Shown here piece by piece: positions 1 to 43,046 of a stretch of DNA of 43,046 nt. How positions within the stretch are numbered: position 1 is the stretch's first letter; each line of letters begins with the position of its first letter. Below the pieces are notes generated by a model that saw only the letters and a program-made list of their open reading frames with translations, ran no database searches and was not told where the DNA came from. The DNA lies in the IMG/VR virus record IMGVR_UViG_3300039203_000123, positions 1 to 43,046 of that record; one strand, given 5' to 3'. The translations under genes were made by a program, and so were the position numbers. This stretch comes from a virus.

Positions 1-236
1 ACGAAGCCGCCCCCAACGTAGACGGCACAGTGGCTCCAGTAGCCCGGGATGAAGAGGTTGGTGAGCTCACCTTCCGTCCGGGTGACAAAGCCCATGCCGG
101 GCTTTAGGATAGCCAGGGCAGCATCGACGTCAGACTTGTGGATAAGCTTATGGCTATAGGGCGAGTGCAAGTGGCCGAGCATCTTCGTGAAAGGCACGAC
201 GGAGCTCAAAAGCCAGTGGCGCAGTCTTGCGTCCAT
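1..236 (-). CDS. Permuted papain-like (YiiX/C92-type) enzyme, truncated by window edge
   Basis: Only the first 79 codons are present; the gene runs off the left edge. The start ATG (base 236) follows a clear GAGGAG ribosome site. From about residue 43 the protein reads LKPGMGF, then TRTEGELTNLFIPGYW and SHCAVYVGGG. This is the N-terminal signature of circularly permuted NlpC/P60-like enzymes of the YiiX/YaeF (C92) group: a basic DxLL/GMGF strand, a TR-x-L-x-N-L-F-IPGYW-T/S-H segment, and the putative catalytic His (about residue 69) ahead of the Cys. Known members act as amidases, proteases or acyltransferases on peptide or lipid substrates; in a phage, a role in cell-wall or envelope processing is possible. 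The catalytic Cys should lie outside the window. It is divergent from the cytochrome c gene at 403. Confidence 0.7.
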   Translation of the reverse strand, partial: MDARLRHWLLSSVVPFTKMLGHLHSPYSHKLIHKSDVDAALAILKPGMGFVTRTEGELTNLFIPGYWSHCAVYVGGGF

Positions 237-402
237 GATCTCTCCTCAAAGCTGAAAGATTCGAGAGTCTCTTCGGAAGAAAAGGGAGGGGGTTAAGGGC
301 TTTTAGGCGAAGCCCCTTTAAGAACAGCGAACAATGCTGGAGAGCCGCGGGTGATCCTCGTATCCTTGGGGTGACCACTCACCTACATGGAAAGGACCCA
401 CC

Positions 403-798
403 GTGACCTTCAACGTGAAGACGCTCGCCGCCGTGCTCGGCTCTCTCGCCACCGTCCTGGTGCTTTGGATGAGCTGCGGGAAGGACGAACCGGTCGGCAA
501 GAGCCCGGCCACTCCCGCCCCTGCGCCGGTCGCCCAGACGCCTCAGCCCCAGACTCCGGCTCCTGGTCCAGCGCCGGTCACGCCGACCGTGACCCTGTCG
601 GCGGCCTACACCTTGAACTGCAAGAGCTGCCACGGAGCTTCTGGTGAGGGCCCGACCGTCCTGAAGGGTACGAAGCTCGGGGTGACCGCCTATGAGACGG
701 CCGTCCGCTACGGTCGCACGGGGATGCCGAGCTTCGCCGAGAGCGTGATCAGCAACGCGGATCTCGCTGCCGACTTCAATGCCCTCAAAGCCCCGTGA
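403..798 (+). CDS. Membrane-anchored monohaem cytochrome c
   Basis: A 131-residue protein starting at GTG 403, with GGAAAGGA about 8 nt upstream. Residues 5-24 are a hydrophobic signal/anchor ending at Cys25 (WMSC), an imperfect lipobox. Residues 30-62 form a Pro/Ala-rich linker (PATPAPAPVAQTP and similar). The C-terminal domain has one haem-binding CxxCH (CKSCH, residues 73-77) and a distal Met in GMPSF (Met108), spaced as in small class I cytochromes c. It would carry electrons at the outer face of the cytoplasmic membrane or in the periplasm, and needs host cytochrome c maturation. It stands alone on the plus strand between minus-strand phage genes and its stop abuts the stop of the next gene. 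The domain call is strong; lipoprotein versus uncleaved anchor is unresolved. It could be an auxiliary metabolic gene. Confidence 0.88.
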   Translation: MTFNVKTLAAVLGSLATVLVLWMSCGKDEPVGKSPATPAPAPVAQTPQPQTPAPGPAPVTPTVTLSAAYTLNCKSCHGASGEGPTVLKGTKLGVTAYETAVRYGRTGMPSFAESVISNADLAADFNALKAP

Positions 799-1071
799 TC
801 ACCAACGCGGGTTCTCTTTGTCGGCGCACTTGGCGCCAGCGAAGCGGACCTTCTTCTCCATGTCGCAGCCGCACTTTTTGCACCGGGTCTTGCCATCGAT
901 TTTGCCAAATAAGTTTTTCGACTCGATCGTCAAAAAAGGGCATTCCATGCAGATGATATAGCGGTCCATTGCCTGGTCGTCGGGCAGCATGACGGCGCCG
1001 ACCTTGACGGTGTTGACCGCCGTCTCGACGAGACCTAGGAGTTGATCTTTAAGCTTAGGCGTTTCCGACAC
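799..1071 (-). CDS. Small phage zinc-ribbon protein
   Basis: A 90-residue protein with a GTG start (base 1071) and a modest GAGGGA site. The N-terminal half is helical. The C-terminal half has Cys41-x2-Cys44, then Cys64-KK-Cys67-G-Cys69 and a last Cys82 (AGAKC). The arrangement C-x2-C, CKKCGC, KC near the C-terminus is a common small-protein pattern in tailed phages and probably binds one or two Zn ions. No enzymatic function can be assigned. Its stop codon lies back to back with that of the cytochrome c gene, so the two genes converge with no spacer. It lies downstream of the strong terminator at 1097-1126, so it probably needs read-through or its own promoter. Confidence 0.75.
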   Translation of the reverse strand: MSETPKLKDQLLGLVETAVNTVKVGAVMLPDDQAMDRYIICMECPFLTIESKNLFGKIDGKTRCKKCGCDMEKKVRFAGAKCADKENPRW

Positions 1072-1091
1072 CGGGAGTCCCTCAGGGCAAA

Positions 1092-1126
1092 AGTAAAAGA
1101 GCGCTGCCTTTTACAGCAGCGCTCTT
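1092..1126 (-). terminator. Rho-independent terminator (minus strand)
   Basis: An 11-bp perfect stem, AAGAGCGCTGC (1097-1107) and GCAGCGCTCTT (1116-1125 plus T1126), closes an 8-nt loop. On the minus strand it is followed by the U-rich stretch CTTTTACTTTT. It ends the transcript of the 1137-1646 gene and may also work weakly on the plus strand, where TTCTGTTTT follows. Confidence 0.82.
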
Positions 1127-1136
1127 CTGTTTTGGA

Positions 1137-1646
1137 TCATTCCCAGCCGTTGGCCGCCTTCAGGTTGTGGCAATCTGCCGAGCATGCGGCATAAGTACCG
1201 CTGTCGCAGTCCGTGGAGGCATCGACTGCGGTCAGATCACACGAGGGAGCCGCGTTCGTCCACACGGCGACCTTGATCGAGCCGACGCGGCCTTTGAGGG
1301 GCCACACTTGGCGGTCTTTGGCCGAGGTCAGCGGCGCATCGGTGACAACCGTTCCACTCGTCACGGCCGACATCAGGCCAGAGGCGTTCGGCCCCGGGAC
1401 ATAGAGGAGCGGGCCAGCAGGAAGTTGCGGACCGGTGGCGAGGCCGTTGGCAACGAGCTGCCAAGCCGCCGCGTCAAAGTTGTAGGTGTACTCCAGGTGG
1501 CCCGAGCCCGAAATCGCCATGCTGTTGATCGTGCCATCGAGCTTACCCGAGATGCTGACGACGAGCGCCGTTCCCGTGGTGAGCTTGGCAATGAAGGCTT
1601 TGTCACCAAAGCGGGTCGCGAGGCTGCCGTTAGAAAGTGCGGTCAT
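1137..1646 (-). CDS. Hypothetical virion-associated protein
   Basis: A 169-residue protein; ATG at 1646 with a strong AAGGAGAC site. It is Ser/Thr/Gly/Ala-rich with alternating hydrophobic residues typical of beta-structure (for example ALVVSISGKLDG and PLLYVPGPNASG). Four to five Cys cluster near the C-terminus (CDLT, DCDSG, AACSADC). No family is recognised. It is the last gene of a minus-strand run of similar-looking proteins (1.1-7.2 kb) that includes a tail-fibre-like protein, so a capsid-decoration, tail or adhesin role is plausible but unproven. Confidence 0.6.
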   Translation of the reverse strand: MTALSNGSLATRFGDKAFIAKLTTGTALVVSISGKLDGTINSMAISGSGHLEYTYNFDAAAWQLVANGLATGPQLPAGPLLYVPGPNASGLMSAVTSGTVVTDAPLTSAKDRQVWPLKGRVGSIKVAVWTNAAPSCDLTAVDASTDCDSGTYAACSADCHNLKAANGWE

Positions 1647-1675
1647 GTAGAGGTCTCCTTGAAAAAACTATGTAA

Positions 1676-1690
1676 AGGGGACAACCCCCT
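1676..1690 (-). terminator. Weak intercistronic hairpin
   Basis: AGGGG (1676-1680) and CCCCT (1686-1690) form a 5-bp stem with a 5-nt loop, followed on the minus strand by TTTACATAGTTTTTT. The stem is short. It may attenuate transcription between the 1692-2156 and 1137-1646 genes. Confidence 0.4.
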
Positions 1691-1691
1691 A

Positions 1692-2156
1692 TTACCCGTT
1701 GGTGGCCGTATCAAAAGTCGTCTGCGCCGCAGGGCTCACCGTCAGCGCCAAGGCACTCGTCGCCGTCCGCAACACCGTCAGCTTGCCTTCGAGTAGGTTG
1801 ATGGCTTCGACGATCGCATTGATCTTGTCCGTGTCGATCAGATTGACCGCGCCCGTCAGCTCCGCTACCTGCGACTCGACGGCGTGCAGGCTCCGAGTCG
1901 CCTCGGTCAGCGTCTTGATGCGCGACTCAGCATTCTCCATGCGCTTGCTGAGACCCACAACGTCTTCCAGGTCGGCCTTGGTGTCGGCCACCCGCGACAC
2001 GGTCGCCGCGAACTCCGCCGGCGAGATCGCCCGGTCGGCCAAGAGCGTGATGGCCGGGAGCAAAGTCTTCAGCACGTACTCGGACGACTCACCGAGCGGG
2101 CTCTGGTCAGTGCCGGTGTGAAAAAGGGCGTCAATTGACGCAGAGGCGGTGGTCAT
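1692..2156 (-). CDS. Coiled-coil structural protein (hypothetical)
   Basis: A 154-residue protein; ATG 2156 with AAGGAG about 9 nt upstream. The middle (about residues 50-135) is a long predicted amphipathic helix or coiled coil with regular Leu/Ile/Val heptads (RVADTKADLEDVVGLSKRME, then SQVAELTGAVNLI). The protein has no Cys. The N-terminus and C-terminus (about 15 residues) look flexible. Such small coiled-coil proteins in a tail/head gene run are often fibre trimerisation modules, scaffolds or tape-measure chaperones; none can be chosen from sequence alone. It follows the 2192-2380 gene after 35 bp. Confidence 0.6.
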   Translation of the reverse strand: MTTASASIDALFHTGTDQSPLGESSEYVLKTLLPAITLLADRAISPAEFAATVSRVADTKADLEDVVGLSKRMENAESRIKTLTEATRSLHAVESQVAELTGAVNLIDTDKINAIVEAINLLEGKLTVLRTATSALALTVSPAAQTTFDTATNG

Positions 2157-2175
2157 GGTGGCGACTCCTTAGCGC

Positions 2176-2190
2176 ATTACATGGTGTAAT
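2176..2190. repeat. Short inverted repeat ATTACA-TGG-TGTAAT
   Basis: A perfect 6-bp inverted repeat with a 3-nt centre fills nearly half of the 35-bp gap between two minus-strand genes, just upstream of the 2156 start. It could be a small operator or RNA hairpin. It shares the TTACA...TGTAA ends with the larger palindrome at 23319-23339. Confidence 0.4.
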
Positions 2191-2191
2191 C

Positions 2192-2380
2192 TTAGTGTAT
2201 ATCCTGGGCGGTCAAAATTATTTTATCAATCTCAATCTTTACATCGGCTTCTGACTTTAAAAATAAAGGTGGGGTCTTGTGACCACCGGGGAACTGAATG
2301 CGCCAAATTTTCTGCCCATTGGTCTTCGTCTCGACCAGCCAAAACTTGAAGCCTTTGTACTCAGTCACCGGTAACCTCAC
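2192..2380 (-). CDS. Small hypothetical phage protein
   Basis: A 62-residue basic protein beginning at GTG 2380. The start overlaps the stop of the upstream gene in a GTGA arrangement, so it is probably translated by coupling. The sequence alternates aromatic and charged residues (YKGFKFWLVETKTNG, KIWRIQFPGG), suggesting a small beta-rich domain, and ends in a short helix (EADVKIEIDKII). The DNA is locally more AT-rich than its neighbours. No family is recognised. Confidence 0.55.
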   Translation of the reverse strand: MRLPVTEYKGFKFWLVETKTNGQKIWRIQFPGGHKTPPLFLKSEADVKIEIDKIILTAQDIH

Positions 2381-3189
2381 GCTTTATAAAGGCCAATCGT
2401 CATGCTGATCGTGTCATTGAATCCAGCTGGATGCCGGTAGACCATCTGGAACTTGTTGGTGTGGTAGGTGGCATCATAGACAAGGTGCTTCACCGTGCGC
2501 CCTTCGATGAAGAATGGCGTCTTCGCCTGAATCATACGCAGGTTTCTGCCGCCAGTGATCAGCTCTTTGGAGCCGCCATAGAGAGCCGGCACGTCGGGAA
2601 CGACGACGACCCACATGCGAACGTCGACTGTGATGTCCGCGGCAAAGCGCAATTCTCCGCTGATCACGTCGATGTCGTTGGTCATCTCCCAGAGGACATC
2701 GGTCCTGATGGCATTGGCGGTCAGGTAGGTCTGGCTAAGCTCGTTGCCGCCGGCGATCAGCGTTTCGACGCCTGCTACCGATTCGTAGAACCGCATGGTG
2801 CTGAAGCCGAAGTCCGTGCCGGCAGCATTTTTTGAGTAAAGACCTGTCGAGGCGAGGGTGCCGAGCGCGAACTCGAAGTAGTGGTCTTGCATGGTCCAGC
2901 CAAGCGCCGTGATCTTGGGCCGGGTAAGCACCGAGAGGTCGGAGTCGGCCGGCGAGTCGGCGTTCTTGTTGGCGTAGGGGAGGAAGTTCGTCTCGACGTC
3001 TGTCTGGTCGGCGCCACCGTCTTTAAGCACCGACGTCTCGAACAGGCCGCCGCTGTCAGAGAACGTCATGTAGTAGAACGGGTAGCTGGGCGCCACCGCG
3101 TCGAGCGCACGCTCGACAAGACGCATCTTCGCCTTGTTGGTGGCGGCGATCACCTTGAAATCAGCCCAGGCGAGGCTAATGCGCGACAT
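2377..3189 (-). CDS. Hypothetical virion protein
   Basis: A 270-residue protein from ATG 3189. It contains hydrophobic beta-strand segments (MWVVVVPDVPALYG, PFYYMTFSDSGG) and an aromatic-rich C-terminus ending IGLYKA. It has no signal peptide, membrane segment or catalytic motif. It is translationally coupled to the 62-residue gene downstream through a GTGA overlap. Its size, composition and place among other beta-rich proteins point to a structural component (baseplate, tail or decoration protein); this is inference from context only. Confidence 0.6.
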   Translation of the reverse strand: MSRISLAWADFKVIAATNKAKMRLVERALDAVAPSYPFYYMTFSDSGGLFETSVLKDGGADQTDVETNFLPYANKNADSPADSDLSVLTRPKITALGWTMQDHYFEFALGTLASTGLYSKNAAGTDFGFSTMRFYESVAGVETLIAGGNELSQTYLTANAIRTDVLWEMTNDIDVISGELRFAADITVDVRMWVVVVPDVPALYGGSKELITGGRNLRMIQAKTPFFIEGRTVKHLVYDATYHTNKFQMVYRHPAGFNDTISMTIGLYKA

Positions 3190-3201
3190 GGGACAGTCCT
3201 C

Positions 3202-3627
3202 TCATCGAGTCGTAAAGTAGATGAACCAATCGAAGGTGGAGCTCGTCGCCGTGCCGGATTCGACCCGAAGCCAGAGTTTCTCGACGCCCGTCGAGGAGGC
3301 AGCCGGCGCCAGAGTTTGAATTGCGCCTCTATAAAAAAGGTCGCACGGCGTGGTCCCTGACGCGGGATCAGACGCGGAGACACCGATCAACTCTGTGGTG
3401 GAGACCGTGCCCGTCGACTGGCCGGAGTTGTTGACTCGGATCTCGTAGGAGAGGCCCTTGTCTTGGCTGAAGGCCATCATCAGCCCAAGCCAGAGCTGCA
3501 CGCCGGTAGGAATCGGCGAGTAGCCGCCGCCCACCGACAGCGCGCCTATATCATACCAGTCGTCTTTCGACACGGTGGTGGCCGAGCCACTGAAAGTAAG
3601 GTTGAAAAGTACTCCTACTGCGGCCAC
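3202..3627 (-). CDS. Hypothetical virion protein
   Basis: A 141-residue protein, most likely from GTG 3627, which has GAGGT 4 nt upstream. It is rich in Gly, Ser, Thr and aromatic residues with a regular strand pattern (TFSGSATTVSKDDWYDIGAL; VQLWLGLMMAFS). The C-terminal DWFIYFTTR resembles a beta-sandwich edge strand. No catalytic motif is seen. It sits between two other structural-looking genes on the same strand with short spacers. It is probably part of a tail, fibre or decoration module. Confidence 0.55.
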   Translation of the reverse strand: MAAVGVLFNLTFSGSATTVSKDDWYDIGALSVGGGYSPIPTGVQLWLGLMMAFSQDKGLSYEIRVNNSGQSTGTVSTTELIGVSASDPASGTTPCDLFYRGAIQTLAPAASSTGVEKLWLRVESGTATSSTFDWFIYFTTR

Positions 3628-3669
3628 GTCGACCTCATTCCAGCGTGTAGTGCGATGTAAAGAGCGACG

Positions 3670-4353
3670 TCAATATTCAATCCCCGTGAGACAGACCCAC
3701 AGGATGCCCCTCGACAGCGCTGACTCGTAGGTTATCTTGAAGATGTCGGTGGCGACGCCTATGACTTGGCCGTAGGGGATCAGGATATTCATGTGGCTCG
3801 GGTCGTTCGGGTGCGAGCGCATCGGCAGGCGCATCTGCTGCACGAAAGCGCCGGACCCGAGCGCTTGCTTCTTGAGCCGGAGTACAACGGGCGTCTGCGT
3901 GTCGTAGTTGCCCTGGAACGACGTGAGTACAAACGTCTTACCGGCCGGGACGGTGTAGCTGACGCCGTCGGTCTCGGTCTTGGTTGAGACTGGGTTCACT
4001 TCGAAGAACTTAAAGACGGTCCCGAAGGTCGACGCCACTGGCGTGATCGTCGCGAGCGAGTCGACCTTAAACCGGTCGCCGACGTTACCGATCGTCGTGC
4101 CGTCCGTCCCACCGAGTATTTTCCGAGGAAAGATACCCTTTATGAGGTCAGTACCGTCCGATATCGTCAGGTCGGACGAGCCGTCGTTGACGACGAGCGC
4201 ACCGGAGCCGACCTGCGTGATAACGTCACTCGAGGCCGCCCAGATCAGATAGTCAGTCGGCGGGATGGTGTAGGTCGTCGCGGAAGCAATAACGATCCCC
4301 GTGTCGGTGACGAGAATCGAGCTGCCGGTCGTGTTGCGTAGTGTCTTACTCAC
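3670..4353 (-). CDS. Hypothetical virion/tail protein
   Basis: A 227-residue protein starting at GTG 4353, which overlaps the stop of the upstream gene (GTGA). The N-terminal 60 residues repeat short Gly/Asp/Ser turns and strands (TGSSILVTDTGIVIASATTY, then GSGALVVNDGSSDLTI), a pattern typical of phage fibre or appendage shafts. The C-terminal half looks globular and beta-rich. It has no transmembrane segment. It probably works with the 4350-4880 product, since the two are translationally coupled. No named family is recognised. Confidence 0.6.
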   Translation of the reverse strand: MSKTLRNTTGSSILVTDTGIVIASATTYTIPPTDYLIWAASSDVITQVGSGALVVNDGSSDLTISDGTDLIKGIFPRKILGGTDGTTIGNVGDRFKVDSLATITPVASTFGTVFKFFEVNPVSTKTETDGVSYTVPAGKTFVLTSFQGNYDTQTPVVLRLKKQALGSGAFVQQMRLPMRSHPNDPSHMNILIPYGQVIGVATDIFKITYESALSRGILWVCLTGIEY

Positions 4354-4880
4354 GACGACCCCTTAATGACCAGGCCGACGACGGCGTTCTTCGGAGAGCC
4401 GGCCGAAATATATACCGCGAGTTCGTCGCCCAGAGAGACCGCAGCATCGACCGTGACGATCTTCACGCGCTCAGTCGCCAGCGTTGAGGCAGATACGAGG
4501 TCTACTAGACTGCCGCCCACCCGTCTCTGTACGGTCACGGTGATGGCCTCGGGGAGCTCCTGGGAAATAAAAATGGTTTTTATAAAGCCGTCAGAGACGG
4601 GTACGATCCGCCCCGAGACGTTGCTGGGGACCGTATCGTTTTGGAGGTAGGAGCCTTGAGAGATGTTCCCCGACCGTCCCCAGGTGAAGCCGGGCGAGGC
4701 GGAGACGGCTGTAGCAGTGGCCGCCTCGCGGAGAGCCGGGCCGATCTCAGTTGAGACCAGACCCGACACCCCAGGGGCAAAAGGGATACCGTCGGCCTCG
4801 AGGTCATACTCCTCGTTGAAATCCAGGTCAGTCCCAGACCGCTCGGCGATAATGACTTTGATAGGGGGGACTGCCGTCAT
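4350..4880 (-). CDS. Hypothetical virion protein, beta-rich
   Basis: A 176-residue protein from ATG 4880. Predicted strands dominate the second half (FIKTIFISQELPEAITVTVQ; ELAVYISAGSP; AVVGLVIKGSS), consistent with an immunoglobulin- or jelly-roll-like fold. The N-terminal 60 residues are acidic. A weak AGGG lies upstream, and the strong terminator at 4891-4913 separates it from the fibre-like gene. It therefore may begin a new transcript or rely on read-through. The function is unknown; a structural role is inferred from context. Confidence 0.58.
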   Translation of the reverse strand: MTAVPPIKVIIAERSGTDLDFNEEYDLEADGIPFAPGVSGLVSTEIGPALREAATATAVSASPGFTWGRSGNISQGSYLQNDTVPSNVSGRIVPVSDGFIKTIFISQELPEAITVTVQRRVGGSLVDLVSASTLATERVKIVTVDAAVSLGDELAVYISAGSPKNAVVGLVIKGSS

Positions 4881-4890
4881 AGGGCCCTAG

Positions 4891-4913
4891 AAAAAGGAGG
4901 CCCGAAGGCCTCC
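4891..4913 (-). terminator. Rho-independent terminator with UUCG loop
   Basis: On the minus strand GGAGGCC and GGCCTCC (4907-4913 and 4896-4902) pair around a TTCG tetraloop and are followed by TTTTT (4891-4895). This is an intrinsic terminator for the 4939-6222 gene. Confidence 0.9.
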
Positions 4914-4938
4914 GTGCGAAAAGAAATAGTACTGCGTA

Positions 4939-6222
4939 TCAGGCGTTGCGCTTGATGAAGTCGACGTCGGCCAGGAGGTCGGTCGCGTTGATGGCGACGC
5001 CCGCCTGCCACACGTAGGAGCCCGAGGCCGGGGGCAGGGTCGTCGTGAGCGCCGTGCCGCTCCAGTAGTACTTCTGGTCGACAGTCGCCCCGGAGACGGC
5101 GCCTGCGAGAATCGTGTCGAACTTCTTCACTCGGACGGTGCCGGCGGCTGCCACGGTCGCCATGGCCATGCCGATCGCGACGTGGGCGGCGGTGATGGGC
5201 ATCGTCTTGACGGTGTTGCTGCCCGACAGGTAGACGAGGTCTCCGATCGTGACGCCACCCACGTCGACAGTGTACTCGTGGGCGCCGGCCAGGCCGTAGA
5301 GCTCCTGGAGAGCAGCCTCGGCCGTGGTGACCGTGGTGAAGCCGCCGGCGTCTTCGATGCCGATGATCGAAGCGCCCAGGCCCGTCGCGGTGCTCGACAG
5401 ATCCGAGGCTTTGACCGCCTTGCTGTCGTTGTAGGCAGTCGACCAGTCGATGGCGAGGTTGTCGCTGCCGTCGTCGACCAGGCCGCTGCCGGCGAAATCA
5501 CTCGGCTCGACGGCGAGCTGACCGGCGTCGCCGACGCCGACAAACTTGATGCCGCCGCCCGTGTAGAGGTCGGCCGAGACGTTGGCCCCGGTCACGTCGA
5601 TACCGGCGCCGCCGGTGATCGTGTTGACGGCGAAGGCCGAGTACGTAAGCGCCGTGGTGCCCATGGTGATGGCGCCGTTGGTCGTGAGCTTGAAGGCCCG
5701 GTCGTAGTAGAGGGTGCCTTGCTCGACGGTGACGGTGTTGCCGTCGGAGACCTCAGGGTTAGTCCCCGAGCTATCGTCAGAGTCGGTGGCCCGCGTCAAG
5801 ACGAAAGGGTTCGACACGTCGCCAAGGGCCGTCAGCACGTAGATGCCGTTAGTCTCGGCCGCTACCTCGTCCTTGATCAGGTAGCGCGCGTTGAGCGTCG
5901 CAGCGACACCGTCTTGGGCGGGGAAGGCACCGTTGGCGGCGGCAGTCAACGTCGCGCCGACACCGGCCGTACCGTTGGCGTAAGTGACCGACGGCAGGGC
6001 GGCCGTCGTTGCAGCGAGGACCGAGGCCTTCCAGTCAAAGCCGTTGATGGCGGCCAGGAACTGCCCGTAGTTGACGGCGTCGGTGCTGGCGGAGCCGGCG
6101 CCGACGTTGGTAATAGGCTGTCCTGATGCATCGAAGCCATAAGCTTTGACCGTGTCGGCAGCACTGTCTACTTCGGTGTAGTCGCCGTTCGCGTCAACAT
6201 AAAGGACTTTGACCAGAGCCAT
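4939..6222 (-). CDS. Tail-fibre/appendage-like structural protein
   Basis: A 427-residue protein from ATG 6222 with a good AGGAG site. Residues about 65-175 match the fibre-type module seen in many phage tail proteins: VLAATTAALPSVTYANG, then DGVAATLNARYLIKDE, NGIYVLTALGD and LTRATDSDD. In that module a 'NGIYxV ... WTRAxDxD' core ends in a segment for the reached value. The rest is Gly/Ala/Asp/Thr-rich with many short strand-turn repeats and no Cys. The likely role is a host-contacting or decoration protein on the virion. Being the longest structural gene here with its own strong terminator, it is probably highly expressed. The domain call is from pattern memory. Confidence 0.72.
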   Translation of the reverse strand: MALVKVLYVDANGDYTEVDSAADTVKAYGFDASGQPITNVGAGSASTDAVNYGQFLAAINGFDWKASVLAATTAALPSVTYANGTAGVGATLTAAANGAFPAQDGVAATLNARYLIKDEVAAETNGIYVLTALGDVSNPFVLTRATDSDDSSGTNPEVSDGNTVTVEQGTLYYDRAFKLTTNGAITMGTTALTYSAFAVNTITGGAGIDVTGANVSADLYTGGGIKFVGVGDAGQLAVEPSDFAGSGLVDDGSDNLAIDWSTAYNDSKAVKASDLSSTATGLGASIIGIEDAGGFTTVTTAEAALQELYGLAGAHEYTVDVGGVTIGDLVYLSGSNTVKTMPITAAHVAIGMAMATVAAAGTVRVKKFDTILAGAVSGATVDQKYYWSGTALTTTLPPASGSYVWQAGVAINATDLLADVDFIKRNA

Positions 6223-6241
6223 TACTAGATCTCCTAAGGTG

Positions 6242-6619
6242 TTATTCCCGGACGATCATCCCCGTCTCAGGGTTGTAGCCAAAGTTGTCGGAGATCCCGT
6301 AGGATTCTTTAATGCTCAAAACTAGAGCGTTTCTAGCTTTTTTCTTTGATTCGTGAGTAGCGTCCGCTTGTGCGACGGCACGCTGGAGGGCTTCGAGCTC
6401 AAAGGCCGCTACTTTTTGTTCCAGCGCTTTGTTCTTCAATTCTTGTTCACGAATCGTGCGCTGTAGGCGAGCGATTTCTATTTCTCGAGAAAGGGTCTCG
6501 AGTTGAAGAAGATGATTAGGAGATAGAGTGGCCTTTGACGCACCGACGGAAGCCTCTTCGGAGTTCTGGGGGTCGACTTTATCGGTTTTCACTGGGGGAG
6601 CATTTTTAGGGCGAGCCAT
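6242..6619 (-). CDS. Coiled-coil phage protein
   Basis: A 125-residue protein from ATG 6619 with AGGAG upstream. The N-terminal 30 residues are polar and probably disordered. Residues about 33-95 form a strong coiled coil (LSREIEIARLQRTIREQELK, then KALEQKVAAFELEALQRA). The last 25 residues (IKESYGISDNFGYNPETGMI) carry a short compact motif, 'YGI..NFGYNPETG.I', found at the C-terminus of small coiled-coil proteins in other tailed phages. Function is unknown; scaffolding, assembly or adaptor roles are possible. Confidence 0.65.
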   Translation of the reverse strand: MARPKNAPPVKTDKVDPQNSEEASVGASKATLSPNHLLQLETLSREIEIARLQRTIREQELKNKALEQKVAAFELEALQRAVAQADATHESKKKARNALVLSIKESYGISDNFGYNPETGMIVRE

Positions 6620-6635
6620 GGAGGGAAACTCCTAT

Positions 6636-7232
6636 TTAAGTCGACCTCTTAGTGCGAGCTAGTGTTGGATTGAAAAGCATCATGCCGTTGCCGAAAGAAA
6701 TACCGAGGTGCTGGATGTAGCCGGCTGCGGGGAGGGTCTTGGTGAGGCGACCGTCGATACCTAAAAAAACTTTGCCCCTGGTTAGTGAGCTCGCGATCAT
6801 GCCCTGATATAAGACTTCGGCGGCTACTGTGGATCTTTTCGCCGTCACGATCCCGAACGCTGGCTCGACATCTGTATTATTGGTGCAGGTGACTGCTGTA
6901 TTATCCGCCACTGTGGATTGAAAAACTAGGTCTCCCACCGCCACGGACGGTAGGCAACTCATGACCAGTTTGCCGATATATAAATCGAAGACTTCTTTTA
7001 AAGAAATCAGCGGTAGGTCTGACCAATGCCCGGGGGCTGAACCGTAGAGAACTTGTCGAAGTTGCGACACGATCACGAACAGCGTGTCGGACAGGACTCT
7101 TGGGTTCGTTTCGGCGATGACCTGGCGGGCAGCGTTGTCGGTCTCGGCGTCGAGAACGGTGTCGTCGAGAACCTCGGGAGCTCGGACGGCGTCTTCGACC
7201 TTTTGTAGGATCAGCTTACGAGGGGGAGGCAT
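6636..7232 (-). CDS. Structural protein, fibre/baseplate type (hypothetical)
   Basis: A 198-residue protein from ATG 7232 with GAGGT upstream. An N-terminal helical segment (residues 1-65, ending QLRQVLYGSAPGHWSDLP) precedes a beta-rich domain with motifs such as VGDLVFQSTVADNTAV, AFGIVTAKRSTVAAEV and GKVFLGIDGRLTKTLP. The 'VGDLV ... A.GIV....' pattern resembles capsid- or fibre-associated beta modules in which a GD-V strand is followed by a GxV strand; the 4939-6222 protein has a related segment (IGDLVYLSGSNTVKTM). A shared structural fold between the two is inferred. Confidence 0.6.
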   Translation of the reverse strand: MPPPRKLILQKVEDAVRAPEVLDDTVLDAETDNAARQVIAETNPRVLSDTLFVIVSQLRQVLYGSAPGHWSDLPLISLKEVFDLYIGKLVMSCLPSVAVGDLVFQSTVADNTAVTCTNNTDVEPAFGIVTAKRSTVAAEVLYQGMIASSLTRGKVFLGIDGRLTKTLPAAGYIQHLGISFGNGMMLFNPTLARTKRST

Positions 7233-7310
7233 TGGGACCTCAAAAGGTTGTAAGCCGTCGCCTCGCCCCTATCGGACGCGAGCTCGAATTTAAAAATAGG
7301 GTCTGGGCTT

Positions 7311-7338
7311 ATAATAGGCTGAAATTGATAAAAAACAA
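7311..7338 (-). promoter_or_regulatory. Possible sigma-70-type promoter
   Basis: On the minus strand TTGTTT (7338-7333) and TATTAT (7316-7311) are separated by 16 nt, about 80 nt upstream of the 7232 start and just past the terminator at 7358-7391. It would drive the 7232-to-4939 block. Similarity to the sigma-70 consensus is good at -10 and moderate at -35. Confidence 0.4.
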
Positions 7339-7357
7339 AGAAAGCCCTGTGTTAGCT

Positions 7358-7391
7358 AAAAAAGAAAGGCCCCGGGGATGACCCCGAGGCC
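7358..7391 (-). terminator. Rho-independent terminator
   Basis: On the minus strand GGCCTCGGGG (7391-7382) pairs with CCCCGGGGCC (7377-7368) around TCAT, with one G-U pair that exists only on this strand, followed by TTTCTTTTTT. It terminates the AAA+ ATPase transcript. Confidence 0.9.
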
Positions 7392-7408
7392 CTCTAAAAC
7401 ATGGCGTT

Positions 7409-8803
7409 TTAGAAAGTTGGCTTTGATTTTCCTGTCTCGTCTGTTGCTTTCGCAGCGTCGCGTGTGTACTTGTGCGCGCGGTGAGAGGCCGACTTGAACT
7501 CGTCGATTTCCGAGAGTGCTTTGACCAGGTCTTCCGAGTATTTATTCGAAGCCAGGTTTATATGCACTTTGGAGAAGAACATCGTCAGCGGATCTTTCGG
7601 CAGGTCGTCCATGAAGCGCGCGAGGTTCTTCGCCCAGACCGGGTTGTTGACCAGGTCGGGCTTGTAGTTTGCCACGTAGGCCGCAACGTCGCCGGCGAGC
7701 TTGGAGAGCTGCCCGGCGTCAAGGGCGTCGGACGTACCGTCCTTGGTCTTGGGTACCGCGTCGAAGCCGTCTTCGCCCTCGTCATCGTCAAAGATGTCTC
7801 CGTTCTCGTTGGCCTCGCTGTTCTTGAGCACGAGCGCCATCTCGCCTTTGATCAGCGGCTGGACTTTGTCGTAATCCGAGAGGATCAGAGTCGGCGTGAT
7901 GTGGCGCGATCGGTCCATGATGAAGTTGAGTAGGGCTTTGCCTTCGCCCGTCCCAAAAGCTCCATTGAGCCGGCGGACCTTCTGCGAATACTTGCTCAGA
8001 CGCAGGAGGTTGACCCCGTCTGCCTCCATCCTAGAGAGCTGGCGAGAAAAGCTCTTGTAGATCGCCGGGCAGGCGTACTTCTTCCCGGCGTTCATGTGCG
8101 CCAGGCCCATCACCCGCTCGGGGTTGTTGCGGATATACTCCGCGACAATCGGGTGAGCATCGGGGACAGAGTTCACCAGATAATCGACAAAACTCTTGGC
8201 GTCTGCCTTCATCCCGTAAAGCTCGAAGCGCCGGTTGAGCGCTGCCTCTTTCCCGAAGATGTCTCTGACCGTGTGGGCCTCGGTCGATGGGTTGACCGAG
8301 ACGAAGAACATGGTCCGGTCGGCGGGTAGCTCGAAGTTGGCGATGATCTTCGTGTCGATGATCGTGTGGACATTCTGGATGATGTGGTCTTTCGACCGGT
8401 TCATCTCATCGAAGTGGATCGCGATCGGCCGGCCGTTGGCAATGAAGCTCTCGAGCTTTTTCTTGTAGCGCTTAATGATGTAGAGGTCGACGACACCTGG
8501 CTCGTCTGGCACCTGCCCCGGATAGCCTTGGAGCACGCCTTCGTCAACGTTGGGAGTTCGAATCACGAGGAAGTTGACGTCTTCTTCGGCACACACTGCT
8601 TTCGGGATCGCTGTTTTGCCGCAGCCCGGCTCTCCCATCACCGCAAAGTGCTGCGTGTCCGGGTCAGAGAAATCTGACGTTTTAACGTAATCGCGCAGGA
8701 TCTCTTTGATCTCTCCGGGAGTCAAAAATTCGATCCCGTACTGGTCCTCGAGCTTCTGGTAATGGTCCTCGATGAGCTCGCTCTTCTCTTTGCCTGCCAT
8801 CAT
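7409..8803 (-). CDS. MoxR-type AAA+ ATPase
   Basis: A 464-residue protein; GAGGAG precedes two consecutive ATGs at 8803 and 8800. Walker A is GEPGCGKT (residues 57-64). Walker B is AIHFDEMNR (about 128-136). Sensor 1 is SVNPS (about 168), followed by an arginine-rich segment (LNRRF) fitting an Arg finger or sensor region. The spacing and the DEMNR form match MoxR/RavA-like AAA+ ATPases, which remodel partner proteins, often with a VWA-domain partner; no VWA partner is visible in this window. An acidic linker (DIFDDDEGEDGF) separates the ATPase from a C-terminal helical domain. It is divergent from terL across a 74-bp gap that holds a candidate promoter. In a phage it may act in assembly or maturation. 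Confidence 0.85.
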   Translation of the reverse strand: MMAGKEKSELIEDHYQKLEDQYGIEFLTPGEIKEILRDYVKTSDFSDPDTQHFAVMGEPGCGKTAIPKAVCAEEDVNFLVIRTPNVDEGVLQGYPGQVPDEPGVVDLYIIKRYKKKLESFIANGRPIAIHFDEMNRSKDHIIQNVHTIIDTKIIANFELPADRTMFFVSVNPSTEAHTVRDIFGKEAALNRRFELYGMKADAKSFVDYLVNSVPDAHPIVAEYIRNNPERVMGLAHMNAGKKYACPAIYKSFSRQLSRMEADGVNLLRLSKYSQKVRRLNGAFGTGEGKALLNFIMDRSRHITPTLILSDYDKVQPLIKGEMALVLKNSEANENGDIFDDDEGEDGFDAVPKTKDGTSDALDAGQLSKLAGDVAAYVANYKPDLVNNPVWAKNLARFMDDLPKDPLTMFFSKVHINLASNKYSEDLVKALSEIDEFKSASHRAHKYTRDAAKATDETGKSKPTF

Positions 8804-8812
8804 ATCTCCTCG

Positions 8813-8841
8813 TTGTGGCTACGTTTTTAGACTACTATAAG
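8813..8841 (+). promoter_or_regulatory. Candidate promoter for the terminase gene
   Basis: TTGTGG (8813-8818), a 17-nt spacer and TATAAG (8836-8841) lie 36 nt upstream of the preferred terL start. The -10 is 5/6 of TATAAT, the -35 only 3/6. TATAAG also occurs in the two minus-strand intergenic motifs at 23304 and 30693. Confidence 0.4.
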
Positions 8842-8877
8842 AGGACAAACCAGACTTATCTGACCTTTAGGATTGCC

Positions 8878-10470
8878 ATGCCTTTTGAGATCAAGCGTTC
8901 GCAGCTTGCCGAAAGCTTAATTTATTTGGAAGGCCGTCCCTTCAGTTTGATGGAGTATCAGCCGTTTCAGAGCATCTACGACTGTGGCCATCCGGCAATT
9001 GTCTTAATGACAGGGCGGCAGGTCGGTAAATCAACGTCCCTGGCGAACTTTCTTCTAACCGAGGGAATTTCCGTCCCGCAGTTTCGATGCCTATTTGTCG
9101 GCCCATCCAAAGAACAGACCTCTCGATTTTCGAATACACGGTTTGCAAAAGCATTATTTTTCTCTCCCATGCTCAAGAAGTATTTTGTCACCAACGACAT
9201 GCCCGCCAACAATGTCACGATGAGAATGCTCGCCAACGGCTCTGAGTTTTTCTTCTCCTATGCAAGTGACGACGCAGAAAGAATTCGCGGGATCTCGGCG
9301 GATAGAATCTGCTACGACGAAGTCCAGAGCATGCTTCTGGAGGCCATCGAGCCGGTCGTGCGCGAATGCCTTTCGGCTTCACGCTACAAGTTTAGAATTT
9401 ACTGCGGCACGCCGCTCTCGGCCGAGAACGACATCGAGACCATGCTCTGGCAGAAGTCGACCCAGTGCGAGTGGGTGGTCCCCTGCCAGGAGTGCGGCAC
9501 CAAGAATATTTTGGGCTGGAAGAATATAGGCCCGAAATATTTGATTTGCGGCCGCTGTGAGAAAGGTCCCCTTGACGTCCGGCTAGGCTACTGGCTCACC
9601 ATGCACCCCGAGGAGCGCCTGGCGGGCTTTCGGATCCCCCAGATCGCGCTCCATAGAAACGTGGGGACCCCACAGGCCTACGACGATATTCTGGACAAGC
9701 AAAAAAATTACTCGAAGGCACAATTTAATAACGAAGTCTTGGGAATCTCTGACTCTCTCGGCGCCCGGCTTATCAGCCTAGACATGCTCAAGGCTCTCTG
9801 CAAAGGGTGGCACTTCTGGGACGACGGCGTAAATCCCGAGACCATGGAAGGGGTCACCCAGATCGCCGCCGGGGTCGACTGGGGAGGTCAGTCCCCAACA
9901 AATGTCTCCCGAACTACTTTGGCGATTTGGGGGATTCTCGCCGACGGCCGGCTTAGACTTTTGTACGGCAAGATTTATCCCGCTGGCCATGCTCACCAAG
10001 ATATCAACGACATTGTGCGGATCTGCCGTACCTATCGCGTGGCGATGTTGATTGGCGACGCCGGCGAGGGGATGCTCGCCAACGCCGAGTTGCGGCTGAA
10101 GCTGGGGGACCACATGGTCTACGGGAATAGATACGGCGGGATGGATGGGAAAATTAGGTGGAACAATAATCAGAACGCCCCAGGATACACTTCAGATAAG
10201 ACCATGCTGATCGACCAGATCATGCAGGGGGTTTTCACCAAGCGCTTCGAGCTTCCCCACTGGGAGCAGTTTAAAAATTTCACCGACGACATCATGGCCG
10301 AGTACGAGGAAACCACCCAGCAGGGGCGACGTATTTGGAAACACGCCGCTACCCGTCCAGATGATTTCCTGCACTCGATGGTCTTCGGTTGGCTCGCCGC
10401 AAAGATATTGACCGGCGAGGTCGCCATGTACATGGCCAAAGATACCAGTTCGAAAGAAGGCTTCGACTAA
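8878..10470 (+). CDS. terL: Terminase large subunit (packaging ATPase-nuclease)
   Basis: A 530-residue protein; I choose ATG 8878 because AGGA lies 6 nt upstream. The in-frame GTG at 8815 has no ribosome site and would place the candidate promoter inside the gene. The ATPase domain has Walker A TGRQVGKST (about 45-53) and Walker B RICYDEVQ (Asp147/Glu148), with a coupling segment later. A zinc ribbon (CQECG ... CGRCE, about 220-250) sits between ATPase and nuclease, as in GpA-like terminases. The C-terminal RNase H-like nuclease has AAGVDWGG (first Asp), LIGDAGEG and DDFLHS. It motors DNA into the procapsid and cuts concatemers. No small subunit is recognised here. Confidence 0.93.
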   Translation: MPFEIKRSQLAESLIYLEGRPFSLMEYQPFQSIYDCGHPAIVLMTGRQVGKSTSLANFLLTEGISVPQFRCLFVGPSKEQTSRFSNTRFAKALFFSPMLKKYFVTNDMPANNVTMRMLANGSEFFFSYASDDAERIRGISADRICYDEVQSMLLEAIEPVVRECLSASRYKFRIYCGTPLSAENDIETMLWQKSTQCEWVVPCQECGTKNILGWKNIGPKYLICGRCEKGPLDVRLGYWLTMHPEERLAGFRIPQIALHRNVGTPQAYDDILDKQKNYSKAQFNNEVLGISDSLGARLISLDMLKALCKGWHFWDDGVNPETMEGVTQIAAGVDWGGQSPTNVSRTTLAIWGILADGRLRLLYGKIYPAGHAHQDINDIVRICRTYRVAMLIGDAGEGMLANAELRLKLGDHMVYGNRYGGMDGKIRWNNNQNAPGYTSDKTMLIDQIMQGVFTKRFELPHWEQFKNFTDDIMAEYEETTQQGRRIWKHAATRPDDFLHSMVFGWLAAKILTGEVAMYMAKDTSSKEGFD

Positions 10471-10502
10471 AAGTGCCAATACTTGTGTATGGGAGATAAA
10501 AC

Positions 10503-11016
10503 AGAGTTTGCTCGAGACTTTCGGTTTTCTGTCGCCCGGACTGCATCGGTAGGGGGACCGAAAACCGTCAGTCGAAGGGCAAACTCTATTTTACCGACGC
10601 AGTAGTAACTCGTACTACGGCTGACTATTGGCTTTTTCTCTGTGCTGAAATTCACGAACCAAGGCACGGACGTAGGGAACGGAGTCGTGCGAAGTGGAGT
10701 AAAGCGGCACGGACCGCGATCCAATGAGCAACGAACGTAGTGTACGGAGCGGTGCCGACTGAGTTTTTAGAAAGCTTTTAAAAAACTCAAGACCACAGAG
10801 TGATACGAAATTATGCTTTGATGCTGATGTGGGTTTAAGGCTAGGGACTTTGAGTGCGGGGACCTGGTGGTTGCGCGGGGAAATTGGGAGAACGGTGGGG
10901 CCGAGGGGTCCAGAGGCGCCCCGAGGCTTCTCTCAATTTCCCTCGCAACCGCCTAGACACCGCAGTTAAAGTTCTGCCGCACGCGATATCTCTTTGGATA
11001 TGGCTGACCATCAAAG
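10503..11016 (+). ncRNA. Candidate large structured RNA downstream of terL
   Basis: No convincing gene lies in this stretch, but complementary segments are nested throughout. Domain A: AGAGTTTGC (10503-10511) with GCAAACTCT (10579-10587), enclosing CGGTTTTC (10522-10529) with GAAAACCG (10560-10567); GTAGTA/TACTAC (10602/10613); CGGCAC/GTGCCG (10705/10752); TGAGTTTTT/AAAAACTCA (10760/10781). Domain B: CTTTGATG (10816) with CATCAAAG (11009); 10845-10859 with 10960-10974 (14 of 15 pairs); 10866-10892 with 10928-10953 (25 pairs, one mismatch, one bulge); GGGGC/GCCCC (10897/10918). Several pairs in domain B are G-U on the plus strand and would be A-C on the minus strand, so the plus strand is the likely RNA. 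I do not recognise the family. Exact ends are unknown. Confidence 0.7.
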
Positions 11017-11034
11017 ACTTAAAACGAAGTTGTT

Positions 11035-11151
11035 TTAGCGGCGATAGCCCCAACGCGAGCGTGCAGCGATCTGCGCGATCAGACGGAGGATGGTTTTCGC
11101 CGCTTCTTCACCGTACTTGGCGGTATAGGCCGCCGATCTACTTAAACTCAT
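11035..11151 (-). CDS. Small basic protein, 38 residues
   Basis: A short ORF with an excellent ribosome site (AGGAGAGAACGTC before ATG 11151). The product begins MSLSRSAAYTAKYGEE and ends AARSRWGYRR. The middle (EEAAKTILRLIAQIAAR) is a strongly amphipathic or hydrophobic helix and the C-terminus is Arg-rich. It could bind nucleic acid, membrane or a partner protein; no family is recognised. It stops 18 bp beyond the last helix of the candidate RNA, on the opposite strand. I consider it real mainly because of the ribosome site; conservation would decide. Confidence 0.5.
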   Translation of the reverse strand: MSLSRSAAYTAKYGEEAAKTILRLIAQIAARSRWGYRR

Positions 11152-11214
11152 GACGTTCTCTCCTAGAGGTTGTTTCGGGCGCGTGTACTGGAGTGCGAAG
11201 AAAATTAGGAGGCA

Positions 11215-11321
11215 GCGTCGCACGGGTCGGCTTGGACCTCGAGGGGGTTCATCACCCATCGAGGGACTAGCCGCCCGAGCGTCGCGGACTACAATTTTCG
11301 AGGATCTGTGCTCCTCGAAAA
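11215..11321. other. Hairpin cluster upstream of the 38-codon ORF
   Basis: A long imperfect hairpin (CGGG 11223/CCCG 11274; CGGCT 11228/AGCCG 11269; CCTCGA 11237/TCGAGG 11259; GGG/CCC at the tip) is flanked by direct repeats GCGTCGC (11215-11221 and 11279-11285). Next to it is a perfect 10-bp hairpin TTTTCGAGGA (11295) / TCCTCGAAAA (11312). It may be a structured leader of the minus-strand ORF or a continuation of the RNA region. Strand is undetermined. Confidence 0.45.
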
Positions 11322-11339
11322 GAGCTGACTACACGCTAT

Positions 11340-11579
11340 TTGCTCAATACTGAAATTGATGAAGTAGGGGAGGTGACGGCTCCCCTACGAGTCATTTACT
11401 CGGTGTCCCTAGTAAACAAAAAGACTATTGAGCTTGAACTGAAGTGGCCTGGGAAAGCTGGTCGTGGAGTTCCTACACTGATTTTCGACCTCGGTGAGCT
11501 CTTGACCTCGAGCATCGCGTCTCCGGCGGGTCCCGACGGGGTCGTTTTGTTCTATAACTCTTTGATATTGCCGCGGTAA
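11340..11579 (+). CDS. Doubtful small ORF
   Basis: A 79-codon frame opens at TTG 11340 without a ribosome site; GTG 11372 is the other possible start. The predicted product has a protein-like composition (VIYSVSLVNKKTIELELKWP, TLIFDLGELLTSS) and no known motif. Against it, the 5' part overlaps a perfect hairpin (GTAGGGGA 11364-11371 with TCCCCTAC 11381-11388), suggesting RNA structure instead. Treat as unproven. Confidence 0.22.
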   Translation: MLNTEIDEVGEVTAPLRVIYSVSLVNKKTIELELKWPGKAGRGVPTLIFDLGELLTSSIASPAGPDGVVLFYNSLILPR

Positions 11580-12164
11580 AAAGGTGGGCTGCTTCGGCGG
11601 AGGCACCCCGATGGTGGATCGTGGAGCTCCTTTTCCTCGTCAGGATCGAGATGCTTCTCGAGTGTCGGGTTCTGTGTTTCTTGGGCGGGGGCGTGGGTGG
11701 ACAGCTCTTTGTTGCAAAACTTTCTTGTTGCCCCTCGTTGAACTCGCTACCATCGGCGAGAAGTTTTCCTTCGAGCCTGTGCTTTTTCCGTTCTTCGTGG
11801 GGCCACCAGAGGTCTACGACTAAGAAGTCGTTGTACTTTTGCACTTAGAGTCGCGAATGCGACGTCGCATTCGCGACGCTGCTTGTGTGGTCGGGCAAAG
11901 AGATATAGATAGTTGCTGTAGGTCTTTGAGTCTTGTGGGACTCATGGGACCAGACACTAGAGTGGGATTTTTCCCTCTGTCAGATATTTGAGCGGAGCTT
12001 TGCTTTTGCCACTGCCGTACCTGATGGCCAATCAGGGGTAGGCAGGTGAGAGATCTCCAGACTTCTTCTCACGGAAAGTCTTTTGATCTGGCGGAAGCGA
12101 AGGCGCTCTTCTCTGCTGCCACGCGGGCGATGAACACCCTGGCGCCACAGCATTTTGAATACTC
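11580..12164. other. Gene-poor stretch with palindrome and hairpins
   Basis: No convincing coding frame is seen in these 585 bases. They contain the 28-bp palindrome at 11850-11877, the hairpin CCTGAT/ATCAGG (12020-12036) and a nested hairpin at 12051-12089 (AGATC, AGACTT / AAGTCT, GATCT with a symmetric 3-nt internal loop). The last two could form the 3' end of the minus-strand DNA polymerase transcript, although no U-tract follows. Confidence 0.5.
11850..11877. repeat. Perfect 28-bp palindrome
   Basis: The half-site GTCGCGAATGCGAC is followed immediately by its exact reverse complement, with no spacer. TCGCGA sits at both ends and GACGTC at the centre. It is long enough for a protein-binding site (dimer or tetramer), a cruciform or a resolvase/nuclease target. 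It lies in non-coding DNA between convergent genes. Confidence 0.85.
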
Positions 12165-14936
12165 TTAGAGCTTCCGGATCGCCGTCTTGCACTCACCGTA
12201 GCTCGGGCCGTAGCCCGCCTCGTAGGCGAACGGCACGGGGAGCCAGGTAAACTTCTCAGCGACGCGCTCTTCCAGATATTTGTCCAGGAACGGCTTGACC
12301 AAGGCCCGGTTGGCTTTTGGCGCCGTGAACCCGATCGAGTCATGCACGGTGAAGCGCAGCTTGATGCCGATCTCGCTGGCGTGCTCGTCCATCTCGCAAA
12401 GTTGAGAGAGAACCAGATCGCTGCTCGTAGATTGGATAGGGAAGTTGATAGCCTCTCTGTAAGCTGCATTCTTTTGTTTGAACGAGAAGTGCGATAGCGG
12501 AAACCTCCTGATGCGACCAAAGCGCGTAGCCGTCGAGGCTTTGCTACTCACGTCGCCTTTGATGTTGAACATGTAGAACTTGATAATCGGGTAGCCGTCG
12601 AGGAACTTTTGAATATACCCTTCGCAATCTTCTAAAGTAACCTTGGCTCCTCCTTTTACCAGGTTCTCATGCAGTTTTGGGGCGCCTCCGCCGTAGATCG
12701 TGAGGAACACCATGCTCTTCGCCGTCTGCCGAAAGTTGTCCAGCATGTGGAATCTTTCGGGATCAGTCTTCTCGAATTGCTCGCGCTCTTGGATCTCGTC
12801 GTAGGTGAAGCCGAAAACTTTTGCGGCGACATCGGAGTGAATATTCAGACCGTCGTTTAGGGTCTTGATCAAGCCTTCGTCTTTGGCGTAGGCTGTCAAG
12901 ACCCGGATCTCGGCGCCAGAGTAGTCCGCGTTGTAGAAGTCTTCCGTCTCCGGGTCGTCAGGGATGAAGAGCTTTTTCATGCTCAGACCCAAGATGCCCT
13001 TGGCCGAAATATTCTGCATGTTCGGGTTGGACGACGAGAGCCGCCCGGTCTTCGTGTCGACCAGGTTGTAGCGGCCGTGGATCCGGCCGTCGCCAGCCGA
13101 CCCCACCCGGATCCCCGCCAGGAAGTTGTTCTTGGCAGAGAACGCCTTCCGGTAGATCCCCAGGGGCTTGATGACCGCGTGCTGGCCTGCCAGGGCCTTC
13201 AGCGAGTCTTTCCCGACGCTGATTCCGCCTTTCTTGGTCTTGCTCTCGATCTTGAGCCCGAGTTCTTCGGTCAAAACTTTGATAAGTTGTTTGGTCGAAG
13301 AAATTAGAAACTCGTGGCCGACCGCTGCGAAGATGTCTTTCTCCGAGATGTCCATGAGCTCCTGGAACTTGACCTCGAGCTCGGCCAGGTACTCCATGTT
13401 GACCCGGACGCCCTCGTGCTCCATCTTGCCAAGCACCCGAGCTGACGGCAGCATGACTCGCTTCATGGCGGTCATCATCCGGCCGTCTTCTTTGCGGATC
13501 TCCTCGACTTGCTGGAGCGAGATGCGGCGCGTGCAGTCGGCGTCGATAGCGGCGTAAAGCAACATATCTTCCGAGGGCAACAACTCGAAGTTAAAATTGG
13601 CGTTGTCTTCCTTTTCTTTCTCCGACGCCGTCTTGGCTGCTTTGATCTCGTCTTTCGCGCGTACAAGATCCGCTTTGTAGCACCCGATCGCTTTCGTGAT
13701 CCGAGCCTTCTCGTCCTTCTCGTCCTTGCCTTTGGCGCGCTTGATGGCGTTCCACATCTTGATCGTGCCGATAAGCTGCTTGTGCGCTTCTTTGGCGCTC
13801 TTGAGCCGGTCGGCGGCGTCCGTCTTATGGAACTGCTTCTTGATGTCTTTTTCGTAGTCGGCGAAGTCCGGCACCCGCTCTTCGACGATGGCTTTCAAAC
13901 CATAAAATCCTACTTTGTTTTCGTTGAGCAGGTACTCGCCGAACATCGAGTCCCATTGAATATTTTTGATCTTCAAGCCCATCGCGAGCTCGAGCACCTG
14001 GATATCGTACTTGGTGTTGTGGAGAACTTTAGGGTTCGGGCCTTCGAGAACTTGCTTCAGGAGCGGGATAATTTCCTGCCAGTCTCCCTGCTGATCCCGA
14101 TGGTTCATCAAGAACGAGCACGACTGTCCTTCGCCCCACGCCATCGAAAATGCGATGCACTTGAAGCCCGGTACCCAGGTCTCGAGACCCGTCGTTTCCG
14201 TGTCCATTGAGAGCAGGGTCTCGGCATTCAAATGGTTGTCGATCACATACTGGAGGATCGCTTTCGCTTCAGCGACCGACTTCCCGATCTTGTAATCTTT
14301 GGTGAGCTCCTCGATCGTCTTGGGGGCCGCAAGTGCCCCCAACCCAGCTTTAAAAGCTTTGTTCAGGTCGGCGACGAAAATACTGTACAGACCCATGTTC
14401 TCTTTGCGCAGGAGCGCTCCGGGATTGTAGGTCGGCACGCACAGCACTTCCCGGCCGTTGACTGTGACCGGGAAGATCTTCCCGCGCACGCTGTCAACGC
14501 TCCCCTGAATGCCAAAAGACTTTAGTGCCGCCCCTCCCATGGGGACGACGACCTTGCACTGGCTGACGTCGATCTGCCGATGGACGATCGACTGGCAGTG
14601 CTTGATCGTCTCCGTTTCTTTGCTCTCAACTACACACTGAGCAGCATGAATAAAGTATGGCCTAATATTGCTGTACGCCGGCTTGCTCGTGTAGACCTCG
14701 TCGAAGATGGCACGAAAGAACTGGCCGACCCCATCTCGGAACGCCACGAACTCGTTGTTGGCGATCTCGCTCTTCGGCGGGCCCAGGACGAACGCCACGT
14801 CGGAATGGGGTGAGCCATACCCGCCGCAGCGTCCGTCTGCCTCAAAAGACGGACACGTTTCGCAGTGCTTCGTCTTGCTCAACTGGAAAGTTTTACGAGG
14901 CGCTTCTACTGCGCTTTCTTCGGCTGCTGCTTGCAC
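12165..14936 (-). CDS. Family A DNA polymerase with N-terminal UDG-like Fe-S domain
   Basis: A 923-residue replicative polymerase; I choose GTG 14936 because GGGAGG lies 5 nt upstream, just after the primase gene ends. Residues about 20-200 resemble family 4 uracil-DNA glycosylases and keep a four-Cys set for an Fe-S cluster (C25-x2-C28, C101, C114), but the usual HPSALLR motif reads NPGALLR. The 3'-5' exonuclease follows, with DTETTG (Asp245), HNTKYD and YAAIDADCTR. The polymerase domain has motif A DYSGAEIRVL, motif B RQTAKSMVFLTIYG (with the Phe that discriminates against dideoxynucleotides) and motif C VHDS, where most relatives have VHDE. It synthesises phage DNA with proofreading. SPO1-type phage polymerases have a similar N-terminal fusion. 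Confidence 0.93.
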   Translation of the reverse strand: MQAAAEESAVEAPRKTFQLSKTKHCETCPSFEADGRCGGYGSPHSDVAFVLGPPKSEIANNEFVAFRDGVGQFFRAIFDEVYTSKPAYSNIRPYFIHAAQCVVESKETETIKHCQSIVHRQIDVSQCKVVVPMGGAALKSFGIQGSVDSVRGKIFPVTVNGREVLCVPTYNPGALLRKENMGLYSIFVADLNKAFKAGLGALAAPKTIEELTKDYKIGKSVAEAKAILQYVIDNHLNAETLLSMDTETTGLETWVPGFKCIAFSMAWGEGQSCSFLMNHRDQQGDWQEIIPLLKQVLEGPNPKVLHNTKYDIQVLELAMGLKIKNIQWDSMFGEYLLNENKVGFYGLKAIVEERVPDFADYEKDIKKQFHKTDAADRLKSAKEAHKQLIGTIKMWNAIKRAKGKDEKDEKARITKAIGCYKADLVRAKDEIKAAKTASEKEKEDNANFNFELLPSEDMLLYAAIDADCTRRISLQQVEEIRKEDGRMMTAMKRVMLPSARVLGKMEHEGVRVNMEYLAELEVKFQELMDISEKDIFAAVGHEFLISSTKQLIKVLTEELGLKIESKTKKGGISVGKDSLKALAGQHAVIKPLGIYRKAFSAKNNFLAGIRVGSAGDGRIHGRYNLVDTKTGRLSSSNPNMQNISAKGILGLSMKKLFIPDDPETEDFYNADYSGAEIRVLTAYAKDEGLIKTLNDGLNIHSDVAAKVFGFTYDEIQEREQFEKTDPERFHMLDNFRQTAKSMVFLTIYGGGAPKLHENLVKGGAKVTLEDCEGYIQKFLDGYPIIKFYMFNIKGDVSSKASTATRFGRIRRFPLSHFSFKQKNAAYREAINFPIQSTSSDLVLSQLCEMDEHASEIGIKLRFTVHDSIGFTAPKANRALVKPFLDKYLEERVAEKFTWLPVPFAYEAGYGPSYGECKTAIRKL

Positions 14937-14946
14937 GTTTACCTCC

Positions 14947-17900
14947 CTAGTTAGGACGGAGTTGGGACACCGAAGCGGTCGGCTTTGGAGCCGTACCATC
15001 CGAGCGGAACCGATTATTCTTGGACGCCTCTTGCTCGACGCGCGTACTGACATCAAAGACGGAGATATGCGTGTCTCGAACAGCCTCAGGAATTTCTGGA
15101 AGCCTATCAACAAGTGCGCTCACCTGCTCCTCGGAGAGTGCCATCGGATGGCGGTCACCGATGACTTTCAGCGAGACAGGGTCTTCTTTGCTGCGCGCGA
15201 TCGAAGTCCCACGCAAGACCCCCCCGACAGCCGTTTGCCAGATCACGAGCAGGTACCATTTTTCCCCGATGTCAGAGAGCTTCTCGCTGTAGAGATAGAC
15301 TCCTGATCCAGAGGCGTTTAACGCGTCCCGTGTAGTAGCTATGCGGGCATCGCGAAAAAACTGGGAGACCATGCGCTTCTGACGGTTATCCAACGTCCCG
15401 ACGTCGATGCTCGCGGTGAAGAGCAGCGCGTTGATAAGGCTCTCGTTGACGGTGAGCTTCGACAAAGTCTTGATGGCCTTGCTTTTGGCGACGACCGTCT
15501 TCTTCATCCAGCCGATCCAGTCGAGGCCAAAAGCGTGCATCGGGACTGCCAGACGCATGAGCGTGTCTTTGAAGCGCTGAATATTCGCAGCGCCTAAAAG
15601 CTCCGGGTGCTCCAGGCAATAGTTCTCGATAAAGCTCTCGCTCGCTTTGAGATCGGGAATAAATTGAAACATGTCGATGGAGATCTCTTCGCGAGTCTGA
15701 GCGATCCACTCTTTGGTGAACTTGTTCAAGATCAAAGTCTTAGGTGGGAGTCGGGCGTCGAGCCCCGACTTCAAGTCGGTCGTGTAAAAGCGCGTCATGT
15801 TCGCATCTGTAATATCCGGATCAATACCGGCCACCATCGACGAGAAAGAAAGTCGGTACATCTTCGCTTCGCCGCCCTGCGTGCCCTGCTGGTACTTGCC
15901 TTCACCCCCAGAAGAAGTCCGGAGGATCGTCAAAACTTCCTGCTGCTTTTCGGAGACGTATCTCCCCCCTTTTTGGTTGTCGAACTCGTCGATAATCAAA
16001 ATAAGCGAGCTGCCGTCCATGGACTGACGAATACCGGCTGGCGTCGTGTTGTCCACGAAGTGCGAGTGCTCGACCAGGTTGATTTCCGTCCCCTTGCCGC
16101 CGCCGATCGCCTCGGCATAGAGCGTCGACTTACCGCAACCACGCTCGTTGCTGGCGAGGAACTGGAAGTTTTGTTTGTAGATCGGCAAGATGGTCGCCGA
16201 CATGATGAACGACGCGTGCGCCCAGGTCTCCGTCTCCTGGCTCTCGAAGCGCCAACCTGTATCCAGGAAATCGACAATCTTGAGAAAGAGCGCTTTGGCG
16301 TCGAGCGGCGCCCGGCGTACCAAGTCTTCCAAGCAATTGATGCACTTTGACCACGCCGGTTTCGATGTATCGAACAGGTACTTCTCGAAGATTGGCGCCG
16401 CCAGCTCTTCCCAGACCGGCTTCTCCCCTTTGGTGAATTCACCCCGGTATACGCGTCGACCATTCACGATAAACGCGTTGTCCCGTCCCGAGCTCGTCGG
16501 CAGGTAGTGCATGCCCGCCGAATAGGTCTCCATCGACGTGACCTGTGGGAGCTTGCTCATGATGTCTTTGAACACCAGGTGCAAAATTCTCAGCAGGTCG
16601 TCCTCTTGGTTGACCAGAGAGCGCTCGATCGGGTCGCCTCTCTTGTCCGTGGAGAGCTTGATAAAATCAGGGATCGACAGCTCTTTCTTGACCCACTCGA
16701 CGTAGGTCCCGAGCGAGACGTTGAGCGACGCCTTGATATGGGCGTCCGAGCCCATGCGCATCTCGATCATCTCGTGCTTTTTCTTGTTCCACATCTTGAG
16801 CGGCATCGTGCTCTTGCTGGAATCAATCGCGATGAAGTCAAAGTTCTCGTAGAGCTTGGCCTTGACCTGCGTACAAAAGACGAGCTCCGCGCTCTCGCGT
16901 GCCATGAACTCGTTGGCGAGCTTTTCGGCCTGCTCGCCGCCGACGCCGAACTCCATGAGGGTGTCGGTGTTCCACTTGTTGACAACAGCCGCCTGGTGCT
17001 CGTCCCGGGTGTCGCCGACGCACGGAGCGTAGGAGAAAATCAAGCGGGCAATGGCTGCGTCGTCGCCGTCGATCCCCTGCTGGCGGATCTGCTTTTTGAT
17101 CTGTTCCTTGCACCAGAGCTCGGGCTTGATGTAGCGCTTTTCGAAGTCGTCGAGCTCGCGGTTGACAACGTCCCACCCGTGGATGCGCAGAGCCAAGTCC
17201 AAGTCGACTTTGGTCGACTCGGGGCCGGGGACTGCCAGGCAGTCGGGCCACACGAAAATCTTGTAGATGAAGCCTGGGCTCTCGATCATCAGCTCTTTGG
17301 TGTTGACCTCGCCGCCCTTATCCCAATCCCCCACGTAATTAATATATTTGATCCCGAAGTTCTTGAGCTCGGTGACGTTCCTGTTCGTGGCGCCGCCGTG
17401 CGCTAAAATAACTCGATCGAAGTTTCCCTGCTCGAACTGCTGGCACATGTACATGGCGGCATCGAACTCGCCCTCGACCAGCGTGACCGTGGTGGTGTTG
17501 CCGATGCCCGTCTTTTCGCCGTGGGCGCCCAGGTTGTTGTACATACCCAAGCCAAAGAAGCCTAAAAAGTCTTCTCTGGGGTCGGCGATCATGATGATAT
17601 TTTTGGTGTCCGACTCGCCAGGGCGGCGCAGCCGAAAGCGGCTCACGTCTTTGGGAGTCGCATTATAAATATACATGAGCGAGCCGTTGTAGAACGGGTC
17701 GGCGACCGCCTCCAGATACTTGAGCATCGCTGCGACGTCGTGCCCGTTGATCTCTTTGTTGCGCTTGGCGATCTCGCGGATTTGCATCTGGGTCGGCAAA
17801 ATACCAAAGGGTAGCGCGTGGACCCATTTGAGAACTTGCCGGCGCTCAAGCCACTCGAGAAGCTCTTTGGCGTACTCGTGCTCTGAGCCCTCGAGCGGCG

Positions 17901-18372
17901 TCGTCGCTCTATTTTCCCAGGCTCCCTGAGCCAGTACCAGCGCTTCGTGCAGGATCCAAGCGAGCTTATTCTTCATGTCGGCGTGCTTGAACTCGGCCTC
18001 CGAGACTTTCATCTCGGCGGTGTTCATGATCTTCACGTCGAACGTCGTCTGGATTTCTTTGATGGCCTCGGGATAGCTCTTCTGGGTCAAAGTCTGAACA
18101 AAGCGCACCGGATCGTGCTCGTAGTAGCCGCAGCCGAAGCACTTGGCGAAGCCCTTCTCCGGATGGACGTACATGGACGCCGTCTTGTCGTTATGGCTTG
18201 GCTCGATGCAATTGCAGGTGAGGGCTTGGCCCTTGGTGGTCCACACCCGGGTCTTATCCGGATCGTGGGCTTTGAAGAAACCAAGCCAGCCGTCAGTCGG
18301 GGCGGCTTTCCAAATCTTGACGTTTCTTGCACGCACTGTCGCTGACGAGCTGACTGGTTTCTTCTTTGCCAT
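14947..18372 (-). CDS. Primase-helicase fusion protein
   Basis: An 1141-residue protein from ATG 18372 with GAGGA upstream. It has an N-terminal DnaG/T7-type zinc-binding module (Cys53, Cys55, His60, Cys78-x2-Cys81). A TOPRIM primase core follows, with LVEGEFDAA (Glu300) and the DxD of GDWDKGG (Asp349/Asp351). A long linker leads to an ATPase with Walker A SNERGCGKST (about 741-750) and Walker B LILIIDEFDN (about 790-799). The ATPase is not the usual RecA-like DnaB/T7 type; it looks more like the ATPase of DUF927/SF3-like phage helicases. It would prime and unwind at the fork. It ends 10 bp before the polymerase start, so the two are co-transcribed. Confidence 0.88.
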   Translation of the reverse strand: MAKKKPVSSSATVRARNVKIWKAAPTDGWLGFFKAHDPDKTRVWTTKGQALTCNCIEPSHNDKTASMYVHPEKGFAKCFGCGYYEHDPVRFVQTLTQKSYPEAIKEIQTTFDVKIMNTAEMKVSEAEFKHADMKNKLAWILHEALVLAQGAWENRATTPLEGSEHEYAKELLEWLERRQVLKWVHALPFGILPTQMQIREIAKRNKEINGHDVAAMLKYLEAVADPFYNGSLMYIYNATPKDVSRFRLRRPGESDTKNIIMIADPREDFLGFFGLGMYNNLGAHGEKTGIGNTTTVTLVEGEFDAAMYMCQQFEQGNFDRVILAHGGATNRNVTELKNFGIKYINYVGDWDKGGEVNTKELMIESPGFIYKIFVWPDCLAVPGPESTKVDLDLALRIHGWDVVNRELDDFEKRYIKPELWCKEQIKKQIRQQGIDGDDAAIARLIFSYAPCVGDTRDEHQAAVVNKWNTDTLMEFGVGGEQAEKLANEFMARESAELVFCTQVKAKLYENFDFIAIDSSKSTMPLKMWNKKKHEMIEMRMGSDAHIKASLNVSLGTYVEWVKKELSIPDFIKLSTDKRGDPIERSLVNQEDDLLRILHLVFKDIMSKLPQVTSMETYSAGMHYLPTSSGRDNAFIVNGRRVYRGEFTKGEKPVWEELAAPIFEKYLFDTSKPAWSKCINCLEDLVRRAPLDAKALFLKIVDFLDTGWRFESQETETWAHASFIMSATILPIYKQNFQFLASNERGCGKSTLYAEAIGGGKGTEINLVEHSHFVDNTTPAGIRQSMDGSSLILIIDEFDNQKGGRYVSEKQQEVLTILRTSSGGEGKYQQGTQGGEAKMYRLSFSSMVAGIDPDITDANMTRFYTTDLKSGLDARLPPKTLILNKFTKEWIAQTREEISIDMFQFIPDLKASESFIENYCLEHPELLGAANIQRFKDTLMRLAVPMHAFGLDWIGWMKKTVVAKSKAIKTLSKLTVNESLINALLFTASIDVGTLDNRQKRMVSQFFRDARIATTRDALNASGSGVYLYSEKLSDIGEKWYLLVIWQTAVGGVLRGTSIARSKEDPVSLKVIGDRHPMALSEEQVSALVDRLPEIPEAVRDTHISVFDVSTRVEQEASKNNRFRSDGTAPKPTASVSQLRPN

Positions 18373-18382
18373 GGGAGTCCTC

Positions 18383-19279
18383 TTAGAGCGCTACAGCCTT
18401 TGGTTTCTTTTTCATCCCTCTTTTGGAGCCGCACAGAGACTTGTAGCCACACCACTCGCAGTGTTTACCGCGAATAGTTTTTCCTGCGACGGCTTGATCG
18501 CTAAGCCTGTTCACCCAGGACACGAACCACTCGGCGGCGGCGGTCTTGAGCTCTTCAACTTTGGTGGGGGCAGGGGACTTGAGAATGTCAGCGAGAACGA
18601 CATACGAGAGGCCGGTCTGGATCGCTTTGATCTCGATCCCGAAAAGATTTTTGATCTTCTGGCGCATGCCAAAATAGATCAGCACCTCGTAAGCCTTGAG
18701 CTGCTCGGCGTGCTTGAAAAGAATGCCTTCCGGGGTTTGGTATTCGTTGACCCGGTTGGTCTTATGGTCGACGACCATCACGTAGCCGTTTGGTGCGACG
18801 ATGATCAAGTCGACCTTGCCCCGAAAGAAAGCCTTCGGGTCGTCGTAAGCCATGGGGTTCAAGAACTGGTCGACGGCCAGCTCTTCTTCGATAAAAACTT
18901 TGCACTTGTTGGTGATGATGAACGTCACCAAGCGCAGGACTAAAATGCCAGTGTTAGTGAGGAGCCGGGCGATGTCGTCCTGCTCGCTCGACATTATTTT
19001 CTGCTCTACCACTACGGCTGCCAGGTGGCGGTCAACAGCAGCGCGCACGTCATACGGACCTGGGACTTCCGTGGCGTCCTTAAACTCGATGATGCAGCGC
19101 TCAGTCACCGAATGGATCGCAGTCCCCACGGCGCCAGCGGAGCTCGACACCGGGTCAACGGGCTTCACCCGCTCGATGTATTTTTTCGTAAAAAGAAAGC
19201 CGCAGGTCTTAGCGACTTCGAGCTTGGAATAGCTCAAAGGCCGCGAACCGATTCGCAACGCGTTGTCGTTGAAGGGCAC
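18383..19279 (-). CDS. PD-(D/E)XK nuclease with C-terminal Cys cluster (Cas4/RecB-like), copy 1
   Basis: A 298-residue protein; GTG 19279 has GGAGG 6 nt upstream and is preferred over the upstream TTG 19297. N-terminal SYSKLEVAKTCGFLF holds the first Cys of the Cas4/AddB-type cluster. GTAIHSVTE supplies the helix-His of the RecB nuclease fold. The active-site strands are FRGKVDLIIV and VMVVDHKTNR (Asp and the D-x-K pair). Three Cys (CEWCGYKSLC) close the C-terminus, as in Fe-S exonucleases of the Cas4 and AddB groups. It probably trims DNA ends in recombination or replication. A second, related nuclease lies at 22197-23267. It is separated from the gene upstream by a stem-loop (19298-19333). 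Confidence 0.85.
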   Translation of the reverse strand: MPFNDNALRIGSRPLSYSKLEVAKTCGFLFTKKYIERVKPVDPVSSSAGAVGTAIHSVTERCIIEFKDATEVPGPYDVRAAVDRHLAAVVVEQKIMSSEQDDIARLLTNTGILVLRLVTFIITNKCKVFIEEELAVDQFLNPMAYDDPKAFFRGKVDLIIVAPNGYVMVVDHKTNRVNEYQTPEGILFKHAEQLKAYEVLIYFGMRQKIKNLFGIEIKAIQTGLSYVVLADILKSPAPTKVEELKTAAAEWFVSWVNRLSDQAVAGKTIRGKHCEWCGYKSLCGSKRGMKKKPKAVAL

Positions 19280-19297
19280 GTTGGCCTCCGAAGGCAA

Positions 19298-19333
19298 GAA
19301 GGGCGGTGCTCCAACGTAGAGAGCCCGCCCTTC
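19298..19333 (-). other. Intercistronic stem-loop
   Basis: GAAGGGCGG (19298-19306) and CCGCCCTTC (19325-19333) plus inner GCTC/GAGC form a 13-bp stem with one bulged base and a 9-nt loop. On the minus strand only CTTCTTG follows, so it is a poor terminator. It may attenuate transcription or mark an RNA-processing site between the 19341-20450 gene and the nuclease gene. Confidence 0.6.
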
Positions 19334-19340
19334 AAGCTAA

Positions 19341-20450
19341 TTAGAGACCCTTGAAAGTCACGTCGTCGTCGCCTGGAGTGTGGTCGACGTCCACGACGTC
19401 GCCTTGCCGCTCGAGGTTTTCGATCGTCGTCTGCGCGTTGGCATCACGATTCTCCAAAGCCAGCGAGATGCGTTCCGAAATGATGCTGGTGTGGAGCACG
19501 AACTGCTCGATCACCTGGGCTTCGTACTGGTCAATCACGAGGTTGGTAGGACCCGCCTGGAAATAATGGAACTCGTTGACCCCGACGTTGGTCTTGGCCT
19601 GCTCTTTGTAGGTGTCGACCACCCACCAGTTGCCGCCGGCTGGCTTGAAACCCGTGCGGGCGAAGGCTTCGGCGGCTTTCTTGATCGCCTGGTTTTTCAC
19701 TTCGATCGTGTAGATGTCAGTGAACTGGTCGTCGATCATGTAGATCTTTTTCGACAGTCCGCAGCACTCCTGCCCCATCGCCTGGAATGGCTCCGGGTTT
19801 TTCGTGTAGCCGACCGGGTCGCCCTTCACCTTCTTCATGTACGGCTTGTTCGGGCAAGTCGCATCGCCACAGGTGTGGATGCTCTTCGCCATCGCCGCCG
19901 TGTAGTTCTGCTGCGGCGGCACGCCACGGAGCGGATAGATGTCGGAAAGAGTCCGACCGGTCTTCCCGTCTTCCGAGATGCAGACGGGACGGCCGTCCAT
20001 GAACAGCTTCTTGTTCCACGTGATGTAGAGCGGGAAGAAGTGCATGGTCTTCGGCACGGCCGTACCGGGCCCGTGGAAATACATGCCGCCGTTGCCAACG
20101 AGCTTGAAGATATCCGCGTTCTTCGTGCTCTTCTGGCTCGCGATGAAGATCGGCTGCGGACGCCAGTCTTCGCCGCTCTCGTTCTTCGAGCCCATCTTCT
20201 CGATCAGACGCCGAAACTTGACAAGAGCCAGCTTGGCTTTCGTCTCATCGCCTTTTTTGGCGGCTGCGGCCAGGACCGACGCTGCGAAAGCCGGCGGGTC
20301 CATCGGCACGGGTTTATTCTTCGCCTTCTCGGCTTCCTCGGCGGCGATCGTGTCGCCGAGAGCATCCCAGGCGCTGTTGGTCGCGAGAGCACCGGGAGTG
20401 CGAGCAACCACCGCATTTTGTTCAGACACGGATGCACTTTTGTCAGTCAT
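19341..20450 (-). CDS. Hypothetical protein of replication module, possible ssDNA-binding
   Basis: A 369-residue protein from ATG 20450 with GAGG upstream. The N-terminal 90 residues are helical and Ala/Lys-rich. The middle has strands (PLYITWNKKLFMDGRPVCIS) and Cys pairs that may bind zinc (THTC-like HTCGDATCP; GQECCG). The C-terminal part is a mixed region (WWVVDTYKE, FHYFQAGPTNLVIDQY) ending in an acidic tail (GDVVDVDHTPGDDD). A small folded core with zinc pairs, an acidic tail and a place between nuclease and sigma genes would fit a single-stranded DNA-binding protein. I do not recognise the family with certainty and this function is inference. Confidence 0.55.
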   Translation of the reverse strand: MTDKSASVSEQNAVVARTPGALATNSAWDALGDTIAAEEAEKAKNKPVPMDPPAFAASVLAAAAKKGDETKAKLALVKFRRLIEKMGSKNESGEDWRPQPIFIASQKSTKNADIFKLVGNGGMYFHGPGTAVPKTMHFFPLYITWNKKLFMDGRPVCISEDGKTGRTLSDIYPLRGVPPQQNYTAAMAKSIHTCGDATCPNKPYMKKVKGDPVGYTKNPEPFQAMGQECCGLSKKIYMIDDQFTDIYTIEVKNQAIKKAAEAFARTGFKPAGGNWWVVDTYKEQAKTNVGVNEFHYFQAGPTNLVIDQYEAQVIEQFVLHTSIISERISLALENRDANAQTTIENLERQGDVVDVDHTPGDDDVTFKGL

Positions 20451-20467
20451 GACAACCTCTTCCTATT

Positions 20468-20580
20468 TTCGAAAAACCACTCTAAACCACGCGACTTCTA
20501 GCCAGATATTGTTCGAAAACTGTACCTTCGCGCTCACCTCCCTGTCCATAGGTTTGGCCAGTAATGCCTGACCTTTCGAA
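20468..20580. promoter_or_regulatory. Three TTCGAA palindromes in a divergent promoter region
   Basis: TTCGAA occurs at 20468-20473 (within TTTTCGAAAA), 20512-20517 and 20575-20580 (within CTTTCGAAAG) in the gap between the minus-strand 20450 gene and the plus-strand sigma gene. Repeated palindromes in a divergent regulatory gap suggest operator sites, but 6-bp sites also arise by chance. Confidence 0.35.
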
Positions 20581-20613
20581 AGCCTTGCGACACATCATGT
20601 CTAAGGATGCTGC

Positions 20614-20642
20614 TTGACTTTAGTCAGGTTCCCGTGAACAAT
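20614..20642 (+). promoter_or_regulatory. Candidate sigma-70-type promoter of the phage sigma gene
   Basis: TTGACT (20614-20619), 17 nt and AACAAT (20637-20642) match host sigma-70 consensus at 5/6 and 4/6. The -35 lies inside the inverted repeat TGACT-TT-AGTCA (20615-20626), a possible operator. A host-type promoter here would allow early expression of the phage sigma factor. Confidence 0.45.
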
Positions 20643-20695
20643 TTTAAGAATAGAAATTCCGCAACATAAAAAATTCCAGATCAAAATGGGTAGCG

Positions 20696-21829
20696 ATGCT
20701 GATCGAAAGCTCACCTGTTATCTCTGAGTCTCCCACTCAATTTTTGAGCTTTCTAAGCAGCTCTAGTAAAGCCGATGCGCTTTTCTATACAACTGCTCCG
20801 GAGTTTGACGACAGCGTCAAAGAACTATTGAAAGACACAGGTGCCTCGCGAACCGTGGAGCCACCAGCAGCTCCCGTACAGAAGTATTCCCCGCCATCGG
20901 CGCAGCGAGGACTTGCCTCCTACTACGGAGACATCAGCAAGTTCAAACCGTTTTCGCGAGAAGAGGAGCGGAGGATATTTCGGGAATACGCGGTGGTCAA
21001 GAAGAGGATAAAGAAGCTGGAAAGACTGGCTCCTACGACTCCCGAGGTACGAAAGCTCAATCTCGACTTGATCAATCGTCGCAATCATGTCGTGCAGCAC
21101 AACCTGCGATTTGTCGTGAAGCTCGCGAAGACTTTTTGGATGGACGGGCGATCTGACAGTTTCGAGAACTTGATCTCAGCCGGCAACGTCGGCCTGATTC
21201 GCGCAGTCGATAAGTTCGACGTCAAACGCGGGACAAGATTTCTAAGCTACGCCGCCCACTGGATCGCACTTGAGATCCGATGCGAGCTCGCCAACTCGAA
21301 CCTGATTAAAGTGCCGGTGTGGTACCAAAAGACTCTTAAAAAACTTCTCGATTCCTACAAAGAGTTGATCAAGACGCAAGACATTATCACCCCACGCATC
21401 CTCGCCCGCCACGCCAGAGTCCCCATCAAGATTATCGCCAAGCTCAGTGACAACAGCCCGAAGATCACCTTGGAGCACATCCGTCCGACGAAGACTGACG
21501 TCGAGTTTGCCGATGGCACTCACAACGAGTCTCATGCCGAAAAGCCAATGGACGCGGAGACCAGCTTCTTCCAGCAATGCGCGCGCATCACGATCGAGAA
21601 CATGCTCGACCAAATGAAGAAGACCGGAACGTGTCGTCTTGGTGAAGGCGACGCGATCCGGTCAGTCTACGGTCTGGGTGAGGCAGCCGACGCTCAGAAT
21701 TTGCGACAGGTATCCAATGTCACAAACATCAGCTCGGAAAGAGTTCGGCAGTTGAGAGAGAAGGGTCTGAAGACGCTTCGAAAGAAGATGCGTCAGCAAG
21801 GCATTATGTCTACCGGAGACCTGCTCTAA
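20696..21829 (+). CDS. Phage-encoded sigma-70-family factor
   Basis: A 377-residue protein from ATG 20696; the ribosome site is weak (TGGG). Residues 1-75 are probably disordered; region 1.1 is absent. Region 1.2 is YYGDISKFKPFSREEERRIF. Region 2 is typical: VQHNLRFVVKLAKTFW (core-binding helix), then FENLISAGNVGLIRAVDKFD and RFLSYAAHWIALEIR (-10 recognition). A region 3 helix follows (VPVWYQKTLKKLLDSY). Region 4 ends with SSERVRQLREKGLKTLRKK, the helix-turn-helix for the -35 element. It would direct RNA polymerase, host or the phage-encoded enzyme, to phage promoters. It is the only plus-strand gene in a long minus-strand region and converges on the 21834-22124 gene. Confidence 0.95.
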   Translation: MLIESSPVISESPTQFLSFLSSSSKADALFYTTAPEFDDSVKELLKDTGASRTVEPPAAPVQKYSPPSAQRGLASYYGDISKFKPFSREEERRIFREYAVVKKRIKKLERLAPTTPEVRKLNLDLINRRNHVVQHNLRFVVKLAKTFWMDGRSDSFENLISAGNVGLIRAVDKFDVKRGTRFLSYAAHWIALEIRCELANSNLIKVPVWYQKTLKKLLDSYKELIKTQDIITPRILARHARVPIKIIAKLSDNSPKITLEHIRPTKTDVEFADGTHNESHAEKPMDAETSFFQQCARITIENMLDQMKKTGTCRLGEGDAIRSVYGLGEAADAQNLRQVSNVTNISSERVRQLREKGLKTLRKKMRQQGIMSTGDLL

Positions 21830-21833
21830 GGGG

Positions 21834-22124
21834 TCACGAACAGAGGACTTCACCGTCACGAATCAGAATCGTGAAGATGCCGTCTCGGCCGATGTAGCTC
21901 AGGCAAGATTGCTTTTCGGGGTCGAGGTGTTTCGCCAGTCCCTTCACGAGCTTATCGCGGATATCCGGGAAGCTCGCGCCGACCACGTCGAAGCGCCAAC
22001 GGGTTGTCGAAAAGTCCTTGTCCCCGAGCGTGAACTGACCTAAGATTTTGGATACCGCTGCTCCATTCTTCTCGTCGTTTCTCGCCAGAAACAGGTTCGC
22101 GCTACATAGCGATCCGCCGCGCAT
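21834..22124 (-). CDS. Small hypothetical protein
   Basis: A 96-residue protein from ATG 22124, which follows a perfect AGGAGG at 8 nt. The longer frame from 22148 starts upstream of that ribosome site and is rejected. The sequence mixes strands and helices (FTLGDKDFSTTRWRFDVVGA, DIRDKLVKGLAKHLDP, GIFTILIRDGEVLCS) and looks like a small compact domain. No family is recognised. Upstream, TTTAAGCTT on the minus strand resembles the TATAAGCTT of the shared motif at 23304 and 30693, so it may be similarly promoted. Confidence 0.6.
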   Translation of the reverse strand: MRGGSLCSANLFLARNDEKNGAAVSKILGQFTLGDKDFSTTRWRFDVVGASFPDIRDKLVKGLAKHLDPEKQSCLSYIGRDGIFTILIRDGEVLCS

Positions 22125-22196
22125 ACTGGGATCCCTCCTCCAGCGCAAGCTTAAAATACACCTTGCTCGAGCCTAGCATAACACCTGGAACTGAGT

Positions 22197-23267
22197 CTAC
22201 TTTTTCCCAAGGCAGTCATGCCAAAACGGACAAAGTCTCGACCCGCAGATCTGGGAATTTTGCAGTCCAGTCCGCCCGAAGTTCCCGGCGGCCAAACTCT
22301 CCAAGTGGTAGTTGAAGTCTTCAAACAAAACTTCCTGATCCTTTATCGTCTTCTTTGTTTTCAGCTTTAGGATTTGCGGAGGTTTCGCGCGCTTCGGCGT
22401 CTTGCCACCGGTGGTGCCCATCTTCACCGAGTACCAGGCAACGTCGAAGATCCCTTCGGCCAGTCCGTACAGGGTAAGCTGCTGATCCATCTCCAGATTT
22501 TCTTGCGTGCGCAGACGCCCGGTCTTGTAGTCGGTGACCCGTAAACCGTTGTCGTCCTGCTCGATCAAGTCGATGAAATAAATGTACGGGACGGTGCCAC
22601 CCGACTTCATTTCCATGTGGTAGATGCCCCGCTTCTCGACTGAGACCGGGGTGACCTTCGGCATTTCGGTCTCGAGAAAAGCTTCGGCCATGCCCATTGC
22701 AAGACCGATGACCTGCTCGCGCGTCTCAAGGCGGGCGGGGAGCTTGAGCTCCATCGGATCCTTGCCCTCTTTGATCAGCGCTGCCGAGTCGGTGTCGTAC
22801 TTGGCGAACTCCCCGTCCATGTGCTTCTTGACGTCCCTGACTGCCTCTTCCGTCGTGTAGTGGCGGCCCTCGATCTTGGCCTGCCCAGCGAACTCCATGA
22901 CGTTGTGGAAGGCGCTTCCCGTCCACAGGTTGACGGCCGGCCGGACGTCCTTCTGCCCGAGCATGTACTTGCGGTGGTAGAACATGTGGCACTTGGCGTA
23001 GGCCGTCGTCGAGCTGTGCGACATGTACGCCGCTCGTGCCTTCTTGCCATCGGGGTAGACCACCCACTTCTCGTTGGGCAGTCGCACCCGGCTCGTGATG
23101 ATCAGCTCGCGCGCCGGGATCTTCTCCCGCTTCGGGCCGGCGAGGAAATAGGCGTCGTCGATCGGGATCGGATTGTCGGGGCTTTTTCCCCGCATGTCCT
23201 TCTGCTCGACCTCGACGGGTTCGTCCGGCTCTGCTTCGTCAACATCGTCTTCCACAAAATCATCCAT
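22197..23267 (-). CDS. PD-(D/E)XK nuclease with C-terminal Cys cluster (Cas4/RecB-like), copy 2
   Basis: A 356-residue protein from ATG 23267 with GAGGAG upstream. It opens with an acidic region (DDFVEDDVDEAEPDEPVEVE). A candidate first Cys lies in TAYAKCHMFYHRKYM. GSAFHNVMEF supplies the helix-His. The catalytic strands are IYFIDLIE and LRVTDYKTGR (Asp, then D-x-K). The C-terminus has ICGSRLCPFWHDC, a triple Cys as in Cas4/AddB-type nucleases. It should bind an Fe-S cluster and act as a DNA exonuclease in end processing or recombination. A regulatory block (shared promoter-like motif and 21-bp palindrome) lies directly upstream. Confidence 0.85.
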   Translation of the reverse strand: MDDFVEDDVDEAEPDEPVEVEQKDMRGKSPDNPIPIDDAYFLAGPKREKIPARELIITSRVRLPNEKWVVYPDGKKARAAYMSHSSTTAYAKCHMFYHRKYMLGQKDVRPAVNLWTGSAFHNVMEFAGQAKIEGRHYTTEEAVRDVKKHMDGEFAKYDTDSAALIKEGKDPMELKLPARLETREQVIGLAMGMAEAFLETEMPKVTPVSVEKRGIYHMEMKSGGTVPYIYFIDLIEQDDNGLRVTDYKTGRLRTQENLEMDQQLTLYGLAEGIFDVAWYSVKMGTTGGKTPKRAKPPQILKLKTKKTIKDQEVLFEDFNYHLESLAAGNFGRTGLQNSQICGSRLCPFWHDCLGKK

Positions 23268-23303
23268 AACGGACTCCTCAGTAAATAAACCAAGACAAAC
23301 TGG

Positions 23304-23318
23304 AAGCTTATACCGCAA
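23304..23318 (-). promoter_or_regulatory. Shared 15-bp promoter-like motif, copy 1
   Basis: TTGCGGTATAAGCTT on the minus strand, 37 bp upstream of the nuclease start. The identical 15-mer occurs in the same orientation at 30693-30707, also just upstream of a minus-strand gene. TATAAG is close to a -10 element; no standard -35 is present, so a phage-specific promoter is suggested. Confidence 0.5.
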
Positions 23319-23339
23319 TTACACAAATATTTTGTGTAA
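23319..23339. promoter_or_regulatory. 21-bp perfect palindrome (operator-like)
   Basis: Half-sites TTACACAAA and TTTGTGTAA flank a 3-bp TAT centre. It abuts the promoter-like motif on its upstream side, covering the -35 region for the 22197-23267 gene. Its AT-rich, repressor-like design suggests a dimeric regulator; no U-tract follows, so it is not a terminator. Confidence 0.6.
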
Positions 23340-23351
23340 CATTTTTCAGAA

Positions 23352-23978
23352 CTATAACGAAGAACGGCCAGGGTGCAGCGTCTCGAACAGCTTTGCCCCG
23401 CGCAGACCAATACGAAAGTACCTGGCATGAAGAGTCGTGTACTTTATCCCAGACAGGTCCGAGGCTTTTTTCAAGGTCATCCTCCTACCTAAGTAGTGGA
23501 CGTGAACGTTGGCTCTCGTGTTATTCGCCTGCTCTTCTTTCGAAGCCCAGCAAACATTGCTGGGCGCGTAGCCTTTCGAATTATTTTTCCTCTCCAATGA
23601 CGCACCTAAAAAGGGTGGCCTTCCTACGTCCTGAAGCCAATTCGAAAATTGGTGCCATCTCCAGCACACTTTTACCCCACGCCCACCGTAGTTTTTGTAG
23701 GATTTCGAGTTTGGGTTGTAGCACCTTTTAAGCATGCTAAACCAAACTTGATAAAGTTTAGAGCCGCTTTCTCCGTGAACGGTTCTGCTTTTTAATTCCT
23801 CTGTCCGTAGGCAACCACACGACTTAGAAGTACCAGACTTTAAACTATGGGAATCCACACTACGCAATTTTCCGCATACGCAGCGGCACTGCCATTTTCG
23901 TCTAGGACTATTTTTCTTGTCCGCACGCAGTACAGTCCATCTTCCAAATTTACGACCAGATAGGTCTATTTTGTTCAT
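23352..23978 (-). CDS. Homing-endonuclease-like protein (zinc/HNH type)
   Basis: A 208-residue protein from ATG 23978. The N-terminus LSGRKFGRWTVL, then WQCRCVCG and SGTSKSCGCLR, is the Cys-rich DNA-binding module that precedes HNH-like phage proteins. The core has YQVWFSMLKRCYNPNSKSY, NYGGRGVKVCWRW and SLERKNNSKGYAPSNVCWAS, the conserved 'R-N-G-Y-N-W' HNH-like nuclease signature. A C-terminal helix-turn-helix (MTLKKASDLSGIKYTTLHAR) would bind target DNA. It probably cuts DNA lacking the gene to copy itself. It splits the helicase-nuclease run and is more AT-rich than its neighbours, which fits recent mobility. Confidence 0.85.
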   Translation of the reverse strand: MNKIDLSGRKFGRWTVLRADKKNSPRRKWQCRCVCGKLRSVDSHSLKSGTSKSCGCLRTEELKSRTVHGESGSKLYQVWFSMLKRCYNPNSKSYKNYGGRGVKVCWRWHQFSNWLQDVGRPPFLGASLERKNNSKGYAPSNVCWASKEEQANNTRANVHVHYLGRRMTLKKASDLSGIKYTTLHARYFRIGLRGAKLFETLHPGRSSL

Positions 23979-23984
23979 AAATTC

Positions 23985-25817
23985 TCATGCTATAACTCTT
24001 TTCTTTTTAACAAACAAACATCCAGGACCGTGCTGTCTAATCCCTAGCAAAGTACATTTCGGTAGATTCTTACACTGATTGCACTGAAGGTTGGTCAGAA
24101 GAGCCTCAGCGATATCTTGCTTATTGTTGATTGCTTCGATGACACGCAAATCAATTGAGTCTTCCGCGATTAATCGGTAAACAATAACTTTCTTCTTTTG
24201 ACCGATTCTATAGTTTCTGTCGATCGACTGAAGGTAGTGCTCTAGGTTGAACGTCAGAGAATAATAGATAGAGTAATCCGCAGCATTCGCCGTAAATCCT
24301 ACTCCGAGACCGATATTAGAAATTACCACCCGGAATTCCAGGCTCTCGGTGTTGAACACTTCGAGCTCGGTCTTAGGGTCTTTCTTGACCCGGATGTAGG
24401 GCGTCCCGGCCTCGACAAGTGCCGCCTCGAGCATGTCGAGCTCGGCGGTCGCCTTGCACCAGATCAAAACTTTCCCGGTCTCCGTGTGCAGAATCTCGTC
24501 GACGAGCTCCATGCAGATTTCGAGCTTCGGATTCGACTTGAAAAACTTGGTGTTGACCGGCGGTTCTTTCTGCACCACTTGGCAGAACTTCGTGTAGGGC
24601 TTTACTTTCGCCTCGACGCAGTTCGCCATATGGACGCAGTTGTCACAGATCTTCGGGTCTTTCTCGCTGACGTACATGAACCCGCCGGTCACCTGGTTCA
24701 TCTTCCCCAGCGCCACCAGCTTCGTCGTCTTGCTGACGATTCCTTCGTCTAAATAGAGATCGTCCTCTGTCGACAGGTCGTAGTACATCTGGAGCTGGTC
24801 GCCCGCCATCTTGATGTGCTTGTCGATGACCATGCGCTCGGGCAAGTCCAAGCACTGCTCTTTCAAATAGCGCACGGTATACTTGCGCACTTTCTGGTTC
24901 AGCTTGTCGAGATTCTTCACGCCCACCACGACGTTTCTGTTCCACGAAGCGTGCTCCAGGTAGTCCTGACAAAAGCGAAAATAATCCTGATTCAAAATCT
25001 GCGGGCTCAAAAACTGGAAGACCGGATAAAGGTCAGTCGGCTTGTTTAGGACAGCAGTACCCGACATGGCGATGCGCCGGTACGCTTTGCCGGAAAGCTC
25101 GAGAATCCCCTTGGTGCGCTGGCTTTTAATATTCTTGATCCGCTGGCATTCGTCCAGAATGATCATCTTGTACGGGAAGTTTTTGGCAACCAAATCTTTG
25201 TAAATATTGGCCGTCTCGTAGCCGATGACCAAGACATCGTAAAGTCCGACTTCACTAGAGAGCGCCGCCTTCTTTTTCGCCGCCGACATGCCTCGCTTGA
25301 TATAGAGCACGTTCAGATCTTTGGAGCTGTGGATCGCGAACTCGCCTTCCCAGTTGCTCACCAGAGACGGCGGCACGATTAGGAGGGTTTTTTCTCCGGT
25401 GGCGCAGATAAGATCGGTGGCGACCTTGGATTTACCAATACCCGTATCGAGCAGAAGTCCACACCGATAGTGATACAGACTGTAGAGTAAAGTCTCTTGC
25501 TGATGCGCGTACGGCACGGTCTTGAACTTAAAGCCTTCGGGAAGCTTTCGGTCGTCAAAGTCTTTCTCCAGTTTGCGCCCGCTGGCAATGATCGCCTTGG
25601 CTTTGTCGGTGAACTCGACCTTCGGAAAAAGAATGTGAAGGTCGTTGAGCAGCGGCGTAAGAAAGGGCGGGTACGCCGGGAGATAGCAAACTCCCGACGC
25701 CCCGTCGAAGGTCGCTGCTGCCAAGCGCCGCAACTGCGTGGGGTCTTTCCCCATCGGGCACATAAGTACGGGCGTTCCATTGAGAACGGTCCCACTGAGC
25801 TTCAGTGCATATACCAT
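23985..25817 (-). CDS. SNF2-type superfamily 2 helicase
   Basis: A 610-residue protein; ATG 25817 with GAGGT upstream is chosen because the longer frame runs into the preceding gene. It has a Q/I region PYAHQQETLL, Walker A DTGIGKS (124-130), motif II LDECQRIKN (Asp222-Glu223), motif III MSGTAVLNKPTDLY and motif VI SIDRNYRIGQKKKVIVYRLI. That last motif is characteristic of SNF2/RapA-like translocases. Two Cys clusters (CDNCVHMANC; CNQCKNLPKC) may bind zinc. It would move on duplex DNA, remodelling protein-DNA complexes or helping replication or recombination. It lies between conserved unknown genes and a homing endonuclease. Confidence 0.9.
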   Translation of the reverse strand: MVYALKLSGTVLNGTPVLMCPMGKDPTQLRRLAAATFDGASGVCYLPAYPPFLTPLLNDLHILFPKVEFTDKAKAIIASGRKLEKDFDDRKLPEGFKFKTVPYAHQQETLLYSLYHYRCGLLLDTGIGKSKVATDLICATGEKTLLIVPPSLVSNWEGEFAIHSSKDLNVLYIKRGMSAAKKKAALSSEVGLYDVLVIGYETANIYKDLVAKNFPYKMIILDECQRIKNIKSQRTKGILELSGKAYRRIAMSGTAVLNKPTDLYPVFQFLSPQILNQDYFRFCQDYLEHASWNRNVVVGVKNLDKLNQKVRKYTVRYLKEQCLDLPERMVIDKHIKMAGDQLQMYYDLSTEDDLYLDEGIVSKTTKLVALGKMNQVTGGFMYVSEKDPKICDNCVHMANCVEAKVKPYTKFCQVVQKEPPVNTKFFKSNPKLEICMELVDEILHTETGKVLIWCKATAELDMLEAALVEAGTPYIRVKKDPKTELEVFNTESLEFRVVISNIGLGVGFTANAADYSIYYSLTFNLEHYLQSIDRNYRIGQKKKVIVYRLIAEDSIDLRVIEAINNKQDIAEALLTNLQCNQCKNLPKCTLLGIRQHGPGCLFVKKKRVIA

Positions 25818-25824
25818 GGGGACC

Positions 25825-26226
25825 TCAGAGACGTTCGGTGTTGAATAGCAGCTCTTTAAAGGCGTTCTCGTCGACAAAAATACGTTTGAGTTTTCTGGTT
25901 ATCTCGAGGCAGCTTTTGTAGATCGCCTCGGCCCTTCGGCTGTCGGTGTCGTAGCCCAAATCCCGGGCCCACTCTTCGAAGTGCCGTGCGCAGACCACTG
26001 AACTTACGTCGCTTGCCAAGCAGTCAAGAACGCCCTCGAGCTCCGGTTCTTTTTCATGCGACATGCCCATCGAGTAGTAAAACGTCGCCCGTCTCCCGCC
26101 GCAATGGATAAGGCACTTATAGTGTCGGGCTTCCCACTTCGGGTCGCTCATGCTCGGGTTCTCGCCGGTCTCCTCGACCTCCATTTTCATTTTGTTCTTC
26201 GCTACGAACTCCTTGATCGTTCCCAC
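25825..26226 (-). CDS. Conserved phage protein of unknown function
   Basis: A 133-residue protein from GTG 26226 with a weak GGGGG 8 nt upstream; its first 110 bp overlap the gene before it in another frame. The segments VLDCLASDVSSV, FEEWARDLGYDTDSRRAEAIY and LLFNTERL belong to a conserved hypothetical family widespread in tailed phages (DCLASDAS ... FEEWA.E.GYDTDSR ... Y..C). The function of that family is unknown to me. It has seven Cys/His residues without a regular zinc pattern. It is followed 7 bp later by the helicase start, so the two are probably one operon. Confidence 0.8.
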   Translation of the reverse strand: MGTIKEFVAKNKMKMEVEETGENPSMSDPKWEARHYKCLIHCGGRRATFYYSMGMSHEKEPELEGVLDCLASDVSSVVCARHFEEWARDLGYDTDSRRAEAIYKSCLEITRKLKRIFVDENAFKELLFNTERL

Positions 26227-27262
26227 CGTCTGCCCCCACCCTGCGATGTCTGATGTGCGGCTTCACCCAGACAAGTCTGTGCTGCTGTCGGCCAGGTCCC
26301 ACGGCTTGCTCGCGGACGTGCATCTTCACGTCCCACGCAGCGGCGCTGTAGAAGGGATCTTTTTTATAGTTGTAGCCCAGTAGCACCAGCTCCTCTCGAC
26401 TAAAATCTGCATCCGCTCGGACGACTTTAGTGGACGTTGGGCTTCGATATCGAAGGTGATTTCTGAAATGGCGTAAGTCGGGTTGTCCCGAGACGATGTA
26501 CGCCAGGGTGTTACAAAATAAGGCGTCCTTGATATCATATCCGTCTTCCATGGTTTTGATTTTGTAGCGCATCATCGCGTCGACTTCGGCCCAGTTCGAG
26601 TGGCGCCAACTGTCTCTGACCGTCATCTTTTCGTTGAGCGGTCGCATGCGAAATGCGTAATTGAAGCTCTCGCCTTTGGTATCGACATAGCCAAACGAAA
26701 CGCAAAGATCGCCGATCTCATAGGCGTAGTTTCCAACGACCGGGCAGCCAATGACCTCGTTTGTGAACACAACCTCTTTGACCGGTCCGCAATAAAAATA
26801 GAAGCCCGTGAACTCGTGCCCATAGCCGTCCGAGACCGGCACGGGCAAAGAGACATAGCCAACCGCGTTCCTTGGCAAGTGTTCGTAGGTGAGCTCCTCG
26901 AGCTGGACCTGCGCGAACGCCCGGAAGAACTCCGGCTGGAAAACGTAGATCTTACGCTCGGTCTTTGGTGCGTTGAAATAGGCGGAGATGATGCCAGCGG
27001 AGAGACGCGCCGCACCGTCCTTGGCGATGTTGTTCTGGATGATCTCGAACAAGCTGTCGATGTACTTCGAGTTGAAATTCGGGCTGTGGCTAGGATCTCG
27101 AATAAGCTTAGTGGCGTGCTTCAACATGAAGTGAGCTGCACGGGTCCACGCCGCTGACTTTTTGAATTTCAAGACGTCGGTAGCCTCGGCGAAGTCTTTG
27201 TCGCACAGCTCGCTCTCTTCGACGAGCTCAGGGTGAGTCTTCTTTATTTTCAGTTCGTCCAT
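26117..27262 (-). CDS. Conserved phage protein of unknown function
   Basis: A 381-residue protein from ATG 27262 with AGAGGGG upstream. Most of it is mixed alpha/beta (IYVFQPEFFRAFAQVQLEEL; FYFYCGPVKEVVFTNEV). Near the C-terminus, AVGPGRQQHRLVWVKPHIRHR matches a short motif, 'GPGR ... W..PH.RH', that I associate with conserved hypothetical proteins of phages. This supports the frame even though it reads through the next gene's start by 110 bp. The last 40 residues (from about GADGG) are Arg/Glu/Gly-rich and look like translation of the overlapping gene rather than a folded part. The function is unknown. Confidence 0.7.
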   Translation of the reverse strand: MDELKIKKTHPELVEESELCDKDFAEATDVLKFKKSAAWTRAAHFMLKHATKLIRDPSHSPNFNSKYIDSLFEIIQNNIAKDGAARLSAGIISAYFNAPKTERKIYVFQPEFFRAFAQVQLEELTYEHLPRNAVGYVSLPVPVSDGYGHEFTGFYFYCGPVKEVVFTNEVIGCPVVGNYAYEIGDLCVSFGYVDTKGESFNYAFRMRPLNEKMTVRDSWRHSNWAEVDAMMRYKIKTMEDGYDIKDALFCNTLAYIVSGQPDLRHFRNHLRYRSPTSTKVVRADADFSREELVLLGYNYKKDPFYSAAAWDVKMHVREQAVGPGRQQHRLVWVKPHIRHRRVGADGGNDQGVRSEEQNENGGRGDRREPEHERPEVGSPTL

Positions 27263-27265
27263 TCC

Positions 27266-27613
27266 CTACCCCTCTATGTCGCAATGGCAAAGCCCAAGCT
27301 CTCCCACCTGTTTAAAGCACTTTAGGCACAACACCGTAGATCCGATGGTCATCATTGGGTATTTTTCTGCGATCTCCGCCGATGTCTTTACGGGAAGATC
27401 TTCGAAGAGATCTATGTCTCGGTACTTGAGTTCTTTGCACATCGCTTTGTAGATGCTCGACCGACGCCAATAAGTTTCGAAGTCCGACTTTCTCCCTAAG
27501 AACCTGATGGTGTTCATCAGGTGCGTATCAGTCATGTCTTTCAAACGAATCTGTGCCCCACGCTGGGGTTGCCAGTGTGCGTTGCGAAACTTCAAATCGG
27601 CCCACTCATTCAC
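27266..27613 (-). CDS. Hypothetical phage protein
   Basis: A 115-residue protein from GTG 27613, preceded by GGAGGAG at 5 nt and overlapping the previous stop (GTGA). It is basic in the middle (IRFLGRKSDFETYWRRSSIY), with tandem helices. The C-terminus holds a possible half zinc site (VLCLKCFKQVGELGLCHCDIEG; four Cys), which may dimerise or bind metal. It has no recognised family. It belongs to a tight cluster of small genes on the minus strand (27266-29124) with overlapping starts. Confidence 0.65.
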   Translation of the reverse strand: MNEWADLKFRNAHWQPQRGAQIRLKDMTDTHLMNTIRFLGRKSDFETYWRRSSIYKAMCKELKYRDIDLFEDLPVKTSAEIAEKYPMMTIGSTVLCLKCFKQVGELGLCHCDIEG

Positions 27614-27837
27614 ATCTTCTCCTCCAGCCAAATGAGATCCTCCCTGTTGGTCGCTTGTGAGGTCTCGCCTCTGCCATAGTTCACGAACACGAAGCGCTCG
27701 GTGATCGAAGTGATTCGACCCTCCTCGCAGTCTTTTTGATCGTGCATGTACTGGGCAAGGGAAGATCCACGCCGTAAAACGTGAGAAGGGACGTAGACTA
27801 CTCTACGTCCCACGTCTTTCTCGGTTGGTGTGATCAA
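27610..27837 (-). CDS. Small conserved phage protein
   Basis: A 75-residue protein with a TTG start (27837) overlapping the preceding stop (TTGA). The pattern DVGRRVVYVP, EEGRITSITERFVFVNYG and ATNREDLIWL matches a small beta-barrel-like protein common in phages, in which GRxVxY, GxIxS, VFVxYG and a final DL-W are kept. The function is unknown. A perfect 10-bp stem-loop (27788-27811) lies within codons 10-17 of the message. Coupling with its neighbours implies co-expression. Confidence 0.78.
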   Translation of the reverse strand: MITPTEKDVGRRVVYVPSHVLRRGSSLAQYMHDQKDCEEGRITSITERFVFVNYGRGETSQATNREDLIWLEEKM

Positions 27838-28541
27838 TTAGTTTTTCCTTCTCCTGTCAGCTTCTCGAGCAAATGCTGCGGAAGCACTTTATAGCCGGAC
27901 ACGGTCATCGCCGCCGAGTGAAGCATCTCGCCACGGTGGGCTACGTACTTCGTGTGGGCAACGCTTCCTGTCGTCCGGTCACACCTTGACGGCTTGTCCA
28001 CCGAGATATGCAGCCGGCATGACCCCGGCCGGTCTTCGTAGACCCGACAAGTTTTGTCTTCGCCTAAAAATACGCAAGCCGTCTCCGAGTAAGGCTTGGC
28101 GTACCAAACGCCAGCCGAGTCCGGGAACTTGGCTTGCGCCTGAAGCCGAGTCATGTCGATGTCGACGCCGCCCCGCACCCGTTCGGCCAGGAGCTCGGCT
28201 TCGTCACCAGTGATCCCGACCTGCAAGTGGCAGCAGAAGGCACAGCCTTTTTGGCAGCTAATATTCCGAGATTGAATGGGGTGATCTTTGATCGACCGCT
28301 CGATCTCGTCGTCAATCGACTTATGCACGCCCCGCGCTCGATCAGGTCCGGCTGGATACGCCTTGAGCTGCCTTATGGCGTCTGTCATGACCTGCCGAGC
28401 CATCTGGCTAAAAGCTTCGAGATTCTCTTGGCCCATGATCAGCGCTTGCTGAGCAACTTCCCCAAGCGACGCTGTAAAAATAGACCCGCCTGTCTTGGAG
28501 AAGAAGTTACGTTCCTTCTTTACCCTGCTCGACTTCCCCAT
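27834..28541 (-). CDS. YkgJ-type Cys-cluster protein
   Basis: A 235-residue protein from ATG 28541, overlapping the upstream gene by 35 bp. The N-terminal 80 residues are helical. SCQKGCAFCCHLQVGITGDE is the CxxxCxxCC start of the YkgJ/UPF0153 cluster. It continues with AELLAE, then TACVFLGEDKTCRVYEDRPG and SCRLH, giving eight Cys that chelate iron or zinc. Members are found in bacteria and phages with no well-established activity. It sits among small phage genes and next to a zinc-ribbon protein, so metal-dependent nucleic-acid roles are possible, but this is inference. Confidence 0.85.
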   Translation of the reverse strand: MGKSSRVKKERNFFSKTGGSIFTASLGEVAQQALIMGQENLEAFSQMARQVMTDAIRQLKAYPAGPDRARGVHKSIDDEIERSIKDHPIQSRNISCQKGCAFCCHLQVGITGDEAELLAERVRGGVDIDMTRLQAQAKFPDSAGVWYAKPYSETACVFLGEDKTCRVYEDRPGSCRLHISVDKPSRCDRTTGSVAHTKYVAHRGEMLHSAAMTVSGYKVLPQHLLEKLTGEGKTN

Positions 28542-29124
28542 CGTCCTCTTCTCCTGGCCAGTCTTTTGGTTTTTCTATCACGATCTTCTTTTTCATGTCC
28601 GACTCGAAATAGGTGATCGTCTGCTTATTATTCCAGGCCGTCATGAACGCAAAATATTCGTCGGTGTCGACGATCTGATCTTGCAACTCCGTCCCGTTCT
28701 CGTTCTCCGGCAAGTCTTCACAGGCGTTCTCATACACTGACTGGGCGTTGATTCCCGGCCACTTCACTTCTTTGCACGGACGCAAATCGACCGGAACGTC
28801 TTCCCAAGCTTCGCCGTCGTAACGGTCTAGGAACTCTTCTTCGCTGTTGTAATACTCGTCGTCATCCACGCAAAGAAAAGGCCCGCCGTCGTAGGGCACG
28901 AGCTCGGCTTTGTCGAACGAAGCCTTATCCCGGCACTCATTGCAGATGGTGTGGAAATACTTCGCGTCCATTTCTTTCTTGCAGGTTTCGCAGTGCTTTG
29001 GCGTGCAGCAAGCTTCGGCCTCGGCTTCAGATCTTTTCCAGTGACGGCACTTGTTGCAGAACCAGAAATCTTTGACAGCTTTGAAGACACCGTCGGACAA
29101 CGTGAACATCGGTTGCGCTTCCAT
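28507..29124 (-). CDS. Zinc-ribbon-containing phage protein
   Basis: A 205-residue protein from ATG 29124; GGAGG lies just upstream and the start directly follows the stop of the homing-endonuclease gene (TAAATG). The N-terminal part has three Cys pairs: WFCNKCRHW, HCETCKKEM and TICNECRDK, suggesting two zinc ribbons (residues about 20-70). The rest is highly acidic (CVDDDEYYNSEEEFLDRYDG) with an acidic C-terminus. It is probably a small nucleic-acid- or protein-binding adaptor. No named family is recognised. It is the first gene after the inserted endonuclease gene. Confidence 0.7.
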   Translation of the reverse strand: MEAQPMFTLSDGVFKAVKDFWFCNKCRHWKRSEAEAEACCTPKHCETCKKEMDAKYFHTICNECRDKASFDKAELVPYDGGPFLCVDDDEYYNSEEEFLDRYDGEAWEDVPVDLRPCKEVKWPGINAQSVYENACEDLPENENGTELQDQIVDTDEYFAFMTAWNNKQTITYFESDMKKKIVIEKPKDWPGEEDDGEVEQGKEGT

Positions 29125-29718
29125 TTATCCTCCGAAGCTGGCGAGCAGCTCTTTTAGTTTTAAAAAATTAGGGCGCCAAGCAATGGCTTCTTCGAGAGAG
29201 TAGTTAAAACGGGCATACTCTCTAAAGTGCTCAAGGGCTAATTGGTCGTAGACTTTCGCGGCGATTTCTTTATCGGGAAACGGGCCATAGCGCAGGAAAG
29301 CTCCGTCCACCCTTATGGTAGAGAAATAGTTCCCGAGGCTATCCTTCGTAACTCCCTTCAACCCGAGTTTATTGTTCGAATGCACTTTCCTGTTTTTTGA
29401 ATTTTCTTTGCGAGTGCATACGCGCAGATTGTCCCTTCTGTTATTAAAAGAGTCGCCGTCTTTATGGTCGACTTCCATGTCTTCTGCGGGGCGCATGATG
29501 AATCGGTTCAAGCCGATCCTTTGCTTTTTTTGACCGGCTATTTTACTAGGAATGTCTACCCCCACGAAAAACCAGTCGGGTCTCGTCGGCGAAGTGCTTA
29601 TTACGAGGTACCCGTTCGCATCTTGGACCTTGCGGTAGTCGACTTCGTCGAGAACCACCGTGCCCTTCTTATGATGGCTAAAAACAACCCCCTCTCGGAT
29701 CTCGACTTTGCAAGTCAC
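29125..29718 (-). CDS. HNH homing endonuclease with AP2 domain, copy 1
   Basis: The start is uncertain: GTG 29718 gives 197 residues, TTG 29730 gives 201; neither has a strong ribosome site. The HNH core is FIMRPAEDMEVDHKDGDSFN followed by NRRDNLRVCT. Next comes an AP2/ERF-type DNA-binding domain (LKGVTKDSLGNYFSTIRVDG ... GPFPDKEIAAKVYDQLAL). AP2-HNH proteins are mobile endonucleases found in phage genomes. The gene is inserted exactly before the ATG of the zinc-ribbon gene. The lower GC content relative to neighbours fits acquisition. Confidence 0.88.
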   Translation of the reverse strand: MTCKVEIREGVVFSHHKKGTVVLDEVDYRKVQDANGYLVISTSPTRPDWFFVGVDIPSKIAGQKKQRIGLNRFIMRPAEDMEVDHKDGDSFNNRRDNLRVCTRKENSKNRKVHSNNKLGLKGVTKDSLGNYFSTIRVDGAFLRYGPFPDKEIAAKVYDQLALEHFREYARFNYSLEEAIAWRPNFLKLKELLASFGG

Positions 29719-29822
29719 AACTCGCCCCAAAAGGAAAGGGTTTTCGAATGCTTTTTAGAAAACTACACTGAAAAAAGTTGAATAGCGCGTGTTAACATAC
29801 AAAAAACACCTAATTCAAGTGG

Positions 29823-29850
29823 AAAAAAGACCCGGGGATTGCTCCCCGGG
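29823..29850 (-). terminator. Rho-independent terminator
   Basis: CCCGGGG (29831-29837) and CCCCGGG (29844-29850) enclose a 6-nt loop; on the minus strand TCTTTTTT follows (29823-29830). It would end the minus-strand transcript that passes the 30045-30245 gene and the non-coding stretch after it. Confidence 0.88.
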
Positions 29851-29851
29851 C

Positions 29852-30044
29852 TATCAAGAACTGAATCACATGGTGGTTGGGTACAGGATACGGAGAAAGC
29901 GTTGTTGAGGACGGACTAAAGATTCAGAAAACTTCCGTACGGTGCAGTATTACCCGTGCCGCGCCGCGCGGAAGAAGTTTTCAAGCTTCGAGACTCGCCT
30001 TCGTCTTCAGGGTGCCCCAAGGCCCACTTCTCGGTATTTTCTGC
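29852..30044 (-). ncRNA. Possible structured 3' non-coding RNA
   Basis: About 190 bases without a gene lie between the stop at 30045 and the terminator at 29823-29850. A long stem forms between GAAAACTTCCG (29927-29937) and 29969-29982 (11 pairs with a 3-nt bulge), enclosing a GC-rich loop. It may be a regulatory RNA processed from the 3' end or a separate small RNA. Evidence is only one long hairpin plus position. Confidence 0.35.
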
Positions 30045-30245
30045 CTAGCAGATTAGGCCGCCAACCTTCTTGACGAGCCGCTGGGTCTCGAGTTGACCCT
30101 GCGGGCTCGACAAGATGGCTGTGATGGCGGTCATCAAGATCGTCGAGACGATCTCTGCCCAGGGGAACCCCTCCGCCTTGGCGCCGGCGGGGCGCAGTTG
30201 GACGACGGTTCCACCTTCTTCACCTTCCTTGGAAAACAGATCCAT
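30045..30245 (-). CDS. Small protein with one membrane-like helix
   Basis: A 66-residue protein from ATG 30245 with GGGAG 6 nt upstream. The N-terminal 25 residues are acidic/polar (MDLFSKEGEEGGTVVQLRP). Residues about 30-48 (WAEIVSTILMTAITAILSS) are hydrophobic enough for one membrane helix, and the tail is polar (GQLETQRLVKKVGG). Such small phage membrane proteins are sometimes holins or antiholins, but nothing else nearby supports lysis, so I do not assign it. Confidence 0.6.
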   Translation of the reverse strand: MDLFSKEGEEGGTVVQLRPAGAKAEGFPWAEIVSTILMTAITAILSSPQGQLETQRLVKKVGGLIC

Positions 30246-30434
30246 GACGACTCCCTTTTTGCGAGTTGTCTCAGCGACCTGTAGCCCATCCGTCCATGCG
30301 CATGCAGCTAGTGACTAATGTTTGGCCAGTCGGCCGAAAAAAGAGATTACCCACCGGATGAGAGCTCAGCTATGGTCCTCCCACCCGAGCAATCCTGGTG
30401 AGACAGAGGCGGACGTCCAATGGGCGCCAGGCTT

Positions 30435-30469
30435 GCTCGGCCTATTCCCCCGGGGAATTTTGGCCGAGC
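30435..30469. other. Large nested stem-loop over the 30442 stop codon
   Basis: GCTCGGCC (30435-30442) pairs with GGCCGAGC (30462-30469), and inside it ATTCCCC (30444-30450) pairs with GGGGAAT (30452-30458) around a single C. It covers the stop codon of the 30442-30648 gene. Lacking a U-tract, it may be an RNA stability or processing element, or a cruciform. Confidence 0.6.
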
Positions 30470-30648
30470 TCCTGCGCCATGTCGTAGGCGTCGTCGGCGA
30501 GCCTGTGCGTCTCGAACACGTGGTCGGTCAGCTCCTCCAAGATCTTCAGAACTTCTACTTGAAATACATCGTGAATTGTGCCTTCGGTAGCCGCCTTCCG
30601 CAGCTTCTCGATCCGCTCTTTCAAATCCTCCGCTCGAAAATAATCCAC
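30442..30648 (-). CDS. Small acidic helical protein
   Basis: A 68-residue protein from GTG 30648 with AGAGGA upstream. It is almost entirely helical (DLKERIEKLRKAATEGTIHD; VEVLKILEELTDHVFETHRL), acidic and without Cys. It may be a small dimeric regulator or an anti-host protein, but this is only composition-based. Its upstream region carries the second copy of the shared promoter-like motif (30693-30707), giving it a clear transcription start candidate 46 bp away. Confidence 0.6.
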   Translation of the reverse strand: MDYFRAEDLKERIEKLRKAATEGTIHDVFQVEVLKILEELTDHVFETHRLADDAYDMAQELGQNSPGE

Positions 30649-30692
30649 GTCCTCTTCTCCGTTCTCCTTAAAGGGCCGACTTCGTAAAGCAA

Positions 30693-30707
30693 AAGCTTAT
30701 ACCGCAA
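30693..30707 (-). promoter_or_regulatory. Shared 15-bp promoter-like motif, copy 2
   Basis: TTGCGGTATAAGCTT on the minus strand, identical to 23304-23318, about 45 bp upstream of the 30648 start and just downstream of the HNH gene stop. TATAAG is -10-like. Confidence 0.5.
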
Positions 30708-30731
30708 ACGAGCAGGATTTTTTGAGGGTGG

Positions 30732-31400
30732 TTAGTGCGAAGAGGCCCAAATTTGTGCGCAAACGACGGCGTCGTGTTCCAGATGAAAAGTACCAAGTGT
30801 ACGCAGCTTACCCTCAACGCGGAACTTTACTTTCCATACTTCTCCATGCGAGTCCCAATAGCAGCCTTTTTGGTTTGATTTTTTAGCGGCCGACTCTTTA
30901 ACTGCTTGGACTGGGATAATCGAGGCGTCTACGTTGTTAAGATAGGCGTACTCTTTGTGGTGTTTTTTAGCAGCGATATCGTATGCACGTGCAGCATGGA
31001 GCTCGCTTTCGTACATACCAAGATGGTGTATTCTTTTATCTACTTTAATACGAGCCAGCCATTTTTTACTGTGCTCGTGCCAGCTAACCCCTTTGAACTC
31101 AGATGTAGCAATTTGGGCAATGCGATTTTGTTGATTGCCTTGGCGTGTACATACGCGAAGGTTGCAGCGCCGATTATCCAAGCCATTATGGTTAATATGG
31201 TCGACTTGAAGGTGTTTGGGTGGGTGCAGTAGAAGGCGGTGTGCCGAGATCATAGTCTTGCGCCCCTTCTTCCGGACGTTCGTTAACGCATACCAGTTTG
31301 TTCCTTGCTGTCGGGCGCACCAAGAATGCTGCTCCAGCTCCGCGAGATCTTGATCGTCACATAGCATCTCTTTTCCTTGGGTTAGCTCAATTTTCGCCAT
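30732..31400 (-). CDS. HNH homing endonuclease with AP2 domain, copy 2
   Basis: A 222-residue protein; ATG 31400 is preferred because GGAG lies 5 nt upstream (the upstream GTG at 31406 overlaps that site). The HNH core is HRLLLHPPKHLQVDHINHNG followed by LDNRRCNLRVCT. An AP2 domain follows (FKGVSWHEHSKKWLARIKVD ... HLGMYESELHAARAYDIAA), and a second AP2-like unit lies at the C-terminus (KGCYWDSHGEVWKVKFRVEG ... LGTFHLEHDA). It is the last minus-strand gene before the plus-strand portal operon, an inserted mobile gene. Confidence 0.9.
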   Translation of the reverse strand: MAKIELTQGKEMLCDDQDLAELEQHSWCARQQGTNWYALTNVRKKGRKTMISAHRLLLHPPKHLQVDHINHNGLDNRRCNLRVCTRQGNQQNRIAQIATSEFKGVSWHEHSKKWLARIKVDKRIHHLGMYESELHAARAYDIAAKKHHKEYAYLNNVDASIIPVQAVKESAAKKSNQKGCYWDSHGEVWKVKFRVEGKLRTLGTFHLEHDAVVCAQIWASSH

Positions 31401-31424
31401 AAGCACTCCATCAGTAAGAAATGG

Positions 31425-31453
31425 TTGGCCTTTTCGGGTCTTCGACCTATAAT
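31425..31453 (+). promoter_or_regulatory. Sigma-70-type promoter for the portal-polymerase operon
   Basis: TTGGCC (31425-31430), a 17-nt spacer and a perfect TATAAT (31448-31453) lie 37 bp upstream of the portal start, in the 89-bp divergent gap. It is the best consensus promoter in the window and would drive the whole plus-strand structural/polymerase operon. Confidence 0.65.
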
Positions 31454-31489
31454 TCCCGCAATCATACCCAATAGCGCAAAGGGCACTGC

Positions 31490-33298
31490 GTGTCGCTCAA
31501 TCCAAATTCATCCGGCGCTTTTAACCTCGGTAACGTATATCCCAATGCATTCTTCGATTATCTTTCGCGATTGATGCCGAGGCGGCTAAAGCTCTTATTT
31601 CGTTGGCTAGAATACCTCTACGCCAACTGCGGTCAAGTATTTTCCGTCATCAAAAAATTCTCTGAGTATTCAGTTACCTCGCTGACCTACGACACTGTTG
31701 ATAAAGACCAAAAAGACAAGCTCACCGAGATTATGGACAAGCACGTCCACATCAAGGCGGTCGATATCCAAATCGGTATCGACTACTACATGTACGGCAA
31801 CTCGCTGACCTCTCTTTTCAAGCCTTTTACGCGCTGGCTTATCTGCAAAAAATGCAATGCCAAGCACAATGGACTCAACTACCCATACGAGTGGATGAAC
31901 CAAAAGTTCGAGTTCAAGATTAAGTGCAGCGCCTGTGGCCGGCACGACATCGCCCGCGTCGAGCACGAGCCACTGCGTGACCCGAAGAAGCTGCGCGTCA
32001 TCCGGTGGGACCCGAAAAATATCGACATCAACAACAACCCGGTCACCGGAGACTGCGAATATTATTATAATATTCCAGACGACATCAAAGCGAAGATCCG
32101 CTCGAAGAAGCCCGACAAGTTCCTGATTAATACGATGCCGTGGGAAATCATCGAGACGATCAAGCAGAAGAGGACTTTTAAGTTTCGCGAGGGCCAGGTC
32201 TACCACATGAAGTGCCCGTCGCCGGCGGGCATCAACCAGGAATGGGGCTTCCCGAGCTTGCTCGGTTGTATGAAGCCCTTTTTCTACACGGCGATCTTGC
32301 GCAAGGCCAACGAAGCCATCGCGCTTGAACGCCTGGTACCCTGGAGAATTTTGTACCCGCAGGCCAGCACCGGGAACAACGATCCGGCGGCCTACGTCAC
32401 ACTATCCAAGTTCCGCAACGAGCTCACCGACGCCGTCCGTAAGTGGCGTCGTGACCCGAACATGGTCAAGCTCTCGCCGATTCCGATCGGCATGACCCAG
32501 GTCGGTGGCGAGGGTAAAAACCTCATGGTCACCAACGAGATCCAGCAGGCCGAAGAAGTGATCGTCACTTCTATGGGAGTGCCGAAAGAATTTATTTACG
32601 GTGGCCTGACCCATGCCGGTGGCTCGGTCACGCTGCGCATGCTCGAGAACTTGATCTTCACATACACTGATCAGCTCACCGAGTGTAACCAATGGATCGT
32701 TGACCAGGTCTGCCTTTTCGCCGGCCTAAAACCGGTCAAAGTGGGGATGGTCGACTTCAAGCTCGTCGACGACATCCAGCAGAAGCAACTTGTTGGACAG
32801 CTTTTCCAGGCGAAGTCCGTCTCCAAAACTACGTTCTTGAAGTCGCTCGACATCGACGCCGAGGTCGAGAGAAAGCAGATGATCGAGGACGCCGTCGCCG
32901 ACGCCCGGATGCAGATGGAGATCGACTCCAAGATCAAGGCGATGCAGAACGAGCTCGCGAAGAAAGTTGACCAGCAAGTCGAGGGCAACCCCCTCCAGTA
33001 CGATCCGCAAGCCGTCATGCAGGTCGCCATGCAGGAAGCTCAGACGCAGGCGCAGATGCCAGAAGACCAGCGCAAAGCCCGCATGGAGCAGATCGCTGCC
33101 CAAGACCCCGTCCTCGAGGCGCTCGTCGAGAAGATGGTCACCCAGGTCCACAACCAGCAAAAACGCCAAGGCGCCCAGGTACAAAAACCCGGTGCCCCCG
33201 CACAGTCTCCACCGACGGGCGGTGGCGATGCGTCTTTTACCGTTCAACCGGGCCAGTCGGGCGGCGGATCGCCTAGCACGAAAATGGCTGGAGGCTAA
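31490..33298 (+). CDS. Portal protein
   Basis: A 602-residue protein from GTG 31490 (AAGGG 8 nt upstream). The order of features fits portal proteins: an N-terminal helix-rich wing, conserved strands around GINQEWGFPSLLGCMKPFFY, and LERLVPWRILYPQ. These lead into a stem and crown region (VTSMGVPKEFIYGGLTHAGG, then SVTLRMLENLIFTYTDQL). An inserted zinc ribbon (CKKCNAK ... CSACG) lies near residues 120-155. The C-terminal 120 residues are Gln/Met/Ala-rich and repetitive, ending in a flexible Gly/Pro/Ser tail. Twelve copies would form the DNA-entry vertex. It heads the operon that includes the phage RNA polymerase. Confidence 0.85.
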   Translation: MSLNPNSSGAFNLGNVYPNAFFDYLSRLMPRRLKLLFRWLEYLYANCGQVFSVIKKFSEYSVTSLTYDTVDKDQKDKLTEIMDKHVHIKAVDIQIGIDYYMYGNSLTSLFKPFTRWLICKKCNAKHNGLNYPYEWMNQKFEFKIKCSACGRHDIARVEHEPLRDPKKLRVIRWDPKNIDINNNPVTGDCEYYYNIPDDIKAKIRSKKPDKFLINTMPWEIIETIKQKRTFKFREGQVYHMKCPSPAGINQEWGFPSLLGCMKPFFYTAILRKANEAIALERLVPWRILYPQASTGNNDPAAYVTLSKFRNELTDAVRKWRRDPNMVKLSPIPIGMTQVGGEGKNLMVTNEIQQAEEVIVTSMGVPKEFIYGGLTHAGGSVTLRMLENLIFTYTDQLTECNQWIVDQVCLFAGLKPVKVGMVDFKLVDDIQQKQLVGQLFQAKSVSKTTFLKSLDIDAEVERKQMIEDAVADARMQMEIDSKIKAMQNELAKKVDQQVEGNPLQYDPQAVMQVAMQEAQTQAQMPEDQRKARMEQIAAQDPVLEALVEKMVTQVHNQQKRQGAQVQKPGAPAQSPPTGGGDASFTVQPGQSGGGSPSTKMAGG

Positions 33299-33300
33299 CC

Positions 33301-33813
33301 ATGCAGATTCTGGGCGAAGGCAAGGATATTCACGAGCAGATGCGCAAGTCGATCGGCCAAGAGCCGCCGGAAGAGTCACACGACTTTTTCAAGTCGATCA
33401 GCCCGCAGGATCCGCACACCAAGCGGCCGACCCCGAAGTTCATCGCGCCGAAATTCAACTTCAAGATCATCTACCTGGCAGGCTATGGCCACACGCCGGA
33501 GATGGAAGTCTCCTACATCGACATCATGAACAAAATCGTCTCGGGCGTGTACACCAACTCCACTGAAGAGACGTATCATGACAAGGATGGCAACCTGAAG
33601 GTGCTCCTACGTTGGTGCGAATGGCCTGACGGCGGCAACCCAAACCAGCCACCTAAGGACGAAGAGTTCGACAGGGTCGTCAGCGAGACCGACAAAGAGA
33701 AGTCCAAAAAAGAAAAGAAAGAAAAGAAGAAGGCCGGGAAAGCTGAATCCGAAGCTGAGCGCGCCTCCAGCGACGAGCCGTCCCCCGCGAGCGATCCCCA
33801 AGTCAATTTCTGA
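33301..33813 (+). CDS. Hypothetical virion protein with Lys/Glu-rich tail
   Basis: A 170-residue protein from ATG 33301 with GGAGG. The N-terminal 45 residues look flexible, then a mixed domain (FNFKIIYLAGYGHTPEMEVS; NLKVLLRWCEWPDGG) is followed by a highly charged low-complexity tail (KEKSKKEKKEKKKAGKAE and a Ser/Pro/Asp end). It sits 3 bp after the portal gene and 8 bp before the RNA polymerase gene. It may be an adaptor or scaffold in the virion, but its fold is unrecognised. Confidence 0.6.
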   Translation: MQILGEGKDIHEQMRKSIGQEPPEESHDFFKSISPQDPHTKRPTPKFIAPKFNFKIIYLAGYGHTPEMEVSYIDIMNKIVSGVYTNSTEETYHDKDGNLKVLLRWCEWPDGGNPNQPPKDEEFDRVVSETDKEKSKKEKKEKKKAGKAESEAERASSDEPSPASDPQVNF

Positions 33814-33821
33814 GGCGTAGC

Positions 33822-36800
33822 ATGGCCGTTACTGCTCTCTTCACGCACCCGAAAGAGAAACGCGAGCTCATTCACCAAAAAGCGGTGGACGGCTTGACCT
33901 CTCTTTTCCCGATCTCAACTGCGAAGTACGACATCCACGTGGAGGACGTCCAGGTCAACCCGAAGGACTACTCGACAGCCGAGTCCAAGCGGGCTCTCCT
34001 CGAAGGAAAATCTCTCACCGAGCCCGTGACTGGGACTGTCGTCATGAAAGACAAGTCGGGGAAAGTAATCGACCGGGTGAAAAACTACCGGCTGATGAGC
34101 CTCCCGTTTTTCACAGACCAGCATACTTTTATCGTAAATGGAAATAGTTACTCCGTCGGTAATCAATTGCGCACGAAGCCAGGAATCTACACGCGCGTTC
34201 GTCGCAATGAAGTCCCTGAAGTGGCCTTCAACCTATCGAAGGGTTCCAATTTCAAGATCACCATGGATCCGGTTAGTTCGGTTTTCAAGCTTGAGCACGG
34301 CTCGAGTGGTATCCCACTCTACCCGATTTTGCGGTCTCTCGGCGTCGCCGACAAAGATCTGGAAGCGCAGTGGGGAAAAGAGATCCTGACCAAAAACTCA
34401 GGGCTCTCAAAATCCGCTTACGAAACCGCAATAGCCAAGCTCTATGAAAAAGTAATACCTCCAAAAGATCGCAGTAGTGAACATGATGTCAACGAGAAAA
34501 TAAACAAGCTGCGTGGGTACTTCGAAAAAACTCAAGTTGACCCCGAAACTACGAAGATGACTCTGGGGAAAGGATATAGCTCCGTACAGGGCGAGACGAT
34601 CCTGACGGCATCCGGTAAGCTTCTGAAGGTGTTTAAGGATGAGATTGAGCATGATGATCGGGATTCACTCGAATTTCAAAAGATCCACAGCGTTGATGAC
34701 TTCGTTAAAGAGCGCCTGCAAAAAGGCGGCCCGGAAGTCATCCGCAAAATAAAATTCAAGGCCGACGCCAAAAAAGACGTCTCGGGCCTGAAGGACATCC
34801 TGCCCCCGAGCCCGTTCTCCCCGACAATCAAGAGTCTAATCACGCAGTTCACGCTGTCGCGGACGCCCGACCAGATCAACCCTCTGGAAATCATGGACGC
34901 CGCCATGAAGATCACCCGCATGGGTGAAGGCGGTATCGGCAGCTTGCGCGCGGTCCCCGAAGAGACGCGGGACCTGCACGTGACGCATTTAGGAGTCATT
35001 GATCCTGTAAAAACCACCGACTCGAGCTCGATCGGGGTCGACCTGCGGGCGTCCCTGTCGATGGCGAAAGATAGCGCTGGCAATATTTTTGCGTCTGTGC
35101 GGGACCCGCGTAAGGGAACTCAGGCTAACCCGGCTGGGCCAATCTCGTATGTCGACACCAAGATTATTCGTCAAAAAGTTTTGGCATTCCCTAACCAGGA
35201 ATTAAAAGGCCAGGTCCAGGTCGTCAAAGACGGCCGGATTCAAACCGTTGATGCCAAGCACGTCGACTACCAGATCCCCCACAGCCAATCGATGTTCGGC
35301 CCCTCGACAAGCCTGATCCCCTTCATCGACAACATGCAGGGCAACCGGGCGCTGATGGGCGCCAAGTATATTACCCAAGCGCTCCCACTCAAAGACCGGG
35401 AAGAGCCTCTGGTCCAAGTCTCCACGCCCAAGGGCAGCCAGTACGAAACGATGAATGGTCTGCTCGGCAGCCAGATTATCAAGCGCGCCCCTGTCGCTGG
35501 CACGGTCACGAAAGTCGACCAAGACTTTATTCACATGAAGGGCACGGACGGCTCGGCCCACAAGATCTCCTATACGAACGACTTCCCGCTCAATTCGAAG
35601 ACCTACCTGCACGAAGACGTGCTCGTGAAGGCAGGGGATAAAGTAAAAAAAGACCACCAGCTCACCGAGTCCAACTTCACCCGCAACGGCAACGTCGCCT
35701 TGGGGCGCAATGCCTACGTGGCCTACATGCCGTACCACGGCGAGAACTCCAACGACGCCGTCGTGATCTCGGAGGGCGCTGCGAAGTCCTTCACGTCGAT
35801 GCACATGTACAAGAAGATCCTGGAGATCGACGCCGATATTATTTTAGACAAACAGCTCTATCTAAATAATTTCCCAAATAAGCTTACAAGCTCGCAGACC
35901 GGAAAACTCGACGACAAAGGCATCGCCGTCAAGGGCCAGGTCTTCAACTACGGCGACCCAGTGATCTTGGCCCTGCGCAAGTCGCAGCCTTCCGAGACGG
36001 ACATCATGCTAGGGCGTTTTCATAAGTCTCTGGTGAGCAAATACAGAGACAACAGCCAGCTTTGGGACCACGAGAACCCTGGGACGATCATCGACGTCGT
36101 CGTCATGGGAGGCCGCATTGCGCTTACGCTCAAGATGGAAGCACCTATGGTCGTTGGCGACAAGCTCGCCGGCTCCTACGGGAATAAGGCCGTCGTATCG
36201 CGCATTATACCTGACCATCAAATGCCTCACGATGCCACTGGTCGTCCTCTCGATATTCTTATTGCTTCTACGGGAGTTGTGTCACGAATTAATCCAGGAC
36301 AACTTCTGGAGACAGCGCTTGGCAAAGTTGCCAAGAAGACTGGCCAGAAAATAGTCGTCGAGAATTTCTCGGGCGAGGACAAACTAAAGCTTACCAAGGC
36401 GGTGCTGAAGCAACATGGCGTCCCCGACAAAGAGACGATTACGGACCCTATTACGGGCCGGCAAATTCCGGGTATTTTTACGGGCTATCAGCATGTGTAT
36501 AAGCTCTTCAAAAGCACTGACACCAACTTCGGAGCGCGTGGCACCGGAAGTTACGACGTTAACGAGCAGCCAACTCGAGGCGGTGAGGAAGGCGCGAAAC
36601 GCCTCGGCGGCATGGAAGTCAACGCACTGCTAGCTCACGGCGCCACCAACTACCTGCGCGAAGCCATGACCCTCAAAGGTCAGAAGAACGTCGAGTGGTG
36701 GAATGCTTTTAAGACGGGCGCCCCGCTACCCGTACCAAAGAGATCGTTCGCGGTGGACAAGCTCACCGGGATGCTCGCCGGCGCCGGGATCAAAGTCGAA

Positions 36801-38198
36801 CACAAAGCTGGCCAGGCGTACCTAAAGCCGCTAACCGACCGAGACATCAAAGAGATGTCCCACGGGACAATTACAGAAGCATCTGTACTCCGGAAAAAAG
36901 ATCTTAAGCCTGAAATAGGGGGTTTGTTTGACCCCCTCAAGACGGGCGGGATCGAGGGCGAGAAGTGGTCGGATATCAAGCTCTCAGAGCCCATAGTTAA
37001 GCCACTTTTTATGAAGCCAACGGCGAGCCTGTTGGGCATGAGCGAGACTGGCCTGACTAAAACTTTTCTTGAAAAGGGCGGCGCGCATGTGCTCGGGCTG
37101 CTCAAAGCCCTCGACACCAAGAAGATGAAAAAAGAGACGCAAGAGGAAATCAAAAACAGCTCGGGGCAAAAACTCGATGTGGCTGTCAAACGTCTCAAAT
37201 TTCTTGGCGGTCTGGAACGAGCCGGACTTGAGCCGGCTGAGGCCTATATGGGGCATCATCTGGCAGTTCTTCCTCCGAAGATGCGCCCTGTGGTACCCGG
37301 TCCCAACAATCAGCTCCTGGTGGCAGATTCAAATCATCTCTACCGTGACGTGCTTCTTGCTGATCAAAAACTACAAGAAATGAAGTCGGTCGGGATCACC
37401 CACGCCAATGACCTGATGCCGATGCGCCAGGCGGTGTGGGATGCCGTGTCGGCCGTGTCTGGACTCTCAGATCCTGCGTCTTACAAGCTCAGGCAGCAGG
37501 GCAAGAAAGGCTTCGTAAAGCAGATCGCTGGGCCTCGGCCCTCAGAAGGCTATTTTCAAGAGAAGATCTACGGCAGGCCACAAGATCTCTCCGGTCGTGG
37601 GACAATCGCTCCAGATCCAAATTTGAAAATGAACGAGATCGGGCTTCCAGAAGATACAGCGTGGGGCATCTACAAGCCGTTTATTATTAAGCGCTTAGTG
37701 CAGATGGGTTTACCAGCCTTACAGGCGGCCGACCATGCTGAAAAGAAAACGGACATGGCCAGGCAGGCGCTCGAGGTCGAGACCAAGGAGCGCCCCGTTG
37801 TATTTAATCGAGCCCCCTCGCTGTGGCGCTATAGTGTTCTATCCGCTTTCCCAAAACTTATTCCGGGGAAGACCATTCGGCTTAGTCCGTTTGTGGAGAC
37901 TCCCCTCAACGCGGACTACGACGGAGACGCTATTCAGCTTCACGTTCCGGTTCAACCACAGGCTGTTGCAGATGCCAAGCTGATGACGCTCGATCACATG
38001 CTCTTCTCGGATAAGAAGAGAAACGACCTGATCCCGAAGCCAGAGATGGAGTCGGTGATCGGTCTTTTCGAGTCCACGCGCTTAGGCTCGACGGGCGTGA
38101 AGAAAAAATACAAGACTCAAGCCGACGCGATGCAGGCCTATTATCGTGGTGAGCTCAAAGCGAACGATGATGTTGAGATCGGTACTCAAAAGTCCTAG
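33822..38198 (+). CDS. RNA polymerase beta / beta' N-terminal fusion
   Basis: A 1458-residue chain from ATG 33822 with GAGG upstream. Beta features in order: HTFIVNGNSYSVGNQLRTKPG (about 100-125), GDKLAGSYGNKAVVSR (about 780), INPGQLLETALG, GMEVNALLAHGATNYLREA, and a C-terminal PKRSFAVDKLTGMLAGAGIK that aligns with the bacterial beta end. Beta' then continues without a break: ITEASVLRKKDLKPEIGGLF, VLPPKMRPVVPG, a clamp coiled coil (ADQKLQEMKS), YGRPQDLSGRGTI, VVFNRAPSLWRYS and the catalytic NADYDGD (about 1364). The usual beta' zinc-binding domain 1 is replaced by a short loop. It ends at the position near E. coli beta' residue 525. With the 39200-40984 gene it forms a complete catalytic core; no alpha subunit is seen. 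Confidence 0.95.
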   Translation: MAVTALFTHPKEKRELIHQKAVDGLTSLFPISTAKYDIHVEDVQVNPKDYSTAESKRALLEGKSLTEPVTGTVVMKDKSGKVIDRVKNYRLMSLPFFTDQHTFIVNGNSYSVGNQLRTKPGIYTRVRRNEVPEVAFNLSKGSNFKITMDPVSSVFKLEHGSSGIPLYPILRSLGVADKDLEAQWGKEILTKNSGLSKSAYETAIAKLYEKVIPPKDRSSEHDVNEKINKLRGYFEKTQVDPETTKMTLGKGYSSVQGETILTASGKLLKVFKDEIEHDDRDSLEFQKIHSVDDFVKERLQKGGPEVIRKIKFKADAKKDVSGLKDILPPSPFSPTIKSLITQFTLSRTPDQINPLEIMDAAMKITRMGEGGIGSLRAVPEETRDLHVTHLGVIDPVKTTDSSSIGVDLRASLSMAKDSAGNIFASVRDPRKGTQANPAGPISYVDTKIIRQKVLAFPNQELKGQVQVVKDGRIQTVDAKHVDYQIPHSQSMFGPSTSLIPFIDNMQGNRALMGAKYITQALPLKDREEPLVQVSTPKGSQYETMNGLLGSQIIKRAPVAGTVTKVDQDFIHMKGTDGSAHKISYTNDFPLNSKTYLHEDVLVKAGDKVKKDHQLTESNFTRNGNVALGRNAYVAYMPYHGENSNDAVVISEGAAKSFTSMHMYKKILEIDADIILDKQLYLNNFPNKLTSSQTGKLDDKGIAVKGQVFNYGDPVILALRKSQPSETDIMLGRFHKSLVSKYRDNSQLWDHENPGTIIDVVVMGGRIALTLKMEAPMVVGDKLAGSYGNKAVVSRIIPDHQMPHDATGRPLDILIASTGVVSRINPGQLLETALGKVAKKTGQKIVVENFSGEDKLKLTKAVLKQHGVPDKETITDPITGRQIPGIFTGYQHVYKLFKSTDTNFGARGTGSYDVNEQPTRGGEEGAKRLGGMEVNALLAHGATNYLREAMTLKGQKNVEWWNAFKTGAPLPVPKRSFAVDKLTGMLAGAGIKVEHKAGQAYLKPLTDRDIKEMSHGTITEASVLRKKDLKPEIGGLFDPLKTGGIEGEKWSDIKLSEPIVKPLFMKPTASLLGMSETGLTKTFLEKGGAHVLGLLKALDTKKMKKETQEEIKNSSGQKLDVAVKRLKFLGGLERAGLEPAEAYMGHHLAVLPPKMRPVVPGPNNQLLVADSNHLYRDVLLADQKLQEMKSVGITHANDLMPMRQAVWDAVSAVSGLSDPASYKLRQQGKKGFVKQIAGPRPSEGYFQEKIYGRPQDLSGRGTIAPDPNLKMNEIGLPEDTAWGIYKPFIIKRLVQMGLPALQAADHAEKKTDMARQALEVETKERPVVFNRAPSLWRYSVLSAFPKLIPGKTIRLSPFVETPLNADYDGDAIQLHVPVQPQAVADAKLMTLDHMLFSDKKRNDLIPKPEMESVIGLFESTRLGSTGVKKKYKTQADAMQAYYRGELKANDDVEIGTQKS

Positions 38199-38221
38199 TA
38201 TTAGCGCAGAGGTACACCGAT

Positions 38222-38533
38222 ATGTTGAGAGACGCATACCAGGCTGGCCAGGCTCGCTGCCTTGAAGAACTAGGTCTCGTCAAAGAGGCGAAGAACCCTT
38301 TTCCTGGCGAAGAAGCTTGGAAGATGCTTCGCGACATGAAAATGAGCGCGCCAAAAAAAGCAGCGTCCGCAACGCACGCCGGACCCAAGATGAAGATCGA
38401 CCACGAGGGCGCGCGCACCCTCGACTACGGCCAGACGTTTGCGCCGAAGCCGATCAAGTCGGAAGCGAAAGACCTGTCGCCTAAGGCCCAAGAAGCCATG
38501 GCAGTCTTCAACTACGGCAGAGGGAAATCGTAA
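38222..38533 (+). CDS. Small virion-module protein with Y-G-L-E-L-G-L motif
   Basis: A 103-residue protein from ATG 38222. Residues 2-18 (LRDAYQAGQARCLEELGL) share 11 of 18 positions with the start of the 42657-42896 protein (LSDAYNRGFKAALEKLGL). This is an N-terminal amphipathic helix of the form Y..G....LE.LGL. The rest is basic and poorly structured, ending YGRGKS. Its stop overlaps the next start (TAATG). It lies between the two RNA polymerase genes and may associate with polymerase or capsid. Confidence 0.62.
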   Translation: MLRDAYQAGQARCLEELGLVKEAKNPFPGEEAWKMLRDMKMSAPKKAASATHAGPKMKIDHEGARTLDYGQTFAPKPIKSEAKDLSPKAQEAMAVFNYGRGKS

Positions 38534-38964
38534 TGCCAGTCGGAAAAGGAAAAAGCACCAAAGCTCCGATCGGCTCGCCTCTTGGCCGGCAGATGGAGGG
38601 TGTGCTGTCGCACATGAAGCACCACAAGTCGACCAAGTCGCAGCACGGAGCCCTGCTCGAGATGCACGACATGGTGCGTCGCCGGCCACCGCGCGAAATG
38701 CTCAAGTGCGCTTACGAGATGGGCTGGAAGCATGCCGAGGAGGAAGCCCTCCCGCACAACCAAGACGACGACCCCAACTCGGTCACCGGCCCGAAGAACG
38801 AGGAAGAAGCGATCGTCGATACAATCCGTCGAGGCTGGCCGAACCCGCTCGACAAGGCGATGCGCACGCACAACAAGATCCAAAACAAGCAAAGCTACGC
38901 GTCGTCGGCGACGACGAAAGAGCGGGCGAAGATCAACGATAATAGCCCGGACGTGACGGTATGA
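38533..38964 (+). CDS. Small basic protein in RNA polymerase operon
   Basis: A 143-residue protein from ATG 38533 (start overlaps the previous stop). It is basic, His/Lys/Gln-rich in the N-terminal 70 residues, with MLKCAYEMGWKHAEEEALP (about 55-74) loosely repeating the Y..G...A motif of the neighbouring proteins. The C-terminus is helical and polar. It has no recognised family. It overlaps the next gene by an ATGA. It is one of three small genes nested between the two pieces of beta'. Confidence 0.6.
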   Translation: MPVGKGKSTKAPIGSPLGRQMEGVLSHMKHHKSTKSQHGALLEMHDMVRRRPPREMLKCAYEMGWKHAEEEALPHNQDDDPNSVTGPKNEEEAIVDTIRRGWPNPLDKAMRTHNKIQNKQSYASSATTKERAKINDNSPDVTV

Positions 38965-39203
38965 CCGCAGAACTCGTGACCAAGCTCAATACGCATCGTA
39001 TTGAGATCAAACCAATCCGCGAAGGCGAGCCGCTCTCGGAGTCGAACGCCGTTGTCCTACTCGATGGCGAGCCTATGAAGATGGTTCAGCGCATCGAATT
39101 TTCTCTCGGGATTGGCGACGGAATGGCTGTCGCTAAGATCACAGTTATGGCCGACATGAGAGTCCAAGGGCCCATGGCAGTCCAGATAGAGACCCCTCAA
39201 TGA
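38961..39203 (+). CDS. Small protein preceding beta' C-terminal gene
   Basis: An 80-residue protein from ATG 38961 (ATGA overlap with the previous gene). The sequence alternates strands (THRIEIKPIREGEPL; SNAVVLLDGEPMKMVQRIEF; AVAKITVMADMRVQGPM), giving a small beta-sandwich-like protein, with a Met-rich second half. It is coupled by ATGA to the following gene, so the three small genes and the beta' C-terminal gene are translated together. No family is recognised. Confidence 0.62.
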   Translation: MTAELVTKLNTHRIEIKPIREGEPLSESNAVVLLDGEPMKMVQRIEFSLGIGDGMAVAKITVMADMRVQGPMAVQIETPQ

Positions 39204-40984
39204 TGTTCGTCCACCACTTGGTCAACGAGGGCATCCCGCCGGAATATCACCTCACGGGTATTCTGGATAAGAAGTCTTTGACCAAGCACCTGACGCGCAT
39301 CGCCAAAGAAAAGCCCGAGCTCTTCCCGGATATTGTCCAGAACGTGAAAAAAGTTGGCGACATGATGGCCACTTTTGAAGGCGTGTCTGTGGGTCTCGAC
39401 GACATCACGCCGGACTATGCAGCTCGGGACAAATTAATTGGTGACGCCCGGCATGATATCGGCAAGCTCAAAGACGATAAAGCGATCGTCAACCGATTGC
39501 TCCAAGCCCAGACTGCCGGCCTCGAACTCGGGACCAAGCACAAGGGTTCTTTGCAAAGGCAAGTTGAATCCGGCTCCCGTGGTAAGCCTGGGCAGTTTTT
39601 GAAGACGGTCTTTTCTCCTGTTGTTGTGAAGGGCCACGGGGATATCCCGTTGCCCTATTTAATTTCTAAAAGCTATTCCGAGGGCCTGTCGCCATCCGAG
39701 TTCTGGCTCACCGCCGGCGAGTCCCGTAGAGAGTCGGCGCAAACTCAGCTTGCCACGGCGCTCCCCGGCGACAGCTCGAAAGTGATCACGAACGTTTTAA
39801 ACAACGCCATGATCACCCGCCCCGACTGCGGGACCGACAACGGCCTCGAGTACAGCGTCGACGACTCCCATATTTTAGACCGTTACGAGGCAGGCTCGAA
39901 CGAGCTCGTCACCGACCAGGTGGTCCGGGCTCTTCATAAGAAGGGCACCAAGACCATCAAGCTGCGCTCGCCTATGACCTGTCTCGATCATCCGGGCGTT
40001 TGCCAGAAGTGCTGGGGCCACAACAACCAAGGTCAGATGCATACGATCGGCGTCAACGTCGGCATGCGTTCGGCGCAGATGCTATCAGAACCCCTTACGC
40101 AGATGGTCCTCTCGTCGAAGCACGGTGGCCAGATGGCGCGCTCCGACGAAGCTAAGCTGGTTGGCACTCTCGGCTTTCGGCAGTTGGTAGGGATCCCAGA
40201 AATTTTCAAAGACCAAGCTACTCTGGCGGAGCATGCAGGGACAGTCTCGTCGATCGAAAAATCCCCCCAGGGCGGCGCCGTCGTACGCATCGGCGATACA
40301 GCACACTATGTGCCGCCCAAGCGCGAAGTCACGGTCAAGCTCGGACAAAAAGTTGTCCCAGGATTCGCGCTCTCGGACGGTATCAAAAACCCGAAGCAAG
40401 TGGTGGAGCTCCAGGGCTTGGGCGCCGGCCGCAAATATATGTCAGGGACTATTTATAATATTTATAAAGACAGCGGCGTTGACATCGACAAGCGCCATGT
40501 GGAGCTTTTGGTCCGCAACAGCCTAAATCACGTCGTCGTGACCGAGGGTGATGATGCCGGTCTTTTTATCAAGGGCGACACTGTCCCCTATAATTCCATC
40601 AGAGCCCACCTTGCTGACGGCGCTACATCACACCAGCTTGGGGTGGGAATTATCGGAAAGCGTCTTGGAGACGAGTATCTTCACTATGCCGCAGGAACAA
40701 CTATCACCCCGGATATTCACGACGCCCTGCACCAAGCAGGGCTCAAGTCCGTCCTCCTCACCAACAAGACGGCCACCTACGACCCGATCATGAAGCCGCT
40801 CGAGCAGGTGCCGCTCATGGGCCAAGACTGGGTGTCCCGTCTTGCGCACCGGCGCATTAAAGACACGCTCATTCGAGGAGCGTCCGAGAACTGGGGATCA
40901 GACACCCACGGGACTTCTCCGTACGCTGCTATGCTTTATGGCACCCAAGACTTTGGCAAAGAAACCGGTAAGGGGCATTATTGA
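39200..40984 (+). CDS. RNA polymerase beta' C-terminal subunit
   Basis: A 594-residue chain from ATG 39200. It begins near E. coli beta' residue 600 (FVHHLVNEGIPPEY, then FEGVSVGLDDITPDY). It carries the bridge-helix region (GESRRESAQTQLATALPGDS), the second zinc site (PDCGTDNG; TCLDHPGVCQKCWGHN, four Cys) and the trigger-loop region (EPLTQMVLSSKHGG). There the catalytic His is kept, but bacterial M-R of the MRTFH stretch is L-S. The C-terminus aligns with the beta' jaw and later domains (ASENWGSDTHGTSP, AAMLYGT). It supplies the moving active-site parts that the fusion chain lacks. It is coupled to the preceding small gene by ATGA and to the next by TTGA. Confidence 0.95.
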   Translation: MMFVHHLVNEGIPPEYHLTGILDKKSLTKHLTRIAKEKPELFPDIVQNVKKVGDMMATFEGVSVGLDDITPDYAARDKLIGDARHDIGKLKDDKAIVNRLLQAQTAGLELGTKHKGSLQRQVESGSRGKPGQFLKTVFSPVVVKGHGDIPLPYLISKSYSEGLSPSEFWLTAGESRRESAQTQLATALPGDSSKVITNVLNNAMITRPDCGTDNGLEYSVDDSHILDRYEAGSNELVTDQVVRALHKKGTKTIKLRSPMTCLDHPGVCQKCWGHNNQGQMHTIGVNVGMRSAQMLSEPLTQMVLSSKHGGQMARSDEAKLVGTLGFRQLVGIPEIFKDQATLAEHAGTVSSIEKSPQGGAVVRIGDTAHYVPPKREVTVKLGQKVVPGFALSDGIKNPKQVVELQGLGAGRKYMSGTIYNIYKDSGVDIDKRHVELLVRNSLNHVVVTEGDDAGLFIKGDTVPYNSIRAHLADGATSHQLGVGIIGKRLGDEYLHYAAGTTITPDIHDALHQAGLKSVLLTNKTATYDPIMKPLEQVPLMGQDWVSRLAHRRIKDTLIRGASENWGSDTHGTSPYAAMLYGTQDFGKETGKGHY

Positions 40985-41829
40985 GTATGTCGAGAAAAAC
41001 TTTTATCGAGGCGACCCTCGACAGCCTTCCCGGAATGGAAAAGACCGCGTTCATTCCCGACGTCGCGCGCAACATGGGCAAGGGCCTGTGGAACCTCGCC
41101 ATGGGTGGGAAGACGCACGCGGCACGTGTCGCATCGAAGGGCAAAAATATTGCCGAGCGCTGGGACCCTCTCCATGGGATTAAGAACGTCGGCGTCGTCC
41201 ACGACACGCATACCGAAGGCCCGCTCAAGGGCATGCTGAAATACGACAGCGAAACTGGCGACCCGATTGGCAAGAAGCGCGGAATTTTGAGTTACCTCGC
41301 ACAGGAATTCAAAGGCCCGAAGCCAACGCGCGCCGATTTATACGCCCATCATCACGCCGAAAAAGCTGGCCAGAACGTCGGGCAGTTCATGCGCGGGGCC
41401 TCGGGCGAGCAGATGAAACAGATGGGCGACATCAATCAAATGGGAACTCTTGATTTCATCAAGAACCACCCAGCGTTAGCGGCGAACTGGTACGGGCGCA
41501 ACGCGCTCCATAAAGGCTTTTTTGTCGGCCTTCCGGCATATGAGATGGGTGGGGTTTTGACGGGTAAGAACCCTGTCGATCCCGAAGCCGGACTCGGCGC
41601 CAACGTCGGACAGTCCTTAGGTTCCACGCTTGGAATGGTCGCTGGTATGCCACTTGGCCTCGTCGGCGGTACCGCCGGCTCGATGGCAGCAGCAGAAGGC
41701 GGCAAGCGTTTGGGTGCGCGCGTCGACCGCGCCTTCAACCTGAAGCCTATGGGTCGACGGCAAGAACCTCTACCTCCCCCTCCGATGTCAGAGCCCGCGC
41801 AAGAGCAGCACTGGTCGCCCAACGGCTAA
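40981..41829 (+). CDS. Glycine-rich virion protein (hypothetical)
   Basis: A 282-residue protein; TTG 40981 (TTGA overlap with beta') is preferred by spacing from AAGGGG, with ATG 40987 possible. The N-terminal half is polar and helical. Residues about 195-245 are a Gly/Ala/Ser/Met-rich hydrophobic stretch (ANVGQSLGSTLGMVAGMPLG, then LVGGTAGSMAAAEGG), like glycine-zipper membrane segments. The end is Pro-rich (RRQEPLPPPPMSEP). It may insert in membrane during DNA ejection, which would fit a position downstream of virion RNA polymerase genes; this is inference. Confidence 0.6.
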   Translation: MSMSRKTFIEATLDSLPGMEKTAFIPDVARNMGKGLWNLAMGGKTHAARVASKGKNIAERWDPLHGIKNVGVVHDTHTEGPLKGMLKYDSETGDPIGKKRGILSYLAQEFKGPKPTRADLYAHHHAEKAGQNVGQFMRGASGEQMKQMGDINQMGTLDFIKNHPALAANWYGRNALHKGFFVGLPAYEMGGVLTGKNPVDPEAGLGANVGQSLGSTLGMVAGMPLGLVGGTAGSMAAAEGGKRLGARVDRAFNLKPMGRRQEPLPPPPMSEPAQEQHWSPNG

Positions 41830-41922
41830 GAAAGTAGTTGTTGGTCCCGGGCACTTAGCCTAAAATTTGTAGTAATTGCGAATAGATCATCTTTAGTTGG
41901 CAGAAAAAAGCGTCTGGATAAA

Positions 41923-41959
41923 ACCGGATAGCTTTCCGGTGTAACAGGCTCTGTTTTTT
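41923..41959 (+). terminator. Terminator-like double hairpin
   Basis: ACCGGA/TCCGGT (41923-41940) is followed by AACAG/CTGTT (41943-41955) and a T-tract (T54-T59 of 41940s block). The second stem is short but has six T after it. It would separate the polymerase block from the next genes in the 150-bp gap. Confidence 0.5.
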
Positions 41960-41979
41960 ACTCACTATAGGAGTGACCG

Positions 41980-42657
41980 ATGATTGCGACTGCGTACGTG
42001 GTGGGCGTTCGGAACTGCATGGTCGACCGTGAAGTTCTGGCCTACGAAAATGAAAAAGTTGCCGAAGCGGACGCTGAAGCTCTGGGCCACGCCCTCGAAC
42101 AACTCGGCGGCGAAGGCGTGCTCGCGACCGACGGCGCGACGGCGGAAGTCACCGACGTCATCGCCATCGCCCTCTCGAAGATGTCGGAGACCGACGACGA
42201 GCAAGAGAAGGTCGCCCACATCGAAGAAGCGGTCGAAGAGATCACGAAGATCGCTTCTTCGCCGGGCAACAACAACGTCGTCGCTGGCGCCCACCCAGGC
42301 AAAGTTGCCAAGGGCGAGAGCAGCGCGAAGTCGACCGATCACAAGAAAGAGCTGACGAACGCCGTCGCCAACACGCGCGACCGTCCGAACGTCTTCAGCC
42401 CGACCCCCGGCAAGTCCGGTGTGAAGGGCGGCACGATCGGCGCCGAGAAGGCGCACCCAGGCGCCGAAGGCAAGAGCACCCCGGTCAAGGACCACGACAA
42501 GGAGCTCTCCAACGCGGTCCCCAACACGGCGCACCGCCGTAACTATTTCGGCGCCCCCGGCAAAACCGGCATCAAGGGCGGCGTGATCGGCACGGAAAAA
42601 GATGCTCCGAAGCACGAAAAGCAAGCCTCGCTGTCTGACTTTCTCGCGAGGCTTTGA
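41980..42657 (+). CDS. Tandem-repeat virion protein
   Basis: A 225-residue protein from ATG 41980 with AGGAG. The N-terminal 95 residues are helical and acidic (EADAEALGHALEQLGGEGVL; EEAVEEITKIAS). Then two direct repeats of 37-38 residues follow (42337-42450 and 42490-42600), each with DH.KEL.NAV.NT..R.N.F, P-GK-G-KGG-IG-EK. The Gly/Lys-rich repeats look flexible. The gene is translated next to the small Y-G-motif gene. Its product may be a minor capsid, decoration or packaging-associated protein. Confidence 0.6.
   Translation: MIATAYVVGVRNCMVDREVLAYENEKVAEADAEALGHALEQLGGEGVLATDGATAEVTDVIAIALSKMSETDDEQEKVAHIEEAVEEITKIASSPGNNNVVAGAHPGKVAKGESSAKSTDHKKELTNAVANTRDRPNVFSPTPGKSGVKGGTIGAEKAHPGAEGKSTPVKDHDKELSNAVPNTAHRRNYFGAPGKTGIKGGVIGTEKDAPKHEKQASLSDFLARL
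42337..42600 (+). repeat. Tandem coding repeat (two units)
   Basis: Units at 42337-42450 (114 nt) and 42490-42600 (111 nt) encode related 37-38-residue modules with about 60% identity, separated by 39 nt. Confidence 0.85.
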
Positions 42658-42896
42658 TGCTCAGCGACGCCTATAACCGAGGGTTTAAGGCGGCTCTGGA
42701 AAAGCTAGGGTTAGCGATGGACATGGCCGGCGACACCGCAGGCAACATGGTCAGCAAAGCCACGGCTCCTCCCGAGATGACGCGGAGCGTCGACAGTTTT
42801 GCCGGTCTCTCAGCTAAAAATCGAAACGTGAATCTCGCCCCTAAACGCGCCATGCCAAAAGCCATGGTCTCTATGGCAACGAAGGTCTTGAAATGA
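42657..42896 (+). CDS. Small protein with Y-G-L-E-L-G-L motif
   Basis: A 79-residue protein from ATG 42657 (overlaps the previous stop as TGATG; GAGG upstream). The first 19 residues (MLSDAYNRGFKAALEKLGLA) strongly resemble the 38222-38533 protein. The remainder is Met/Ala/Lys-rich, without Cys. It belongs to the same operon as the polymerase and repeat protein. Its stop overlaps the next start (ATGA). Confidence 0.65.
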   Translation: MLSDAYNRGFKAALEKLGLAMDMAGDTAGNMVSKATAPPEMTRSVDSFAGLSAKNRNVNLAPKRAMPKAMVSMATKVLK

Positions 42897-43046
42897 AGGA
42901 CATCCTTTCTACGATCTACATCAGTGGCGTCGGCGCAGCTCTCCGGGACAACGGGATCTGCGAGTTCGACAACTTCGCCGGTGCCATGGAAAAAGTCGCC
43001 GCCGACGTGGCAGCGGGGGTGCGTCTCACCGTCAGCAGGCTGATAC
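42893..43046 (+). CDS. Partial gene at right edge, Y-G motif protein
   Basis: The gene starts at ATG 42893 and runs out of the window after 51 codons. The product begins MKDILSTIYISGVGAALRDN, again the Y..G...AL pattern near the N-terminus, followed by GICEFDNFAGAMEKVAADVA. It probably belongs to the family of small virion-module proteins. The function is unknown. Confidence 0.6.
   Translation, partial: MKDILSTIYISGVGAALRDNGICEFDNFAGAMEKVAADVAAGVRLTVSRLI

Follow-up and report, generated by a model that had tools for sequence, protein, structure and literature searches.

The polymerases of phages and bacteria closest to the one described here differ in how the beta and beta' subunits are divided between chains. 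The virion and non-virion polymerases of phiKZ and AR9 are multi-chain enzymes without alpha or omega in which beta' is split after the catalytic barrel; their beta subunit is split too and is not joined to beta', and these phages encode no recognizable sigma (PMC7598289). In the single-chain RNA polymerases of crAss-like phages, YonO, and P23-45, one polypeptide holds the two catalytic barrels. Some of these are virion enzymes (PMC10770324), and the crAss polymerase is so diverged that beta and beta' COG profiles miss it (PMC7481178). The multi-subunit RNAP-encoding Caudovirales (mReC), for which 97 contigs have been published, are metagenomic tailed phages whose polymerase can be aligned to those of cells yet branches apart from them and keeps NADxDGD (Weinheimer and Aylward 2020, PMC7481178). 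In that paper, beta and beta' are two subunits, and the only fusion mentioned is that of crAssphage. A natural in-frame beta-beta' fusion is found in Helicobacter pylori, as the "bifunctional RNA polymerase subunit RpoBC" (PMC4820699). The H. pylori polymerase has alpha and omega. In cyanobacteria and plastids, beta' is divided into RpoC1 and RpoC2, alongside an unfused beta and an alpha subunit. A divergent viral RNA polymerase near mReC has been mentioned without a fusion being stated (PMC10159854), and we found no description of a beta-beta' fusion in the phage lineage analyzed below in the open-access literature searched (subscription papers and preprints were outside its scope).

Here we analyzed a 43,046-nucleotide stretch of DNA (the window, a 43-kb fragment of an IMG/VR virus record) that contains a phage RNA polymerase locus (Table 1). 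An ATG-initiated frame of 1458 amino acids, open throughout, encodes a protein (chain 1) made up of the whole of beta followed immediately by the initial ∼550 residues of beta', a stretch that takes in NADYDGD. By Pfam analysis, the beta domains Rpb2_3, Rpb2_6 (E 5.5e-49), and Rpb2_7 (below cut-off) are followed in the same frame by the beta' domains Rpb1_1 (below cut-off) and Rpb1_2 (E 1.3e-22). Searches of solved structures matched residues 19-990 to almost the whole of cyanobacterial beta (8gzg_C; up to residue 973 with 8syi_C) and residues 1086-1450 to beta' residues 171-536 of 6wvj. In a joint alignment of the window protein with concatenated bacterial beta and beta' (Salmonella, Enterococcus), Arash, and single-chain relatives, the end of Salmonella beta aligns at window residue 994 and beta' picks up within ∼10 residues, with ∼20 beta' N-terminal residues lost at the junction. 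The zinc domain 1 cysteines of Escherichia coli beta' (C70, C72, C85, and C88) align to a gap in the window, and an equally short loop lies at this place in relatives in which the stretch is readable. A preliminary description, made from sequence alone, had claimed that one 1458-residue frame runs to the beta C terminus and then through beta' to NADYDGD, that the normal gene boundary is abolished, and that beta' zinc domain 1 is missing with only a short loop left; each of these claims held, and the alignment places both subunits in the frame.

Table 1. Positions of the polymerase genes, their internal features, and neighboring features in the window.
Feature	Position	Strand	Basis
Sigma-70-type factor, region 2 (region 4 weak); positional orthologue of Arash gp196	20696..21829	+	Sigma70_r2 E 3.6e-11
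Sigma-70-like promoter match TTGGCC-17-TATAAT, best of 20-39 kb, just before portal/polymerase genes	31425..31453	+	consensus match only
Portal protein gene, directly upstream of polymerase	31490..33298	+	32% identity to Arash gp204 portal, E 1.5e-95
170-aa ORF separating the portal gene from chain 1, positioned like Arash gp205	33301..33813	+	ORF list, position
Chain 1, phage RNA polymerase, complete beta and beta' N-terminal part	33822..38198	+	Pfam, AlphaFold
Beta moiety, residues 1-994	33822..36803	+	alignment with Salmonella and Enterococcus beta
Catalytic lysines K781, K789 (E. coli K1065, K1073)	36162-36164, 36186-36188	+	alignment
Beta/beta' junction, ∼10 residues in place of gene boundary	36804..36830	+	joint alignment
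Beta' N-terminal moiety, residues 1003-1458, ending after catalytic double-psi barrel	36828..38195	+	phmmer to 6wvj beta', E 3.9e-46
GGLFDPLKTGGIEGEKWSDIKLSEPI, short loop in place of bacterial beta' zinc domain 1	36918..36995	+	zinc-1 cysteines in gap
NADYDGD catalytic Mg motif	37908..37928	+	D460/D462/D464 equivalents conserved
Small ORF between chains 1 and 2, 103 aa	38222..38533	+	no family match
Small ORF between chains 1 and 2, 143 aa	38533..38964	+	no family match
Chain 2, beta' C-terminal part, 594 aa	39200..40984	+	Pfam Rpb1_5 E 9.1e-19
Bridge helix on chain 2	39692-39799	+	structure model
Trigger-loop helices on chain 2	40058-40192	+	structure model

To the preliminary description we add that the rest of beta' is encoded by a separate downstream gene (chain 2). 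Its product starts within ∼6-15 residues of where cyanobacterial RpoC2 begins and keeps all four cysteines of zinc site 2 (C210, C261, C268, and C271). Structure prediction, which had been proposed as a check, was run on chain 1 residues 261-1458 (mean pLDDT 84.1, pTM 0.70) and on chain 2 (pLDDT 86.1), and the models match beta and beta' structures. The beta part of chain 1 gave a Z score of 39.9 to 9dvs_C, with ∼24-30% identity to bacterial-type beta in structure-based alignments; this comparison with the PDB mainly probed beta, and the identity of the beta' part of chain 1 is sequence-based. The chain 2 model, which contains a 36-residue bridge helix and trigger-loop helices, gave a Z score of 35.4 to cyanobacterial beta' (9dvs_F). 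The catalytic residues are retained across the two chains (NADYDGD, K781, K789, and a conserved trigger-loop histidine), and each of the beta lysines is present in 96 of 96 phage rows. Unlike bacteria, the window enzyme has K at beta H1237 and S at beta' R933. Positions of the rifampicin pocket are also altered, with R, A, K, and T at E. coli Q513, H526, R529, and S531, and insensitivity to rifampicin is therefore predicted, an inference from sequence with no assay behind it. In a BFVD search, the named top matches were mostly giant-virus RNA polymerase subunits. No Rfam RNA was found in the window.

The beta-beta' junction is also carried by cultured phages, namely Salmonella phage Arash and Vibrio phages D69, D148, and D181. 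These phages share the two-chain layout (gp206 and gp216 in Arash; OQ632216; PMC10585845), the upstream portal, and collinear neighbors with the window, and their genes are annotated merely as "beta" or hypothetical, so that the fusion goes unremarked. Identity between the window and the Arash-type phages is ∼36% for chain 1 and 31-32% for chain 2, the in-frame junction of Arash and D69 is as in the window, and Arash has AADYDGD where the window has NADYDGD. Among uncultivated viruses, an alignment query retrieved 167 IMG/VR relatives when built on the fused protein and 523 when built on beta only; a single-protein scan of IMG/VR with the window protein had returned no matches. Beta and beta' lie in one frame in the best 80 loci of each list (153 distinct contigs), and in 83 or more contigs a single chain of about 2,060-2,170 residues comprises beta and the entire beta'. 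The census ranked by the fused query could favor fusions, but its repeat ranked by beta alone again gave only fusions. Both censuses cover the best-scoring relatives, and ∼440 lower-ranked matches of the 523 on the beta-only list lie outside the inspected set. Phages Carin-5 and YerA41 have separate beta and beta' genes (in the order beta' then beta) and fall outside the fused clade on long branches; RHph_Y65 and Vibrio 1.031.O contain beta' with no Rpb2_6 match. Many "phage" matches in the homologue search look like host rpoB/rpoC contigs, and these were used solely as bacterial references. The preliminary description had called such a fusion unusual in a phage, and this must be corrected: for the best-scoring relatives inspected, the fusion is the rule in a large phage lineage and not an oddity of the window contig.

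The same description had inferred an alpha-less enzyme, and profile searches of relatives support this. Neither alpha (PF01193, PF01000) nor omega (PF01192) gave a match above cut-off in ∼20 large relatives, including the complete Arash genome, in searches whose controls were positive; the records searched were 137-224 kb each, and the window itself is only a fragment. What is shown here is absence by search, which makes an alpha-less enzyme likely; a profile search could miss an alpha, a host alpha could be borrowed, and assembly without alpha is inferred, not shown. A sigma factor is encoded by the window, and sigma region 2 was found in 15 of the 20 relative records searched. The window sigma matches the Arash gp196 frame (blastp E 1.7e-13, collinear), which is unnamed in the text of PMC10585845, and not the virion sigma gp10.

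Terminase and portal are both present in the window, and in 123 of 146 loci a portal gene lies ≤3 kb upstream of the polymerase and in the same orientation. The window and Arash are collinear for nuclease, sigma, helicase, portal, and then both polymerase genes. In the published virion proteomics of Arash, the highest spectrum count belongs to gp206 (3516), with 1210 for gp216, 467 for sigma gp10, and 877 for the portal (PMC10585845). When computed per residue from these counts, the values are 2.3 for gp206, 2.0 for gp216, 1.5 for the portal, and 4.3 for the capsid; such counts reflect copy number only roughly.

The history of this architecture was analyzed in trees rooted on three bacteria only, without archaea or eukaryotes, in which the deep branches are long. 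The phage fusions group together in one clade (SH-aLRT 100), within which the rows with a split beta' form a single clade (SH-aLRT 99; a second tree, which included more single-chain rows (70), gave 95). Because the split rows are one clade within the fusions, the single-chain rows lie outside it on both trees and would need two changes if derived, and the outgroup bacterial beta' is unsplit, the simplest history is that adjacent beta and beta' genes were fused and that one fission followed. We consider this order likely, resting as it does on parsimony and a deep, long-branched tree. What is unusual about the window subgroup is then the second step, the re-cutting of beta' after the catalytic domain, as many relatives keep one chain. 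The fission site in the window lineage is a position also split in cyanobacteria and in phiKZ phages. Inteins and a group I intron occur in the polymerase gene of relatives (the D181 gene is broken by a group I intron that carries a homing endonuclease), and the gene is therefore a target of mobile elements. By inference, such elements might have caused the beta' fission; intron mobility has been discussed for jumbo phages as well (PMC7598289).

Other readings of these data were considered. An assembly or frameshift error could in principle have fused two genes, and the window is a single metagenomic contig without read data. The in-frame junction is, however, shared by cultured phages and by 153 independent contigs, so a join artefact, which the preliminary description had named as grounds for its own refutation, is in practice excluded for the family and can all but be dismissed. 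It could also be argued that the two-chain form is ancestral and that the single-chain relatives were re-fused, given that phiKZ-type enzymes have the same split site and that the deep branches of the tree are long. This split-first reading is improbable in view of the unsplit beta' of the bacterial outgroup, the monophyly of the split rows, and the two changes that single-chain rows require on both trees.

The remaining alternatives concern how the enzyme functions. A hybrid enzyme, in which the fused protein works with host alpha and/or host sigma, would be consistent with the rather bacterial-like beta and with the sigma-70-like promoter match that precedes the operon. We doubt this reading, since most of these phages carry a sigma gene of their own, phiKZ enzymes set a precedent for a polymerase without alpha, and the covalent link would be inferred to reduce the need for an assembly platform. 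Alternatively, the enzyme may be produced once infection is under way, to serve middle or late genes, and its presence in Arash particles may reflect carry-over from lysed cells, a possibility named by the authors of that study, who also detected ribonucleotide reductase (PMC10585845); separate non-virion enzymes do exist in phiKZ phages. Against this, gp206 ranks first in spectra and is at the level of structural proteins per residue, and the portal linkage is deep. In addition, each relative searched that had any Rpb2_6 match had only one, and therefore there is no recognizable second copy to be the virion form. A purely non-virion role thus seems unlikely.

The reading that we favor is a virion-packaged, sigma-dependent, alpha-less RNA polymerase, which is likely even though no experiment has been performed on this phage. 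In an ancestral phage, neighboring beta and beta' genes would have been fused to give a single chain, and beta' would have been re-split, in a loop after the catalytic barrel, in the one descendant lineage to which the window phage belongs. Chain 1 (beta and the beta' N-terminal part) and chain 2 (the beta' C-terminal part) would together form a two-chain core. The sequences of these chains, their layout, and their conservation are shown; that the covalent beta-beta' link plausibly stands in for the alpha-dimer scaffold, so that the core would assemble from two chains without alpha or omega, is inferred. The polymerase may be produced late, together with the portal, then be packaged into virions and enter the cell with the injected DNA; peptides in Arash virions are published, and injection is an inference. 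Early transcription would then start with the phage sigma, whose gene is shown and whose early role and partnership with this enzyme are inferred. It is possible that the enzyme serves late transcription instead. A bolder, joint claim is that a widespread phage lineage has a near-complete cellular-type polymerase as one ∼2,060-2,170-residue chain, with fusion replacing the alpha scaffold, sigma-dependent initiation kept, the enzyme packaged in virions, and beta' re-cut in one branch at the cyanobacterial/phiKZ site; taken as a whole, we would argue as readily against this claim as for it.

This polymerase links the single-chain phage RNA polymerases, the split phiKZ enzymes, and cellular enzymes, and it suggests an order of events, fusion and then fission. 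It also offers a natural test of the roles of alpha and omega, as a recognizably bacterial-type enzyme with a sigma that seemingly needs neither, in one or two chains. With a cultured member, Arash, these ideas are testable now.

When compared with known systems, the window meets the membership test for the Arash type (a beta-beta' N-terminal frame with a separate beta' C-terminal gene, an upstream portal, and collinear sigma and helicase). It does not meet the criterion for a bacterial core (separate beta and beta' genes plus alpha and omega). Helicobacter pylori RpoBC, which was outside the tree comparison, differs in being a bacterial enzyme with an unsplit beta', and cyanobacterial and plastid enzymes resemble the window in the place at which chain 2 begins. 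The contrast with phiKZ-type split enzymes drawn in the preliminary description held (PMC7598289). Of the phiKZ-type criteria, a beta' split after the barrel is met, as is the absence of alpha and omega (on relatives); a split beta and the lack of a recognizable sigma are not met, since the window has a whole, fused beta and encodes sigma, as do 15 of 20 records. Unlike the crAss and YonO enzymes, it has near-complete bacterial-type beta and beta' that are recognized by Pfam, and the criterion of non-recognition is not met. The mReC criterion, a Caudoviricetes polymerase clade apart from cellular ones together with phage hallmark genes, is met (apart from three bacteria, SH-aLRT 100). The mReC capsid family PF07068 had no match in 20 relatives, but the controls gave none either, and the Arash capsid matches Phage_capsid PF05065 weakly. 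The window polymerase probably falls within mReC, although no comparison with published mReC sequences was made. The polymerase is inferred to work like the phiKZ virion and crAss-type single-chain enzymes while being a member of neither group, since its beta is unbroken, a sigma gene accompanies it, and it is recognized by standard profiles. No account of its fused and re-split architecture turned up in the open-access papers searched, though the class of enzyme was already known.

Polymerase genes of several related phages are interrupted by intein-like or intron insertions. In four of the related loci (L025 (8950-14844), L021, L023, and L027), the fused polymerase, in which beta is joined to beta', carries an intein-like insert immediately after the catalytic NADYDGD motif, and the insert of L025 contains a LAGLIDADG domain. 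Intein-like inserts were also found at other beta sites (loci L031, L034, L058, L081, L082, and L084), and one with a LAGLIDADG domain is present in the separate beta' C-terminal chain of locus L032 (14257-17346). The polymerase gene of the cultured Vibrio phage D181 contains a group I intron (L004 7503-7783; Rfam E 1.6e-26) with a homing endonuclease, and this interrupted gene is annotated as separate hypothetical proteins. An insert of ∼150 residues that is not an intein occurs at a single beta site (model position ∼585) in L039, L041, L051, L052, L068, and others, all of them loci of one subgroup.

Among the database records, INPHARED OR846602, OR844998, and similar entries are named as phages and are apparently host chromosome contigs with rpoB and rpoC.

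The cultured Salmonella phage Arash encodes two sigma factors, gp10 and gp196 (entry, Arash locus L177 11892-12596). The published virion list includes gp10 (PMC10585845); gp196, the counterpart of the window sigma factor, is not mentioned in the text of that paper.

A zinc-ribbon-like insert is found in 108 of the 130 family portals. In the window, the portal bearing it adjoins a polymerase that has lost one zinc domain.

Additional features encoded in the window
Feature	Position	Strand	Remarks
Portal with zinc-ribbon-like CxxC...CxxC insert	31490-33298	+	Insert at residues ∼118-151
Family A DNA polymerase with N-terminal uracil-DNA glycosylase domain	12165-15113	-	Single frame
HNH endonuclease genes (n = 3)	23352-23978, 29125-29730, 30732-31406	-	Near sigma, helicase, and portal genes

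Whereas the window DNA polymerase and uracil-DNA glycosylase share one frame, the DNA polymerase of Arash is in pieces and its uracil DNA glycosylase is encoded by its own gene.
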